A stretch of DNA of 64,000 nucleotides from an uncultured Kangiella sp. (GTDB lineage Bacteria > Pseudomonadota > Gammaproteobacteria > Enterobacterales > Kangiellaceae). Positions within the stretch are counted from its first letter, which is position 1; every line of letters starts with the position of its first letter. The notes beneath the pieces are model-generated. The model did no database searches, was not told the origin of the DNA, and saw only the letters and a list, made by a program, of their open reading frames with translations. Both the position numbers and the translations under genes were made by a program. This document shows positions 1-64,000 of the stretch, piece after piece. Where the stretch lies: contig CANMKR010000003.1 in NCBI GenBank assembly GCA_947498625.1, positions 310,001 through 374,000 on the forward strand, given 5' to 3'.

Positions 1-2146
1 AATCATAAAAAGTCTCTTTCTGCTCAGCCATTGAGACTAATTTTGCAGCAGGAGCAAATCGCTTTCCATGCAAACTTTCATAATGCTTTAAACGAGCGAC
101 AACTTGGTCAATACCCATGCTATCCATATAACGGAAAGGTCCCCCTCTAAAAGGTGGGAAGCCAATACCAAATATGGCGCCAATATCACCATCACGTGCG
201 CTGCGTATAATGCCCTCATCTAAACAACGTACTGCTTCATTTAGCATCAATAAGATGCCTCTTTCAGCAATTTCATCATTAGATATAGACTTTGTAGGCT
301 CGATGCCAAGAAGTTGATACACACTGCTATCCACTTCCTTAGGGCCTTTTTGTTTTTTACCATATTGGTAAAAGCCTTTGCCGTTCTTCTTACCTAGACG
401 ATTATCTGCAATTAAGCGCTCGAAGATTTTAGGTGGAGCCATGCGCTCACCAAAAGCATCTTCAAGAATAGGCGCAACCTTGGTGGCTACATCAATCCCC
501 ACTTCATCCAATAAGGTAATAGGTCCAACCGGGAATCCAGCTTTTACTAAAGCCTTATCCAATTGCTCAACCGCCACACCTTCACTTAATAACAAGCCCG
601 CTTCGTTCATGTAAGGCGCTAAAATACGGTTGACATAGAAACCTGCACCATCGTTTACTACGATAGGAGTTTTGCCTTGCTTTTTACCTAATTCAACACA
701 AGAAGCCACCACCCAATCAGCAGTATCAGGAGTAGTAATAATCTCCAAAAGAGGCATTTTTTCAACGGGTGAAAAATAATGCAGTCCCACCACTTGTTCA
801 GGACGCTTAGCCGCTTTAGCAATCTCCGTAATTGGAATTGAAGAAGTGTTAGTAGCAAAAATAGTTTTGTCGGAACAGTTAGCTTCCACTTCATTAACCA
901 TTTGATGCTTCAACTCTAACTTTTCAAAGACTGCCTCAATAACCATATCGCAATCATGGAAACCATCGTAATTAGTTGAACCCGTTAAACGTGACATAGT
1001 TTTCTTAGCATCTGCATCACTAATAAAGCGACGTTTCACTTTTTTCGAGATAATGTTCCATGAGTAATTCAGAGCTTTATTGATACCATCCGCGCTAATA
1101 TCTTTGATACGAACCATTTTATTGGCCTTGTCAGCTGATACATACGCAATGCCCGAACCCATCAAGCCGCCACCTAAAACTCCAACTTTATCGATAGTTG
1201 CAGGCTCCGCGTCAGAGTCGATACCTGTATCTTTTTTCAACTCGGTTGTGGCGAAGAAGATATTGATTAAAGCTTTAGCTTCTGAAGACATTACCAGCTC
1301 TGCAAAGTTTTTTGCTTCAATCGCAAAACCAGCAGCTTTACCTTGTGAAACACCCTTTTCAACACACTCTAAGATTTTTTCTGGCGCTGGGTAATTTCCT
1401 TTGGTTTTCTTCAATAATTGCTTTTTCGCCTGATCAAATAAAATATTACGACCAATTGGGTTTTTCTCAAGCGCTAAGGTTTGCAAAGCTTGCATAGAGA
1501 AGATTGATTTCTTTTTTTGCTGACCTTTGCGTAATTGCATCACACGCTTGCGGGCAGCCTTGATTAAATTAGCACTTGCGGTAACTTCATCCACCAAACC
1601 AAGTTTTAAAGCTTTTTTCGGGAACACCTGCTTGCCCGTTAACATCATATCTAAAGATGCTGCAATCCCAATTAACTTAGGCAAACGCTGAGTACCGCCG
1701 CCGCCTGGTAACAAGCCAATTTGTACTTCGGGCAAACCTAGCTTGGTAGACTTATCATCAGAACAAACACGGCCATGACAGGCCAATGCAAACTCTAAAC
1801 CACCGCCAAGGCAAACACCATCGATAGCAGCAACTACAGGGATATTTAATGCTTCAAGTTTATCGAAAATAATATGGCCATTGCGACTCATTTGCTCAGC
1901 TTCTTCTACCGTTTTAGCTGAATTCAACATATTGATATCAGCACCAGCGATAAAACTCTTTTGCTTACGGCTGGTAAAAATAACGCCTTTAATTTCTTTT
2001 TGTTGAGCAATGTCCTTGATGAGACTATCAGCTTCATCGATAAACTCTTGCTTTAAAACATTTTGTGCTTCACCCTCTACTTCAAAGGAAACAATGGCGA
2101 TACCGTCATCTTGTAAATCAAATTCAAAAATACTATTGTTAGCCAT
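1..2146 (-). CDS. fadJ: Fatty-acid oxidation complex alpha subunit FadJ (3' end cut by window)
   Basis: This is a multifunctional beta-oxidation enzyme combining enoyl-CoA hydratase and L-3-hydroxyacyl-CoA dehydrogenase activities. About 715 residues are visible, close to the usual full length, so only a few C-terminal codons are missing. The N-terminal third is a crotonase domain with the oxyanion stretch LGGGLEFALA and the motif GLPEVQIGLLPGGGGT. Near residue 321 the dehydrogenase half starts with the NAD-binding loop GGGLMGSGIA, and it carries the HADH motif NTSSIPITEIA. The ATG overlaps the fadI stop codon as TAATG, so translation is probably coupled to fadI, its partner thiolase. FadJ is preferred over FadB because of length, gene order (I before J) and the FadI-type partner. 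Confidence 0.93.
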   Translation of the reverse strand, partial: MANNSIFEFDLQDDGIAIVSFEVEGEAQNVLKQEFIDEADSLIKDIAQQKEIKGVIFTSRKQKSFIAGADINMLNSAKTVEEAEQMSRNGHIIFDKLEALNIPVVAAIDGVCLGGGLEFALACHGRVCSDDKSTKLGLPEVQIGLLPGGGGTQRLPKLIGIAASLDMMLTGKQVFPKKALKLGLVDEVTASANLIKAARKRVMQLRKGQQKKKSIFSMQALQTLALEKNPIGRNILFDQAKKQLLKKTKGNYPAPEKILECVEKGVSQGKAAGFAIEAKNFAELVMSSEAKALINIFFATTELKKDTGIDSDAEPATIDKVGVLGGGLMGSGIAYVSADKANKMVRIKDISADGINKALNYSWNIISKKVKRRFISDADAKKTMSRLTGSTNYDGFHDCDMVIEAVFEKLELKHQMVNEVEANCSDKTIFATNTSSIPITEIAKAAKRPEQVVGLHYFSPVEKMPLLEIITTPDTADWVVASCVELGKKQGKTPIVVNDGAGFYVNRILAPYMNEAGLLLSEGVAVEQLDKALVKAGFPVGPITLLDEVGIDVATKVAPILEDAFGERMAPPKIFERLIADNRLGKKNGKGFYQYGKKQKGPKEVDSSVYQLLGIEPTKSISNDEIAERGILLMLNEAVRCLDEGIIRSARDGDIGAIFGIGFPPFRGGPFRYMDSMGIDQVVARLKHYESLHGKRFAPAAKLVSMAEQKETFYD

Positions 2147-3468
2147 TAGTCAACCTCCACGATCATAGCTGCGCCTAAACCACCAGCAGCACAAGCCGTG
2201 GTTAAACCTACGCCACCACCGCGACGTTTCAATTCATTTAATGTTTGAGTAATCAAACGTGCACCCGTAGCGGCAAATGGGTGACCATAAGCTAGCGAGC
2301 CTCCATTGACATTAAACTTATCCATATCAATATCACCAATTTTGGTTCTTTGGCCTAAGTTGTCTTTCGCAAACTGAGTCGAACCAAACGCTTGCACGTT
2401 AGAAAGCGCTTGCGCCGCAAAAGCTTCATGCATTTCAATAAGATCCAAATCTTTTAACTTCATTTTTGCTTTTTTCAGTGCCAATGGCGTCGCATAAGAT
2501 GGCCCCATTAACATGTCATGGTCTGCTTGGTTCGCAGAAAAAGCATAACTTTTGATATAACCTAATGGCTTATATCCTAAAGCTTTAGCTTTCGACTCAC
2601 TCATTAGAACCACTGCCGAAGCACCATCACTTAATGGCGTAGAATTGGCAGCGGTTAAGGTTCCATATTTTTTATCGAATGCTGGACGTAATTTGGCATA
2701 ACCTTCTAAGGTCGAGTTAAAACGAACGATGTTATCTTGGCTCAAAGGTTCTTTGGTATATGGTGGGACGTGGGCAGTCATGACTTCATCATTAAGTAAG
2801 CCCGATTCCCATGCTTTAGCCGCTAATGAATGCGAACGGTGAGCTAGAGCATCTTGCTCTTCACGAGTAATACCACGATCACGTGCCATTTGTTCAGCAT
2901 TTTGTCCCATGCTCAAGCCAGTTGAGTATTCTTTAATCGCAGGTGGCACTGGCAACAAGTCGCCAGGACGAAGTTTCTTCAAAATCGCTAGTTTATGGCC
3001 AAAGGTTCTGGCCTTTTGTAAATCAACCAAAGCTAATGATAATTTTTTACTGACACCAATCGGCACCACTGAAGAAGAGTCAGCACCGCCAGCAATACCA
3101 ACAGAGACATCACCTAGCATGATCGAATCAGCCAAACTCGCTATAGTTTGGAAACTGGTAGCACAGGCTCTTGAAATCGAATAAGCATCAGTACGCACAT
3201 TCATTGGAGTGCCGAGCACAATTTCGCGAGCAATATTTGGCGCTTCCGGTAAAACAACCACTTGTCCAAAAACCACTCGCTCAATTAAATCAGGGTCGAG
3301 TTCTGTTTTAGTGATCAGTTCATTAACCACCATCTTGCCCAATTCAATTGCATTCACGCCACGATAATGAGTAGCTTGCTTAGCAAAAGGGGTTCTTAAA
3401 CCAGAAACGATAGCAACCCTATCTTGCTTAGGGCGTTTTGCGGTTTTCTTAGCGGCTTCAGCGCTCAT
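2146..3468 (-). CDS. fadI: Acetyl-CoA acyltransferase (3-ketoacyl-CoA thiolase) FadI
   Basis: This thiolase performs the last step of beta-oxidation, cleaving 3-ketoacyl-CoA to acetyl-CoA and a shortened acyl-CoA. The nucleophilic cysteine is C102 in SRACATSF. The HEAFAAQ and [10 protein letters not shown] motifs and the C-terminal [10 protein letters not shown] stretch complete the active site. The start is set at the ATG at 3468, which gives 440 residues. The reading frame extends to a TTG at 3480, but that TTGGAG is better read as the Shine-Dalgarno sequence about 8 bases upstream of the ATG. It is the first gene of the fadI-fadJ operon and makes the trifunctional complex with FadJ. A PsrA-like palindrome lies about 55 bp upstream. 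Confidence 0.95.
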
Positions 3469-3522
3469 AATTAACTCCAATAGTAAATCTTATCCACTGA
3501 TTGTACCTGATGCCCTTACTTT

Positions 3523-3540
3523 TTTAAACAATCGTTTAAA
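3523..3540. promoter_or_regulatory. Candidate PsrA/FadR-type fatty-acid operator
   Basis: This is a perfect inverted repeat, TTTAAAC-AATC-GTTTAAA, about 55 bp upstream of fadI. Its core AAAC-N4-GTTT matches the form reported for the TetR-family fatty-acid regulator PsrA in gammaproteobacteria (GAAAC-N4-GTTTC). The palindrome is seen directly; the regulator assignment is inference from family knowledge. Confidence 0.55.
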
Positions 3541-3671
3541 TAGCTAGCTGTGATTTTTGAGCCTAAAACACAGGCTTTAGCTAAATAAGGACAAGATATA
3601 GCCAGAAAGACACAATTAGTTGCATTTTTTTGCAATTCAAGGCTACACAAGAGATGATAATTTCATTAAAT

Positions 3672-3677
3672 TATAAT
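3672..3677 (+). promoter_or_regulatory. Candidate -10 box for the MoxR operon
   Basis: A perfect TATAAT lies about 34 bp upstream of the TTG start of the MoxR-type gene. No good -35 element is visible at the right distance, so the promoter call is tentative. Confidence 0.35.
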
Positions 3678-3710
3678 GCCCTGAAATGCTAGGCATGGAA
3701 TAGAAGAATT

Positions 3711-4730
3711 TTGAAAGAAGAATCGATCAGACCCGAAACCAAGACAGCAGAAACCCCTAATCTTGAGAAGAGCCAACAGAACCATCATTTTAGCAACTTA
3801 GAGCAATACCTAAGTTCCAGAATTATTGGCCAAAAAGATCTGGTTCATAAGATATTAATTGCACTATTAGCCGATGGTCACTTGCTGGTAGAAGGTGCTC
3901 CGGGTTTGGCAAAAACTCGTGCCATTAAAGAGCTTTCTCGTGTTATTGAAGGTGACTTTCAACGCATTCAATTTACGCCAGATTTGTTACCAGCGGATTT
4001 AACGGGTACCGAAATCTATCGCCCACAAGATTCAAGTTTTAGCTTTCAAAAAGGACCTTTGTTTCACAACCTAGTATTGGCGGATGAAATTAACCGTGCT
4101 CCAGCAAAGGTACAATCGGCTTTACTAGAAGCCATGGCCGAACGTCAAATCAGTGTTGGTAATAATAGTTTTCAACTACCGCCATTATTTCTGGTGATGG
4201 CGACACAAAACCCTATTGAGCAAGAAGGCACTTACCCGCTACCCGAAGCTCAGCTGGATCGCTTTTTAATGCATATTGAAGTTGGCTACCCTGATAATGA
4301 AGCTGAATCTGCAATTTTAGCGCTGAATCGCCGCGAGGCATTTGCAGATAGCGCACCAACTATTGCCGAACTGCCTCAAGAGCAATTATTTGCCGCCCGC
4401 AAAGAAGTGGTGTCACTTTATATGGCGCAAGAAGTAGAAGATTATTTAATTCAACTAGTCTTAGCCACTCGTCACCCTGAAAAATACGATAATAAGCTTG
4501 GTCAATACATTGAATTTGGCGCCAGCCCTCGTGCCACCATTGCTTTAGATCGATGCGCCAGAGCAAATGCTTGGTTAAGTGGGCGAGATTATGTGACTCC
4601 GGGCGATGTTCAAGCGGTGCTTTTCGATACTTTGCGTCACCGTATTATCCTTAGCTATCAAGCTGAAGCAGAAGGCATCAATAGCAACCAAGTCATTGAG
4701 CAATTAATCCAGCTAGTACCTACACCTTAA
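3711..4730 (+). CDS. MoxR-family AAA+ ATPase
   Basis: This is a AAA+ chaperone-like ATPase of the MoxR family. These proteins work with von Willebrand factor A (VWA) proteins to mature or insert partner complexes. The 339 residues contain Walker A GAPGLAKT, Walker B LVLADEINRAP, the sensor stretch ATQNPIEQEGTYPLPEAQLD, and an arginine-rich lid GASPRATIAL. The start is a TTG: there is no ATG before the Walker A region, and a weak GAAG lies just upstream. It heads a six-gene same-strand operon (DUF58, DUF4381, two VWA proteins, BatD-like), a classic MoxR arrangement in Proteobacteria. The substrate is unknown. Confidence 0.92.
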   Translation: MKEESIRPETKTAETPNLEKSQQNHHFSNLEQYLSSRIIGQKDLVHKILIALLADGHLLVEGAPGLAKTRAIKELSRVIEGDFQRIQFTPDLLPADLTGTEIYRPQDSSFSFQKGPLFHNLVLADEINRAPAKVQSALLEAMAERQISVGNNSFQLPPLFLVMATQNPIEQEGTYPLPEAQLDRFLMHIEVGYPDNEAESAILALNRREAFADSAPTIAELPQEQLFAARKEVVSLYMAQEVEDYLIQLVLATRHPEKYDNKLGQYIEFGASPRATIALDRCARANAWLSGRDYVTPGDVQAVLFDTLRHRIILSYQAEAEGINSNQVIEQLIQLVPTP

Positions 4731-4756
4731 GCATTTTGATAAGGTAGCTATTTAGC

Positions 4757-5791
4757 ATGCAGAAAAGTTTTTCAGCCAATAACCTATCGCTGCAAGCGGA
4801 AACGATTGAGCTTAGTCTTGAGCAATTGATCGCTTGCCAATATATGGCAAATGATAAGGTTCCTTTGCCTAATAAAAAAACCAAAGCTCACTTAGTTGGT
4901 GGCCATTTGTCGCCATTCAAAGGCCGTGGTATGGAATTTTCGGAAGTTCGTCAATATCAAGCTGGCGATGATATTCGAACAATCGATTGGCGAGTTACCG
5001 CTCGAACTGGCAAGGTACACACTAAGATTTTTCAAGAAGAACGTGAGCGGCCAGTATTCATAGTTTTAGATTTACAAGACAGCATGTTTTTTGGCTCCAA
5101 AAACCGTTTCAAATCCACACTAGCTTCTATCCAAGCTGCTAGGGCTTTTTGGGTTGCCTTCAATTCAGGCAATCGAGTCGGTGCTTTACTCAATAATGCT
5201 CATACTCATCATGAGCTAAAGCCATCCAACCGTCGAAAAGACGGATTGCGTATGCTGCAAAAAATATTAGAAGTTCATAACCATCGATTGTCGCAACTCT
5301 ATAATCCTCAATCACAAGCTGAATCCTATAAAATTAATCGCAACTCCTTAAGTGATTCATTATTAAGGTTACGTCACTTAACCAAGGGTGGCTGCCTGAT
5401 TTATGTTTTTAGTGACTTTATGGACTTCACTGACGAATGTGATAAACACTTAGCGCACTTATCGCAACATAATGATATCTATGGCGTCATGCTAAGTGAC
5501 CCACTTGAACAAACTATTGGTGTTGCCGGACATTATCACGTCACCGATGGACATAACACTCTTGGTTTTAATGCCAATAGCCGCAAAAATGTTCGTAACT
5601 ATCAACAGCATTTTGCGCAAAGGCTTGCTAATGTAAAAAATCGGTTTATACAAAGCCAATGCTACTTTAACCATTTAAGTACTGAGCAGCCCGTTAATCA
5701 TTTAGCTTTAAACCCGATGGCGCTAGAAAGACAAGTAGCCATGTTTAGTCATACCGACGCGCTGCAATCTACTAGGTCAATGAGTAATTAA
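4757..5791 (+). CDS. DUF58 domain protein, MoxR partner
   Basis: This 344-residue DUF58 protein is the usual second gene of MoxR operons. The diagnostic stretch GRGMEFSEVRQYQAGDDIR...IDWR is at about residues 54-78, followed by a degenerate VWA-like fold with VFIVLDLQDSM. No signal peptide or membrane segment is visible, so it is probably cytoplasmic and an adaptor between the ATPase and the membrane VWA proteins (inference). It starts 26 bp after the MoxR gene, and its stop is one base from the next start, so it is clearly co-transcribed. Confidence 0.9.
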   Translation: MQKSFSANNLSLQAETIELSLEQLIACQYMANDKVPLPNKKTKAHLVGGHLSPFKGRGMEFSEVRQYQAGDDIRTIDWRVTARTGKVHTKIFQEERERPVFIVLDLQDSMFFGSKNRFKSTLASIQAARAFWVAFNSGNRVGALLNNAHTHHELKPSNRRKDGLRMLQKILEVHNHRLSQLYNPQSQAESYKINRNSLSDSLLRLRHLTKGGCLIYVFSDFMDFTDECDKHLAHLSQHNDIYGVMLSDPLEQTIGVAGHYHVTDGHNTLGFNANSRKNVRNYQQHFAQRLANVKNRFIQSQCYFNHLSTEQPVNHLALNPMALERQVAMFSHTDALQSTRSMSN

Positions 5792-5792
5792 A

Positions 5793-6275
5793 ATGGTGCA
5801 ACAAGAATTACTATCTAAACTAAAAGATGTGCACTTACCGGGTGAAGTCAGTTGGTGGCCGCTAGCCATTGGCTGGTGGCTATTGATCGGTTTGATTTTG
5901 CTCAGCCTGACAGTGGTGTTTGTTATCCGATATCAAAAGGCTAAGAAGTTTCGATTAAGTAAATTAGCGATTAAAGAACTTAACAGTATAGCCTCATCTG
6001 ACAATGACAACTGGCTAATGCAGTTAGAAGTTTTATTAAAACGCGCCAGTCTTGCCTATTTCCCAAAGCGAAAGGTCGCCAGTTTAACTCAAGCAAGCTG
6101 GATTGATTTTTTGATATCCACAGGTAAAGGTGTTTGGAATGATCAATCTCTAATGCTTCTAAAAGATGGGGTATATCAAGATAAAAAAGCAATTCCAACA
6201 AGTCATAAGAGCCAGTTGTTTTCTGAAGCAAAACAGTGGCTAATACAACTTCCCTTGGAGACCAACCATGTTTGA
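5793..6275 (+). CDS. DUF4381 membrane protein of the MoxR operon
   Basis: This 160-residue protein has a single membrane segment near residues 22-48, preceded by the conserved-looking stretch LKDVHLPGEVSWWPLAIGWW. The remainder is a basic cytoplasmic domain. The pattern and position between DUF58 and a VWA gene match the DUF4381 family, whose role is unknown. The start follows the DUF58 stop by one base, and its end overlaps the next gene by 8 bp, so it is translated as part of the operon. Confidence 0.85.
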   Translation: MVQQELLSKLKDVHLPGEVSWWPLAIGWWLLIGLILLSLTVVFVIRYQKAKKFRLSKLAIKELNSIASSDNDNWLMQLEVLLKRASLAYFPKRKVASLTQASWIDFLISTGKGVWNDQSLMLLKDGVYQDKKAIPTSHKSQLFSEAKQWLIQLPLETNHV

Positions 6276-7290
6276 GTTGGCTTGGCCTTGGGTATGGCTA
6301 TTAGCACCACTGCCAATATTGGTCTGGTGGTTAAGTCAAAGGAAAGCGCAGCAGAATGCCTTACGCGCCCCCATTTTTTTACAGTGGCAACAATTTAAAG
6401 ATAATCATCAAGAGTCCAGTTTTAACTTCCCTTGGTTATTAATGCTTATTTGGCTTTTGATATTATTAGCCGCTAGTCGTCCACAATGGATTGGCGATCC
6501 GATTCGACTACCTGCCAGTGGCCGCGACCTGATGGTATCGATTGACGTGTCCGGCAGTATGGAAATGAAGGATATGGTTGTTGAGCGTAAACAGGTCGAC
6601 CGACTGGTTGCGGTTAAGCATATTCTTAACAGTTTCATAGAACGACGCGAAGGCGATCGACTTGGTTTAATTTTATTTGGCGAACAAGCTTATCTACAAA
6701 CACCTTTAAGTTTTGATCTAAAAACGGTTCAGATAATGCTGAACGAAAGTGAAATAGGTTTAGCTGGTCCATCAGCTACTGCAATTGGCGATAGTATCGG
6801 ACTAGCGGTCAAACGCCTCAAAGATCGTAATGCTAAAAATCGAGTGCTCATTTTACTTACCGACGGTGTTAATAATGCGGGGATATTAGATCCGCTGCAG
6901 GCTGCGCAGCTTGCTGAGCATGCTGGCGTGACTATCTATACCATAGGTATTGGCGCCGATGAAGTGGTGACCAGCAACGGATTATTCAGCCGCCGCTTTA
7001 ACCCTTCTCGCGAATTAGATGAAGAAACTCTCACTAAAGTAGCCGAATTAACTAATGGTCGTTATTTTAGAGCAAGAGATACAGAATCTTTAGATGAGAT
7101 TTATAATATTATTAATGAGCTAGAACCGGTCGAGCAGGACCAAGAAACTTATCGCCCTACTAAAGCATTATTTTTCATTCCTTTATTAATGGTATTAATC
7201 ATCAGCTTACTCAATAAATTCATGCAACTAGTCAGCACTAGGCGTACAAGCGGCGCTATCACAAATGACAGAGGTGTTGCGAATGGCTGA
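6268..7290 (+). CDS. VWA-domain membrane protein, BatA-like
   Basis: This 340-residue inner-membrane protein has two N-terminal hydrophobic segments (about residues 5-22 and 54-70), a VWA domain, and a C-terminal membrane segment (about 297-315). The metal-ion-dependent adhesion site is intact: DVSGS at residues 93-97 and LLTDGVNNAG further on. It resembles the BatA proteins of Bacteroides aerotolerance operons. It overlaps the DUF4381 gene at its start and the next VWA gene at its end. It is a likely partner of the MoxR ATPase at the membrane; the client complex is unknown. Confidence 0.9.
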   Translation: MFELAWPWVWLLAPLPILVWWLSQRKAQQNALRAPIFLQWQQFKDNHQESSFNFPWLLMLIWLLILLAASRPQWIGDPIRLPASGRDLMVSIDVSGSMEMKDMVVERKQVDRLVAVKHILNSFIERREGDRLGLILFGEQAYLQTPLSFDLKTVQIMLNESEIGLAGPSATAIGDSIGLAVKRLKDRNAKNRVLILLTDGVNNAGILDPLQAAQLAEHAGVTIYTIGIGADEVVTSNGLFSRRFNPSRELDEETLTKVAELTNGRYFRARDTESLDEIYNIINELEPVEQDQETYRPTKALFFIPLLMVLIISLLNKFMQLVSTRRTSGAITNDRGVANG

Positions 7291-8986
7291 TTGGCTATTT
7301 AATACTTTAGGGATTTATTTTATTCGCCCCTGGGCATGGCTATTATTAATTCCAGTAGCGCTATTGTTTATTTGGCAAACCAGTAAGAAAAACTATCAAT
7401 CAAGTTGGTCAAATTTAATTGATGATCATTTATTACAATGGATTTTGCCGAATACTGATGACAAGCAAAAAAAATCGCTAAGGAATTTTCTGCTATTGGC
7501 ATTTTGGCTGTTAGTAGTGACGGCTTTATCAGGGCCGAGTTGGAATAAATTGCCCCAACCCATTTATTCCAGTAATGATGCTAATGTTCTGGTTTTAGAT
7601 CTTTCAAGCTCTATGGACGCGCAAGATATAGCACCCAGTCGATTAGCTCGCGCTAAATTCAAGCTCTATGATCTACTACAACAAGTCTCAGAAGGTAATA
7701 GCGCTTTAATCGTGTATGCCGGTGATGCTTTTATTTTAAGTCCACTAACCAGTGACGAAAAAACCATAGAGAATTTAATTCGCCCACTAGAAACCGAGTT
7801 AATGCCCATTAGAGGCAGTCAGCCTCAGCGCGGTATTGAAAAAGCGATAGAACTACTCGAGAATGCTAATCAGGTTACAGGGAACATCATCTGGGTTACT
7901 GATGGTGCTGAAACCAGCCAACTAGAAACCATCGGCAACTTGATTAGCGACACTAATTTTCAGCTTAAAATATTAGCCGCAGGAACTGACGAGGGAGCGC
8001 CAATCAAAATGCCTGGCGGGCGTTTTTTGAAGGACTCTAGCGGTAATATTGTTGTGCCAAAATTAAATTATTCACAACTAGCTGACTTTGCCAATACTAA
8101 TACGGCGACTTTAACAGCCATTACTGCTGATAATACCGATATAAGCATTTTAAGAGCGAATAACTTAAGTCCGCTGGATAATAATTATCAAAAAGAAGAT
8201 ATTTTTGCCGATAATTGGCATGATTCCGGTTATTGGTTAATACTTTTGATGATCCCTATCGTGCTTTATTCTTTTAAAAATAAAAATGTCCTAGCGATTT
8301 TATTGATTTCTGTTGCTTTATACTCGCCCTATCAAAGCACTCAAGCCAGTGTCACCGATAAACTATTTTTGAACAAAGATCAGCAAGCTCTCAAGCAATA
8401 TAAGCAAGGTGAGTTTTCTGAGGCAGAGTCAAAGTTTAAAGATCAACACTGGAAAGCCATTGCAGCCTACAAAAACGGTGACTATGCAGCAGCTAGTAAT
8501 TATTTATCACAGGCGCAAACAGCAGATGAGCTTTATAACTTGGGCAATGCTCTAGCGCTAGCTGGAGACTATCAAACGGCCATTGATAGTTACCAAAAAG
8601 TCATAGACTTAGATAACGAGCATCAAGATGCTATTTTTAATAAAAAAGTAATAGAAGATTTGTTGCAGCAACAAGAACAAGAAAACCCTTCTGAGCAAGA
8701 ACAAGAGCAACAACAAGAACAACAGCAAGAGCAAAATGAGCAAGAGCAACAAGAGCAACAGAATCAACAGCAGCAAGACAGCCAGCAGCAAAACGAAGAA
8801 CAAGAAGAGCAACAAGAAAAGTCACCAGAGCAGCAGTTAAAAGAGCTTTCTGAGCAAGAAAAGCAGCAAGAGTTAGAGCAGTGGCTTAAAAAGATTTCAG
8901 ATGACCCTGGCCGCCTAATCCGTAACAAAATGAAGCTTGAATATAATCGTAGAGGCTACCGTTCTCAGCCTTCAAAAACTTGGTAA
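7283..8986 (+). CDS. VWA and TPR membrane protein (BatB-BatC type fusion)
   Basis: This 567-residue protein joins a second VWA domain (MIDAS DLSSS at about 106-110, VTDGAE later) to a periplasm-facing tetratricopeptide region (about 380-460). A long Gln/Glu-rich tail follows, then a short conserved end. In Bacteroides these parts are separate BatB and BatC proteins. The ATG at 7283 is preferred over the upstream frame start at 7265 because AGAGG precedes it by 8 bases. The start overlaps the previous VWA gene by 8 bp. The low-complexity linker is probably unstructured. Confidence 0.88.
   Translation: MADWLFNTLGIYFIRPWAWLLLIPVALLFIWQTSKKNYQSSWSNLIDDHLLQWILPNTDDKQKKSLRNFLLLAFWLLVVTALSGPSWNKLPQPIYSSNDANVLVLDLSSSMDAQDIAPSRLARAKFKLYDLLQQVSEGNSALIVYAGDAFILSPLTSDEKTIENLIRPLETELMPIRGSQPQRGIEKAIELLENANQVTGNIIWVTDGAETSQLETIGNLISDTNFQLKILAAGTDEGAPIKMPGGRFLKDSSGNIVVPKLNYSQLADFANTNTATLTAITADNTDISILRANNLSPLDNNYQKEDIFADNWHDSGYWLILLMIPIVLYSFKNKNVLAILLISVALYSPYQSTQASVTDKLFLNKDQQALKQYKQGEFSEAESKFKDQHWKAIAAYKNGDYAAASNYLSQAQTADELYNLGNALALAGDYQTAIDSYQKVIDLDNEHQDAIFNKKVIEDLLQQQEQENPSEQEQEQQQEQQQEQNEQEQQEQQNQQQQDSQQQNEEQEEQQEKSPEQQLKELSEQEKQQELEQWLKKISDDPGRLIRNKMKLEYNRRGYRSQPSKTW
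8665..8830 (+). repeat. CAA/GAG-rich low-complexity tract coding a Gln/Glu linker
   Basis: About 55 codons consist almost only of CAA, CAG, GAA and GAG, with a few AAT and AGC. They lie inside the VWA-TPR gene and encode a Gln/Glu-rich acidic linker. Such tracts slip easily, so length variation between strains is expected. The antisense Leu-rich frames here are by-products. Confidence 0.8.
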
Positions 8987-8997
8987 CCATTAAAGCT

Positions 8998-10668
8998 ATG
9001 AGATTTTTATTAATACTTTCTTTGAGCCTATTATCAATCAGCATGGCTCATGCAAAAATTGACATCACTATAGATAGAAATGATGTAAGAGTTAATGAAA
9101 CTTTTCAGCTAACCATTAATGTAGAAGATCCGGAAACTTTATCTGCTCAGCAAAGCATGGATTTTTTACCTAGTGAATTACAAGTTTTAAGTAGCCAGCA
9201 TTTCCAAAAAAGTACGGTCATTGATAAACAGTTTGCCAATCAAATGGGCTGGACTTTGACCCTGATTTCAAGCCAGGCGGGCACTTATAGCATTCCTAAA
9301 TTTCGCATTGGAAATGAGGAGTCTGAAGCTATTACTATAAGAATATTGCCAGCGATTTCAAATCTAGACGAACTCAATCCCAATTCAAAAGTCAAAATGA
9401 CAGCTCGCATTAGCGATGATGAAGTTTATGTCCAACAGCAGATTATCTATACAGTCAGAATCTATAGCTCAGTTCCTAGCAGAAGACATTATCTAGAGCC
9501 TCTAAACGTCAATAACGCCATCGTCAAAAAACTTGGAGATGCATCTGAGTTTCAAATGATGAATCAAGGTGTTCGTTATAATGTTAAAGAAGAAAAATAT
9601 GTTATTTTCCCGCAGCAAAGCGGTGAGCTGTCGATTCCGCCAATGCAATTTAGGACCAATATTGTTGATACTCAAGCATCGTTTGGCAGCTTGAGTCGTT
9701 ATCGCCCTATAGAGCTGCAATCCAAACCCTTTACCGTTCAAGTTAAGCCAAAACCTGATTCTGCAGAAATACCTTGGATCCCAGCAAAAGCGTTAGAGCT
9801 CACCGCTCAATGGCAAGAAGGTGTAGATTCTTTTGAAGTTGGCAAACCCGCAACTTTAGATTTTTATATCAAGGGGGTTGCGTTACTACCTGAGCAACTT
9901 CCCACAATTGAATTCCCGGAAATAACTGGCTTAAAAATTTATCGTGACAAACCTATATTGCAAAGCCGAATTAATGCGAATGGTGTTAATAGTTACCATT
10001 TAGAAAAACTTGCCATCATTCCAAATCAAGCTGGCGAAGTGACTATTCCAGCATTAAAAATACCCTACTGGGATACCACAAAAGACGTGCAAGCCTTTGC
10101 TGAATTAAAGCCTGTTACCATTAGTATCAAAGACAAGGTTAATACCATTGCCTTACCGTCCATTACCCAGCAGCAACCGCAAGCAGTTAGTGAAAACTCT
10201 ATGCCTGAAGCTGCTCAGCCAAGTTACTGGCAATATTTAACTTACGGATTTGCAGCCCTTTGGTTGGCAACTTTATTATTATTTCTTTTCAGAAAGCGCA
10301 ATCCTGCAGTAGTGACTCAATCTTTACAAAAAAGTCCTGCTCAGAAAAAGCCTTCTGAAAGTATTAAATTAAAAGCCTTGGCGCAAGAATCCGATCCAAA
10401 AGATTTTGCCAACGCACTGCTTCAATGGTACTCACATGCTAGCCAATCAAGCTTTACTAACCTTAATCAAATAATTAATCAGTGCAATCATCAAGAGCTG
10501 GCACATGAATTATCTAAATTACAAACTGCTCTTTATGCAAATACAGCAAATGCTGGTCAGTCAAATGATTGGGATGGTTTAAAAATTCACTCCTTACTTT
10601 CTTCGATCGACTTCAAAAAAGTTAAGGCGGATAGAAAATCTCATCTGCCTCCTCTTTATCCTGAATAA
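8998..10668 (+). CDS. BatD-like oxygen-tolerance protein
   Basis: This 556-residue exported protein closes the MoxR operon. It has an N-terminal signal peptide (MRFLLILSLSLLSISMAHA), tandem beta-rich domains of the BatD family, a membrane segment near residues 415-432, and a cytoplasmic tail of about 120 residues. The ATG at 8998 is chosen because the signal peptide begins there. The frame itself opens at a TTG at 8980 with no additional homologous residues, and no strong ribosome binding site is visible. BatD proteins are periplasmic partners of VWA proteins; the exact role is not established. Confidence 0.87.
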   Translation: MRFLLILSLSLLSISMAHAKIDITIDRNDVRVNETFQLTINVEDPETLSAQQSMDFLPSELQVLSSQHFQKSTVIDKQFANQMGWTLTLISSQAGTYSIPKFRIGNEESEAITIRILPAISNLDELNPNSKVKMTARISDDEVYVQQQIIYTVRIYSSVPSRRHYLEPLNVNNAIVKKLGDASEFQMMNQGVRYNVKEEKYVIFPQQSGELSIPPMQFRTNIVDTQASFGSLSRYRPIELQSKPFTVQVKPKPDSAEIPWIPAKALELTAQWQEGVDSFEVGKPATLDFYIKGVALLPEQLPTIEFPEITGLKIYRDKPILQSRINANGVNSYHLEKLAIIPNQAGEVTIPALKIPYWDTTKDVQAFAELKPVTISIKDKVNTIALPSITQQQPQAVSENSMPEAAQPSYWQYLTYGFAALWLATLLLFLFRKRNPAVVTQSLQKSPAQKKPSESIKLKALAQESDPKDFANALLQWYSHASQSSFTNLNQIINQCNHQELAHELSKLQTALYANTANAGQSNDWDGLKIHSLLSSIDFKKVKADRKSHLPPLYPE

Positions 10669-10726
10669 CCTGTTTCCTGATTAAAATACTGATAAAATAG
10701 TCGCAATAAATTAAAGAGAGAAACTT

Positions 10727-11485
10727 ATGAATATTTCATCAACTAAAGCCATTATCAGCGGTGGCGCTTCTGGTCTAGGTTTTGCTTGCGCCAAGATGTT
10801 AATCGATAATGGCGGTTCAGTAACTTTGTTGGATATCAATGAAGAACAAGGAGCAAAAGCAGTAGCTGAGTTAGGCAGCAAAGCACACTTCATTGCCACT
10901 GATATCAGCCAGGAACAGCAGGTTGAAAACGCAGCAGATAAAGCCGCAAAGTTGATGGGCGGTATTAATCTTGCTATCGGCTGTGCAGGTATTCTTGGCG
11001 CAGGTCTAATCCATAGTAAAAAAGGCCCGATGCCCGCTGATTACTTTCAGAAAGTGGTCGATATAAATTTAGTCGGCAGCTTCTTACTAACGCGCGCTGC
11101 ATCAAAGCATATGCAGGCTAATGATGCTGACAATGGTGAAAAAGGCGTTATTATCCATACCGCCTCAATCGCAGCCTATGAAGGTCAAGTGGGACAAACG
11201 GCTTACTCAGCTACAAAAGCCGCAATTACCGGTATGGTGTTGCCTCTAGCAAGAGAATTCGCCCGCATCGGTGTTCGTGTGATGGCTATCGCTCCAGGCG
11301 TATTCGAAACGCCCATGATGGAAAAAATCACTCCAGAAATCTGCGAGCAAATAGCAGCAGGAATTCCAAACCCTTCCCGCTTTGGAAAACCTGAAGAGTT
11401 TGCTCACACCGTTAAGCATATTGTCGAAAATCAATATTTAAACGGCAACACCATACGTCTTGATGCAGCAGCTAGATTACAGTAA
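10727..11485 (+). CDS. SDR-family dehydrogenase, 3-hydroxyacyl-CoA dehydrogenase type 2-like
   Basis: This 252-residue short-chain dehydrogenase carries the NAD-binding GGASGLG at residues 12-18, the NNAG-equivalent GCAGI, a catalytic Ser in HTASIAAYEG and the YSATK active site. The pattern (IHSKKGPMP, APGVFETPMM, NPSRFGKPEEFA) is that of the HSD17B10/type II 3-hydroxyacyl-CoA dehydrogenase group, which acts on branched or short acyl-CoAs or steroids. AAAGAGAG precedes the ATG. It stands alone on the plus strand between the MoxR operon and the glutamate dehydrogenase gene. Substrate specificity cannot be read from the sequence. Confidence 0.85.
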   Translation: MNISSTKAIISGGASGLGFACAKMLIDNGGSVTLLDINEEQGAKAVAELGSKAHFIATDISQEQQVENAADKAAKLMGGINLAIGCAGILGAGLIHSKKGPMPADYFQKVVDINLVGSFLLTRAASKHMQANDADNGEKGVIIHTASIAAYEGQVGQTAYSATKAAITGMVLPLAREFARIGVRVMAIAPGVFETPMMEKITPEICEQIAAGIPNPSRFGKPEEFAHTVKHIVENQYLNGNTIRLDAAARLQ

Positions 11486-11529
11486 TTCAATTCTTCAGGT
11501 CCAATGTCGCATTTGCTGATGGCTACAAG

Positions 11530-11745
11530 TTACGAAGCATTCGGCATTGGATTAGATTTAACCATTTGCAAAAATAACCGATCAATTTCTTGTTCTACCC
11601 GAACTAAGGTAGCAGCGTCTAATTTTTGTCTATCCCAATAACTATCAAATTGTTCACTATATTTTTTTGCTTTTGCTTCTTTTTCTCTCTTTTGCATAAC
11701 TAACTGCAACGATTTCAATTCATCTGGAACTACTAATACACACAT
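11530..11745 (-). CDS. Small hypothetical protein (71 aa)
   Basis: I do not recognise a family. The ATG at 11745 has AAAAGG about 9 bases upstream, which supports translation; the frame also opens at a TTG two codons earlier. The product is charged and helical (EKEAKAKKYSEQFDSYWDRQ), with a hydrophobic start (MCVLVVPDEL), and has no clear signal or membrane segment. It is convergent with the SDR gene and lies 83 bp downstream of the glutamate dehydrogenase terminator. It is probably a real orphan gene, but this is uncertain. Confidence 0.5.
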   Translation of the reverse strand: MCVLVVPDELKSLQLVMQKREKEAKAKKYSEQFDSYWDRQKLDAATLVRVEQEIDRLFLQMVKSNPMPNAS

Positions 11746-11835
11746 GTTCAATTACCTTTTGTTTAATTGTTAAGGATATTTGAACAAATAAATATTGTGT
11801 TTTAGTGGTGCAATTATGACGAATTATGGGCATAA

Positions 11836-11861
11836 AAAAGCCCGATATTTATCGGGCTTTT
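11836..11861 (-). terminator. Rho-independent terminator of the glutamate dehydrogenase gene
   Basis: This is a perfect 11-bp stem, AAAAGCCCGAT / ATCGGGCTTTT, with a 4-nt loop. It begins 13 bp after the stop of the glutamate dehydrogenase gene, and on the minus strand it ends in a T run. Its symmetry would also allow termination from the other side. Confidence 0.9.
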
Positions 11862-11874
11862 AAACTAAGCGATG

Positions 11875-14800
11875 CTAATTAATTAGACGATGACTTCGTT
11901 GCACTAAAATTTGCAGCTCTCGAAGTGCTACCGAGAATTTGGCAAATTCATGGGTGTTGGATTGCTTAAAATCTGCAACCATTTCTGCCCAGCGTGATAA
12001 TAAGTCATCGTGCCTTGCTAAGAAGTAATCAATTCTCTCATCAGCAGATTTTTGCTTTTTAGTCAGCGGCAAAACAGCTTCAATTAAGTTACGCTGCTGA
12101 TAGTCTAGTTCCTCGCGGAATGCAGCTCTGGCAAATGCCTGCCAATGATTACCTACCGGTTGTGCAATGATTTGATTTAAGAACCAGTGTAAGCCAATTT
12201 TATTACCCAGCTTGTAGTAGACTTCTGCCACCAATTGAATGGGTAATTTGTATTGTCTTGCCAGTTCGATAATATCCATCGCCGAGAACATGGTGCTTAA
12301 ATAAGCCACTTGCTTTGCTAGCTTGGTTGGCACCCCTTTAGATACTAAATCAGCGACCTCTTTTTCAATACCTGCAGCCTCTTTTGCTTCCAAGGTTTTG
12401 CGCACTATTTTTTGCAGCTCATTAACCCCACCTTTGAAGAAGTCGACGATTGATTCAATTGACTGGTCCTTACTACGGTTACGAACAAACCAACGAGTGG
12501 CTCGTCTTACAATTCGACGAGCTTGGAACATCATCTCAATTTGCACATCGGCGGCAATTTGATTATCTAGTTCTTCGATACTGCGCCATAAGCCTTGCAT
12601 ATCAAATACTTCTTTAGCCATGGCATAACATTGCGCTACTTCTCCAATGTTCGCGCCTACCTCATCCATCACTCTGAATGCAAAGTTGGTGCCCATCAAG
12701 TTAACCATTTCATTTGCCACGCTCATAGCAATGATTTCATCTTTTAATGGGTGCTTATCCATCTTGGCTTGGTATTTTTGACGCAAAGGCTTTGGGAAAT
12801 AATTATGCAAATATTGCTGAAAATATTTTTCCTGAGTTACTGCAGGAATGCGCAACTCATCTTTCAATTCCATTTTCCCATAAGCTAACAAGACTGATAA
12901 CTCAGCACGAGTTAGGCCACGCTTTTTAACTTCACGTTCCATTAGCTCTTCATCAGAAGGAAGATATTCTAATTCTCGATCTAATAGACCGCGTTTTTCT
13001 AAACCTTGAATAAAGCGCATATGCTCTTTAACCATAGAACTGGCACGGCGCTGGGTAATACTAAGTGATTGGATCTGACGGTAGTTATCTTCGATAACAA
13101 TATCAGAAACCTCATCTGTCATTCGGGCTAGTAAATTGTTTCTCTGTTTAACGGTTAATTCGCCATCATTCAAAATGGTATTGAGTAAAATCTTAATATT
13201 AACTTCATTATCAGAACAATTGACACCGCCGGCATTGTCGATAAAGTCAGTATTTGCACGACCACCAGATTGCATATACTCAATTCGGCCAAGCTGAGTG
13301 CAACCTAGATTACCGCCCTCGCCAATAACTTTAGCTTGCATCTCATTGCCATTAACCCGCACTCTATCATTAGCTTTGTCACCGACATCTGAGTGACTTT
13401 CTTTAGTTGATTTAAGATAGGTTCCAATACCGCCATTCCAAAACAGATCAACCTGCATTTTTAAAGCCGCATGAATAAATTCATTAGGAGATAAGCTTTT
13501 AGCTTTAACCCCAAGCAAATTCTGAATTTCTGGGGTAAGCTCGATGGACTTAGCACTTCGCTCAAAAATCCCGCCACCTTTGGAAATTAGTTTTTGATTG
13601 TAGTCTGACCAACTGGAGCGTGGTAATTCAAACAATCTTTGACGCTCCTTAAATGTCTTAGCCGCGTCAGGAGTTGGATCAACAAAGATGTGTAAATGAT
13701 TAAAGGCTACTTGTAATCGAATATGTTTGGACAATAACATACCGTTACCGAACACATCCCCAGACATATCACCACAAGCAACTACCGTAAAATCTTCTGA
13801 TTGACTGTCAATACCCATTTCGCGGAAATGGCGTTTAACCGACTCCCAGGCACCTTTTGCAGTAATACCCATCGCTTTATGATCATAACCATTACTTCCG
13901 CCTGAAGCGAAAGCATCACCCAACCAGTGACCATAGTCCTCAGAGATACCGTTAGCTATGTCAGAGAAAGTAGCTGTGCCTTTGTCTGCCGCTACGACTA
14001 AATAAGGGTCATCTTCATCATGCACCACTACTTGCTTAGGTGGTACTATATTTCCCGAAACTATATTGTCAGTAATATCTAATAATGCGCTGATAAAGAT
14101 TTTGTAACACTCTACCCCTTCTGCAAAAAATGCATCCCTACCACCAGTTTTAGGAAGTTGCTTACAAACAAATCCGCCCTTAGCACCCACTGGAACAATA
14201 ACTGAGTTTTTTACTTGTTGAGCTTTTACTAAGCCTAATATTTCCGTTCGGAAATCTTCTCTGCGATCAGACCAACGTAAGCCCCCGCGAGCAACTTTAC
14301 CACCTCGTAAGTGCACCCCTTCAACCCTTGGCGAATAAACAAAAATTTCGAACATTGGAACTGGTTTTGGAATACCTGAAATTTCATTGGGCTTTAATTT
14401 AAAAGAAATATAACTTTTCTCTTTATCGTCAGCTGCTGGTTGGTAAAAGTTAGTTCTTACCGTGGCTTTAATCAGTTCCAAATATTTATTGATAATACGG
14501 TCTTGATCTAAGCTGGAGACCTGTGCAATTAATTTATTCAAATCTTTGACTAACGCATTAAATTTTCTCACTGAAAATTTTTGTTGCGGATCAAACTTTA
14601 AACTAAATAAGTCTGCTAATCCTCTAGATATTTCTGGGTAATCACTCAAAGTATCTTCTATAGAAGACTGGCTGAAGGTGAAGCCAATCTGCCACATATA
14701 TTTAGCATAAGCACGCAACATCGCTACTTGACGCCAATTCAGTGAAGCCCCTATGATTAACCGATTAAAGCCGTCTTTTTCAGTTTGATTTGACCATGCT

Positions 14801-16701
14801 TTAGCAAAAGCCACTTGGAAATTATCGCGAACCTGGTCCAGGTTAATTGCATTATGGTAATGAATATTAAAATCCATTATCCAATAGGTTCCTAATTTAT
14901 CAGACTTGATTTTATAAGGCGTTTCATCAATAACCCGCATCCCCATATTTTCAAGCATGGGCAGCACTTCAGACAAATGCATCGGACTATCTTTATGGTA
15001 TAGCTTAAAACGAAGTTCTCCTTCAGAAGATTCTTGTGCACGATATAAAAGCATTCCCAATTCTTTTGTATCGCTTAAATTCTCAATATGTTTGATATCA
15101 ACAATGGCTGAATTAACCGCTTGTTGATTCTGATAACCTAATGGGAAAGCATTTTGATATTTCTTTAATAGGTAGGCCGCTTGTTTATCACTAAAGTGAT
15201 AACGAATTTCATCATCGAGAACTTCTTCCCAGCTTAAGGCAGCCTCTTCTATTTCGGCTTGCAACTCTTCATGATCAAACTGAACCAACTCGGTGTTTTT
15301 AACCGGAACCACAAAGTGGGTGCGTGCCAAAACTGACTCAGAGAACAAAGTATTAAACTCTATGTTAGCTGTACTGTTAAAGTTCTTAGCCAATATTTTT
15401 TCAATTTTCTTTCTAATTTTGGTGTTATAGGTATCTCTTGGGATAAACGTTAACACTGAGAAATAACGGCCAAAAGGATCACGCCTTACAAACACTTTTA
15501 CTTGGCGTCTTTCTTGAATGTGTAAAATCCCTAAACCAAATTCTAACAACTTAAGCGTTGGAGTTTGGAATAACTCATCTCTTGGGTAAGTTTCTAGGAT
15601 GTTCTTGAGCGCTTTATAATCATGACCGCCAGCTTGTAAATTTGATTCCGACAATACATTGGCAATTTTTTTGCGGAGTACCGGAATAAATTGTGGATCC
15701 ATATTGTAGGCAGCGGAAGTAAACAAACCAAAGAAACGATATTCACCAATGACTTCGCCTTTGGCATTAATCCGCTTTATCCCTATATAGTCAATATGGC
15801 TTGGGCGGTGAACAGTAGAAACATTGCTAGTCTTAGTGAGGATTAATAAATGTTCATTGGATAGGGCTAGCTTTTGCGCACCCTTTGGTGCCATAGATAA
15901 ATTATATTCTTTGTACTTTTGCTCATTTGCTAAGATTCCAAGCCCAGTTCCCTTAACCGATTGCAGCGCTGTTTGTTTTGCACTCTTATTAAGATCATAA
16001 GCTCTAAAGCCCATAAAGACGAAATGATTTTGACCAACCCAGCGTAAAAAATCTAATGCTTCTTCAATCCGCTCAGCCAACATTGGCGGCGGGTTTTTCT
16101 CCAGTTCATCGATAATTGAGTGCATCTTATTTCGCATTGGCTCCCAATCAGACACGGTCGCCCTAACGTCACTTAAGATGCGTGATAAATCTGCTTGTAC
16201 TTGAAAAAGTAGCTCTTCATCTAAAATGCGATCGACTTCAAGATACATAGGAGTTTCAATGTTTCCTTCGCCTTCTAGAGCTTTTTCCAATTCACGAATT
16301 TTTCCAGATTTACTTCGACGAATATTCATCGGCACATGCAAATGCATATGCACATCTATCCCTTGACGATTTAACTCCATACGAATTGAGTCAACCAAAA
16401 ATGGCATATCCTTATGATTTAACTCGATAATGCTATGCTTTGCTTGCCAACCGTTAGACTCCAAAGTCGGATTAAACACTCGCACTTTACTAGTACCATC
16501 AAAGTCTTGAATAAAATTCCATAAACTCAGAACTGAGTCATAAATATAGCGAGTGTCTTTTTCTGCGAACTCATCATAGGAAACACTGCTGTAAAGAATT
16601 TCTGCAAAGCTTGAAACCAAAGGTGCTTTGGTTTTGGCGATTTTTTTATTGATAAGAGTCTTAATCTGGGCTAATTGCTTTTTAGCTTGAGGGCTTGCCA
16701 T
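11875..16701 (-). CDS. NAD-specific glutamate dehydrogenase, large (180-kDa) type
   Basis: This is a 1608-residue enzyme of the large NAD-GDH family, which converts glutamate to 2-oxoglutarate plus ammonium and links amino-acid breakdown to the TCA cycle. Catalytic-domain motifs include LRGGKVARGGLRWSDR, VPVGAKGGFVCKQLP and FWNGGIGTYLK; long N- and C-terminal regions surround them, as is typical. The ATG at 16701 is preferred because AGGACAG lies just upstream; the frame extends to a TTG at 16719. It is monocistronic, with a strong terminator after it. Large GDHs of other bacteria are regulated by metabolites through their N-terminal ACT-like regions. Confidence 0.95.
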   Translation of the reverse strand: MASPQAKKQLAQIKTLINKKIAKTKAPLVSSFAEILYSSVSYDEFAEKDTRYIYDSVLSLWNFIQDFDGTSKVRVFNPTLESNGWQAKHSIIELNHKDMPFLVDSIRMELNRQGIDVHMHLHVPMNIRRSKSGKIRELEKALEGEGNIETPMYLEVDRILDEELLFQVQADLSRILSDVRATVSDWEPMRNKMHSIIDELEKNPPPMLAERIEEALDFLRWVGQNHFVFMGFRAYDLNKSAKQTALQSVKGTGLGILANEQKYKEYNLSMAPKGAQKLALSNEHLLILTKTSNVSTVHRPSHIDYIGIKRINAKGEVIGEYRFFGLFTSAAYNMDPQFIPVLRKKIANVLSESNLQAGGHDYKALKNILETYPRDELFQTPTLKLLEFGLGILHIQERRQVKVFVRRDPFGRYFSVLTFIPRDTYNTKIRKKIEKILAKNFNSTANIEFNTLFSESVLARTHFVVPVKNTELVQFDHEELQAEIEEAALSWEEVLDDEIRYHFSDKQAAYLLKKYQNAFPLGYQNQQAVNSAIVDIKHIENLSDTKELGMLLYRAQESSEGELRFKLYHKDSPMHLSEVLPMLENMGMRVIDETPYKIKSDKLGTYWIMDFNIHYHNAINLDQVRDNFQVAFAKAWSNQTEKDGFNRLIIGASLNWRQVAMLRAYAKYMWQIGFTFSQSSIEDTLSDYPEISRGLADLFSLKFDPQQKFSVRKFNALVKDLNKLIAQVSSLDQDRIINKYLELIKATVRTNFYQPAADDKEKSYISFKLKPNEISGIPKPVPMFEIFVYSPRVEGVHLRGGKVARGGLRWSDRREDFRTEILGLVKAQQVKNSVIVPVGAKGGFVCKQLPKTGGRDAFFAEGVECYKIFISALLDITDNIVSGNIVPPKQVVVHDEDDPYLVVAADKGTATFSDIANGISEDYGHWLGDAFASGGSNGYDHKAMGITAKGAWESVKRHFREMGIDSQSEDFTVVACGDMSGDVFGNGMLLSKHIRLQVAFNHLHIFVDPTPDAAKTFKERQRLFELPRSSWSDYNQKLISKGGGIFERSAKSIELTPEIQNLLGVKAKSLSPNEFIHAALKMQVDLFWNGGIGTYLKSTKESHSDVGDKANDRVRVNGNEMQAKVIGEGGNLGCTQLGRIEYMQSGGRANTDFIDNAGGVNCSDNEVNIKILLNTILNDGELTVKQRNNLLARMTDEVSDIVIEDNYRQIQSLSITQRRASSMVKEHMRFIQGLEKRGLLDRELEYLPSDEELMEREVKKRGLTRAELSVLLAYGKMELKDELRIPAVTQEKYFQQYLHNYFPKPLRQKYQAKMDKHPLKDEIIAMSVANEMVNLMGTNFAFRVMDEVGANIGEVAQCYAMAKEVFDMQGLWRSIEELDNQIAADVQIEMMFQARRIVRRATRWFVRNRSKDQSIESIVDFFKGGVNELQKIVRKTLEAKEAAGIEKEVADLVSKGVPTKLAKQVAYLSTMFSAMDIIELARQYKLPIQLVAEVYYKLGNKIGLHWFLNQIIAQPVGNHWQAFARAAFREELDYQQRNLIEAVLPLTKKQKSADERIDYFLARHDDLLSRWAEMVADFKQSNTHEFAKFSVALRELQILVQRSHRLIN

Positions 16702-16774
16702 AGTTCTGTCCTGGTCCAATCACTTTAATAATAATAACGGCAAATAACTTTTACGATTTTAGGACATTTAAAAC

Positions 16775-16810
16775 AAAAATGGCACTGAATTTTTAAAAAA
16801 CAGTGCCATT
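16775..16810 (-). terminator. Rho-independent terminator of the MMPL/RND transporter gene
   Basis: This is a perfect 10-bp stem, AATGGCACTG / CAGTGCCATT, with a 13-nt A/T loop, 24 bp after the transporter stop. On the minus strand it is followed by TTTTTGTTTT. It separates the transporter operon from the glutamate dehydrogenase promoter. Confidence 0.85.
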
Positions 16811-16833
16811 AGTTTGGATTCTTTTTAGCTTAA

Positions 16834-19188
16834 CTATTTGCGATATAAGACCGCAGCTAATGCTGGCAGTAAAATAATCGCGCCTAACATATTCACTAAG
16901 AACATAAAGGTTAATAGAATCCCCATATCCGCCTGGAATTGTAAGTCTGAAAAAATCCAGGTGCTCACGCCAATGGCTAAGGTAAGACCAGTAAATATTA
17001 CCGCATTACCTGTCAGTTTTAATGTCTTAAAATAAGCCACTGAAACTGGATCGCCAGCACGGATGAACTTAACCATACGTGTGAAAATATAGATACCATA
17101 ATCAACACCAATACCTACACCCAGTGCGATAACGGGTAATGTCGCTACAGTTAAACCAATCTGTAACCAAGTCATCAAGGCTTGTGCCAAGTAAGAAACA
17201 ACAACTAGTGGCAAGATGACACAAATAGTCCCGCGAACCGAACGGAAACTAATTAAGCATAATAAAGTAACCGCTGCATAGACCCAAAAAAGCATCGGCA
17301 ATTGTGCTTCCTCAACTGCTTCATTGGTTGCTGCCATAACACCCACCGGACCAGTTGCTAATCTAAAATTAACTTGTTCATTGGTATTACTATCAATAAA
17401 AGCTTTGGTCGCGGCTACAACCTTTTCGATGGTCTCTGCTTTATGATCATTCAAAAACACTAATACCGGAATAACGCTACACTTAGAATTTAATAAACCA
17501 CTACTGGTTTCAATTCGACCAATGGTTTCTGGCAAGATAGTTTCATCCCTTGTCAGCACTTTCCATTTCAGGTTATTTTCAGACAGCATTCCATTTACAA
17601 TTTTCGATACTTGCGGCAAGCTAATGGTCGACTGAACACCTGCTACATTCGATATATGCCATTGGAAATCATCAATGGTTTTCATCACTGGATAGATAGT
17701 ACAACCATCATTCGGCACTTCTGCCAAAATCGAAATCATATCAGTACCGATTGAGAAATTTTCGGTAATGTATTTGGTGTCTAAGTTATAAATAGAGTCT
17801 TGACGTAAAGCTGGCGCACCTGCATGCAGATCACCGATTTTCATGTGCTGTGATTGCCAATAACCCAAAGCACCTAAAACAATACCGATTAAGACCAATC
17901 CAATTGCCATGGGTTTTTGCGCAAATTTCGATAGTGAAGTCCACCATTTCTCGCGTGCTACTTCACGGGCTTGAGTTGCTTTAATAAAGGATTCATCAAA
18001 TTTACTGAATGACAATAATAAGGGAAGCAAAATAAGGTTGGTTAAAATCAATACTGCAACACCAATACTCGCAGTAATAGCCAACTCACGAATAATATCA
18101 ATCTCAATCAGCTGCAAGGTCAAAAAGCCCACTGTGTCACTGATAAGAGCGATTCCACCAGGAACTAGTAACACTGCACAGGCAATAATCGCAGAGTCAT
18201 ATGCTGATTTACCTTCTGCCACATTATGAGCAACACCATTGATCATTTGAACACCATGACTGACGCCAATGGCAAAAATCAAGAATGGTACTAAGATAGA
18301 CATAGGATCTATGCCATAACCCAGTGCCGTTAAAATACCTAGCTGCCAAATTACCGCTATGATTGAAGTGAATAAAGGCAAAATGGTTAATTTAATGGAA
18401 CGCGAATACCAGAAGACTAAAATTGCAGTAATAGTCAAGGCGATCAAAAAGAACATCATAACGCCTTCTGCGCCATTGCTCACATCACCAATCATTTTTG
18501 AGAAGCCAATGATTTTCACATTAACATCAGGGTACTTGCTTTCAATATCCGTTCGGATTTGCTCTAAAGCATTTGCCACTTCTACGAAGTCTGCTTTTAC
18601 CGAACTGGTATTGCCTTCTTCATCCGTTGCATTATATTGCGACAACAACTGACCAGTAACCATGGCAGCTGAGAAGTCATTGGCGACTAAACGACCAACA
18701 ATGCCAGCTTTTAAGATGTTCTCTTTAATAATATTAAAATCATTCGCTAACTTAGTAGGATCTTCTTCTGCTGGGTTAAACTCAGCGTAAATTACAGGCC
18801 CGCCCTCTAAACCAAACTCACTGGCTTCAATGTAACGAGTATTAGGCGTGTAAAGAGATTGCACTTGCGGCTGACTGACTGCAGGAATCTGTTGAACCTT
18901 ACGAGTCATTTCACTTAAAGCATTAAAAAAAGCTGGATTGAATATATCTCCATTTTTGTCTTCTAAAGCCACTAAGACTCTGTTTGCACCGCCAAACTCT
19001 TCCTGGTACTGAATATAAGTTTTCATATATTCATGTTCTAACGGAATATTCTTTTCAAAACTTGCGTCGACTCTTAACTGTGATGCGAAATACAGCATCA
19101 CCAAAGTTACTAAAGCAAACAATGTAATGAGTAAATTTCTTTGTTTGAATAAGCCTCTAACTAAAGACTCTAACTTATTTTGTTTCAT
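16834..19188 (-). CDS. MMPL/RND-superfamily transporter
   Basis: This 784-residue inner-membrane protein has the RND layout: one N-terminal membrane helix (about residues 17-34), a large periplasmic loop, a cluster of five to six helices, a second helix-loop-cluster repeat, and no partner-dependent adaptor features. The helix-4-like motif LGVGIGVDYGIYIF, conserved in MMPL-type exporters, is visible in the second cluster. Such proteins usually move lipids or other hydrophobic molecules. It follows the YCF48 gene by 16 bp and lies next to DUF1329 and DUF1302 genes. That four-gene association recurs in Proteobacteria, but the substrate here is unknown. Confidence 0.88.
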   Translation of the reverse strand: MKQNKLESLVRGLFKQRNLLITLFALVTLVMLYFASQLRVDASFEKNIPLEHEYMKTYIQYQEEFGGANRVLVALEDKNGDIFNPAFFNALSEMTRKVQQIPAVSQPQVQSLYTPNTRYIEASEFGLEGGPVIYAEFNPAEEDPTKLANDFNIIKENILKAGIVGRLVANDFSAAMVTGQLLSQYNATDEEGNTSSVKADFVEVANALEQIRTDIESKYPDVNVKIIGFSKMIGDVSNGAEGVMMFFLIALTITAILVFWYSRSIKLTILPLFTSIIAVIWQLGILTALGYGIDPMSILVPFLIFAIGVSHGVQMINGVAHNVAEGKSAYDSAIIACAVLLVPGGIALISDTVGFLTLQLIEIDIIRELAITASIGVAVLILTNLILLPLLLSFSKFDESFIKATQAREVAREKWWTSLSKFAQKPMAIGLVLIGIVLGALGYWQSQHMKIGDLHAGAPALRQDSIYNLDTKYITENFSIGTDMISILAEVPNDGCTIYPVMKTIDDFQWHISNVAGVQSTISLPQVSKIVNGMLSENNLKWKVLTRDETILPETIGRIETSSGLLNSKCSVIPVLVFLNDHKAETIEKVVAATKAFIDSNTNEQVNFRLATGPVGVMAATNEAVEEAQLPMLFWVYAAVTLLCLISFRSVRGTICVILPLVVVSYLAQALMTWLQIGLTVATLPVIALGVGIGVDYGIYIFTRMVKFIRAGDPVSVAYFKTLKLTGNAVIFTGLTLAIGVSTWIFSDLQFQADMGILLTFMFLVNMLGAIILLPALAAVLYRK

Positions 19189-19204
19189 TAAAATTTATCC
19201 CCAA

Positions 19205-20221
19205 TTAATTTGTTGCTTTTTCAGCTTCTGATAACTTAACGATTTCTACGCCACCTTCGCCAACAATGACTAGAGTATTTTCGTCGGTGGTGACAATTGC
19301 TGCTCGACCTTTCAGATCGCCTCTTTGTTGTACCGGCAATGAACTTCCTAACAAGGTGCCACTTGTACCTACGGAAAACCATTCATTGTTAATGAACTCA
19401 ATGGCATGCAATCCTGAGTTGGTTGCTACATTAATCTGTTGCCAGCTATTACCGTAATTATTCGAGCGGAATAAATTCCCTTTTAACCCATAAGCATATA
19501 CTGCTTTACTCGGCGCTACTGTCACACCAAAAAATGACCCATCGTAAGGCGAGTTGATTTTATTCCAAGTTAAACCGTTGTTTCTCGAAACCGCCAGTAA
19601 ACCTGAGCTAACCTCTTCTCCATCCGCAGTTTCACCAGCAACATATTTCTCACCTGCAAGATAGACATTCTTAGAACCTGCTTGATGAACCAAACCATAG
19701 AAATGGCTAAACCCGCCATAAAAATCTGCTAAAGAATCTACTTGCCTTTCTTTCCAATTTGCTCCGCCATCACTTGACTCAAGATAAAGACCAAAGGCGC
19801 CTACTGCGATAATTTTATTCAGCTCAATAAACTCAACATCAAACAAAGCTGGAAACTCAATAGAGTCTTCAGCAATATAGGTTTGAGCCCAAGTTTCACC
19901 ACCATCTTTAGTTATCAACACCACCTGCTGATAACCGACGGCCACACCCCATTGATCATCGTAAAAATCTACCGAGGTTAAATCGTTCCTAGTTGGCGTT
20001 TGCTTTTGTTGCCAAGTTTGACCTTGGTCATCAGAAGTCAAAATATGACCTCTTTCACCCACAGTGACTAAGCGACCAGAAGGTAGCTTTTGTATATCTA
20101 ATAAAAGCGAATCTTTAGCTTTTGGCGCTATGATAGAGTCCGCCGAAAAAGCAGGACCAGAGATTATCGCTAGCGATAAAAGTGCTAACTGTAACCCTTT
20201 TGAGAAAATAGAAAACTTCAT
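19205..20221 (-). CDS. YCF48/HCF136-like beta-propeller exported protein
   Basis: This 338-residue protein has a signal peptide (about residues 1-27, cleavage after AFSA). Repeated blade motifs of the photosynthesis-assembly (YCF48) / BNR type follow: TSDDQGQTWQ, TKDGGETWA, SSDGGANWK, SRNNGLTWN, SNNYGNSWQ. In bacteria without photosystems such propellers occur beside RND/MMPL transporters and may act as periplasmic partners (inference). It is co-transcribed with the downstream transporter gene (16-bp gap). A terminator lies between it and the upstream DUF1329 gene, so it needs read-through or its own promoter. Confidence 0.85.
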   Translation of the reverse strand: MKFSIFSKGLQLALLSLAIISGPAFSADSIIAPKAKDSLLLDIQKLPSGRLVTVGERGHILTSDDQGQTWQQKQTPTRNDLTSVDFYDDQWGVAVGYQQVVLITKDGGETWAQTYIAEDSIEFPALFDVEFIELNKIIAVGAFGLYLESSDGGANWKERQVDSLADFYGGFSHFYGLVHQAGSKNVYLAGEKYVAGETADGEEVSSGLLAVSRNNGLTWNKINSPYDGSFFGVTVAPSKAVYAYGLKGNLFRSNNYGNSWQQINVATNSGLHAIEFINNEWFSVGTSGTLLGSSLPVQQRGDLKGRAAIVTTDENTLVIVGEGGVEIVKLSEAEKATN

Positions 20222-20297
20222 AAACAGCGTCTATCCAATTATTGATTATTAATATTATATCAGTTGTAAAACTACTACTAATTTAAGACAAATACTA

Positions 20298-20323
20298 AAA
20301 AGCGGTCAATAAAGACCGCTTTT
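20298..20323 (-). terminator. Terminator after the DUF1329 gene
   Basis: A perfect stem AAAAGCGGTC / GACCGCTTTT with a 6-nt loop lies 15 bp downstream of the DUF1329 stop. It divides the DUF1302-DUF1329 unit from the YCF48-transporter unit. Confidence 0.85.
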
Positions 20324-20338
20324 GAAATTCAGCATATT

Positions 20339-21715
20339 TTAACGGCGACCTAAACGACGTAATGCTGAAGGAGTAAAATGATTACCTCTGAATTGAGTAT
20401 CAAAATCATACATATCTTCTTGGTTATCAAGACCAATCGCTAAATAACGACCAGAAGGTAAATCATAATAAGTTTCAAGCGTTGACCATAAAGCCGGAAC
20501 TTCATAGTAGTTAATAGCATGTGCCATAGCGACACGCCATAAATCACCCGCCTCATTATAGATATCTGAAGCAGAAACTTGCCAGCTATCTTCATCGATA
20601 TAGAAAACGCGCTTACCGTATTGATGACGCGTGTCTTCTTTTAGCGTTGCTTCAAGAACCCAAACACGATGCTTTTCGTAGCGCACCAAGTCTTGGTTAA
20701 TTACACCAGGACGAATAATGTCGTCGTAAGACAATTTATCAGAGTGTAGCTGATAAGTGTTATACGGAATAAACATTTCTTTCTTGCCTTTGATTGTCCA
20801 ATTATAACGATCAGGAGCTCCGTTATACATATCAAAATCATCTGTTGTTCTTAAACCATCAGAAGCGGTTCCTGGAGCATCATAAGCAACGTTTGGAGCA
20901 CGTTGAACACGTCGACGACCTGCGTTATAAATCCAAGCTTTACGTGGTTCTTTTACCTGATCCATTGTCTCGTGAACTAATAATGCAGTACCAGCCAAAC
21001 GAGCTGGAGCTGTCACGTATTGACGGAACAAGAATAAGACGTTGCCATCTTCTAGTTTCTCAGGAGTCATGCCCGGACGATTATAGATTTGATCTAACTC
21101 ATCTTTAATCTTAACTAAAGTATAGTCGCCGTCAGCTTGTGGCGAAGCTTGTCCCGCTTCACGTTGAACTGTTACACCACGATAACGAGTTAAGTGATTC
21201 CAGATTAGCTCTAAACCCGATTCTGGGAACGGAAATGGTGTACCAATTGCTGCGCCTTTAATGCCGTTACCACCATCTACTAAGGTTGCAGTTGGAGCAT
21301 TACGCTTAATAGCGTCATAAACGTATTGCGGATAAGAAGCGGTACGGCGAGTTTGATATACCTTCATTTTGTACTGTTCAGGATAAGCCTTAAATAAAGC
21401 AATCTGACCAGGAGAAAGGTTCTCTTGATATTGCGTATAATTTTGCGCATCAATAGTGAACAGAACTTGATCACCAGCAAATGGATCTGGATGATGGTCA
21501 CCTTTTGAATAGCCTTGAGGTGCTGAAGTAATACCACCATTCCAAGCTGGGATTGAGCCATCAGCATTACCTGCTTTGATTGCACCCATTGGAGTATAAG
21601 TATCACCGCCTAACTGCGCCGCCTTTTCAGCCGTAACTTTCGCATCTGCAGTTGCCCCTAAGAAAGTTGAAGCTACCGCGGTTGCCAATAACCATTTATT
21701 CATAATTTTAGCCAT
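20339..21715 (-). CDS. DUF1329 family exported protein
   Basis: This 458-residue protein has a signal peptide (MNKWLLATAVASTFLGATADA preceded by MAKI) and a mature part matching the DUF1329 pattern, with tyrosine-rich sequences such as AWIYNAGRRRVQRAPNVAYD and YEKHRVWVLEATLK. The fold is thought to resemble outer-membrane lipoprotein-sorting (LolA/LolB-like) proteins, which would suit a periplasmic carrier of a hydrophobic molecule (inference). It is 34 bp downstream of the DUF1302 gene, its regular partner, and is followed by a terminator. AAGGG precedes the ATG at a rather long spacing. Confidence 0.88.
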   Translation of the reverse strand: MAKIMNKWLLATAVASTFLGATADAKVTAEKAAQLGGDTYTPMGAIKAGNADGSIPAWNGGITSAPQGYSKGDHHPDPFAGDQVLFTIDAQNYTQYQENLSPGQIALFKAYPEQYKMKVYQTRRTASYPQYVYDAIKRNAPTATLVDGGNGIKGAAIGTPFPFPESGLELIWNHLTRYRGVTVQREAGQASPQADGDYTLVKIKDELDQIYNRPGMTPEKLEDGNVLFLFRQYVTAPARLAGTALLVHETMDQVKEPRKAWIYNAGRRRVQRAPNVAYDAPGTASDGLRTTDDFDMYNGAPDRYNWTIKGKKEMFIPYNTYQLHSDKLSYDDIIRPGVINQDLVRYEKHRVWVLEATLKEDTRHQYGKRVFYIDEDSWQVSASDIYNEAGDLWRVAMAHAINYYEVPALWSTLETYYDLPSGRYLAIGLDNQEDMYDFDTQFRGNHFTPSALRRLGRR

Positions 21716-21749
21716 ATTGTAACTAGCCCTTTTTAATTAACTATATAAG

Positions 21750-23738
21750 TTATATTGAATAACTAACCGCAAGCGACACATAGTCACGGTCGTGAATTAA
21801 GTTTGCACTTTCGTTGCCGAAGAAACGATTATAATTGAAATCTACTTTCCAAGTGCTTAAGTAGTCCCAGCTCATACCTACTGCTAACGCCTTACGTCCT
21901 TCTAGGAAGTTACTGATAGGTGCTGGAGTATTACCACTAACATCGTGTTGGAACACAACGCGGGGAGCTAAGTTACCACCGAATAATGCATTTTCGTAAT
22001 TCCAACGCATTGCCATGCGATAACCCCAAGAGAAGTCATCAGCAAAGCCATTGGTTTCCATGCCTTCACACTCAGTGTAAACACGCTGTCCATTTGCTGG
22101 GTTAGTAAAACCGCAAGGAGAGGCTGTGTTGCCAGTAGCTACGAAGAAACCTTCGCCGATACCATTACCATTGCCATCCCATACTCTTGCTGCATTACCC
22201 GAACGGAAAGTACCTTCAGCTTCAAAGCGTAACTCATCTTGCGAAGGCATATCTTGGATTTGGTTTAAACCAACTTCTACTAAGAATACGGTTTGATCGG
22301 AACCCCAAACAGAACCTAATAAATTGGTAAAAGTCGCTTGTGCTTGAATAGTATCTAACAAGCGATAACCTGAAACTTCTGTATTAAAAGTTGTAATGTT
22401 TGCAACTTGGCTGGTTCCACGAAGAACTGGGCCAGGGGCGCTCAAACCATCTAATGGCTCTAATAACGCAAATAACAATTCGGCATCATCAACTTGTAAT
22501 GGCTCATCGAAACGGTAAGAAATCTCACCACCAATTGACCAACCGTTATCGGTAGCCGTATTAAAGCTAAGACCACCCATTTGAATATCTTCTGGGTATT
22601 CTAGGAAACCACTCACAGTACCTGTTGTATCAGCAGAAACACCTGAAATAATTGGACGTCGGTTGTGATAGTTCATGTAGTAGAAGCCCCACTCAGTTCC
22701 ACCTTCGGTGAAGTAAGCAAGCTTTAAACCATATTGTCCTTGATCGTCAGCATTTCGAGTTTCACGACGAACTGCTACTGTTCCTGGAGTACCTTCTGGA
22801 ATTTGAGCAAAACCTAAGTGTACGTCTTGGCCGGTAAAACCTAAGAAATCACGAGTCGCGAAATAAGTGCCTGGCTCGTCTACACGAACTGGTTCCCACT
22901 CATATTGGTAGAAAGCTTCCATTGATAGGCTTTCAGTTAAATCTAATGATGCCCATAACATTCCAGATGGAATTAATGCTTCTTTTAACTCAGCACCAGG
23001 ATTACGTAAGGTACGCAGGTTAACTGCATTAGCTTCATTTAAGCTGTGCTGAATGAAAGTCGACTCACCCCAGCTAACAACTTGCTCACCTAAGCGAACC
23101 TGTAAAGTAGAAGCTTCACCAATATCCCAAGTAGCCCAGGCATAGAAATCTAATATTTCAGCATCACGCCCTTGTTCTGTTTTAGCAGTATTTTCGCCGG
23201 CAGCATAAGCGCCTCTCGGGGTAGCATCTAAATCTTTGAAACGAGTCGTTCCATCCATGATCTCAGCATCATAGAACCATAAGGCACGGGCAAATATACC
23301 AAACTCACCATCTTTATGTCGCATATCAAACTCATGCAAACCTTTATAGACGTTCGAGAATAGATCGCCTTTATCATAGTTTAGATTGCCATCATCTGAA
23401 TTATTTGACCAAGCTCCTAAAGGAACATTTTGTCCCGCAGGCAAACCTTGGCAGAAAGGACTTGTTGGATTCGTATTACAGGCATAAACCGCTGCAATTG
23501 GAGCCCCACCATTTAATCTTGGGAACAGATTAGCTTTACCAATCAGGTTATTGTCACGCTCACCTACTCGCCAACTGGCGCCGGCACTGAATGTACTGTC
23601 AAAGCTAATCTCAAAGTTATCTGTTTCAAATTCAACTGCTTGAATAGAAGTTGCAGACAGTGCTAGAGCAACTCCAGCCGCGACTTTTGACAAAGCTTTA
23701 AGAGGAGAGTTTTTTTTATTTAACTCGTTCATTTTCAT
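21750..23738 (-). CDS. DUF1302 family outer-membrane protein
   Basis: This 662-residue protein has an N-terminal signal peptide (hydrophobic core ALSKVAAGVALALSATSIQA). The long mature part has alternating aromatic beta-strand patterns and a barrel-like C-terminus ending YVSLAVSYSI, consistent with an outer-membrane beta-barrel. The motif GEQVVSWGES fits the DUF1302 family. GGAAGGA precedes the ATG at good spacing. It is transcribed first, with DUF1329 behind it. Function is not established; by context it would be the outer-membrane end of a transport path including the MMPL transporter. Confidence 0.87.
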   Translation of the reverse strand: MKMNELNKKNSPLKALSKVAAGVALALSATSIQAVEFETDNFEISFDSTFSAGASWRVGERDNNLIGKANLFPRLNGGAPIAAVYACNTNPTSPFCQGLPAGQNVPLGAWSNNSDDGNLNYDKGDLFSNVYKGLHEFDMRHKDGEFGIFARALWFYDAEIMDGTTRFKDLDATPRGAYAAGENTAKTEQGRDAEILDFYAWATWDIGEASTLQVRLGEQVVSWGESTFIQHSLNEANAVNLRTLRNPGAELKEALIPSGMLWASLDLTESLSMEAFYQYEWEPVRVDEPGTYFATRDFLGFTGQDVHLGFAQIPEGTPGTVAVRRETRNADDQGQYGLKLAYFTEGGTEWGFYYMNYHNRRPIISGVSADTTGTVSGFLEYPEDIQMGGLSFNTATDNGWSIGGEISYRFDEPLQVDDAELLFALLEPLDGLSAPGPVLRGTSQVANITTFNTEVSGYRLLDTIQAQATFTNLLGSVWGSDQTVFLVEVGLNQIQDMPSQDELRFEAEGTFRSGNAARVWDGNGNGIGEGFFVATGNTASPCGFTNPANGQRVYTECEGMETNGFADDFSWGYRMAMRWNYENALFGGNLAPRVVFQHDVSGNTPAPISNFLEGRKALAVGMSWDYLSTWKVDFNYNRFFGNESANLIHDRDYVSLAVSYSI

Positions 23739-24048
23739 TAATTCCTTCCCCCGTGATAGGAATCTATCGTTTTATTGAGTTTCAATAGCATAAAGTTATA
23801 AGTCATCATACCACTTGATAATCGCATACTAGCAGTAAAATCTGTTAGCTCGCAAGGTTTTATCGTATATGCGCCTATTTTTTAACCTATCTGCTGAATA
23901 GCAGATGAATGAAGGATAGAAAAAGCTTAATTAGGATGTCTTTTTTGCTGTTCTTTTACAGAAAGTTAAGGTTATTGTTAGCAAATCCTTTTGCTAGATC
24001 AATAACATAGGATAAATAAGTAAGGAATCTTTAAAGGTTTAATCACAA
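23739..24048. other. 310-bp non-coding stretch upstream of the DUF1302 gene
   Basis: There is no convincing gene here. It must hold the promoter of the DUF1302-DUF1329 unit. The only clear structure is an inverted repeat at 23889-23906, listed separately. No terminator is evident for the small gene that ends at 24049. Confidence 0.6.
23889..23906. promoter_or_regulatory. Inverted repeat, possible operator upstream of DUF1302
   Basis: Perfect 7-bp arms ATCTGCT / AGCAGAT are separated by GAAT, about 150 bp upstream of the DUF1302 start. It could be an operator or a weak hairpin; no T run follows. The regulator is unknown. Confidence 0.35.
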
Positions 24049-24228
24049 TTAAAAAAGTAGGTCTTTTAAAAACTCCTGAACATTATTTACTCTCTCAAGC
24101 GAATTTAACATGTCCATTTCAGGGCTTGAATTAGCAGTTTTAACTAAAACCAATACCGTTAATAACACCACGCCAATTACTAAACTTATTTTCGGTAACC
24201 ATTTAATACTTTGTCTATTTAACGTCAT
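24049..24228 (-). CDS. Small single-pass membrane peptide (59 aa)
   Basis: This short gene starts at an ATG at 24228, with GAGGATAG a few bases upstream, and ends with TAA. The product has a basic N-terminus (MTLNRQSIKWLPK), one strongly hydrophobic segment (about residues 14-29) and an acidic, helical C-terminal tail. I know of no family. It lies 97 bp downstream of the ABC exporter permease on the same strand and is preceded by a pair of palindromic elements. It may be an accessory to the exporter or independently regulated. Confidence 0.6.
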   Translation of the reverse strand: MTLNRQSIKWLPKISLVIGVVLLTVLVLVKTANSSPEMDMLNSLERVNNVQEFLKDLLF

Positions 24229-24270
24229 TTTACTATCCTCACTTAATCCTAATGTATCCGTTTCTCTTTA

Positions 24271-24310
24271 TTAGATGCAGCTAAGGCCAATTTGGATTAG
24301 ATGCATCTAA
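24271..24310. promoter_or_regulatory. Paired palindromes, candidate operator for the 59-aa gene
   Basis: TTAGATGCAGCTAA (24271-24284) and the perfect palindrome TTAGATGCATCTAA (24297-24310) lie 26 bp apart centre to centre. They sit between the ABC permease stop and the 59-residue gene. The same-face spacing is typical of cooperative repressor sites. The binding protein is unknown. Confidence 0.45.
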
Positions 24311-24325
24311 CATCATTTTAAAATT

Positions 24326-25291
24326 TTATAACGCTTCGTCTCGGTAGCGACGGATGTAAATAGCTCCCACTATGAATGCCGCACCAACAATCAAGCCAAA
24401 CCATAAATTGGGGTCCATCAACTGATTAGGGTAACTGCCCCAACCACTGTCAAATTCCCAACCTACTCGACCCAATACTTCTACTAATTCTGACACCCCT
24501 TCTTCTTCAACTTGAGACATCATTGCCATCGGAGTTGAGTATGCTTTACCGATACCTGTAAATTGGTTACCTATCCAACCTAGAAAGTGAGCGGATCTAA
24601 ATGCAATACTTTCTACTATTAACACTACAATTATCGGTAACCAAGAGACTAGAAACGGAACTCTTTTAGTAGCGCTTGAAATAAACAGTAAGTAGCCAAT
24701 AAATGGAGCAATCCATAATACCGCCATCACATTGGCCATTAACTGATAGCTACTAGCCATAAAGATAGCGCTAGGAGAAAACACCAGTCCAGCAATGTCG
24801 CCATTAGACATGGCGGCAAATAACAAACCTATCAACATCATGCCTAGGTTAGTGATGATGGATATTACCCAAATCACTAACGGTAATACTACCGTCACAC
24901 TGACTACTTTTGATAACACCGTTTGTGTATCTGAAATCGGTAATGATTTCCAAAACAAAATGCTTTTATCTTTGCGATCATCATACAAAGCGCCTAAGCA
25001 GTAAAAGTAACCAACAAACGCCATGACGATTGCTAAGTTAAAAATGTTCATGTAATACCAAGCCGTCATCGCCAGGTTTTTATCGCCTTCAGAAGCGGTT
25101 GCTTCCCACAAGCCCAACAAATCCGTAGGGTTCGTGGCGCCAATGCTAACTTTTACTGTGTCATTAGTGAAAAAGATCACTAACAACAAGGAGGTAAATA
25201 AAACTAATGCTGAAATTCCAACTGGCACCCATTGAAAACCTGTTTTGTGTTCCCAGTATTCTCTTTTAAGTAATGTCAAAAAAGTGTTCAT
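24326..25291 (-). CDS. ABC-2 type exporter permease
   Basis: This 321-residue membrane protein has about six hydrophobic segments, starting at residues 21-42. The first loop is large and extracytoplasmic, and a final helix precedes the C-terminal IRRYRDEAL. The N-terminal LLKREYWEHKTGF is typical of ABC-2 permeases linked to YtrA-type regulators. Its ATG overlaps the ATPase stop as TAATG, so the two are translationally coupled. It is likely the membrane half of a small-molecule, peptide or envelope-stress exporter; the substrate is unknown. Confidence 0.87.
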   Translation of the reverse strand: MNTFLTLLKREYWEHKTGFQWVPVGISALVLFTSLLLVIFFTNDTVKVSIGATNPTDLLGLWEATASEGDKNLAMTAWYYMNIFNLAIVMAFVGYFYCLGALYDDRKDKSILFWKSLPISDTQTVLSKVVSVTVVLPLVIWVISIITNLGMMLIGLLFAAMSNGDIAGLVFSPSAIFMASSYQLMANVMAVLWIAPFIGYLLFISSATKRVPFLVSWLPIIVVLIVESIAFRSAHFLGWIGNQFTGIGKAYSTPMAMMSQVEEEGVSELVEVLGRVGWEFDSGWGSYPNQLMDPNLWFGLIVGAAFIVGAIYIRRYRDEAL

Positions 25292-26145
25292 TAGGCTTCT
25301 CCTTGCATTTTGGCTACAAACAGATCGGCAACGCTTGGTTTACGAACCTTGCCCATTTCTTCAAGATGAGGCTTGGCGACGCCACTAAACAAGCACACTT
25401 TTTGTCCGAAGACTTCGCGTACGCTTAGTGGATTCATCGCCAAGGCTTGTTCCTCATACTCCTTCTCAACCATGACTTCAAAATAAGTTTCTGCAATCGC
25501 ATCCATAGAATCATCCAGTACGATTTCGCCATTTTGGATAAAAACCAAATCACTCAAAATATGCTCAACTTCTTCAACTTGATGCGTCGTAATGATAATG
25601 GTGCGATCTTCATCAAAATAATCATTCAATAACTGCTCATAAAATGCTTTACGGAACAAAATATCCAAACCTAAAGTAGGCTCATCCAAAATCAATAAAT
25701 CCGCATCTATCGACATAATTAAAGCTAAGTGCAATTGCACCACCATGCCTTTGGACAGCGCTTTAACTTTTGAATCTTGCTTGATTTTGGTTTTCGCCAA
25801 ATAACCCATGCAGCGTTCTCGATTAAATCTAGAATGAACACCCTCGACAAAGTCGATTGCTTGGCTAACTTTAATCCAGCGAGGCAATACAGCAACATCG
25901 GCAATAAAACAAACACGCTCCATCAACTCATCACGTTGCTTATGGGGATCAAGACCAAAAATCTCCAACTTGCCATCATAAGGAGTCAATCCCAAAATCG
26001 ACTTTAGTAAGGTCGTTTTGCCTGCACCATTTGGACCAATAAGGCCTAAAATACGGCCTGAATCTAAACTCAGGTTCACATTGTTTAAGGCTTTATAATT
26101 GCCATATTTCTTACTTAAGCCTTGTGCTTGTAAGATATTAGCCAT
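25291..26145 (-). CDS. ABC exporter ATP-binding protein
   Basis: This 284-residue ATPase has Walker A GPNGAGKTTLL and Walker B LLILDEPTLGLD, followed by the switch histidine in ITTHQVEEVE. The signature region is degenerate (ALSKGMVVQLHLALIM). The ATG at 26145 is preferred over the in-frame ATG at 26166 because GGGGAAAG lies just upstream. It then overlaps the GntR stop by 8 bp. The pairing with an ABC-2 permease and an upstream YtrA-type regulator is a common exporter operon. Confidence 0.88.
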   Translation of the reverse strand: MANILQAQGLSKKYGNYKALNNVNLSLDSGRILGLIGPNGAGKTTLLKSILGLTPYDGKLEIFGLDPHKQRDELMERVCFIADVAVLPRWIKVSQAIDFVEGVHSRFNRERCMGYLAKTKIKQDSKVKALSKGMVVQLHLALIMSIDADLLILDEPTLGLDILFRKAFYEQLLNDYFDEDRTIIITTHQVEEVEHILSDLVFIQNGEIVLDDSMDAIAETYFEVMVEKEYEEQALAMNPLSVREVFGQKVCLFSGVAKPHLEEMGKVRKPSVADLFVAKMQGEA

Positions 26146-26557
26146 TGTTGCTTTCCCCGCTTTCATCTAGTTGTTTTTTTGGTTTTTGAAACTTCTCTTC
26201 ATCCGTTTTTGCAGACTGGACCAAATCCTCCAGTGAAATGCCTAAGCGTTCAATCTTTTCTAATAATGCCGGCCATTCAACCGTTAAAAACTGCTCGCGC
26301 TCTGCCGCTAATAATTTTGCTTTAGCCCCTTCTGTGACAAACATTCCTAAACCTCTGCGTTTTTCTGCTAATTCGTTATCCACTAAAAGTTGGTAAGCCT
26401 TGGATACGGTTATTGGATTCAGCTTATATTCTGCTGAAATATTTCGTACCGAAGGTAGCGCTTCTCCTTCTGCAATTGCGCCCTCAAGGATCATATTAAG
26501 AACCTTGTCTTTTAATTGCAGATAAATTGGTTGGGTATCATCCCAGTGTACTTGCAT
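26138..26557 (-). CDS. GntR-family (YtrA subfamily) regulator
   Basis: This 139-residue repressor has an N-terminal GntR winged helix (QPIYLQLKDKVLNMILEGAI, LPSVRNISAEYKLNPITVSKAY, KRRGLGMFV) and a short C-terminal helical part, which is the YtrA layout. YtrA-type regulators normally repress their own operon, here the ABC exporter genes. It is the first gene of the operon. A perfect palindrome overlaps its promoter about 85-105 bp upstream. Confidence 0.9.
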   Translation of the reverse strand: MQVHWDDTQPIYLQLKDKVLNMILEGAIAEGEALPSVRNISAEYKLNPITVSKAYQLLVDNELAEKRRGLGMFVTEGAKAKLLAAEREQFLTVEWPALLEKIERLGISLEDLVQSAKTDEEKFQKPKKQLDESGESNNG

Positions 26558-26640
26558 ACCTTTGTCCTAATTGTGTCACTATGGTTGCGAAACTCGTCGC
26601 TTGGTTCGGCTTAAGACTCTTTAAGTGTTATGCCGATTTA

Positions 26641-26662
26641 GTGTTATACTAATATATAACAC
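26641..26662. promoter_or_regulatory. Candidate operator of the YtrA-type regulator
   Basis: Perfect 8-bp arms GTGTTATA / TATAACAC are separated by 6 bp. The site lies in the GntR-ABC operon promoter region, just downstream of a TTGACG (minus strand, 26670-26675) that could be the -35 element. Autoregulation is inferred from the family. Confidence 0.6.
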
Positions 26663-26803
26663 CTATTCACGTCAAGCTTGTTTCACAAATATTGTTTATC
26701 TGTGAATATAAATATATGATTTTGTTAGTATATTTTTATAGAATAGTGAGCATAGGTTTTAATCAAAGATCGTTAATGACTGTTATAGTCAGGGTGATAT
26801 AGC

Positions 26804-27760
26804 TTGAGTAACACACCTAAAATTGCTTTTTGGATACTCTTATTATTAAGTATAACTGCCCTCTTGGGCTGGTTAAACGCCAGTTATGCCTTAGCCAGTG
26901 GCTTAATTGTAGGTTGGTTTGCCAATAACCGATATCAACCAATAGAAAGCTCATCATTAAGTAAATGGGCTTCACTACTCCTTAAAGTCGCCATTGTGAT
27001 CCTAGGCTTTTCGCTTCCGGTGACAGAATTACTAGCAACCGCTAAAACCGGCTTTGGGTTAACAGTCGCCGTTATTGTCGGAACCCTATTAATCGGATTA
27101 CTGTTGGGTAAGGCATTCAAGCTTAACAACGAAATCGCTTGGTTAATCAGCTCAGGAACCGCTATCTGCGGTGGTAGTGCCATTGCTGCTGTAGGTACTT
27201 CAATCAAAGCTTCAGCCAATAATATGGCTCTTTGCTTAGCCATTGTATTCATTCTGAATGCCGTAGCGCTGTTCCTGTATCCTATTATTGGTCACTGGCT
27301 GGAACTTTCTCAGTTGCAATTCGGTCTTTGGGCAGCCATTGGCATCCATGATACTTCTAGTGTGGTTGGTGCAGCATCTCAATATGGCGAACAAGCTTTA
27401 AATGTAGCCACCACCACAAAATTATCACGTGCGCTCTGGATAATTCCTGTTGCTTTGTTGGCAGCCTTCATCGCCACTAAAAAAGCCACAGAGAATCAAA
27501 AGGCTAAAGTCACAATTCCATGGTTTATTGTGTTATTTATTGCCGCCAGTTTTATCAGTAATTTTTTGCCGATGGATACGATGAGACCCATTATTCAGTT
27601 TGTTGCTAAAAGTCTATTTGCGCTGAGTCTACTTTGGATGGGTGCAAGTTTAAATAAAGCTAATATATTAAGTATTTCACGTAAAGCATTTTTGCTTGGC
27701 ATTATCTTATGGTTGTTAATCTCTACACTAGGATTAACCCTAGTGTATTGGTATTACTAA
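26804..27760 (+). CDS. YeiH-family (UPF0324) membrane permease, putative sulfate exporter family
   Basis: This 318-residue polytopic protein has about ten hydrophobic segments. It carries the conserved-looking stretches SSGTAICGGSAIAAVG and AAIGIHDTSSVVGAASQYG, characteristic of the YeiH/YadS family. Some members are annotated as sulfate exporters, but the substrate is not secure. The start is a TTG at 26804 with AGGGTGAT about 7 bases upstream; no suitable ATG exists. The stop overlaps the ATG of nudC as TAATG, so the two genes are coupled. Confidence 0.87.
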   Translation: MSNTPKIAFWILLLLSITALLGWLNASYALASGLIVGWFANNRYQPIESSSLSKWASLLLKVAIVILGFSLPVTELLATAKTGFGLTVAVIVGTLLIGLLLGKAFKLNNEIAWLISSGTAICGGSAIAAVGTSIKASANNMALCLAIVFILNAVALFLYPIIGHWLELSQLQFGLWAAIGIHDTSSVVGAASQYGEQALNVATTTKLSRALWIIPVALLAAFIATKKATENQKAKVTIPWFIVLFIAASFISNFLPMDTMRPIIQFVAKSLFALSLLWMGASLNKANILSISRKAFLLGIILWLLISTLGLTLVYWYY

Positions 27761-28656
27761 TGTTTAGCTTTCAGTTTGACAAGCTCAATAGACAAGGCGA
27801 AATGCGCCAAGATAGTGATTTCATAAGGTCCGCTATTGATCACCCCAATACATTATTCTTGCCCCTATTTAGACAAAGGGTTTCAAGCACGGACAAAGGC
27901 GCCAATTGGTTAAACAAGAATGAGCTTGCTGAGAAGATTGGTAAGCTCTCAGATATTCACTTTATCTATTTAGGCTTAATTGATAAGCAACATTATTTTG
28001 CATACCGTGTCGCTAGCTTGGAAGCATTAGAAACCATCTCAACAAGCAGCAGCGACTTGCGCAACTTAATTGCGGTTCTCAATAAAAAGGATAGTTATCT
28101 GGTCAATGTCGCTACTGCTTTAAATCAATGGCATAGCGTCCATCAGTTTTGCGGTTATTGTGGTCATGAAACCTATGCCATGGATTTAGGTTTTGTGCGT
28201 AAATGCAGCAATCAGGAATGTGCTAAGCAACATTTCCCACGAACCGATCCGGCTATTATTGTTGCTATCACCCACACCGATGATAAAGGCCAGGAAAAAA
28301 TACTTTTAGGTCGCCAATCTAGTTGGGAAGATAATCGGTACTCTAATGTTGCAGGCTTTGTTGAGCCGGGCGAAAGCCTTGAGCAAGCCGTAAAAAGAGA
28401 AGCGTTAGAGGAAGTTGGAATTGAAGTAAGTCAGGTGGAATATATTGCATCGCAACCCTGGCCTTTCCCTCAATCGGTGATGCTCGGTTTTAAAGCCAAA
28501 GCGGTAACCACAGAAATCACATTAAAAGATAAAGAGTTGGAAAATGCGGCTTGGTTTTCACGTGAAGAAATTCACAACCTCATTAAAGCTGAAAAGTTAA
28601 TTCTGCCAATGAACTATTCTATCTCAAGGCATATTATCGAACTTTGGTTAAAGTGA
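27760..28656 (+). CDS. nudC: NAD(+) diphosphatase / NAD-cap hydrolase NudC
   Basis: This 298-residue nudix hydrolase cleaves NADH/NAD and removes NAD caps from RNA in characterised homologues. It shows a four-cysteine zinc ribbon (CGYCGHE...CSNQEC), a nudix box GFVEPGESLEQAVKREALEEVG, and the NADH-pyrophosphatase signature SQPWPFPQS. The ATG at 27760 overlaps the preceding stop by one base; the frame opens earlier, at 27709, without homologous sequence. The last codons are repeated as a degenerate 16-bp tandem array just downstream. Confidence 0.93.
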   Translation: MFSFQFDKLNRQGEMRQDSDFIRSAIDHPNTLFLPLFRQRVSSTDKGANWLNKNELAEKIGKLSDIHFIYLGLIDKQHYFAYRVASLEALETISTSSSDLRNLIAVLNKKDSYLVNVATALNQWHSVHQFCGYCGHETYAMDLGFVRKCSNQECAKQHFPRTDPAIIVAITHTDDKGQEKILLGRQSSWEDNRYSNVAGFVEPGESLEQAVKREALEEVGIEVSQVEYIASQPWPFPQSVMLGFKAKAVTTEITLKDKELENAAWFSREEIHNLIKAEKLILPMNYSISRHIIELWLK

Positions 28657-28718
28657 TCTTTGGTTAAAGTGAATTTTGGTTAGTACGAGCTTTGGTTAGA
28701 GTGAGCTTTAGTTAGAAG
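28639..28718 (+). repeat. Degenerate 16-bp tandem repeat, five units
   Basis: Five consecutive 16-bp units with the pattern GA-N-CTTTGGTTARAGT begin in the last codons of nudC and run into the nudC-epmA convergent gap. Units one and two differ at a single position; later units diverge more. It looks like expansion of the 3' end of the coding sequence. Confidence 0.85.
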
Positions 28719-28739
28719 GTAAATTCTTATTAAACGCTG

Positions 28740-29687
28740 CTAATATGCAGGAAATGCTAGAACTTGTTTAATCTGTTTCAAGTTCAATTGAATCATCAAT
28801 AACCTATCAAGCCCCAACGCTATTCCGGCGCATTGAGGCAAGCCACTTTCTAACGCCTGAATAAAGTTGCTATCGATATCAACTTCTTCTAAACCATTGG
28901 CTTTTCGCCATTGATTATCTGCCTTAAAGCGCTCTAACTGTTCATCAGGATCTTGTAATTCATTAAAACCATTAGCTAGTTCAAAGCCATCAATATAAAC
29001 TTCAAACCGCTGTGCAACTTTAGGGTTTTCAAGATCAATTTTCGCTAACGCCGACTGGCTAGCTGGAAAGTCAGTAATAAAAGCTATAGTATTGCCAACA
29101 CCAAGCTTAGGTTCTATTTTATCCTCAAATAATAGACTCAAATAATCATCACGCTCTAAATCACTAGGTAGCTCCCCCAGCATTTCTTGTGAAAAATCTC
29201 TTAATTGTTCTAAGCTGACGGTATAGGGATTAATATTTAAAAAGGTATCAAAAGCTTCTTGATAAGAATAATTAACTCTTTGCTTTTCGCCTAAAACTTT
29301 TAGCAACAATTCAAATGTTTCATCCATCAAGGTCCAGTGATCATAATCTACTCGATACCACTCCAGCATAGAGAATTCAGGGTTGTGTCGAGCGCCTGAT
29401 TCTTCTAGTCTAAAAGCCTTGCCAATTTGATAAATTGGACCCGAACCAGCCGCCAACAAACGCTTCATCGCATACTCTGGTGACGTTTGTAAATAACCAC
29501 CTGTTTTATAAACACCTGCAACTCGCATCGACTTCATATAGCGATCCGTCACCCCATGCTCCATCAACAAAGGAGTCTCAACTTCTAACACATTTTTTTC
29601 AGCAAAAAACTCACGGATCTGAGCATATAACTCAGCACGAGCTTTTAACGTTCCGATAGAACAGGAAGGTTGCCAAGCGCTAGACAT
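28740..29687 (-). CDS. epmA: EF-P--(R)-beta-lysine ligase EpmA
   Basis: This 315-residue class II lysyl-tRNA synthetase paralogue lacks the anticodon-binding domain. It attaches (R)-beta-lysine to Lys34 of elongation factor P. Visible motifs are motif 2, FRLEESGARHNPEFSMLEW, and motif 3, GIALGLDRLLM. It overlaps the 91-residue gene upstream by 8 bp and is two genes from efp, while epmB is divergent from efp. The whole EF-P modification pathway, apart from the optional hydroxylase EpmC, is therefore clustered here. Confidence 0.95.
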   Translation of the reverse strand: MSSAWQPSCSIGTLKARAELYAQIREFFAEKNVLEVETPLLMEHGVTDRYMKSMRVAGVYKTGGYLQTSPEYAMKRLLAAGSGPIYQIGKAFRLEESGARHNPEFSMLEWYRVDYDHWTLMDETFELLLKVLGEKQRVNYSYQEAFDTFLNINPYTVSLEQLRDFSQEMLGELPSDLERDDYLSLLFEDKIEPKLGVGNTIAFITDFPASQSALAKIDLENPKVAQRFEVYIDGFELANGFNELQDPDEQLERFKADNQWRKANGLEEVDIDSNFIQALESGLPQCAGIALGLDRLLMIQLNLKQIKQVLAFPAY

Positions 29688-29955
29688 CAGACTTATTTTC
29701 CTTAACTACAGTGTGAACAATATTGCTTACCACCGGTTCTTTCAAGGCAAGTAACTTTCTTATTAAAGAAGGCCTTTCCTCTATAAAGTTAGAAAACCGC
29801 TGCACATATTTAGGCTTATAATAACTTTTCCAGTTACCATCATTGTGATATTTAAACACATGGATAACTTCATTAATCTGGGAGGATATTTCGTTATTAA
29901 GCTCTGCACTAGACGTTAGATGATATATAAGTCCATCCATTCCATTGTTTTTCAT
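29680..29955 (-). CDS. Hypothetical protein between efp and epmA (91 aa)
   Basis: I do not recognise this family. The ATG at 29955 has a textbook AAGGAG six bases upstream, and the stop overlaps the epmA start by 8 bp, so it is almost certainly translated. The product is soluble, mixed charge, with a basic middle part (NWKSYYKPKYVQRFSNFIEERPSLIRKL written in two pieces: NWKSYYKPKYVQ and RFSNFIEERPSLIRKL). No signal peptide, cysteine cluster or nucleotide-binding motif is visible. Context would suggest a link to EF-P modification, but that is guilt by association only. Confidence 0.75.
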   Translation of the reverse strand: MKNNGMDGLIYHLTSSAELNNEISSQINEVIHVFKYHNDGNWKSYYKPKYVQRFSNFIEERPSLIRKLLALKEPVVSNIVHTVVKENKSDV

Positions 29956-30083
29956 ACAAACTCCTTAACGCAGGAAAAATTTTGTTAGACAAGGCTTGTT
30001 GTTAATTGAAATGCGGAATTGGCATTAGCCAATGAGCACAGTTCAATTAACAACGTAACGCAGTATAACGAAATTTTAACAAG

Positions 30084-30647
30084 TTAAGCGCGGGAAACGT
30101 ATTCGTTGGTACGTGTATCTATTTTCAACTTATCCCCAATATTCACAAACAAAGGCACTCTCACTACCGCGCCTGTATGCATGGTCGCAGGTTTCGAGCC
30201 GCCCCCTGAGGTATCACCCTTTAAACCTGGATCGGTGTCAGTCACTTCTAATACCACAAAATTTGGTGGGTTAATTTGAATAGGGTTACCGTTCCATAGC
30301 ATCACGTGACACTTATCTTGCTCAATAAGATATTTAGCATTATCACCTACCGCTTTGGAATCTGCTGAAACTTGCTCAAAAGTATCTGAATCCATGAAGT
30401 ACCAAAACTCGCCATCCGTATATAAATACTCCATTGAGGTATCTAAAATATCGGCTGTTTCAATAGATTCCCCAGATTTAAAAGTTTTTTCAACGGTTCT
30501 GCCCGTAAGTAAGTATAATACTTTGGTTTTACTGAAAGCTTGGCCTTTACCTGGACGAACGAATTGATTATCAACTACGCTGCATGGCTCGCCATCTAGC
30601 ATGATTTTGATACCGTTACGTAAGTCATTTGTAGTTATAGTGCCCAT
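30084..30647 (-). CDS. efp: Translation elongation factor P
   Basis: EF-P relieves ribosome stalling at polyproline. The 187 residues have the usual length, with the modifiable Lys34 in VRPGKGQAF and the C-terminal signature [16 protein letters not shown]. The ATG at 30647 is chosen because family members start exactly here (MxTxTTNDLRxGxKI) and AGAGGA precedes it. The 35 residues that could be added upstream (from 30752) are non-homologous and run into the divergent epmB coding region. Lys34 matches the presence of epmA and epmB. Confidence 0.96.
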
Positions 30648-30670
30648 AAATCCTCTAAATTTAGCTAAAT

Positions 30671-31711
30671 ATGATTCAAAACGTGCAGATTCTACCTCGA
30701 AATGAGGCTTATTGGCAGGATAATGAGTGGAAAAAGTTACTTTCCTCGGCAATTGCTGATCCGAATGAGCTGTTGCACCTGCTTGAATTGGATATAGCCG
30801 AACTGCCCTATCAGTTGAATAGAGACCAGAGCTTTAAAACCTTAGTGCCTTTGAGTTTCGTAAAAAGAATGCAAAAAGGCGATGCTAACGATCCATTATT
30901 GCTACAGGTTTTGCCTCTTGCCCAAGAAAACGTCAAGGTTAGCGGTTACAGTGATGATCCTTTAGAGGAATCCACGGCCTTAGCACAAACCGGTATGGCC
31001 GGGTTATTACATAAATATCAAAGCCGCGTGCTGTTTATGTTGGCAACCCATTGTGCGATTAATTGCCGCTATTGTTTTAGACGCGAGTTCCCCTATCAAG
31101 AAAATCGCGCCAGCAAGCAAGACTGGCAGCAATTAGCTGAATATCTCGAAAAAAATCCGCAAATTAATGAAGTCATCATCAGCGGCGGCGATCCCTTGGC
31201 CGTTAATGATGCTTATCTGACAGAATTTGTTACTTTTATTGAGAAAATACCACAAATCATCAGACTAAGAATCCACACTCGACTACCAGTGGTAATTCCA
31301 CAAAGAATAACCACTAAACTCTTAAATTTAACTCAGTCTCGCTTGCAAATGGTGATGGTGATGCATGTCAATCACCCGAATGAAATCGATGAAAAGTTTA
31401 CCTTAGCAATGAAGAAATTAGCACAAGCGGGCTTCAGCTTATTGAATCAAAGCACCTTACTGAAAGGCATCAACGACTGCCCTAAAACATTATCAAAGTT
31501 AAGTGAAATGCTTTTTGCAGCCAAAGTAACTCCTTACTATTTGCATATGTTAGACCGCGTTAATGGCGCAGCTCACTTTGCTGTTTCAAGCACAGAGGCC
31601 AAGCTTATCTATACACAAATGCAAGCAAATCTAGCAGGGTTCCTAGTGCCTAAATTGGTGCAGGAAAAAGCTGGTGAGCCGAATAAGACCTTAGTGGATT
31701 TGACCATTTAA
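30671..31711 (+). CDS. epmB: EF-P-linked L-lysine 2,3-aminomutase EpmB
   Basis: This 346-residue radical-SAM, PLP-dependent enzyme converts L-alpha-lysine to (R)-beta-lysine for EF-P modification. The iron-sulfur cluster cysteines are C128, C132 and C135 ([10 protein letters not shown]), and the KamA-type glycine-rich motif SGGDPLA follows. Its start codon is only 23 bp from the divergent efp start, so each promoter must lie inside the other gene. No clear Shine-Dalgarno precedes this ATG, but the N-terminus matches family members in length. Confidence 0.95.
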
Positions 31712-31797
31712 AATCAATCACTTGCACATATTTAGGCTAGATTTTGCCAACGTCATTGGGTAATATAGACCAAGAATAAAGGAATAGGAGCATACCA

Positions 31798-33570
31798 ATG
31801 GCGCTAGCAGAAGGTCCGCTAGGTTTAACCGTTCGCGTTAAACTAGATGTTAATGTTGAAGAGATCCCAGACTCAGCAAGGAAAATTCAGCGCTGGTTAA
31901 AAGAATTGCCAGTGGTAGATTTGGGTGAAAGTGCCACCTTAGTTTTTCGTCTGCTTTACGATCTTAATCAATCATCCTTTACTCCTAGAGAACGATTACA
32001 GCTTCTTGAAGAGTTAAATGAAATTTCTGATCAGCTCATTAGTTCATTATCCGAAACCTATATTCACAGCCCGCTTAATCATGCGCCAAATTTAAAATCT
32101 GCTTCTGATTTAGTTCATGCCTTGGCTACTGAGCAAATTTTTGGTTACAACGCCGTAATCGAAGATTTAGTTGCCGATCCTGACCGCTTAGCCAAACAAA
32201 CAAAAACCGTATTTGTTTCAGCCTGCGCCAACGCGTTAAAATGCCAAGGACTGATTCAACTGCAACGTTATCAGCTCTATAAGACCGTCGCTTCAAAGGT
32301 ATGGCAACAGCAAAATATTATTTATGCCAAAGCATTAGAGCTGGGCGTTTTAGAGCAAAAGGTCAAAAATGAATCTTCTGATCTGCAATCCATCAATCAC
32401 CAATTTAAGCGGAATATAACATTATCAACTTGTAACCCTTTTCAAATGAAACATGGCGAAGTTAACGAGTGTTATCAAAGCTTGAATTTATTGTCGCCCT
32501 TGATTGAGGTTACGCCAAAAGTCAACTCACTGACTTTATACGCCTACTCCACCTCGCTAAACATTGCGCCGCAACCCAGCGATGCCATCGATAGTGAGAA
32601 TGACAACTGGCTAGGCATTGACTTAAACCAAGCTGTCGATGCTGTCGAAAACAATGCCATCGAAAATGGCCAGGGCTTTTTGGGTTTATTCCGAAAAAAT
32701 ACCAACTTAGAGCTGACTGAAAGCTTAAAAATTCATTTGATAGAACACTGGAAAACCGTCAAAAGTCGTAACTTTATTCGGGTTAATACTGATGATGTTA
32801 CTCAAGCAGCGATTGGTATGGCCGCCTCCCATCATTTTTTAGTGGAAAGGTTAGGAGAGGAAGTTCGCGAACGCTTCTTTGGCAAACCAAAAGAAAAACC
32901 GATGTTTGAAACCAGTGGTTTAAGCATTAAAGTTGAAGAAGACGATAGCCAACACAGTTTCGTTTGGAAACAAGAAAATACGTTTGGGAGCCACTCTAAC
33001 ACTCCAAGGGCAAATGATGCTTTTGATTCTATCTATAAGCCTAGGGATTACGAACAGCGTCGCGAGGCAAGTCAAGACAAGCCATTTAAGCCACTCAAAA
33101 CTCGCAATGCTTACGAGTGGGTGCCCAGTTTAATTAAAGACGTTAGTCCTGCTGGTTTTTGTTTGGCTTTTGAGAAGTCGCCGTCAAACCATGTGGAATC
33201 TAACGAACTGGTCACGGTACAAAACTACAAAAATGGTGAAATACAATATAACTTAGGTTTGATTCGCTGGAACCGCTGGCATAACCAAGAAAGTTTCTTG
33301 ATTGGAGTTGAGCTAATTTCTCCTCAAGCGACCCCGGTGCGGGCTACTTTGGACTGGGATTATGCCAAACCGGCCTATCATCATAATGGGCTTTTATTAC
33401 CTGAAATGCCTAATGTGGGGGTAGACAGCAGTATTGTTTTACCGCCTATGGGTTACCGCTCAGGGCAAACCGTGGCCATTATGACTCCGGACCAAGAATA
33501 TAAAATAGAACTCACTAAACGTATATTGCAAACCTCTAATTTTATTCAATTCCAGTATCAGCCAAAGTGA
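31798..33570 (+). CDS. Conserved protein with C-terminal PilZ-like region, next to the FimX-like gene
   Basis: This 590-residue protein has no signal peptide or membrane segment. The first 450 residues are helical and of unknown family. The C-terminal part (about 440-590) has PilZ-like beta sequences (VPSLIKDVSPAGFCLAF, LIRWNRWHNQESFLIGVELIS), but no clear RxxxR c-di-GMP motif. A gene of this type sits beside fimX and serB in Pseudomonas, as I recall. The context suggests a role in second-messenger or surface-motility signalling with the next gene. No specific biochemical role is known to me. Confidence 0.6.
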   Translation: MALAEGPLGLTVRVKLDVNVEEIPDSARKIQRWLKELPVVDLGESATLVFRLLYDLNQSSFTPRERLQLLEELNEISDQLISSLSETYIHSPLNHAPNLKSASDLVHALATEQIFGYNAVIEDLVADPDRLAKQTKTVFVSACANALKCQGLIQLQRYQLYKTVASKVWQQQNIIYAKALELGVLEQKVKNESSDLQSINHQFKRNITLSTCNPFQMKHGEVNECYQSLNLLSPLIEVTPKVNSLTLYAYSTSLNIAPQPSDAIDSENDNWLGIDLNQAVDAVENNAIENGQGFLGLFRKNTNLELTESLKIHLIEHWKTVKSRNFIRVNTDDVTQAAIGMAASHHFLVERLGEEVRERFFGKPKEKPMFETSGLSIKVEEDDSQHSFVWKQENTFGSHSNTPRANDAFDSIYKPRDYEQRREASQDKPFKPLKTRNAYEWVPSLIKDVSPAGFCLAFEKSPSNHVESNELVTVQNYKNGEIQYNLGLIRWNRWHNQESFLIGVELISPQATPVRATLDWDYAKPAYHHNGLLLPEMPNVGVDSSIVLPPMGYRSGQTVAIMTPDQEYKIELTKRILQTSNFIQFQYQPK

Positions 33571-33720
33571 TATTGTAAGAGCTTTTAAATAGATGCTTGC
33601 AGGGTTAGTAAGTTTTTACTTTTGTTAATATTAAAATACTGTTAAATTTGTGCTTCAGTTAATACATTTTTCTGCAAATCTGTTTAAGATTGTGCTCAAC
33701 GTTATTATAGACCACTACCA

Positions 33721-35784
33721 ATGACTAATAAGAAAAACACATCGATCAATACATTGATTTTCTCTCCTTCGGCCAATGAATGCGAAGAATTAGCAAGCCA
33801 ATTAAAAAATCTTGGTTTAGCCATACGTCATCAGCAAATTGCCAATAGCGAAAAGCTCAATGAGCAACTCAAGCAGAAAATTTGGCACTTGGCTCTATTT
33901 TCTAGCTCGATGGATAACTTTCCGGTTAAGCAGGCTTTATCGCTGTTGAAATCACAAAAAACTCTACTACCAGCCATTTACTTAGCGAATGAATATAGCG
34001 AGGAAAAGCGCTTAGATATGATGCGCTTGGGTTTAAATGACTGTGTCGATAGAGAAAACATCGATCTTTTATCATGGTTAGTCAAGCGCGAACAAAAAGC
34101 AGTAGCCAGTGAATTGATAGCTTTTGAAGCGAATAAACAAATTGTAGAGACCAGCAAGCGCAACGAGCTACTTCTGGATAGCTCCAAAGACGCGATCGCT
34201 TATATTGGCGAAGGGATGCATATTTATACCAACCCTACCTACTCAGAGCGTTTTGGTTACGATAATGATGACCTGGCCGCGCTAACCATTATGGATTTGA
34301 TTGCCGCCAGCGATATCCAAAAACTCAAAGATTTATTTAAAGAGCAAAGTGAATCTGGCGCAGAAGTAGAGTCGCTTATTCAGTGCAAAAAAGAAGATGG
34401 GACTGAGTTTGAAGCCATGTTTATCTTATCTTCGGCGGTTTATGATGAAGAACCGTGCTTACAGCTATTAGTTCGTGAAGTCGCCGATCAAACTGAACTG
34501 ATGGAAAAATTAAAAGAAGCCAGCTCGATTGACCAAGTCACTGGCCTTCTCAATCGACCTGCGTTTGTCAAAAAACTAACAGCGGCGGTAGAAAGTGCTG
34601 GCGAAACAGGCCTCGATTCAATTTTGTACTTTATTGAAATTGATGGTTATCAAAACTATTTATCCGAATTTGGTATCTCTGCCTGTGATGAGTTATTGGA
34701 TAGCGTCGCTAAATGGCTAACCTCTCAAACTCCTGAAGGCTCTAACAAGGGCCGTATTAGCGATAGTAGTTTCGCGATCTTACTCAGCGAATCAGACAGC
34801 CTGCCAAGTGAGTTAGCAAGATTGCTTTGTCAAGAAGTCAAAAATACTAGCTTTGAAATAGCCGGGCAAACCATCAAAATCACCTTCAGTATTGGTACCG
34901 TTACTACTACTGAAAATCAATTACAAGCTGGTAAATTCCTAGCTCAAGCAAACGCCATCTGTAACAAAGTTAAAAATGATGGTGGTGATGGCTTTAAAAT
35001 CTTTAATCCAACACTCGATACTCTTTTAAACGAGCAAGAAAAGGCTATTTACGACGAGTTTGTAGAAGCTAAAGAAGCTGGCAATATAAAAGTGCTGTAT
35101 CAACCAATGATGCCATTGAAAGGTAGTAGCAATCGTCAATATTTATCTTTCTTCCGTTATTTAAATGACAAAGGTGAGTTGATTTTAGGCGATGGAATTT
35201 TTAATATTTTTGAAAAATTAGGTATTGATGCAGAAATTGATCGCTTAAGTATTAAAACCGCCCTTAAAGAATTAGCCGACAAAGATAAAAACAAACGCTT
35301 AAAACTATTCACCAAACTTAGTCCAGGCACTTTGGTAACAGAAGATTTACTGGAATGGCTACTCGATGCCATTGAAAAAGCAGTGATTGAAACGAACCAG
35401 GTCGTATTGTGCATAGAAGCTGACATAGCGCAGTCTTATCTAAATCGCGTGAAAATTTTAAGAGAAGCTTTAGCTGGGTGTGATATAGGCTTATGTCTGA
35501 ATAATATTGGCATCAAGGACAAAGAATTAGTGGCTGAAGTGAAACCAAATTACATCACCTTAAGCGGCGAGTTCATTGATACCCTTAAGTCAGATGGTTC
35601 GGAAAAAGTAGTTGGGCTAACCAATGTTACTAATCAAAACAAAATCATGACAGTTGCAACTAAGCTTGAAGATGCCTCAACTCTGGCACTTATTTGGCCA
35701 TTAGGTATCGATTTTGCCATGGGTAACTATGTTTCCAAGCCGCTTGAAAACATGAACTACGACTTTACAGAGAATGATTTCTAG
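33721..35784 (+). CDS. FimX-like protein: REC-like, PAS, degenerate GGDEF and EAL domains
   Basis: This 687-residue cytoplasmic signalling protein has a degenerate receiver-like domain (about 10-115), PAS (145-250), GGDEF (262-430) and EAL (435-680). The GGDEF site reads ISDSSF (346-351) and the EAL signature reads YLSFFRYL (474-481). Both catalytic centres are therefore lost, and the protein is likely a c-di-GMP receptor rather than an enzyme. Architecture and position beside serB match Pseudomonas FimX, which controls type IV pilus assembly. Its stop overlaps the convergent serB stop in a shared CTAG. Confidence 0.8.
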   Translation: MTNKKNTSINTLIFSPSANECEELASQLKNLGLAIRHQQIANSEKLNEQLKQKIWHLALFSSSMDNFPVKQALSLLKSQKTLLPAIYLANEYSEEKRLDMMRLGLNDCVDRENIDLLSWLVKREQKAVASELIAFEANKQIVETSKRNELLLDSSKDAIAYIGEGMHIYTNPTYSERFGYDNDDLAALTIMDLIAASDIQKLKDLFKEQSESGAEVESLIQCKKEDGTEFEAMFILSSAVYDEEPCLQLLVREVADQTELMEKLKEASSIDQVTGLLNRPAFVKKLTAAVESAGETGLDSILYFIEIDGYQNYLSEFGISACDELLDSVAKWLTSQTPEGSNKGRISDSSFAILLSESDSLPSELARLLCQEVKNTSFEIAGQTIKITFSIGTVTTTENQLQAGKFLAQANAICNKVKNDGGDGFKIFNPTLDTLLNEQEKAIYDEFVEAKEAGNIKVLYQPMMPLKGSSNRQYLSFFRYLNDKGELILGDGIFNIFEKLGIDAEIDRLSIKTALKELADKDKNKRLKLFTKLSPGTLVTEDLLEWLLDAIEKAVIETNQVVLCIEADIAQSYLNRVKILREALAGCDIGLCLNNIGIKDKELVAEVKPNYITLSGEFIDTLKSDGSEKVVGLTNVTNQNKIMTVATKLEDASTLALIWPLGIDFAMGNYVSKPLENMNYDFTENDF

Positions 35785-36644
35785 AGACTTCTTGTAAATT
35801 CAAATAAATCAATCAAAGCCGCCATTGAGGAATCTTGTAACACCGAAGTGGCGCTTTGGTTAACCGCCGGTTTGGCGTCATAAGCAATTCCGATTCCGGC
35901 CTCTTGTAACATTAGTAGATCATTAGCACCATCACCAATCGCCATCGTTTGTTCTGAAGCAAGATTTAATTCGCTTCTCCACTCGTTTATAGCTTTGGCT
36001 TTTTCTTGCGCATTAATAATTATTCCTTCAACTTCTCCAGTTAATTCCTTATCGACTATTTGCAACTTATTAGCACGAATATAATTAAAGTCTATTTGTT
36101 GTTTTAAACTTTCAGCAAAAGGCATAAAGCCGCCTGAGGCAATGGCTAAGCGGCATTCATGACCAATTAAGTATTGGCAAAACTCTTTAACTCCAGGATT
36201 AAACTCAAGCTTAGCTGCTAAATCTTGAATCACTCTCTGCGGTAATCCGGCTAGATGTTTCACGCGCTGGCGTAAACTTTGATTAAAATCTAATTCGCCT
36301 TGCATTGCTAACTCAGTAATTAAAGAGACTTCCTGCTTTCTATTGGCATAATTAGCCAGCTCATCTATAACTTCTATTGGGATTAGCGTGGAGTCCATAT
36401 CAAAAACCACCAGCTTTGGTAGCTTTAACGGTGATAATGAAAAAATGTAATCTAACTGATGTAGTTCCAAGTGTGCTTTAATCGTTTGGAAATTCTGCTC
36501 AGCTATTTCAACTATCGCCAAGCTTTTGCAATTTATTGTAGGAGTGTGATTGATAGTGATTTTTTTAAAATCAAAGTTATTATCCAACAAGGCCTTTATG
36601 GCAACGGTTGAGTGACTAGAACTAATAATATACAAATAGGCCAT
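35781..36644 (-). CDS. serB: Phosphoserine phosphatase SerB
   Basis: This HAD-family phosphatase completes serine synthesis from phosphoserine. It shows HAD motif I DMDSTLI, motif II ASGG and motif III GDGANDLLML; the N-terminal region of about 90 residues is ACT-like and divergent. The start is ambiguous: ATG at 36644 (287 residues) is chosen, but an in-frame GTG at 36668 would add 8 residues, and neither has a clear Shine-Dalgarno. It is divergent from the YtjB-like gene, as serB is from ytjB in E. coli. Confidence 0.93.
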   Translation of the reverse strand: MAYLYIISSSHSTVAIKALLDNNFDFKKITINHTPTINCKSLAIVEIAEQNFQTIKAHLELHQLDYIFSLSPLKLPKLVVFDMDSTLIPIEVIDELANYANRKQEVSLITELAMQGELDFNQSLRQRVKHLAGLPQRVIQDLAAKLEFNPGVKEFCQYLIGHECRLAIASGGFMPFAESLKQQIDFNYIRANKLQIVDKELTGEVEGIIINAQEKAKAINEWRSELNLASEQTMAIGDGANDLLMLQEAGIGIAYDAKPAVNQSATSVLQDSSMAALIDLFEFTRSL

Positions 36645-36720
36645 TGAGAATATCGCTTTGGATTGCACAACAGGTTTTTAAAGTGTGCTATATTATTGAA
36701 AAATTTATGGAATATTACCA

Positions 36721-37806
36721 GTGAAGTTACCGCATAAAGTATCTCAATGGTTAAATACAATACCAACCTTTAAATTTCTATTTTTGCTGGCAGTTTTTTT
36801 GTTGTTATATGCGGTAGCAGCTCAAAGTTTCTTAGCATTTAAGCAAAAAGACTATAAAGATACACAATCGTCACAGTTAATTGACTTTATCATTAAAAGT
36901 GGCGACCAACAGCTGAAACCCTTGCTAGCCTCTAATCGCTATGAAGACATTCCTGAAGTTATAGCTAGTTTACTTACTTATCAACAACTGCAGAGTCTTG
37001 CGGTATATGAAGCTAATGGCAACCTTATAGATAAAGCCGTAGCAAAACCAGCAGTAACCGCACAAACCCTTTTACCTAAAGTCTCTAATCTATCAATCAA
37101 AGAGCAAGAAACAGCTTACGTCATCTACCAATTTACAACCCCTAACGGGCAATTGTTCGCAAATCACCATTGGTTGTATTATTTATCTGGAATGGTTTGG
37201 TTATTGGCAGCGTTAACCTTGCTATTAAAAATCAAACCCAATAGAGCTTCGAAACCTGTTGTTGCAGCATTAGAGCCTCGAGTGAGTTACCGCGCTGAAT
37301 TAAAGCAACTACTCAAACGTAGCCAGCAGCAGCCGCAATCATCGAACTTGTTGATTATCCATGCCAATTGGGAGCTTTATAATAAAAAACCTAAGCAAAT
37401 TCTATTATCCTTATTTAACAAGTGGACGGCTCATAACAAGAGCTCATTAGTTTCCTTTGAGAATGATTTGTTGATCTTTGCTTTGCCCGAAGAGTTGAGT
37501 TTAGAGAACTTTAAGAAAATCCAAATTCTAGAATCTTGCCTTATGCAGTTGGATTTCAACCCGACACTTTTGATAAATAACTTAAAGTTTGAAAATGCCG
37601 TATATCAGCACTTCTTTAGTATCGTTGAGCCCGGATTATGGATAGAAGCAAGTGAAGATTATTTACAAACCTTGAGCGATATCATTAAAACAGATATTGA
37701 AATTGAAGTAGAAGACTTTGGTGAGTTTCACTTGTTGCGGATTGACGCTCTAACCGCAGATGATGCCATGGCTATTGAGCGTCAAACTCGCTTTTTACTG
37801 CAATAA
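36721..37806 (+). CDS. YtjB/SMP-family membrane protein
   Basis: This 361-residue protein has an N-terminal membrane anchor (about residues 18-38), an extracytoplasmic domain of about 110 residues, a second membrane segment (about 146-166), and a cytoplasmic domain. It starts with GTG at 36721. The position divergent from serB and the two-helix layout match the YtjB (SMP/AhpA) family, whose role is poorly known. The cytoplasmic half is longer than in E. coli YtjB and looks like a degenerate regulatory domain. It is convergent with parC, with one base between the stops. Confidence 0.65.
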   Translation: MKLPHKVSQWLNTIPTFKFLFLLAVFLLLYAVAAQSFLAFKQKDYKDTQSSQLIDFIIKSGDQQLKPLLASNRYEDIPEVIASLLTYQQLQSLAVYEANGNLIDKAVAKPAVTAQTLLPKVSNLSIKEQETAYVIYQFTTPNGQLFANHHWLYYLSGMVWLLAALTLLLKIKPNRASKPVVAALEPRVSYRAELKQLLKRSQQQPQSSNLLIIHANWELYNKKPKQILLSLFNKWTAHNKSSLVSFENDLLIFALPEELSLENFKKIQILESCLMQLDFNPTLLINNLKFENAVYQHFFSIVEPGLWIEASEDYLQTLSDIIKTDIEIEVEDFGEFHLLRIDALTADDAMAIERQTRFLLQ

Positions 37807-37807
37807 G

Positions 37808-40060
37808 CTAATCTTTAGTTTCAACTTGCATCGAATCAACTCGCTGGAAGCCTCTTGGCAGCTTGCTGCCACGCCTACCACGCTCACCGCGATAATGCTC
37901 AAGATCTTTTGGCTTCAAGGTTAAATGGCGCTTGCCTGAATAAATCACTAAAGAGTCTTTGTCAGATATTATAGCCACTGCTACCACAAACTCTTCACGC
38001 AGCTTTAGTCGGGCAGTCGGAATACTGATGATTTTATTACCTTTACCTTTGCCTAATTGCGGTAAATCTTGTAGCGGAAATGCTAGCATTCGACCTTCAT
38101 TAGAGACCGCAACGCAATATTGGGAATCATAGTCGCTCACTCGTCTTGGTTTTAGAACTTTAGCACCTGATGGTAAGGATAAAAATGCTTTACCATTTTT
38201 GGTTTTAGTGACTAAGTCGGAGAATTGACCAACAAAGCCATAGCCAGCGTCTGATGCGAACAAGAATTTTTGCTCATCTTCACCCATGATAGTGGCTAAA
38301 AATTCAGCTCCAGCTACAGGGTTTACTCGACCGGTTACCGGCTCACCTAACCCCCTAGCAGAAGGTAAAGTGCTTGCCAGCAAAGAGAAAGTTCTGCCAG
38401 TCGAATCTAAAAAGACTGCATATTGATTGGACTTACCTTTACTGGAATCTAAATAATCATCACCAGAACGATAATTCATTCCTGCCGCATCAATATCATG
38501 ACCTTTAGCGCAACGTACCCAGCCTTTTTCGGATAAAACTACTGTTACAGGTTCCGTTGGCATCAAGTCCGTTTCTGATAATGCCTTAGCTTCTTCGCGT
38601 TCCACGATTTGCGATCGTCGCTCATCGCCAAAGTCATGCATGGCTTCTTTAATTTCTTTCTTAATTAAAGTTTTCATGCGAGCTTTTGAGCCTAAAGTTA
38701 ATTGCAAATAATCTGCTTCGTCTTCCAGCTCTTCTTGCTCTGCTCGAATCTTCATTTCTTCTAACTTAGCAAGATGTCGAAGCTTTAACTCTAAGATAGC
38801 TTCAGCTTGGCGGTCGCTAATTTTAAAACGTGCCATTAGTTTAGGCTTTGGCTTATCTTCTGTTCGAATAATATGAATCACTTCGTCAATGTTTAAAAAA
38901 GCGACCAATAAACCATCTAAAATATGCAGTCGATCATGCACTTTATCTAAACGATATTGTAAACGGCGTCTTACTGTTTCATAACGGTAATCGAGCCATT
39001 CTTTTAAGAAAACGCGTAAGTTTTTTACTTGTGGTCTTCCATCAATTCCTATCACATTCATATTCACGCGATAAGTACGCTCTAAATCGGTAGTCGCGAA
39101 TAAGTGATGCATTAGCTCATTAGTATCAATACGGTTAGACCGAGGTATAATGACTAAACGAGTTGGATTCTCATGATCGGATTCATCACGCAAATCAGAT
39201 ACCATTGGCAATTTTTTTGCCTGCATTTGAGCAGCGATCTGCTCCAAAACTTTTGCTCCCGATACTTGATGCGGCAAAGCATCAATAACAATTTCACCAT
39301 CTTCCACTTCAAATCGAGCACGCATTCTTATGGAACCACGGCCTTCTTGGTACATTTTCAAAAGGTCATCGGCAGGCGTAATAATATCAGCATCCGTTGG
39401 GAAGTCAGGTCCCTGTATGTGCTGCATTAATTCAGGAATATCGGCTTTTGGATTTTCTAATAGATGGATACAAGCATTCGCAACTTCAGTTAAATTATGC
39501 GGAGGAATATCCGTTGCCATCCCAACGGCAATGCCGGTGGTGCCATTAAGTAATAAGTTTGGCAAGCGTGCTGGTAACACTTTAGGTTCCTGCATAGTAC
39601 CGTCAAAATTCGGTGCCCAATCAACAGTACCTTGACTAACCTCAGTCAATAAAACTTCAGAATATTTTGCTAAACGCGATTCGGTATAGCGCATCGCGGC
39701 AAAAGATTTAGGATCGTCCGGTGCTCCCCAGTTTCCTTGACCATCCACTAACGGATAGCGATACGAAAATGGTTGCGCCATTAAGACCATAGCTTCGTAA
39801 CAAGCTGAATCACCATGCGGATGAAACTTACCTAAAACATCACCAACGGTACGAGCAGATTTTTTGTATTTTGCGGTAGCTTTTAGACCTAGCTCGCTCA
39901 TAGCGTAAACGATACGTCTTTGCACAGGCTTTAGACCATCACCAATATGCGGCAAGGCTCGATCCATAATCACGTACATGGAATAATTCAAATAAGCCTG
40001 CTCAGTAAATTCTGCTAGCGGCTTTTGTTCAATTCCTTCGTAATTGAGTTCTTCTGTCAT
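37808..40060 (-). CDS. parC: DNA topoisomerase IV subunit A
   Basis: ParC cleaves and rejoins DNA for chromosome decatenation. The 750 residues include the quinolone-determining region [12 protein letters not shown], with the wild-type Ser and Glu residues, and the catalytic tyrosine in AAMRYTESR. The C-terminal half has the beta-pinwheel repeats of ParC. The ATG at 40060 is chosen; a TTG one codon earlier is in frame. It lies 57 bp downstream of parE on the same strand. Nothing suggests fluoroquinolone-resistance changes at the standard positions. Confidence 0.97.
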
Positions 40061-40117
40061 CAATTATTCTCTTACTGTAAATTTCTATTGATATCAGCTT
40101 GTTTTAAGCAAGCTAAA

Positions 40118-42007
40118 TTAAAAGTCGGCTTTATTGCCTTTTTCTTCTAACCAAGTTTTTCGATCAGATGCACGCTTTTTAGAGAGCAACATATCCATTA
40201 CCTTTTCAGAGTTATCACCTCCGTCAATGGTCAGTTGAACCAGACGGCGCGTTTCTTGCGCCATGGTGGTCTCTCTCAGTTGCTTAGGGTTCATTTCACC
40301 CAGGCCTTTAAAGCGCTGAATCTGTACTTTGCCACGTTTTTTCTCAGCCTTGATTAGGTCTAAAACGCCCTCTTTTTCATCTTCATCCAACGCGTAATAA
40401 ACGTCTTTGCCGATGTCAATACGATAGAGTGGCGGCATTGCTACATAAACATGACCCGCTCTAACTAATGGCCTAAAATGCTTTAAAAATAGTGCGCATA
40501 ACAAGGTAGCAATATGCAAACCATCGGAATCAGCATCGGCCAAAATACAAATCTTGCCATATCTCAGTTTAGATAAATCATCAGAGTTTGGATCAAGCCC
40601 TACCGCAACCGAAATATCATGTACTTCTTGCGAGGCCAAAATCTGTGAAGAGTCTACTTCCCAAGTATTTAGGATCTTTCCCCTTAGCGGCATAATCGCT
40701 TGAAACTCTTTATTACGTGCTTGCTTTGCAGAACCACCTGCCGAATCACCCTCAACCAAAAAGAGCTCACTGGCCATAGCATCTTGACCAACACAGTCTG
40801 CTAACTTTCCAGGTAGGGCAGGACCTTGAGTGATTTTTTTTCTAGCGACTTTCTTACCAGCACGCATTCTTTTGTGCGCATTAGCAATTGCTCTTTCGGC
40901 TAATAAATCGCCAATCGTAGGGTTTTGATTTAACCATAAACTAAAGGCATCTTTGACCACACCCGCGACAAAAGTCGCGCATTGCCGGGATGAGAGTCTT
41001 TCTTTGGTCTGCCCTGAAAATTGTGGGTCATCAAGTTTTACCGATAACACATAAGAAATACGCTCCCACATATCATCAGCCGTTAGCTTAACTCCGCGCG
41101 GTAATAAATTTCTAAATTCACAAAATTCTCGAATAGCTTCAATAACACCATTGCGCAAGCCATTAACATGAGTTCCGCCTTGCGCAGTGGGGATTAAATT
41201 CACATAGCTTTCAGCTAAACAATCACCGCCATCGGTCATCCACATGAAAGCCCAATCAACGGCTTCTGATTCACCTTGCATCGAACCAACAAATGGCTCA
41301 TCGGGTAACTTTTCAAAACCAGAAGCAGCCTCTGAGAGATAAGCGGTTAAGCCGTCTTCATACAACCACTCTTCTTTTTCGCCACTTTTCTTGTTATCAA
41401 AAATGATCTTTAAACCAGGACATAAAATCGCTTTCGCCTTTAAGACGTGCGAGAGCCTGGAAACCGAAAATTTTTCTGAATCAAAATATTGCGTATCTGG
41501 CCAGAATTTTACTGAAGTCCCTGTATTACGCTTACCAACATCGCCAATAACTTTTAAATCGGTTTTCTTAAAACCATCTTCGAAAGCCATACTAAAATTT
41601 TTGCCATCTCGTTTTACTGAGACTTCAACTCTTTTTGAAAGAGCATTCACGACCGAAATACCAACACCGTGTAAACCGCCAGAAAACTGATAATTTTTAT
41701 TGGAGAATTTACCACCGGCATGTAATTTGGTGAGAATCAACTCAACCCCTGGGATGCCTTCTTCTGGATGAATATCTACCGGCATTCCGCGACCATCATC
41801 AATGACTTCTAACGAATCGTCTTTATACAGAATCACTTGCACTGTTCTAGCGTGACCGGCAAGCGCTTCATCGACACTATTATCGATCACTTCTTGTGCT
41901 AAATGATTGGGTCGACTAGTATCCGTGTACATACCCGGACGTTTTTTTACAGGATCTAAGCCACTTAAAACTTCAATAGCTTCTGCGTTATATTGCTGAT
42001 TTGACAT
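40118..42007 (-). CDS. parE: DNA topoisomerase IV subunit B
   Basis: ParE is the ATPase subunit of topoisomerase IV. The 629 residues contain the GHKL ATP-binding motifs DNSVDEALAGHA and DDGRGMP, the K-loop-type QFSGQTKERL, and the TOPRIM motifs LVEGDSAGGSA and DADSDGLHI. Length and the DPVKKRPGMYTDTSRPNHL start distinguish it from GyrB. It is upstream of parC; the order cpdA-parE-parC is common in gammaproteobacteria. The 179-bp gap before it probably holds its promoter. Confidence 0.97.
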   Translation of the reverse strand: MSNQQYNAEAIEVLSGLDPVKKRPGMYTDTSRPNHLAQEVIDNSVDEALAGHARTVQVILYKDDSLEVIDDGRGMPVDIHPEEGIPGVELILTKLHAGGKFSNKNYQFSGGLHGVGISVVNALSKRVEVSVKRDGKNFSMAFEDGFKKTDLKVIGDVGKRNTGTSVKFWPDTQYFDSEKFSVSRLSHVLKAKAILCPGLKIIFDNKKSGEKEEWLYEDGLTAYLSEAASGFEKLPDEPFVGSMQGESEAVDWAFMWMTDGGDCLAESYVNLIPTAQGGTHVNGLRNGVIEAIREFCEFRNLLPRGVKLTADDMWERISYVLSVKLDDPQFSGQTKERLSSRQCATFVAGVVKDAFSLWLNQNPTIGDLLAERAIANAHKRMRAGKKVARKKITQGPALPGKLADCVGQDAMASELFLVEGDSAGGSAKQARNKEFQAIMPLRGKILNTWEVDSSQILASQEVHDISVAVGLDPNSDDLSKLRYGKICILADADSDGLHIATLLCALFLKHFRPLVRAGHVYVAMPPLYRIDIGKDVYYALDEDEKEGVLDLIKAEKKRGKVQIQRFKGLGEMNPKQLRETTMAQETRRLVQLTIDGGDNSEKVMDMLLSKKRASDRKTWLEEKGNKADF

Positions 42008-42186
42008 AAATTACTGATTTATAAGATTTAGATAATCTTGGGTTATTATTTTGAATGAAATTGTTATGAAATACCCAATAAATTGAGCTTCCTTAATCTA
42101 GCCATCCTATAAAGCTCGATCCGCAAGTGCAAGTAAAAATTAAACTATAAAACAGATTTGAGGTAATAATTAATTAGAGAGGATAA

Positions 42187-43020
42187 TTAATAGCCAGTGG
42201 CGGTCATATCAAGACTAAGCTTGAAATCATTAACGCGAATCACTTGCGTCTCAACTTTACCTGAAGGATAACAATGGTAAATACGATAACCGGGTAATTC
42301 TTCACTGACAGCAAACTCACTTGAATTTTGCTTAAATTGTATACACGTTGAAGGGACCGAATAGTAATCAATATTCTGCTTAGTAACAGAAAGATCTTGG
42401 TGAATATGACCAAAACCACAAGCTTTTACCTGCTTAAAGTCGGATAGCATAGCGGTAAACTCTTCGCAGTTTTTAATGCCAATATCATCAATCCAATCCG
42501 CATTACTATAAACTGGGTGATGGTGAGTAAAAACTAAAGCGTTAGAATCATTCGAATTCAGTTGTTGTTGGATCCAGTGCATTTCATCGGACGATATTAG
42601 ACCATGAACTTTCCCTTTAACTTGACTGTGCGCCAGTAGAATTTGCCAATCTTTAATTTCGAGTTGCTTGCTAGTTTTGATATGACCGGTTTCGGCAAGC
42701 GACTCCAGAGCATCTACCTCGTCATGATTTCCAGCCAAACAATAAATAGGGCAGTGAAACACTTCCATTGCTTGTGCAAAGAACTCGTAAGACTCGGTCG
42801 ATAAATCTTGCGAAATATCGCCGGTCACAATAATCAGATCAGGATCTAAATGGTTTGCTTGGATTAAATCCAATGTAGCGAGAAAGCTTTCGCGAGTGTT
42901 TACTCCAAGCAGTGAACCCGATTCATCTGCAAAAAGGTGAGGATCAGATATCTGGATCAATTCCAGCGTATCGACGGTTTCGGATGACTTAATAATCGCG
43001 GGCTCTAGTTTACTCAACAC
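42187..43020 (-). CDS. cpdA: 3',5'-cyclic-AMP phosphodiesterase CpdA
   Basis: This 277-residue calcineurin-like metallophosphoesterase hydrolyses cAMP in family members. Metal-ligand motifs are in order: SDPHLF, GDISQD, GNHDE, HHHP and GHIHQD. It sits between DUF1249 and parE, the usual cpdA locus, 40 bp downstream of the DUF1249 gene. It is likely cytoplasmic, since no signal peptide is seen. The assignment rests on motif plus context. Confidence 0.92.
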   Translation of the reverse strand: MLSKLEPAIIKSSETVDTLELIQISDPHLFADESGSLLGVNTRESFLATLDLIQANHLDPDLIIVTGDISQDLSTESYEFFAQAMEVFHCPIYCLAGNHDEVDALESLAETGHIKTSKQLEIKDWQILLAHSQVKGKVHGLISSDEMHWIQQQLNSNDSNALVFTHHHPVYSNADWIDDIGIKNCEEFTAMLSDFKQVKACGFGHIHQDLSVTKQNIDYYSVPSTCIQFKQNSSEFAVSEELPGYRIYHCYPSGKVETQVIRVNDFKLSLDMTATGY

Positions 43021-43060
43021 ACTGATATTTAATTAATTTTCTAGAATTATCACTTATTTT

Positions 43061-43567
43061 TCAGGATAAAAACGCCAATTGCGTCTTATATTCAATATCG
43101 ACTTCGCCATATTCAAGACAAAAACTGAGCCATTCGCCTAAAAAACGGTTGAGTTGAGCTTTTTCATCAACTTGTTTCATTTCTGGATTAGGTTGTTTAA
43201 AAACCGGCGGCAGCATAGAGTCATGCACCCCTGAAAGCACTTCAGCCATCTTGGCATCATGATAAATCCTAACGCAAAAAGTTCGGTGTAAGTGTTTTAG
43301 CGCTTCTCCTTGTTTAAACTCAGCTTGTTTAAACTCTGCTTGCTTAAACCCTTGCTGTTTAAGTTCCAAAGTCTGAGTGTAACGACTTGCCTGCAATAAA
43401 CTAATCGCGAGCGAGGGCTGCTTTTGAAAATGCACATGTGTCAGTGGTGCAATTTTGGTTATTGCAGCCACTTCAGGAAGTAACTTCATGAGTTTTGCAT
43501 AATTAGTCGCAGACACCGCCATAAAAGAGCGCAAATCTGGACTATATTTTTTTTGAACATTACCCAT
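43061..43567 (-). CDS. DUF1249 (YqiB-like) protein with internal repeat
   Basis: This 168-residue protein belongs to the DUF1249 family found between nudF and cpdA in gammaproteobacteria. It keeps the typical Tyr/Cys-containing elements (YARLMKL-like start, FCVRIYHDAKMAEVL, LNRFLGEWLSFCLEYG). It is longer than usual because three five-residue units (FKQAE FKQAE FKQGE) are inserted near residues 80-97. Function is unknown. A second, non-coding 14-bp repeat array lies immediately upstream of its start. Confidence 0.85.
   Translation of the reverse strand: MGNVQKKYSPDLRSFMAVSATNYAKLMKLLPEVAAITKIAPLTHVHFQKQPSLAISLLQASRYTQTLELKQQGFKQAEFKQAEFKQGEALKHLHRTFCVRIYHDAKMAEVLSGVHDSMLPPVFKQPNPEMKQVDEKAQLNRFLGEWLSFCLEYGEVDIEYKTQLAFLS
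43311..43355. repeat. 15-bp in-frame tandem repeat inside the DUF1249 gene
   Basis: Three 15-bp units (TGTTTAAACTCAGCT, TGTTTAAACTCTGCT, TGCTTAAACCCTTGC) encode repeated Phe-Lys-Gln-x-Glu pentapeptides. The unit length preserves the reading frame. Confidence 0.8.
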
Positions 43568-43574
43568 GCAAGTT

Positions 43575-43630
43575 TTAACTCTTAGTTCTTAACCTCTAGC
43601 TCTTAACCCTTGATTGTTAATTCTTAACCC
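43575..43630. repeat. Degenerate 14-bp tandem repeat upstream of DUF1249
   Basis: Four 14-bp units (TTAACTCTTAGTTC, TTAACCTCTAGCTC, TTAACCCTTGATTG, TTAATTCTTAACCC) fill the gap between nudF and the DUF1249 start. They form the untranslated leader of the DUF1249 gene. Confidence 0.75.
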
Positions 43631-43631
43631 A

Positions 43632-44243
43632 TTAAAAATCTTTAAAATCTAACTGAGCTTGGTTTAGAAAAAACCACTGTAAAGCAATCAATGCCATAGA
43701 GTTATTTATATGACCTCCTCGCAGTTTTTGCAAGGCTTCATCCCTCGATAGTTTCACGACTTTAATATCTTCATGTTCAGAGTCTAGCCCAGCAAACTCT
43801 GACACAGTGTTAGCATCAACCAAAGCCAAGAACAGAGCAATTCTTTCATCTGAACCACCTGGACTTGCCCAGTATTCTTGGATCGGTATTAATTTTTTGA
43901 TCTTAGCTCCAGCTTCCTCCACTGCCTCTCTGTGAGCTACTTCATCATCTTGTTCATTTGGTTCAACTAATCCTGCAACGATTTCCAGCACCCAAGGTGA
44001 TAAAGGATCTTCCAATGCTCCTATTCTGACTTGTTCAACCATCACAAAGAGCTGCTGTATTGGATCGTATAACAACACACCAACCGCCTTACCTCTAATC
44101 AGTAATTCTCGTTGTACTCCATTTTCAAAACCACCTTGATATTTCAAATGGTCAAACGTCATTTTTTTTAATTGCATAAAACCGTCGTAAAGCAGCTCTT
44201 CTTTGACGATATTTATCTGCTGATTTGTAAGTTTATTTTTCAA
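43632..44243 (-). CDS. nudF: ADP-ribose pyrophosphatase NudF
   Basis: This 203-residue nudix hydrolase splits ADP-ribose into AMP and ribose 5-phosphate. The nudix box GLVEPNEQDDEVAHREAVEEAG matches the GX5EX7REUXEEXGU pattern, and the downstream YWASPGGSDERI stretch is typical of the ADP-ribose group. The start is a TTG at 44243; the N-terminal length then agrees with E. coli NudF, and a GAG lies about 8 bases upstream. The gene order nudF-DUF1249-cpdA-parE-parC is conserved in related bacteria. Confidence 0.92.
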   Translation of the reverse strand: MKNKLTNQQINIVKEELLYDGFMQLKKMTFDHLKYQGGFENGVQRELLIRGKAVGVLLYDPIQQLFVMVEQVRIGALEDPLSPWVLEIVAGLVEPNEQDDEVAHREAVEEAGAKIKKLIPIQEYWASPGGSDERIALFLALVDANTVSEFAGLDSEHEDIKVVKLSRDEALQKLRGGHINNSMALIALQWFFLNQAQLDFKDF

Positions 44244-44402
44244 TAGTTTATCTCATTGAATTTATTGGATTAATTGGCCAAAAGCCTCTAGTATTGTACA
44301 GAAGTTAAAAACCAAACATAGACCATTTCATAATCTGTTACACTTGGTTTCTTGTTTGAAATAACAATAACTTATATGCTTTTTAGCAAATGAGAGGAGT
44401 CT

Positions 44403-45074
44403 ATGCAAAGTCAACATTCATTCAATGTCGAGCAAGCAAGAATTAATATGGTAGAACAACAAATCCGCCCTTGGTATATGTTTGATAACCAGGTGTTAGA
44501 TTTGTTTGCGGCTATGCCCAGAGATGAATTCGTTCCTACTGGTTATAAGCAGCTAGCATACGCAGATAGCAAAGTTCCTCTTAGCCAAAATCAGCACATG
44601 ATGCCGCCACGCGAAGAAGCCAGAATGCTGCAAGCGCTAAGCATTAAGAAAACTGATTTAGTTCTGGAAATAGGTACAGGTAGCGGCTATATAACCGCAT
44701 TATTAGCGACCTTAGGGGATAAAGTTTTCTCCATAGATATTATTAAAGATTACTTGGAATCAGCACAAGAAAAATGCCAGTCCCTAGGGTTAAATAACAT
44801 CGAATTCGAGGAAGGCGACGCCTCTAACGGCTGGTCACACTATGGTCCTTATAACGTGATTGCGATTACTGGAGGATTTTACGAATTACCTGAGCCCTTT
44901 AAAAAGTCCTTAACCATTGGTGGGCGATTGTTTTGCATTGAAGGCAGCAAGCCGGCGATGAAAGCAAAGCTTATTACTCGAACTGACGAGGATAATTGGT
45001 TAGAAGAAGTGTTATTCGAAACCGAAATTGAACTACTAATAAATGCCAAAAAGGCCGAAGCCTTTTTATTTTAA
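44403..45074 (+). CDS. Protein-L-isoaspartate O-methyltransferase family protein
   Basis: This 223-residue SAM-dependent methyltransferase of the PIMT fold has SAM-binding motif I, VLEIGTGSGYITALLA, and the N-terminal element MVEQQIRPW...PRDEFVP. It starts with ATG after GAGAGGAGT. A PIMT-like gene directly upstream of tolC is common in gammaproteobacteria; this group is distinct from the Pcm linked to surE, and its true substrate is uncertain. It ends 19 bp before tolC, so they are probably co-transcribed. Confidence 0.87.
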   Translation: MQSQHSFNVEQARINMVEQQIRPWYMFDNQVLDLFAAMPRDEFVPTGYKQLAYADSKVPLSQNQHMMPPREEARMLQALSIKKTDLVLEIGTGSGYITALLATLGDKVFSIDIIKDYLESAQEKCQSLGLNNIEFEEGDASNGWSHYGPYNVIAITGGFYELPEPFKKSLTIGGRLFCIEGSKPAMKAKLITRTDEDNWLEEVLFETEIELLINAKKAEAFLF

Positions 45075-45093
45075 AGAGAAAGAGACACTGTTA

Positions 45094-46509
45094 ATGAAAA
45101 AGAAATTGATCGCGTTGAGCGTTGCATTAAGTTTTAACCTAGCCAGCCTTAATGCAGAAACCCAAAGCTTAAGTAACCTTGCTAAGACGGATCTTATGAG
45201 CGCTTATCAAGATGCTCTAAAAAACGACACTCAATACTTGATCAGCCATGCTAATTTAAAAGCAACTGAACAAAGCGTCAGACTTAGCCGCTCTAGTTTG
45301 CTGCCTCAAATTAGTGCTAGTGCAACTCGTTCTAGAAATGAAACCGATTTTGAAGGACAAGGTCTAGATGGCAGTCCCTCCGATCCTTTTACGAACTTAA
45401 GTGAAGGTACAACTTATAGAGTTCAACTCAATCAGTCTATATTTGACTGGTCAAACTGGATTGCTTTAGATCAGGCTAATTTACGCTTAAAAGCATCGGA
45501 GCTCACTCATGGCTCTAACTTGCAAAATCTAATCAGCAGGACCGCACAAAGTTACTTTAATGTCTTATCTGCTACTGAGAATTTAAGCACCACTCAATCA
45601 GAATTAGAGGCGTTAAAAAAACAACTAGATCTAACCCGAGAACAATATGAGTCTGGACTGGCAAACGCTACCGACTTTTTGAATGCGCAAGCTAACTATG
45701 ACCAATCTTTGGCTAATGAAGTATCTATAAAAAATAGTTTAACCATTGCTAAAGAAGCTTTGCGACAAATTACCAACAATTACTATGTACAACTTGAAGG
45801 TTTGGGTGATAGCTTAAAGCTTTCAAATCCATCGCCGAATAATATTGAAGACTGGACTCGCGTAGCAGCACAAGAAAATTTAGGGTTAAAAGCGCAGCAG
45901 TATAATGTAAAGGTGGCAAAAAAAGATATTGAGCGCAATCGAAGTGGGCATTACCCCTCATTAAATCTTAATGTTACCTACAGCGATAGTGATTCGGATA
46001 CCGAAAGAAGTTTCCCACAAGGAATTTCTCCAAATATCGCGCCTCCAGGGACAGAACAAAATACATCAAACCAACAGCAAGGTTACAATGCCGGTTTAAC
46101 TTTAAGTGTTCCAATTTTCTCAGGCTTTAGAGTAGATGCTCAAACTGAACAAGCAAAACAAAACTATTTAAGTTCCGCTCATCAACATGAGCAAACAGCA
46201 AGGCAGGTGCAAGCCAGTGCTAGAAATGCCTTTACGAACCTTGAAGCAGCTATTACTTCATACAATGCTTATAAAAGAAGTCTTGAATCTAGTCAAAGCT
46301 CCTTAGAAGCAACCCAAGAAGGGTATCAAGCGGGCACTAGAAATATTATTGACGTTTTAAATGCTACTCGAAGTTACTACAATGCTCGACGTAATTTGAC
46401 CCGTGCAAAATATGATTACTTAATTAATGGTTTAAATTTAAAATCCGCAGCGGGAACTCTTACCGAAGCTGACTTACAAGAAGTAAACCAATTACTGCTT
46501 AACTACTAG
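45094..46509 (+). CDS. tolC: TolC-family outer-membrane channel
   Basis: This 471-residue outer-membrane efflux protein forms the trimeric exit duct for RND pumps and type I secretion. A signal peptide is followed by two long repeats of alpha-helical coiled-coil and beta-barrel segments (for example QYESGLANATDFLNAQANYD and YQAGTRNIIDVLNATRSYYN, the paired repeat motifs). The ATG at 45094 is chosen because the signal peptide MKKKLIALSVALSFNLASLNA starts there; the frame opens earlier, at 45043. Its terminator lies inside the convergent waaA gene. Confidence 0.93.
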   Translation: MKKKLIALSVALSFNLASLNAETQSLSNLAKTDLMSAYQDALKNDTQYLISHANLKATEQSVRLSRSSLLPQISASATRSRNETDFEGQGLDGSPSDPFTNLSEGTTYRVQLNQSIFDWSNWIALDQANLRLKASELTHGSNLQNLISRTAQSYFNVLSATENLSTTQSELEALKKQLDLTREQYESGLANATDFLNAQANYDQSLANEVSIKNSLTIAKEALRQITNNYYVQLEGLGDSLKLSNPSPNNIEDWTRVAAQENLGLKAQQYNVKVAKKDIERNRSGHYPSLNLNVTYSDSDSDTERSFPQGISPNIAPPGTEQNTSNQQQGYNAGLTLSVPIFSGFRVDAQTEQAKQNYLSSAHQHEQTARQVQASARNAFTNLEAAITSYNAYKRSLESSQSSLEATQEGYQAGTRNIIDVLNATRSYYNARRNLTRAKYDYLINGLNLKSAAGTLTEADLQEVNQLLLNY

Positions 46510-46514
46510 AGAAA

Positions 46515-47771
46515 TTAAACTCTAAACAAGGTGCTTTGAATAACAGTCACTACTTTTTCTAAAGCACCTTTATTTTTATCGATAAAGGTTTTAGCCTTCT
46601 CCCCCATCACCTCTGCCTCACGATTATCATTAGCTAACTGAATTAATTGTTCTGCTAGTTGCTGGCTATTTGTAACCACTTTTGCAGCTTCTATCTCAAT
46701 TAACGAATCAAATAGGTATTGAAAATTATGGTAATCAGGGCCCGTTAAGATCGGCTTGGAGTAATAGGCTGCTTCAATAGCATTGTGCCCGCCTATATCT
46801 ACAAAACTACCGCCGATAAATGCCACATTTGATTTTTGATAGGCAAATAACAACTCACCCATAGTATCACCAAGCAAGACACTAGCAGACTCATCCCAAC
46901 TGGACCGCTTTGAGCGTCTGGATAACTGAAAACCATTTTGTGAAATTAACTCGGCGACACTTTCAAAGCGCTCCGGATGTCTTGGAACCAAAATCAATTT
47001 AGCATTTGGAATAGCATCTGTCACTTGCTTATGCGCCTGCAATATTTGCTCATCCTCTCCGTGATGGGTGCTTGCGGCTATCCAAACAAATTCTTTATTC
47101 CAATAGGGGAAGTACTCGTCAAAACTAGCCTGTGGAAACTCAGCATCAAACTTAATATTTCCAGTTATTTCTACATTGCTTTTTGAAACACCAGAACTCA
47201 CAAAACGCTGAGCATCAGCTTCATTCACCGCTAATACATGCGACAGCTTTGAAAATAAAGATTGGCTAGCATCTTTAAAGAACGAATATTTTCTGGCCGA
47301 GGATTCAGACAGGCGAGCATTAGCTAGGATTATGGGGATCTGTCGTTCATGAATATGGCTTAACCAATTAGGCCAAAGTTCCGTTTCCATAATAACCACG
47401 ACTTTTGGCGATACTCTAGATAGAAACCGTTTGATACTTCCTGGTAAATCGCATGGAGAGTAATAATGAATAATTTTATCGCCCAAATGTTCTAACAATA
47501 ATTTGGCGCCGGTAGGAGTTGTAGTGGTAACCACAATTTTTAATTTAGGGTTTGCGGTGATTAGTTTATTAATAATAGAGATAGCACCGCTGGTTTCTCC
47601 CATAGAAACAGCATGAATCCATAAATCAGTATCTTTATGTTTTTTTACAAATCCAAATCTTTGCCGAAATGGTTCGCGATACTTCGGAGGTTTTAAACTC
47701 TTAAAAAACCAACGAATGCACATCAAAGGTGAGAGCAAATAATAAATAAAGGTATAAACTCCTTTAATCAT
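46515..47771 (-). CDS. waaA: 3-deoxy-D-manno-octulosonic acid (Kdo) transferase WaaA
   Basis: This 418-residue GT-B glycosyltransferase adds Kdo to lipid A. It has an N-terminal membrane anchor (about residues 5-24), the catalytic-base region HAVSMGETSGA, ETELWPNW, and the CMP-Kdo-binding region GGHNAIEAAYYSKP. It follows rnfH after one base and is convergent with tolC, 5 bp apart. Only one waaA is seen in the window, and the heptosyl transferases are not here. Confidence 0.94.
   Translation of the reverse strand: MIKGVYTFIYYLLSPLMCIRWFFKSLKPPKYREPFRQRFGFVKKHKDTDLWIHAVSMGETSGAISIINKLITANPKLKIVVTTTTPTGAKLLLEHLGDKIIHYYSPCDLPGSIKRFLSRVSPKVVVIMETELWPNWLSHIHERQIPIILANARLSESSARKYSFFKDASQSLFSKLSHVLAVNEADAQRFVSSGVSKSNVEITGNIKFDAEFPQASFDEYFPYWNKEFVWIAASTHHGEDEQILQAHKQVTDAIPNAKLILVPRHPERFESVAELISQNGFQLSRRSKRSSWDESASVLLGDTMGELLFAYQKSNVAFIGGSFVDIGGHNAIEAAYYSKPILTGPDYHNFQYLFDSLIEIEAAKVVTNSQQLAEQLIQLANDNREAEVMGEKAKTFIDKNKGALEKVVTVIQSTLFRV
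46528..46570 (+). terminator. tolC terminator embedded in the waaA 3' coding end
   Basis: A perfect 10-bp stem, AAGGTGCTTT / AAAGCACCTT, with a 23-nt loop is followed by TATTTTTATC. It begins 19 bp after the tolC stop. The whole structure lies within the last codons of waaA on the other strand. Confidence 0.7.
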
Positions 47772-47772
47772 A

Positions 47773-48072
47773 TTATTTATTTTTCCCAGTGCTTGCTTTC
47801 AATGCTCTTTGCTTCCTAACTTCTTTAGGATCAGCTATTAACGGACGATATATTTCTATACGGTCGCCGTCGTGCAAAGTATCGGTTAATTTAGCTAATT
47901 TGCTAAATATACCGACTTTACTAACCGTTAAATCTATTTCTGGATAAAGTTCTAAAATACCGGAAGCTTTGATTATGGCCTCAAGACTATCATCTTTATC
48001 AACCTGCAGACTCAGTAGCGTTTGTTTGTCAGGCAGCGCATAAGCAACTTCAGCTTTAATGGTATCACTCAT
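47773..48072 (-). CDS. rnfH: RnfH family protein
   Basis: This 99-residue beta-grasp, ubiquitin-like protein of the RnfH/UPF0125 family has the stretches VEVAYALPDKQ-like start, IDLTVSKVGIFSKL and LHDGDRIEIYRPLIADPKEVRKQRA. It follows ratA by 36 bp on the same strand, the standard smpB / ratA / rnfH arrangement. In E. coli the gene encodes an antitoxin-like partner of RatA by annotation, but the function is not firmly established. Confidence 0.93.
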   Translation of the reverse strand: MSDTIKAEVAYALPDKQTLLSLQVDKDDSLEAIIKASGILELYPEIDLTVSKVGIFSKLAKLTDTLHDGDRIEIYRPLIADPKEVRKQRALKASTGKNK

Positions 48073-48108
48073 AAATAAGCCCCCATGAGTTTCGTCAATG
48101 AGTAAAAG

Positions 48109-48540
48109 CTAGGCATAGACTAATTTTGCCCTCGCAGTAAAAGCGTCAACAAAACTTTCTACTAACTGGTTAAATACTTTTCCAAAGGCTAACTCTAATA
48201 ACTTATTAGAAAATTCAAACTCTAACCGCAGTTCAATTTTAGAAGCTTGCTCAGATAGCGAGCTAAAAGTCCAAACACCATTTAAAAGCTTAAATGGCCC
48301 ATCCACCAGTGACATAACAATTTCACTATGCGGGGTGTTAATATTCTTTGTAGTAAATGATTGCTCAAAACTGCCTTTAGCAACGTACAAAACGGCAGTA
48401 ACTTCTTTCTCATTTTGCTCTAGGATTTTTGAGCCAGAACAATAGGGCAAAAACTCAGGGTAATCTTCTATTGCATTGACCAATGCAAACATTTGCTCGC
48501 TGCTAAAAGGAACAATGGCTTGTCGATGTATGCTTTTCAT
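48109..48540 (-). CDS. ratA: Type II toxin-antitoxin-like START-domain protein RatA
   Basis: This 143-residue START/cyclase-like protein (COG2867) is described in E. coli as inhibiting 70S ribosome assembly, and homologues are linked to coenzyme Q (Coq10). The pattern FALVNAIEDYPEFLPYCSG and the C-terminal FNQLVESFVDAFTARA are diagnostic. The ATG at 48540 is chosen because homologues begin with MxxIxRxAxVP; the frame extends upstream to 48618, but the extra residues are not homologous and would invade the smpB leader. It is divergent from smpB. Confidence 0.93.
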   Translation of the reverse strand: MKSIHRQAIVPFSSEQMFALVNAIEDYPEFLPYCSGSKILEQNEKEVTAVLYVAKGSFEQSFTTKNINTPHSEIVMSLVDGPFKLLNGVWTFSSLSEQASKIELRLEFEFSNKLLELAFGKVFNQLVESFVDAFTARAKLVYA

Positions 48541-48635
48541 GGATATTAAAATAATACTAGTTAATTGGATTGTAGCATCTGTACTAACCTGAATGCTATA
48601 ATTACCAAACTTGAGCAATCACCTATGAACACATT

Positions 48636-49118
48636 TTGGCAAAACAAAAGAAAAACAAAGCAAATTCTAATACCATCGCTTTAAATAAACGAGCAAGACA
48701 CGATTACTTCATCGAAAAGACGTTCGAAGCCGGCTTGGTATTACAAGGGTGGGAAGTAAAAAGCCTTCGCGCTGGTAAGGCTAATCTGGCTGAAAGCTAT
48801 GTTTTACTAAAAGATGGCGAGGCTTGGCTTTTTGGTTGCCATATCTCACCACTTTTAAGTGCTTCGACTCATGTAATTGCCGACCCAATGCGTACTCGTA
48901 AGTTGTTATTGCATGACCATGAGCTCGCTCAGTTATTTCGAGGCGCGGAGCAGCAAGGAAATACTGTAGTCGCTTTAGCACTCTATTGGAAAAAGTCCTT
49001 AGCAAAACTTGAAATTGGACTCGCTAAAGGTAAAAAGCTGCACGACAAACGCGCCACAGAAAAAGAACGCGAGTGGAATAAAACCAAAGAACGTATTATG
49101 AAACATAACGTTTCTTAA
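48636..49118 (+). CDS. smpB: SsrA-binding protein SmpB
   Basis: This 160-residue partner of tmRNA is needed for trans-translation and ribosome rescue. Characteristic motifs are [35 protein letters not shown] and the basic tail [20 protein letters not shown]. The start is a TTG; no in-frame ATG is nearby (the ATG at 48625 is out of frame), and the N-terminus then fits the family. The tmRNA gene ssrA is about 4.3 kb downstream. It is divergent from ratA. Confidence 0.96.
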
Positions 49119-49213
49119 CACAGGTCACAATCTGTAATAGATTATTTGAGCTTAAGAGAAGTATCTTGTTAAGATGACAAAACCGTATACTAATAAGGCT
49201 TTCCCAAGTAACT

Positions 49214-50185
49214 ATGATTCGAATCAAACCCACTAGTCTAGTAATTTCGACATTAATAATATCGAGCTGCTCTTTTGTGCAAGATAGAAGCGAAGAGCTG
49301 GTTCAAGTGGTTGATGCAACAGAATCAAGTTCTTACTCGAACGCCAAGCCAAAAAATGAAGCTCGTAAATCAATAGCCCCACAACAATATGTCGTTAAGA
49401 AAAATGATACCTTAGGTAGTATTGCCCGAAAAACTTTAGGCTCTTCGGCTTATTACCGTCAATTGGCGGCCTTTAATTCTCTTAGTGAGCAACAGACATT
49501 AAAGGTTGGACAAGTTTTAATGATTCCTACTAATGTATCCGTTTCTCAAACTGCAAAGGCAACCCCCTTAAAACGACCTTCTACTGCGACAAAAGAGCCT
49601 GTAACTATTGCAAGTCAAGAGTACCCTGAGTTGGACAGCCTTATTTCTCAGCAAAAATATAATCAAGCCATTGATTGGGCTTTAACTCATCCTAACCTAA
49701 ATGAAGACTTGGGCTTACAAGCAAAACTAGTTGAAGCCACCAGCTTACAAGCTGATAAAGAACTGGCAGAGAAAGATTACTCTGAGGCTAGTTTTTTAAT
49801 TAATGGTTTAAAAGCTAATCAAAATCTAGCAGAAGTAAGCAAAAGGCAGTTAGCTAGTAAAGCAACGCAAATTCAGTGCAATCAATTAAGTCATAATGCA
49901 TTACAGAAAGTAGGCAAAAGCCAGACCAATGGAGCATATAAAGACTTGATGCAGGCACTAAGCCTAGATAAAAACTATTCCAATTCTCTAGACTTATTTC
50001 TACAGGCCAGAGACTCTGTGACTGAAAGCATGCACCAAGAAGCGTTGAAACTGTATCGTAATCAACAGTTAGGTAAAGCTTCAGACCTTTGGAATCAAAT
50101 TTTGAAACTCAACCCTAATGATGATTTAGCGTTAGTTTATACGGATCGAGTCAAAAACCTGCAGAAAAAACTTAAAGGACTATAG
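49214..50185 (+). CDS. LysM-domain lipoprotein
   Basis: This 323-residue protein has a lipoprotein signal (hydrophobic start, lipobox ISSC). It carries one LysM peptidoglycan-binding domain at about residues 57-104 (YVVKKNDTLGSIARKTLGSS...LKVGQVLMIP) and a C-terminal helical part with TPR-like sequence (LYRNQQLGKASDLWNQILKLNPNDDLALV). It is probably anchored to a membrane and facing the peptidoglycan. It is convergent with the Ser/Thr kinase gene, 10 bp apart. The specific function is unknown. Confidence 0.8.
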   Translation: MIRIKPTSLVISTLIISSCSFVQDRSEELVQVVDATESSSYSNAKPKNEARKSIAPQQYVVKKNDTLGSIARKTLGSSAYYRQLAAFNSLSEQQTLKVGQVLMIPTNVSVSQTAKATPLKRPSTATKEPVTIASQEYPELDSLISQQKYNQAIDWALTHPNLNEDLGLQAKLVEATSLQADKELAEKDYSEASFLINGLKANQNLAEVSKRQLASKATQIQCNQLSHNALQKVGKSQTNGAYKDLMQALSLDKNYSNSLDLFLQARDSVTESMHQEALKLYRNQQLGKASDLWNQILKLNPNDDLALVYTDRVKNLQKKLKGL

Positions 50186-50195
50186 ATAATATTTT

Positions 50196-51896
50196 TTAGT
50201 CCGTAATAACGATAGTCTTATCGATATCTTTGTTTTGAATAATAGTTTCTTCTAGCTTAGCGTCAACTTCAACAATATTGATTTTCTGGGTGCGAGTTAA
50301 GCCCGCCATTTTTTGCGATAACTGGTTAATCTCTTGCTCCATACGACCAAATTCATCGTGAGTAGTGATAGGTAAGGCTGAAGCCTCTCCATAAAGGCGG
50401 ATATCATGCAGCTTTTGACGACTAAGATTTATACGTTTAGCAAAGCGATTACTCAACCAGTAAATACCTACAAAGACTACGAGTAAAATTAACAACATCC
50501 AAATAATCATGGTCAAAATAGAAGAGTTTGAAGCCTGCTGCAAATTAGCTCTACTTAAGGCAACATTCACTCGCCCCACTTCTTTTTGTTGATAACTTAT
50601 TGGGCTATCGAAAAAATAGGCGTTTTGGCTAAAACTAACATCATCAAAATAAACGCTTCCTTGTGAAATATTTTCAACCAGTTCCCATTCAGTATTCTTC
50701 TCAAAAGTTTTGTCAAGGTCCGCTTTATTATTGCTACTGATGATAGTGTCGCTTTGATCTCTAATACTCAAATAGAGTACTTGACGATTTTCAGCAATGG
50801 TTTCCGTTATTGACTGAAGCGTTAAGCGCTCTTCCAGTAATAAAGGTTCAGCCGTTTCACTGGCAATAATCTGACTAATTGAAAATCCATAGTCGTACAT
50901 CAATTGATTCATTAGTCGCGTTTGCTTTTGATTAACCCAAACCATTCCAAGTATCATGACCAAAAAAACGAAGCTTGAGAGTCCAACGGCCCAACGAGCA
51001 CTCATGGAAACAAATTTAATCTCAGTCAATCCTTTAAGATTCTCAAGATGCTCCTTTTCTAATTTATCCAGCTCCTCGACCAAGGTTTCTGTAGACTCAT
51101 AGCGTAAGTCTGGATTCTTTTGCAAAAGTCTGAAGACAATAGTTTGCCAGACTAGTCCAGCCTCAAAATTTAAGTTTAAAGGCTCAGGGTTTTGTTGCAG
51201 CACAGCTTGCAAAATAGCAGCATGGTTAATGGCCTTAAAAGGTAATTCGCCCTTACTCGCTTGGTATAAAATAACCCCTAACGAATAGTAATCAGTTTTT
51301 GCATCAATACCACGCCCTGAAATCTGTTCCGGCGACATATAGGCAGGAGTACCCATAATTTGCGAATCGCGCTCAGGATCGTTCGAACTTTGGCTTAGTT
51401 GCTCTTCTAAAAATTCACTTTCAATTTTAGCAATACCAAAATCGGTAATTTTAAAATTGGTACCGTCATCGATAACAAAGATATTTTCGGGTTTAAGATC
51501 TCGATGGATAACACCTTGTCTATGAGCATAGCCCAAAGCTTGACTCAGACTTCTGGCCAGAGGTATTAGCTCATCAAGGCTGAGCACACCTTTTTCGTAC
51601 AGAAATTCATCAAGCGTAACGCCATCCAATAATTCCATGGCAATAAAAGGTCGTCCATTCCAAATACCTGTATCGTAAATAGTAACAATAGATGGGTGAC
51701 TCAATCGACCTGCAGACTTTGCTTCGCTAACAAAAAGCTCTCGATACTCCGCCTTTTCTATTAACTCGTGCTTTAAAAGCTTAATTGCAAGTTCACGACC
51801 TATGTCTGGATCTTCCGCTTTATAGACAACGGACATAGCGCCACGCCCGAGTTCTTCCAGGATTTTATAGCGCCCAATAAAGGTGTTTTCGACCAT
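50196..51896 (-). CDS. Membrane-bound Ser/Thr protein kinase with periplasmic sensor domain
   Basis: This 566-residue Hanks-type kinase has a glycine-rich loop GRGAMSVVY, Lys39, HRDLKPEN with catalytic Asp133, DFG at 152-154 and GTPAYMSPEQ, so it looks active. Membrane segments at about 302-321 and 460-481 flank a periplasmic domain of about 140 residues that resembles a sensor-histidine-kinase input, followed by a HAMP-like cytoplasmic end. It is the last gene of a PP2C / FHA / kinase operon, 2 bp after the FHA gene. It probably signals by reversible phosphorylation with FHA docking; targets are unknown. Confidence 0.9.
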   Translation of the reverse strand: MVENTFIGRYKILEELGRGAMSVVYKAEDPDIGRELAIKLLKHELIEKAEYRELFVSEAKSAGRLSHPSIVTIYDTGIWNGRPFIAMELLDGVTLDEFLYEKGVLSLDELIPLARSLSQALGYAHRQGVIHRDLKPENIFVIDDGTNFKITDFGIAKIESEFLEEQLSQSSNDPERDSQIMGTPAYMSPEQISGRGIDAKTDYYSLGVILYQASKGELPFKAINHAAILQAVLQQNPEPLNLNFEAGLVWQTIVFRLLQKNPDLRYESTETLVEELDKLEKEHLENLKGLTEIKFVSMSARWAVGLSSFVFLVMILGMVWVNQKQTRLMNQLMYDYGFSISQIIASETAEPLLLEERLTLQSITETIAENRQVLYLSIRDQSDTIISSNNKADLDKTFEKNTEWELVENISQGSVYFDDVSFSQNAYFFDSPISYQQKEVGRVNVALSRANLQQASNSSILTMIIWMLLILLVVFVGIYWLSNRFAKRINLSRQKLHDIRLYGEASALPITTHDEFGRMEQEINQLSQKMAGLTRTQKINIVEVDAKLEETIIQNKDIDKTIVITD

Positions 51897-51898
51897 AA

Positions 51899-52441
51899 TT
51901 AGATCAATAAGAAAATGATGACCAATAATGATATAGCAGCAACAGCTACTGCAGAAAATGCAAACCAGTTAGTGGCTGGTTTTTCAACCGTTTCAACAAT
52001 GTCACTTTCGTCGACAAGAGTGAACAAAAATTCTGTATGACCCACTTGAATTCTGTCGCCGAACGATAAAACTCTATCAGTAATTTTCTCACCATTAACT
52101 ATAGTGCCATTAGAAGATAGTAAATTTAGAATTTTCCATGCGCCACCTTGATAGGTAATTTGCGCATGAGTAGAAGAGGCTGCTGGGTCATAGATAGTTA
52201 CATTATTACCTTTACCACGGCCAATGATATTCTTCCCCTTCACTAAAATAAATTGTTCTCCCACATGAGGTTTGCTAGTTGCTACCAAAGCAGCAACTTT
52301 ACTACCATCATCTTCTTGCCGTTGAATTTCTTCAGCAATCATTTGATCCACTTTTTTCGAATCAAAAACTAAAGTTCCTTGCGGGCCAGCTTTATCTTCG
52401 CGGTACGGATTTTTTTCTGTTGGTTTCTTTTCGGAACTCAT
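51899..52441 (-). CDS. FHA-domain membrane-anchored protein
   Basis: This 180-residue protein has an FHA domain at about residues 61-135 (NIIGRGKGNNVTIYDPAASSTHAQI, SSNGTIVNGEKI written as key parts: GRGKGNN, SSTHAQI, SSNGTIVNG) that binds phosphothreonine. A single C-terminal membrane helix (about 159-179) follows. It lies between the phosphatase and kinase genes, overlapping the phosphatase stop by 4 bp. It is likely the phospho-dependent adaptor of the module, tethered to the inner membrane. Confidence 0.9.
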   Translation of the reverse strand: MSSEKKPTEKNPYREDKAGPQGTLVFDSKKVDQMIAEEIQRQEDDGSKVAALVATSKPHVGEQFILVKGKNIIGRGKGNNVTIYDPAASSTHAQITYQGGAWKILNLLSSNGTIVNGEKITDRVLSFGDRIQVGHTEFLFTLVDESDIVETVEKPATNWFAFSAVAVAAISLLVIIFLLI

Positions 52442-53244
52442 ATTTTTTCCTTCTTAAATTTTGAAAGCCAGCCAGTTAGCAGACTCTTGAAATCACCTTT
52501 GGGTTCTTTTTTCGGTTCCTTGATAGGTGAGTCTATTAAAATTAAAGACAGGTTGTCCTTTCCCCCATTCTTACATGCCATTTCTACTAGCTGCTCAATT
52601 TTCGCTTGGTTATCTCTTGGCTGACGCAAACATTGGATTAATTCTGTTTCACTGACTTCTTCATATAATCCGTCACTGACTATCAAAACCGATTCGGCAA
52701 AGTCCCATTCGCGTTCAATCAAACCAATATCCAACTGATGCTTATCCTCAATACCCAGACATTGAGTGATCACATGACTTTGTGGATGATCTTTTGCTTC
52801 TATTGGATTAAGCAAACCTGCATCAATCAGCTTTTGCACTAGAGTATGATCTTTAGTTAATTGAACTAGTGTTGATTCCTGCGCATTCCACAAATATGCT
52901 CTACTATCACCAACCCAGGCAATTTTATAGCGATCGCGGTCATTTAAAAGGGTAACCACCGTCGCCCCTCTATCTTCAGCTTCATGACGATTATAAGCTT
53001 TGATTACTGAATGAGCAGAATGGACTGCGGTTCTTAAGTTACCGCCTTGTCTAATGGACTTGCTAACTTCATCGATCACAAATTGACTGGCTTGCTCACC
53101 TTGAGTTAAACCACCGACTCCATCCGACAAAATCCAAAGCCCCAAATCTGCTGCAGCAAAAACCTTATCGTCATTGGTTTGACGTTCAATCCCTTGATGA
53201 GAAAGCATCGCAAAATTTAGTTTATTTTGATTTAATACCGACAT
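52438..53244 (-). CDS. PP2C-family Ser/Thr protein phosphatase
   Basis: This 268-residue metal-dependent phosphatase has motifs RQTNDDKVF, LWILSDGVGG, GATVVTLL, WVGDSRAYLW, TKDHTL, SDGLYEEV and GGKDNLSLILI, so all metal-binding aspartates are visible. It is first in the phosphatase-FHA-kinase operon and is the likely eraser of the kinase's phosphorylation. Such triads also occur in type VI secretion loci, but no secretion genes are present here. It is divergent from ssrA. Confidence 0.92.
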   Translation of the reverse strand: MSVLNQNKLNFAMLSHQGIERQTNDDKVFAAADLGLWILSDGVGGLTQGEQASQFVIDEVSKSIRQGGNLRTAVHSAHSVIKAYNRHEAEDRGATVVTLLNDRDRYKIAWVGDSRAYLWNAQESTLVQLTKDHTLVQKLIDAGLLNPIEAKDHPQSHVITQCLGIEDKHQLDIGLIEREWDFAESVLIVSDGLYEEVSETELIQCLRQPRDNQAKIEQLVEMACKNGGKDNLSLILIDSPIKEPKKEPKGDFKSLLTGWLSKFKKEKI

Positions 53245-53346
53245 TACCCCTCCTAGAAATTGAAGTTTAACTGCTTGAAATTATTATATATGTTAAACAA
53301 TCCACAAATCGAAATTTAGAAATGAAAACTAGGTCCTTGAAATAGC

Positions 53347-53374
53347 TTGCGCGGGACCAGATATAACCTATAAT
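53347..53374 (+). promoter_or_regulatory. Promoter of ssrA
   Basis: TTGCGC (53347-53352), a 16-bp spacer and a perfect TATAAT (53369-53374) end 11 bases before the tmRNA 5' end. This is a good sigma-70 match for a highly expressed RNA. Confidence 0.7.
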
Positions 53375-53385
53375 CCCACACTCTA

Positions 53386-53735
53386 GGGGGCGACATGGCT
53401 TCGACGTGGATTACGAACCTCTAGGTGCATGTCGAGATGTTAGCGAATCTCGTAAAATCAAAGCTAAAACTTTATAGTTGCAAACGAAGACAACTACGCT
53501 TTAGCCGCTTAATCGGCTAACTGTCGCCTCTGAGCGTTCTTGGTAGGAGCTCGACAGTCATTACAGGAACTAGCAGGTAACTGTGCTCGGCAGCCAACTG
53601 CGAAACTATCCTCGAGATCGTTTTACTAAGCCTGCCCATCGGCTCGAGTAAGATTAAATTAAAGGTGGTTCTAAACATGTAGAGCCTAGAGCAGAGGATT
53701 TGCGGACGGGGGTTCAATTCCCCCCGCCTCCACCA
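53386..53735 (+). ncRNA. ssrA: tmRNA (transfer-messenger RNA)
   Basis: This is a complete single-piece tmRNA. The 5' GGGGGCG pairs with the 3' CGCCUCC to form the acceptor stem, followed by ACCA. The T-arm has GGGGG / CCCCC around UUCAAUU. The tag frame at 53480-53512 encodes ANEDNYALAA and a stop. It tags proteins from stalled ribosomes for degradation, together with SmpB (4.3 kb upstream). The last 197 bases are repeated as a truncated copy at 62988-63182, which marks ssrA as the attachment site of the following island. Confidence 0.96.
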
Positions 53736-53738
53736 AAT

Positions 53739-54272
53739 TTATTGGCAACTTTCAACAGCTTGATTCTTTTTATTATTGTTCAACTCTGCAATCCAGCACT
53801 GATTATGGATAGAACAATAGCAAATTTTGATATTGCCCAAGCTTTCAAATTTACTCATAAAATATTGCGTATCATCATTCCAAGGAATCGAAAACATTTC
53901 CACATTTTCTCCAACACCAATAACGGTATTATCCGGAATGAAACCTCTATATACATCATGACCAAAAGCTTTTTCAGGACCAGAAACACTACGAATGAAT
54001 CTCTCTAAGTTTTGAAATTCTTCTTGCCCATTTAGTAGATTAATATCGGCTGTCAACGCAGGGCCTACGCCTTTATTTTGTAATTGAAGACTAAACCCTT
54101 CCTGACTATAACTGCCTTTTATTTGCAAATATGGCCAGACTTCAGCTTGTTGTTGCTCTTGAATTGTACTGAGTTCTAAAAAAGCAATAATGATTGAAGA
54201 CATTGATAATAAAACAGCTAAGCCTGAAGCTATACGACTTATCCAATCTGTATTTTGCTGAACATCACTCAT
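53739..54272 (-). CDS. Hypothetical membrane-anchored protein (177 aa)
   Basis: I do not recognise a family. AAGGAG precedes the ATG by about 7 bases. One hydrophobic segment lies near residues 13-33, with a soluble C-terminal domain containing IPWNDDTQYF and a cysteine-containing tail (ICYCSIHNQCW). Its stop is 3 bp from the 3' end of ssrA, on the opposite strand, which is the place where an integrase gene would normally sit. Nothing in it resembles a recombinase. It lies 10 bp downstream of the S41 peptidase gene on the same strand. Confidence 0.7.
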   Translation of the reverse strand: MSDVQQNTDWISRIASGLAVLLSMSSIIIAFLELSTIQEQQQAEVWPYLQIKGSYSQEGFSLQLQNKGVGPALTADINLLNGQEEFQNLERFIRSVSGPEKAFGHDVYRGFIPDNTVIGVGENVEMFSIPWNDDTQYFMSKFESLGNIKICYCSIHNQCWIAELNNNKKNQAVESCQ

Positions 54273-54282
54273 GGCTTGCTCC

Positions 54283-55770
54283 TTATTCCTTAGCTATCTC
54301 AAGCGCTTTATTTAAGGCGCTGTCGATACCGGCTAAGTAATCTTTAGCTAACAATGGTGCCAGTATATCCGGTGTAACTCCGTAGCCCTCTTCAAATGTT
54401 TGCACTGCATTAATAGTTCTAATAAAAGGAACTCTTGTTTGAATTTTGCTTTCAGGTAACGTCAGAGTAAACAATAAACCTGCCGTCGGGCCAGTAGCGC
54501 TGCCACCAGTTTTCTCACCAACAATGATCGCATCCCTAAACTCTTTTAACCCAGCGATCAAACTTACGCTGCCCGAAGAGTTGGAACTACTACTTAACAC
54601 AATCAACTTCCCTTTAAACGCATTACTAGATGGTTTGATTGTATCTAGCTCATCGGTAAACATGGAACGTAATGAATAGGTCCCATCATCATTTGACCTG
54701 AACCCCAAACGATTAGGTTTCAAAGCTCTTTTATCCCATGTCCACAAGTAAGGTCTATATTCCTCAAAGTCGATACTAGCAACCCGCAACTCTTTCTTAG
54801 GCTGCACCTTTTTATTGTATAACCTCTTTTCTAATGCCATTCTTGCATCGGTAGAGCCTCCACCGTTATTTCTTAAGTCCAAAATTAAAGTACCTACCTT
54901 ATTTTTCTTCAGCCCATTAAATATCGGATCATAGATTTTTTTCGGCTTTACCGGCTTTCTATAATTTACAAAACTATCAATCTTTAAATAGCCAACGTCA
55001 CCTTCCAGCATTTCAAAATGCACGGCATCGGCAAAGTCTCTTGCTTGATTCGAACTGTTACGAAGCGAAGACCATTGCTTGAAAGTAACTCTTGGAAGCT
55101 TTATTTCCACTAATCTGTCATCCGCTCTCCTTTTAATAGATAACACAGCAATCTCTGGCAATTCCTGTAACAAAGAACCGAAGTGATCCATTGCTCCACC
55201 CATAAACTCGAGCGAGTCAGTAACTCCTGAGTTACGACTCCAAATGGTTTTACCGTCGTAAGGGATAAACCGAATAACATCCGCTACAACTTCACTTAAG
55301 GGTTTACCATCAATGGCCATTATCTCATCGCCAGTATTAACCAACTCAGGATTTAATGACTTTGAAACAAAACCTCTGGCTTCTATATAGTCCCACAATA
55401 TCGGCAAATAAACTTTCGACGTTTTACGTGCCTCTTTAATTGATTTTGGCAGATTGGCTTTTGTGTGATCGCAACGGATCAAAGTTAATACTTCTTGTAT
55501 TTGTAGGTAAAGTTGAGCATGGCTTAAACCATCATTGTTTTTTGCTGAATCAAGTACCGATTGCCAAGCTGCATCTAACGACTGTTTAGATTGATGACGT
55601 GTGTAACCTGGATGGATTTTCTCATAGGCTCCCTTTGCAATTTTGATATCTTGTTCAACTTGCTTATAGGAAAGTTTATCTTCACTTGCCGCTATATTCT
55701 CGATAATTAAGACATTTAATGAAATGATGAATATTAAAGTTATCTTTTGTAACTTGCTGAATTTAAACAT
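54283..55770 (-). CDS. S41-family (tail-specific protease-like) peptidase, exported
   Basis: This 495-residue protein has a signal peptide (about residues 1-28), a PDZ-like part (NTGDEIMAIDGKPLSEVV), and the S41 catalytic core. LILDLRNNGGGSTDA is the family fingerprint, with a Ser in SSSSNSSGS (about residues 398-399) and the catalytic Lys420 in GEKTGG. In classical tail-specific proteases the nucleophile is followed by Ala; here the local sequence is NSSGS, so activity needs testing. It is likely periplasmic. The AraC-type regulator gene upstream may control it. Confidence 0.82.
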   Translation of the reverse strand: MFKFSKLQKITLIFIISLNVLIIENIAASEDKLSYKQVEQDIKIAKGAYEKIHPGYTRHQSKQSLDAAWQSVLDSAKNNDGLSHAQLYLQIQEVLTLIRCDHTKANLPKSIKEARKTSKVYLPILWDYIEARGFVSKSLNPELVNTGDEIMAIDGKPLSEVVADVIRFIPYDGKTIWSRNSGVTDSLEFMGGAMDHFGSLLQELPEIAVLSIKRRADDRLVEIKLPRVTFKQWSSLRNSSNQARDFADAVHFEMLEGDVGYLKIDSFVNYRKPVKPKKIYDPIFNGLKKNKVGTLILDLRNNGGGSTDARMALEKRLYNKKVQPKKELRVASIDFEEYRPYLWTWDKRALKPNRLGFRSNDDGTYSLRSMFTDELDTIKPSSNAFKGKLIVLSSSSNSSGSVSLIAGLKEFRDAIIVGEKTGGSATGPTAGLLFTLTLPESKIQTRVPFIRTINAVQTFEEGYGVTPDILAPLLAKDYLAGIDSALNKALEIAKE

Positions 55771-55894
55771 AATTAGTCCTCAAGATTAATGTATGTATAA
55801 ATTATAGGTGAAGCTAAAAGTCATGACGTCTCATATGCTGAGACATAAGATTTATTACCGAATTTGAGACTTTTTATGATTTGATACTTTAAAT

Positions 55895-56998
55895 TTAGTC
55901 TAGATTTCTATACTTGGAGGGTGTTAAGCCACTGATTTGTTTAAACACTCGATTGAAAGTCGCCTTCGAATTAAACCCGGCCTCTAAGCCAATCTCTAAA
56001 ATGGCTTTATCGGATTGCGCCAATAATTTCTTAGCATAGTCGACTCGCAAGGAATTAATAAAACTATTAAAGTTCATATCAAAAGCTGTATTAATCGTTT
56101 TAGATAAATAACTTTCATTAGTAGCCATGTGCGAAGCTAAGCTTTTAAGGTTAAGCTCTGCATCCAAAAATAGCTCATTATCTAACACATAGAGCTTTAA
56201 TTTTTCACCTTCTTTATGCCAATTTTTACCAACTTCCCTAGGCGGCTCAATAACATAATACTTTGGAAAGCGACTGTTGATTCTATAAACAGCCTCTATG
56301 CCTAACCAGCAAACAATCATTGCCATTAACACTTGGGAAGGAAACTCAGAGGTATAGTTATTTCGCCCAAAGATCGTCACATAGATTAAAAACAGACCTA
56401 AAATACAAGCCACCAAACTTATGGCAGGTAAAAAACGATTAAGCCAGACAGGTTTAAAGCGTTGCGCAGCTGATTGTGTCTGGAGAAGAAAATAGTTGTA
56501 TCTTTTTATTAATTTCCAGCAAGCATGCAAGAAAATAAGTAACGAGAATAAGATAGCAAATGTTTCGAAATGACTGACATAAGGACTATGATAATCCCCG
56601 CCATACTTCCACCGGTCTAAATAGTTAGGGTAACTAATAACGACCGAAATATAATAGCTAGTTTGGACAACGCCAGGCAATAAAAAAAGCCACTGATAAC
56701 CAATCTTCTTTTGCGACATCAATGCGTAGGCGTGTAAATAGAGCAATGGCCCGAAATATAGCTCAGTTTTAAAAGGGTAAAAACTTAACCATGGCCATTT
56801 ATCATAAGCTCCCATAAAACCAATAACTACTGGCGAAAAATTTAAAACTACAACGACTAAGAAAGCCGCTAAGAATCTATTAGCAATTTTCTCATAGGGT
56901 TTAAAGCATAAGATCACAGCGCTAATTAGCATCAACAAACAAATGCTGCCCATTAATAACGAACGCTGCCCCAGATATATCCCTTCTATGATTTCCAT
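55895..56998 (-). CDS. AraC-family regulator with N-terminal membrane domain
   Basis: This 367-residue protein has about seven hydrophobic segments in the first 240 residues and a C-terminal AraC DNA-binding domain (about 270-365) with two helix-turn-helix motifs: NLKSLASHMATNESYLSKTIN and ILEIGLEAGFNSKATFNRVFK, then GLTPSKYR. Membrane-anchored AraC regulators of this design are common in marine bacteria and probably sense an envelope or extracellular signal. It may regulate the adjacent S41 peptidase gene, 124 bp downstream on the same strand (inference). Confidence 0.87.
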   Translation of the reverse strand: MEIIEGIYLGQRSLLMGSICLLMLISAVILCFKPYEKIANRFLAAFLVVVVLNFSPVVIGFMGAYDKWPWLSFYPFKTELYFGPLLYLHAYALMSQKKIGYQWLFLLPGVVQTSYYISVVISYPNYLDRWKYGGDYHSPYVSHFETFAILFSLLIFLHACWKLIKRYNYFLLQTQSAAQRFKPVWLNRFLPAISLVACILGLFLIYVTIFGRNNYTSEFPSQVLMAMIVCWLGIEAVYRINSRFPKYYVIEPPREVGKNWHKEGEKLKLYVLDNELFLDAELNLKSLASHMATNESYLSKTINTAFDMNFNSFINSLRVDYAKKLLAQSDKAILEIGLEAGFNSKATFNRVFKQISGLTPSKYRNLD

Positions 56999-57101
56999 GA
57001 AAGAAAAGAAGCCCTTTAAGTAATCTATTAGCTGATTGTAATGGCTATCATTATATTTACAATACCTTAGACCAGTATAACAATAACATTAAGCCAAACA
57101 T

Positions 57102-57127
57102 AAAAAAGGAGACCTAAGCCTCCTTCT
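57102..57127 (-). terminator. Terminator of the metY operon
   Basis: On the minus strand, an AAGGAG / CTCCTT stem with an 8-nt loop is followed by TTTTTTA. It lies about 95 bp after the stop of the MetX-Hom fusion gene and just upstream of the AraC gene. Confidence 0.65.
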
Positions 57128-57218
57128 TATAAGTATGGCCGCTTAATATATAACAGTCATTCATAACGTGATTTTTGATTGCCAATATAGATCTCAAGAG
57201 TGGAGAATAGATTCCATA

Positions 57219-60720
<3,502 letters not shown>

Positions 60721-60810
60721 TTATTGGGAAAACCCAGTTAAAATAACGGTTCCTATAAAGAGAATTAAAATATTACAAGCGTATGAAACACGCATAGAAA
60801 AGTGCTCTCT

Positions 60811-60922
60811 CTTTATATTCACCTGACGAAAATTCGTCGGTTCAGGAATTGGCACCTTGCTTCCATGGAAAGCTGGTTGCCTGAGGGTCACAGAGCCTGT
60901 CTCTCACCTCATCGGTATAAAG
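60811..60922 (-). ncRNA. SAM-I (S-box) riboswitch upstream of metY
   Basis: Read on the minus strand, this has the S-box core: P1 strands CUUUAUA / UAUAAAG close the element, P2 is formed by UGAGG / CCUCA, and the conserved CAGGCAACC follows. Next come a P3 hairpin (GCUUUCC / GGAAGC), the invariant-looking AAGGUGCCAAUUCCUG, and a P4 hairpin GACGAAUUUUCGUC. It lies about 110 bp before metY. S-boxes turn down methionine genes when SAM binds. Whether the switch acts by termination or at translation is not clear from the sequence. Confidence 0.88.
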
Positions 60923-61270
60923 ATGTAAACCTTATTAAGGCTTACGTGTGTATTTTTAATTCATTCAATTATTAAAAGCAACTCTTTTTTTACATTCGAC
61001 CATTACATGGTGGTTATGGATGACTAACTGGCCTCGTTGCCTCAAAATATAGCCTGACAATATCTATCTAAATTTGTGTAGAATACAAAATTCTCCAATT
61101 TCTATTAAAAAAACTTGTACTACTTTTTAATTTTAGTATTATTTAAGTCAATCGTGATTTGATCCTATTGCCGCGATTTAAAAGAAGGTGCTAAAACGGA
61201 AAATAAATAATTCTACTCTGAATTCATATTTCCCCAGGATTTAACTTTAATAAACATTAGGAGTTTTCTA
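60923..61270. other. 348-bp intergenic region between the riboswitch and the AlkB-like gene
   Basis: No gene is seen here. It must carry the divergent promoters of the metY operon (minus) and the AlkB-like operon (plus). No strong promoter, palindrome or terminator could be singled out with confidence. Confidence 0.6.
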
Positions 61271-62410
61271 ATGCGATTTTTCGTGAATGCACGATATTTA
61301 ATCGTGCCTGTCTCTTCTATAGTGACGATTACAGGAGTCTTGCTGGGTGGAATTTATGCTTGGCTTGGCGTGGCTTTATTTGGTTTATATACGGTTGTTG
61401 ATACAGTGACCAAAAATATTCGATTTAGGGCTGAAAAGGATGCTAATGGCAATTCATATGGCGTCAAAACATTTCAATACTTAGTGATGTACTTGATGTT
61501 ACCGGTATTTATATTGCTACAACTAGTACTCGCATGGCGGCTATATCAGTATACTAGCGAAGTGCCGATTGAAGCTGCAAATATAGGTTTTTTTAATTAT
61601 CAGTTAGGGATTTCTGGGTTGCATTTAATTGGTGCAACTATCTCAACGGCACTATGGGCAGGGCTTGGTATCATCTATGGACATGAGTTGTCTCATAATA
61701 AAAAAGAGGGTTTCTTTGTTTCGCGTTTGATAATGGCTTTAAGCGGCGCATCACACTTTACTTATGCTCATGTTTATAACCACCATTTGGATCTGGGGCA
61801 TGAAGATGATCCTGCAACAGCACCAAGAGGTCGAAATGTTTATTGGCATGCTTGGTTATCGCATGTAGGGCAATCAAAGTTCTCTTATGATTTAGAAAAA
61901 AATAAGTTTAACCGACAAGAAAAATCGACTTTTAGTCTTAAAAACAGATGGATTTTGGGTTATCTATACAGTTTGCCATCGATATTTTTATTCGTATGGT
62001 CAGGTGGATTATTAGGTGTTATTGCGTTAATTATCGTTTGGACGATTTCCAATTTCTTATTAGAAGCGCTGAATTTTATGGGACATTACGGCTTAATAAG
62101 ACAGAAGGGAAAACCTGTTGAACATCGACATTCATGGGATAACGATAATGTTTTCACCAGTTGGTTTTTTATCGAAATCGGTCGCCAAGGTGATCACCAC
62201 GTTAGAGGTGAAACCTATTTTTGGGAGCTCGATGATGTTGGGGCACCAAATTATGGCATAGGTTATTTCTCCCTGTTCATTTTAACGTTAGTGCCATTCG
62301 TATTTCGTAAATTTGTAAAGCACTTACTTGAAGACTGGGATAATAACCGCGCAACTGATGAGGAGCGCTTGATTGCCAAGAAATTTCCATCCATTGGTAT
62401 CGAGAGTTAA
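61271..62410 (+). CDS. AlkB-like membrane di-iron oxygenase (alkane monooxygenase family)
   Basis: This 379-residue polytopic protein has the histidine boxes of the AlkB / fatty-acid desaturase superfamily: HELSH (138-142), HVYNHHLDLGH (167-177), GHYGL (His272), HRHSW (285-289) and GDHH (309-310). Hydrophobic segments flank the boxes. The HRHSWxND...GDHH region is AlkB-like, but the usual LQRHSDHH reads IGRQGDHH, so it is a divergent subgroup. AGGAG precedes the ATG. A [2Fe-2S] ferredoxin and a small membrane protein follow. The substrate (alkane, fatty acid, lipid or other) is unknown. Confidence 0.85.
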   Translation: MRFFVNARYLIVPVSSIVTITGVLLGGIYAWLGVALFGLYTVVDTVTKNIRFRAEKDANGNSYGVKTFQYLVMYLMLPVFILLQLVLAWRLYQYTSEVPIEAANIGFFNYQLGISGLHLIGATISTALWAGLGIIYGHELSHNKKEGFFVSRLIMALSGASHFTYAHVYNHHLDLGHEDDPATAPRGRNVYWHAWLSHVGQSKFSYDLEKNKFNRQEKSTFSLKNRWILGYLYSLPSIFLFVWSGGLLGVIALIIVWTISNFLLEALNFMGHYGLIRQKGKPVEHRHSWDNDNVFTSWFFIEIGRQGDHHVRGETYFWELDDVGAPNYGIGYFSLFILTLVPFVFRKFVKHLLEDWDNNRATDEERLIAKKFPSIGIES

Positions 62411-62415
62411 AGCAG

Positions 62416-62748
62416 ATGTTTGGTTTATTTGACAAAGCAAAAGAGCACACTGCTTACATTAACGATGAATCCTCTCCGATAATGCTTAAAGTTGAAAAAG
62501 GCAAAACCCTATTAAGTGCAGCTTTAAGCTCAGGCCTCCCATGGCCGCATCGTTGTAAAGTAGGTAGTTGTGGCTCTTGTAAAAGCCAAATTTTATCAGG
62601 AAAAATAAAACCACAAATTGATTTTACCTATGTTCTTAATGCTGACGAAATTGCTAACGGATACATTCTAGCTTGTCAGTCAGAACTATGCTCGGACGTT
62701 AGAGTAAAAGTCAATTTGGACAAAAGCAAAAAGAGGAGTAAATTATGA
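62416..62748 (+). CDS. Plant-type [2Fe-2S] ferredoxin
   Basis: This 110-residue ferredoxin has the cluster-binding cysteines C47, C52 and C55 (CKVGSCGSC) and C87 (LACQSE), the plant-type arrangement. It starts 5 bp after the AlkB-like gene and overlaps the next gene by 4 bp. It is the probable electron donor of the oxygenase, in place of the rubredoxin normally found with AlkB. No ferredoxin reductase gene is present in the window. Confidence 0.92.
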   Translation: MFGLFDKAKEHTAYINDESSPIMLKVEKGKTLLSAALSSGLPWPHRCKVGSCGSCKSQILSGKIKPQIDFTYVLNADEIANGYILACQSELCSDVRVKVNLDKSKKRSKL

Positions 62749-62957
62749 AAAGTCTCAAAGCCTTTATTATCATGGCACTTTGGACAGCATTAATCGGTTA
62801 TGGCCTATATACTGCCGAAGCTCATTGGCATTATCGCAAAATAGAATGGGCATTAGCAATATCGGTTATTCTATTATTAACGCATATGTCGAATATGGTG
62901 ATTTACTTTAAACTAACCGGTAAAGAGCCTTATCAGTGGTTTAAGAGTAATAACTAA
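62745..62957 (+). CDS. Small two-helix membrane protein (70 aa) of the AlkB-like operon
   Basis: I do not recognise this family. There are two hydrophobic helices (about residues 5-23 and 35-54) with a His-rich connecting loop (EAHWHYRKIEW). AAGAGGAG precedes the ATG, which overlaps the ferredoxin stop as ATGA. It is probably a subunit or assembly partner of the oxygenase (inference from tight coupling). The operon ends here, 30 bp before the ssrA fragment. Confidence 0.8.
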   Translation: MKSLKAFIIMALWTALIGYGLYTAEAHWHYRKIEWALAISVILLLTHMSNMVIYFKLTGKEPYQWFKSNN

Positions 62958-62987
62958 TATAAAAAAGGGCTTCTAACGAGCTTTGGG

Positions 62988-63182
62988 CTTGGTAGGAGCT
63001 CGACAGTCATTACAGGAACTAGCAGGTAACTGTGCTCGGCAGCCAACTGCGAAACTATCCTCGAAATCATCTTACTAAGCCTGCCCATCGACTCGAGTTC
63101 GATTAAATTAAAGATGGTTCTAAACATGTAGAGCCTAAAGCAGAGGATTTGCGGACGGGGTTCAATTCCCCCGCCTCCACCA
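62988..63182 (+). pseudogene. Truncated copy of ssrA (3' half), probable displaced attachment fragment
   Basis: These 195 bp match the last 197 bp of ssrA (53539-53735) with eight substitutions and two single-base deletions; the first ~75 bases are identical. It includes the T-arm and CCA end but lacks the 5' acceptor strand and the tag reading frame, so it cannot work as tmRNA. The two deletions remove one base from each side of the T-stem. It is most simply the chromosomal ssrA end displaced by an insertion. Confidence 0.9.
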
Positions 63183-63261
63183 ATTTAGATCCTTTCTTTA
63201 TTATCAATTAACCATTGACGAATCATTAACGTTTACAGCTATACTGTAAGAAAAAACGATA

Positions 63262-64000
63262 ATGACTTTAATGCAAGAAACCATCCTCACTACAATATTT
63301 CTTCCTTCAGCCTTGTTTATTATCATGCTGGGCATGGGGTTATCTTTAACTTTGGCGGATTTTAAGAGGTTATGGCTTTATCCGAAAGCTATAACACTGG
63401 GCCTTTTAGGACAAATTTTGCTACTGCCTTTATGCGGGCTCTTGATCATTCTAATTTTTGCTCTTCCTCCAGAGCTTGCAGTAGGAATTATGATCTTAGC
63501 AGCATGCCCAGGTGGCACCACATCCAATCTTATTAGCTATTTAGCTAAAGGGGATATGGCTCTTTCTATCAGCTTGACGGCTATCAGTAGTTTGCTCACC
63601 ATCATGACCATTCCCATTATAGTATCGATGTCTTTGATGTTTTTTATGCAAGCTGAGCAAAGCATAGAGCTGCCAATTTTTAAGACCATCAGCACCCTTT
63701 TTATGGTGACCATTCTACCAGTGATTATTGGAATGCTAATCAAACGTAAGTTTTCAGATTTTGCTAGCAAACAAGAAAAAACTGTTACTATTTTCTCTAT
63801 TAGCTTTATGAGCTTACTTGTCATTGGAATTATTTATCAGCAGCGCTCAGTTATTCTGGATGCCATTTTAGAGCTAGGCTTATCCACCTTAAGTTTAAAC
63901 TTACTGACCATGTTAGTTGGGTTTTTCATCGCCAAAATTTTTGCTTTAAACTCTAAACAAACCTTAACCATAAGTATTGAAATTGGCGTTCAAAATGCCA
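63262..64000 (+). CDS. BASS-family (bile acid:sodium symporter-like) transporter, 3' end cut by window
   Basis: At least 246 residues are visible, with about seven hydrophobic segments. ILAACPGGTTSNLISYLAKGDMALSISLTAISS (key part ACPGGTTSN...GDMALS) is the BASS signature. Members import bile acids or organic anions with sodium. The ATG at 63262 is chosen; a second ATG three codons later is possible. It lies just outside the ssrA-flanked island, so it is likely the ancestral downstream neighbour of ssrA. Confidence 0.87.
   Translation, partial: MTLMQETILTTIFLPSALFIIMLGMGLSLTLADFKRLWLYPKAITLGLLGQILLLPLCGLLIILIFALPPELAVGIMILAACPGGTTSNLISYLAKGDMALSISLTAISSLLTIMTIPIIVSMSLMFFMQAEQSIELPIFKTISTLFMVTILPVIIGMLIKRKFSDFASKQEKTVTIFSISFMSLLVIGIIYQQRSVILDAILELGLSTLSLNLLTMLVGFFIAKIFALNSKQTLTISIEIGVQNA

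Follow-up and report, generated by a model that had tools for sequence, protein, structure and literature searches.

A conserved three-gene cassette with an AlkB-fold oxygenase and a SAM-II-type leader element in an uncultured Kangiella: a candidate route from methylated sulfur compounds to methionine

Gene content of the locus

The window, a stretch of 64,000 nucleotides from contig CANMKR010000003.1 of an uncultured Kangiella sp. (assembly GCA_947498625.1), carries three genes encoding a membrane oxygenase (HYD), a plant-type ferredoxin and a 70-residue protein (SM), preceded by a putative riboswitch (Table 1). The coordinates of the open reading frames agree with the tight packing given in a preliminary description of this DNA, with 5 bp between HYD and the ferredoxin gene and a 4-bp overlap of the latter with SM, and the three-gene operon is confirmed. 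HYD matches the Pfam family FA_desaturase (PF00487, 2.2e-23) and two solved AlkB chains (8sbb, 2.2e-24; 8f6t, 4.3e-22), and found no match in NCBIfam. The identification of its partner as a plant-type ferredoxin was borne out by a match to PF00111 (1.8e-14), and 28 of 30 related G-type loci have the gene in this place. SM reached the cut-off of no Pfam family and matched nothing in NCBIfam. Names given to distant relatives of HYD include 'alkane 1-monooxygenase' and also 'fatty acid desaturase'.

As the preliminary description had noted, no reductase gene adjoins the cassette. The flanking genes encode a transporter of the bile-acid-symporter family downstream, beginning at 63262 (PF01758, 1.7e-38), and metY and metX upstream. 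The repeat of the tmRNA gene downstream of SM is a possible island boundary.

Table 1. Features of the locus, in coordinates of the window
Feature	Position	Strand	Remarks
ORF fusing an alpha/beta-hydrolase (metX-like by eye) to a homoserine dehydrogenase	57219..59453	-	PF00561 5.1e-15; PF00742 5.9e-42
metY-like O-acetylhomoserine sulfhydrylase (exact name metY by eye)	59374..60702	-	PF01053 3.8e-135; homologous to cassette neighbour in Acidimicrobiales
SAM-I riboswitch (RF00162) of the metY-metX unit	60810..60923	-	73.9 bits
SAM-II-type riboswitch (Rfam RF00521 SAM_alpha), operon leader	61141..61215	+	35.2 bits (E 1.9e-6, 401 bases searched); gathering 36
Proposed pseudoknot, 5' strand AUCCU	61162..61166	+	pairs with 61236-61240
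Proposed pseudoknot, 3' strand AGGAU	61236..61240	+	pairs with 61162-61166
HYD, AlkB-fold membrane di-iron oxygenase, Q-clan G-type	61271..62410	+	379 aa; Q306 = AlkB His311, G271 = AlkB Glu271
Stand-alone plant-type 2Fe-2S ferredoxin; presumed electron donor	62416..62748	+	110 aa; PF00111, PDB ferredoxin matches
SM, 70-residue protein, two predicted membrane helices	62745..62957	+	hydropathy; no family over cut-off
Direct repeat of 3' part of tmRNA gene (53539-53739)	62988..63186	+	94.5% identical

Fold, clade and iron site of the hydroxylase

The AlphaFold model of HYD, in which pLDDT is below 50 at residues 174-183, 289-292, 311-315 and 317-323 near the metal site, matched AlkB better than any other fold (8f6t: Z 24.7, rmsd 3.7, 314 aligned; 8sbb: Z 21.4, rmsd 4.3, 321 aligned). 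In the phylogeny, HYD falls within a separate clade with support of 100/100, here called the Q-clan, which comprises the G-type, to which HYD belongs, and its sister clade, the E-type. Duplicate loci, fragments (L075, L104), L057, L062 and one protein of 816 residues (L105) were left out of this tree, and the Polaromonas sequence in it consists of the last 400 residues only. HYD is an AlkB-fold protein, as first proposed, and does not cluster with alkane hydroxylases that use rubredoxin.

The last histidine box of HYD reads IGRQGDHH, in accordance with the preliminary description. The replacement of the first histidine of the HxxHH box by glutamine is a property of the entire clade, found in all 51 Q-clan rows, as compared with histidine in all 47 outside rows. 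HYD resembles FtAlkB (PDB 8F6T and 8SBB) in fold and in eight of the nine iron-binding histidines, but His311 and Glu271 of AlkB, both Fe2 ligands in 8F6T, correspond to glutamine and glycine in HYD when positions are mapped through sequence alignment to AlkB and through alignment A1, rather than by atomic superposition. In A1, eight histidines and Gln306 are present in 32 of 32 rows; the position of Glu271 is glycine in 29 of 29 G-type rows, and the glutamate is kept in the three E-type rows. The nine histidines of AlkB have been called invariant (PMC10110569), and Glu271 has been reported as a ligand of Fe2 (PMC10113152), its side chain being described as not well resolved in the second structure paper (PMC10110569). 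HYD of the G-type appears to be a variant of a known fold and, if this reading is true, its di-iron site would differ from that of AlkB at two Fe2 ligands. The lack of the glutamate ligand in the G-type could reflect another substrate or another reaction.

The presumed electron donor may also set HYD apart from AlkB, which uses rubredoxin: the donor gene adjoining HYD encodes a plant-type 2Fe-2S ferredoxin. A 2Fe-2S donor gene beside the hydroxylase is likewise found in the XylM/XylA systems of pWW0 and pNL1, the neighbour of XylM on pWW0 being the reductase XylA. XylM shows 28% identity to HYD over 96% and lies in the same half of the midpoint-rooted tree; however, the XylM pair belongs to another clade, retains histidine in the last box (TNHINHH), and has a donor of about 350 residues of the ferredoxin-FAD-NAD kind, whereas that of the G-type is a lone ferredoxin. 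The xylene systems are also not known to include SM or a SAM riboswitch. The AlkB proteins of Polaromonas, fused to ferredoxin and ferredoxin reductase, and of Hydrocarboniclastica, with separate genes, follow a plant-type ferredoxin route like HYD, but have the histidine box (HSH), form a separate clade and have a fused or larger donor. Because a 2Fe-2S gene lies beside XylM and AlkBs fused to ferredoxin and reductase have been published (PMC8918992), the plant-type ferredoxin donor itself is not new.

Conservation of the cassette and its association with sulfur metabolism

The G-type cassette occurs in SAR86, Porticoccaceae, Alphaproteobacteria, Acidimicrobiales and Kangiella, with HYD identities of about 68-97% among 30 named loci. 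The order HYD-ferredoxin-SM is kept in 28 of 30; L053 also has the ferredoxin, in the order SM-HYD-ferredoxin behind a SAM-I/IV element, and in L033 HYD has neither ferredoxin nor SM downstream. The co-occurrence of the small gene, suggested earlier as a check, was clear in the class sample: SM was found in 12 of 369 genomes, all of them among the 13 with the hydroxylase clade; for three of the genomes (G201, G313 and G409), the match covers just the second half of the SM profile. Conservation of the cassette is far above chance. Seven residues of SM (W35, H47, N50, Y54, F55, P62 and W65) are invariant in 26 G-type rows; once six E-type rows are included, invariance is confined to M1 and W35. 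In a sample of 289 alphaproteobacterial genomes, 24 had AlkB-like matches; two cassette genomes scored above 700 bits and the rest below 190, so that no E-type was seen there. One scan of viral contigs with the HYD of the window as query gave no phage-borne copies. In the actinobacterial loci, an SDR-like gene lies some kilobases 3' of the cassette.

The leader of the operon suggests control by S-adenosylmethionine (SAM). The match in the window is 0.8 bits below the Rfam gathering threshold, and RF00521 is found at the same place above the threshold in six of 28 G-type relatives searched (L042, L046, L047, L051, L056 and L060) and below it in ten further G-type loci (26.5-34.5 bits). The core motif of the element is present in 29 of 30 G-type leaders, of which Rfam itself matches 17; none of the 50 E-type records examined has it. 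Since the exception, L053, has SAM-I/IV there, an element of SAM-riboswitch type precedes the operon in all 30 leaders (L062 begins within HYD and has no leader to test). L032 and L033 gave nothing in Rfam up to E 0.1, so that in these two loci the assignment of the riboswitch rests on the core motif. Helix and pseudoknot pairs are 96.2% paired, as against 22-45% when the pairing is slid, and both sides of the pseudoknot column pair 18/98 have changed in five of 27 rows. We infer that the element would bind SAM and repress the operon.

In all seven actinobacterial loci the cassette is preceded on its own strand, at a distance of about 130-180 bp, by metY, which has its own SAM-I/IV element in six of them, the seventh being cut by the end of the locus. 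The metY gene is divergent from the cassette in the window and in L030, and is not beside it in the other 22 named loci examined, Kangiella L046 included. An OmpW-family gene follows the cassette in five loci, preceded in L062 by SAM-I/IV and in L044 and L045 by SAM-V, which scores 38.2-38.4 bits against a gathering threshold of 41 and ends 3-4 bases ahead of the OmpW start codon. SAM riboswitches over reduced-sulfur assimilation are also reported for marine Pelagibacter, where SAM-II and SAM-V are linked to bhmT, mmuM, metX and metY (PMC5069961); according to that report these genes interconvert methanethiol, methionine and homocysteine, whereas here an oxygenase is controlled. Strong matches to PF01507 (sulfate assimilation) occur in only five of 31 G-type genomes, and not in G000, but they are also absent from 12 of 15 E-type genomes, and this absence therefore does not discriminate.

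The E-type clade co-occurs with MtoX, the SBP56 methanethiol oxidase, which is encoded in all 15 E-type genomes (12 of 12 in the class sample and three of three named). In the class sample this compares with 38 of 356 other genomes (Fisher 1.1e-11) and extends to seven of seven families; of the 50 SBP56-positive genomes one, G233, is below the family cut-off, and one E-type genome, G313, was assigned by score only, its HYD being in fragments and the box not read. In five of the 15 the two genes are 1.3-8.7 kb apart on one contig. The fae gene is present in 13 of 15, E-type genomes alone being counted. Within family f69, SBP56 is found in 17 of 19 genomes (13 of 14 with strong Q-clan HYD, three of four without it, and G753 with a HYD fragment), which left no contrast for an association test; as SBP56 is also present without Q-clan HYD, its co-occurrence with the clade may reflect a shared lifestyle. 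The donors examined in four E-type loci (L059, L095, L106 and L110) have the composition Fer2, FAD_binding_6 and NAD_binding_1. An L110 protein that looked FadL-like by eye had no FadL match in Pfam; its L112 counterpart matches Toluene_X/FadL. In G-type genomes SBP56 is rare (two of 31), so that the link to methyl sulfides reaches the window only via the sister clade. The genome of the window has no SBP56, and for this Kangiella a route through methanethiol oxidase was accordingly rejected; fae is absent from it as well.

Proposed function

The preliminary description suggested an undescribed type of hydroxylase or desaturase. The placement of HYD outside the rubredoxin AlkBs partly supports this view, but the SAM riboswitch, the link to metY and the sister clade with methanethiol oxidase had been overlooked, and together they suggest a role in sulfur and methionine supply and not in alkane or lipid hydroxylation. 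Given a leader RNA of the SAM-sensing kind, the cassette probably serves to release sulfur from small methylated compounds of the dimethyl sulfide (DMS) type and not to act on oil-type hydrocarbons. With a probability of roughly one half, we propose that the G-type is a methyl-sulfide oxygenase, repressed by SAM, that provides methanethiol for methionine synthesis, DMS being the most likely substrate.

At low SAM, the leader element would permit expression of the operon. HYD, with its modified Fe2 site, would draw electrons from the adjoining 2Fe-2S ferredoxin, itself presumably reduced by a housekeeping ferredoxin reductase, and SM might serve as a subunit or assembly factor. The substrate would be a small, lipophilic sulfur compound bearing methyl groups, most likely DMS; hydroxylation of one methyl would give a hemithioacetal that breaks down to methanethiol and formaldehyde, and MetY could then combine methanethiol with O-acetylhomoserine to yield methionine. 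In some lineages an OmpW-family porin with its own SAM riboswitch may let the substrate in. DmoA is flavin-dependent; unlike it, HYD matches FA_desaturase and no flavin enzyme. The reaction proposed for HYD is nevertheless the one reported for DmoA, from DMS to methanethiol (PMC13360808). If true, current annotation hides a marine sulfur-acquisition enzyme behind alkane-monooxygenase and desaturase names, and bacteria seemingly unable to reduce sulfate could make methionine from volatile methyl sulfides. Even by itself, the SAM switch gives a clear indication of what this membrane oxygenase, otherwise unplaced, may do.

The riboswitch and metY fix the purpose of such an enzyme but not its substrate, and the same regulon might instead act on a different lipophilic organosulfur substrate (dimethyl disulfide, dimethyl sulfone or a methylthio-alkane) or carry out S-oxygenation, feeding methionine in either case. 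The altered residues at the positions of AlkB Glu271 and His311 might reflect such a shift. We consider this rather unlikely, because methanethiol oxidase and fae in the E-type best fit a reaction yielding methanethiol and formaldehyde.

An ordinary hydrocarbon hydroxylase of the AlkB or XylM kind, acting on alkanes or methyl-aromatics for carbon, would agree with the AlkB fold, the XylM-like length and the 2Fe-2S donor, as well as with the five downstream OmpW-family genes, since AlkL belongs to that family. It is nonetheless quite improbable, as HYD has its own clade with glutamine in the last box, all 30 G-type leaders have SAM-riboswitch-type elements, and no alkane-pathway gene set was recognised by eye among the cassette neighbours. 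SAR86, one of the hosts, has been proposed to be an aromatic-compound specialist (PMC11582366), which would favour hydrocarbon use. No better placed is a fatty-acid or lipid desaturase or hydroxylase in membrane homeostasis, suggested by the PF00487 name, a FabA gene near some E-type copies and the QxxHH box, known from front-end desaturases, but at odds with SAM-type control of the G-type, AlkB as the top fold match and the ties of the E-type to methylotrophy and methanethiol oxidase.

Returning to methyl-sulfide oxidation, the E-type is best read as the catabolic counterpart of the assimilatory G-type. More tentatively, the Q-clan as a whole might be a family of membrane di-iron oxygenases, so far unrecognised, that convert DMS to methanethiol by demethylation, with the E-type as the missing first catabolic enzyme and the G-type as an assimilatory, SAM-switched and sulfur-limited marine DMS sink. 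The E-type hosts would then be methylotrophs and sulfur oxidisers with methanethiol oxidase (Thiobacillus-like and perhaps Methylophaga). In the open-licence literature, judged by title and abstract, we found no AlkB-like oxygenase joined to SAM riboswitches or DMS.

According to the published account of Methylophaga thiooxydans (PMC6548844), its first DMS enzyme is unknown and was not found by proteomics and transcriptomics; DMS monooxygenase activity was not detected, and a methyltransferase had been proposed earlier. If our proposal is true, the Q-clan offers a candidate for it. With DMS, the reported rise in transcripts (PMC6548844) extends to methanethiol oxidases, to a porin and to a 'fatty acid desaturase', for which the same account proposes a membrane-homeostasis role that would favour the lipid alternative. 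Our guess is that this 'desaturase', MDMS009_226, belongs to the Q-clan, and from the tags in that account we infer that its locus tag falls among those of an mtoX cluster.

The three-gene unit and its relatives

The three open reading frames that the preliminary description had placed here were recovered at the same positions (table): HYD, a 379-residue membrane oxygenase of the AlkB fold, Fd, a plant-type 2Fe-2S ferredoxin, and SM, a 70-residue protein. The genome that contains the window (G000) is 2.32 Mb in size. Among named organisms, Kangiella sp. HZ709 has the protein nearest to HYD (97%), and proteins at least 90% identical were found in only 3 of the 20 genus genomes searched, its own included; the cassette is therefore patchily distributed within the genus.

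Coordinates of the cassette genes and of riboswitches upstream of OmpW-family porin genes
Feature	Location	Basis
HYD	window 61271-62410	matches PF00487 and two solved AlkBs
Fd	window 62416-62748	matches PF00111
SM	window 62745-62957	no family cut-off reached (Pfam, NCBIfam)
SAM-I/IV of OmpW-family porin gene	L062 960-1051	Rfam
SAM-V of OmpW-family porin gene	L044 7768-7836	Rfam, slightly below gathering
SAM-V of OmpW-family porin gene	L045 7768-7836	Rfam, slightly below gathering

A scan of genome contigs yielded 33 loci, 30 of which (L030-L057, L060 and L062) form the group that we call G-type. Their hosts, named from record titles and including some metagenome-assembled genomes (MAGs) that are possibly mis-binned, are Gammaproteobacteria (two Kangiella records, SAR86, Porticoccaceae, Woeseiaceae and other MAGs), the alphaproteobacterial OCS116 and MED-G09, and Acidimicrobiales-type Actinomycetota. 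In L058, L059 and L061 (47-51%), which belong to a wider group that we call E-type, HYD is accompanied by a truncated globin and by a ferredoxin-reductase protein (352-375 residues); in L059 Pfam assigns these Bac_globin and Fer2+FAD+NAD domains. The order HYD-Fd-SM is kept in 28/30 G-type loci, so that the small gene, on whose presence in homologous operons the preliminary proposal of a new enzyme type had depended, is a regular member of them; the order is SM-HYD-Fd in L053, and HYD of L033 has neither Fd nor SM downstream.

Seven SM residues are invariant in 26 G-type rows (W35, H47, N50, Y54, F55, P62 and W65), and only M1 and W35 once E-type rows are added. In the suggested search for co-occurrence, the SM profile matches 12 of the 369 genomes of a class sample (own included), three of them in its second half only. 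A hydroxylase of the Q-clan, the HYD clade defined below, is present in 13 genomes of the sample, which include every one of the 12; G306 is the sole such genome lacking a match. This makes SM, which is not adjacent to HYD in several genomes, a dedicated partner of the clade, presumably as a subunit or assembly factor.

Active site and phylogeny of HYD

The Fe2 ligands described for the AlkB structure 8F6T are His171, His272, His311, His315 and Glu271 (PMC10113152); a second group's account terms nine histidines invariant and has the Glu side chain poorly resolved (PMC10110569). In our alignment of 32 HYD sequences the His311 position is Gln in every row, and the Glu271 position is Gly in the 29 G-type rows and Glu in the three E-type rows. 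Among the 98 rows of the tree, the last box opens with Gln in all G-type (29/29) and E-type (22/22) sequences, which together form the Q-clan, and with His in 47/47 rows outside it. The phylogeny, a check that the preliminary description had proposed, sets the Q-clan apart on its own branch (100/100), with the G-type on a 100/100 branch within it; rubredoxin AlkBs fall across the midpoint root, and XylM and ferredoxin-type AlkBs on the Q-clan side. The branching order of the outer groups is unsure because the program warned of long branches that meet. The predicted HYD model (mean pLDDT 78.5) matched AlkB far above anything else in a structure search.

The window's genome encodes a second AlkB-like protein (L028, G000:C2:569268-570032) with a His box (HSD); it shares a clade with further proteins of the genus Kangiella, on the same side of the tree as the rubredoxin AlkBs.

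Predicted SAM riboswitches and the sulfur context of G-type loci

The Rfam search at gathering thresholds covered 28 G-type loci that include a leader. In 6 of these (L042, L046, L047, L051, L056 and L060) SAM-II (SAM_alpha) scores over the threshold directly upstream of HYD. Relaxed thresholds add the window, L031, L034, L035, L036, L039, L041 (two copies), L043, L044, L045 and L052, and give no match in L032 and L033; the Rfam search covered the remaining G-type leaders, L030 excepted, at gathering alone. A simple SAM-II core pattern occurs in 29/30 G-type leaders; L038, L039 and L041 each have it twice. It was found at 39 places in 36/216 records, every one of them the window or a cassette record, and in none of the 50 E-type records. 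L053 has SAM-I/IV upstream of its SM-HYD-Fd unit. Nine E-type stretches, as well as L058, L059, L061 and L101, gave no riboswitch match at gathering. In a 27-row leader alignment, P1 and a proposed pseudoknot AUCCU/AGGAU, both drawn from these same sequences, have 96.2% of cells paired vs 22-45% when slid. Three pairs changed on both sides, a count reached by 43/500 shuffles, and nine cells carry both-side changes, a number reached by 0/500. Judged from these sequence patterns, the G-type leader is very probably a SAM riboswitch. The tandem cores of the SAR86 loci L038, L039 and L041 lie about 110 bases apart.

In 7/7 actinobacterial loci the gene metY (PF01053) precedes the cassette on the same strand at a distance of about 130-180 bp, and in the window and L030 it is divergent from the cassette; it was not found in the examined stretches of L046 and the other named loci. 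As the link occurs in one actinobacterial and one Kangiella lineage, it represents two independent cases at most. SAM-I/IV precedes 6/7 of the actinobacterial metY genes and SAM-I that of the window. An OmpW-family porin gene lies downstream of the cassette in a cluster of five loci (Pfam match for L044), and in L044, L045 and L062 such a gene is preceded by a SAM-riboswitch match of its own (table). Strong PF01507 matches (E < 1e-40) were found in 5 of 31 G-type genomes, many of them incomplete MAGs, and not in G000; 12/15 E-type genomes likewise lack one, so this scarcity is only consistent with a role in sulfur supply. For SAR86, PMC11582366 describes sulfate incorporation as unsupported except for a permease in one family, and two Ruegeria species are described as obtaining 33% and 50% of methionine by direct methanethiol capture, the remainder by reassembly (PMC7157515).

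The G-type data point to SAM-regulated sulfur supply, and we put the probability of a role in sulfur/methionine supply at roughly 80%.

In the window, an alpha/beta-hydrolase (metX-like) domain and homoserine dehydrogenase are read as a single ORF of 744 residues that starts at TTG (57219-59453). A 201-bp 3' portion of the tmRNA gene (53539-53739) recurs as a direct repeat at 62988-63186 (94.5% identical), 9.4 kb away, and the two copies enclose metX-metY and the cassette. No integrase was recognised by eye among the ORFs listed in this segment. In L030 a tmRNA end (98.5%) precedes metX, and no second copy was found in the stretch examined. The repeat pair resembles the boundary of a genomic island at ssrA, which makes this a possible island.

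Methanethiol oxidase and the E-type clade

E-type HYD occurs in 12 genomes of the class sample besides the window's. The methanethiol oxidase SBP56 (E 0.001 or better) is encoded in 12/12 of these vs 38/356 others (Fisher 1.1e-11), covering 7/7 of their families, and in 6/30 genomes with only His-type AlkB relatives. It is also present in all three named E-type genomes and in 2/30 named G-type genomes. Fae, counted in the 15 E-type genomes and the window's own, is found in the same 12/12 genomes and the Thiobacillus record, and a genome search found none in G455, G456 and G000. HYD and SBP56 lie 1.3 kb apart in G181 (copy cut by the contig end), 1.9 in L058, 4.5 in G313, 4.7 in G201 and 8.7 in L061, the contig numbers of L058 and L061 having been matched by us; no such closeness was seen in the other ten E-type genomes. 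In G201 the stretch (L110) continues through SBP56 and a SCO1/MauG fusion, an arrangement reported for mtoX clusters (PMC6548844, PMC5739008).

Within one family of 19 genomes (f69) HYD and SBP56 show no contrast, and lifestyle can therefore account for part of their association. PMC6548844 reports a failure to detect dimethyl sulfide monooxygenase activity in Methylophaga thiooxydans, which speaks against such an oxygenase there, unless a membrane enzyme escaped the assay. The E-type data point to methyl-sulfide catabolism, and putative methyl-sulfide demethylation is one chemistry that explains both these and the G-type data; the chances that dimethyl sulfide itself is the substrate are about even.

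Two E-type operons (L095 in G104, L098 in G244) read HYD, truncated globin, 4Fe-4S protein, GST-like protein, ferredoxin reductase (about 360 residues) and SM, named by Pfam on L095; both genomes carry additional copies of HYD, of which two do not differ over the aligned columns. The E-type copies of L094, L097, L105, L107 and L111 have no ferredoxin or SM alongside and adjoin a MerR-type regulator (Pfam: L111), with FabA (Pfam: L107) and TraB/GumN (Pfam: L111) nearby. The segment 411-4131 of L101 carries three consecutive genes, one photolyase-like by eye, one for a MerR regulator by Pfam and one for an E-type HYD, which is perhaps light-regulated.
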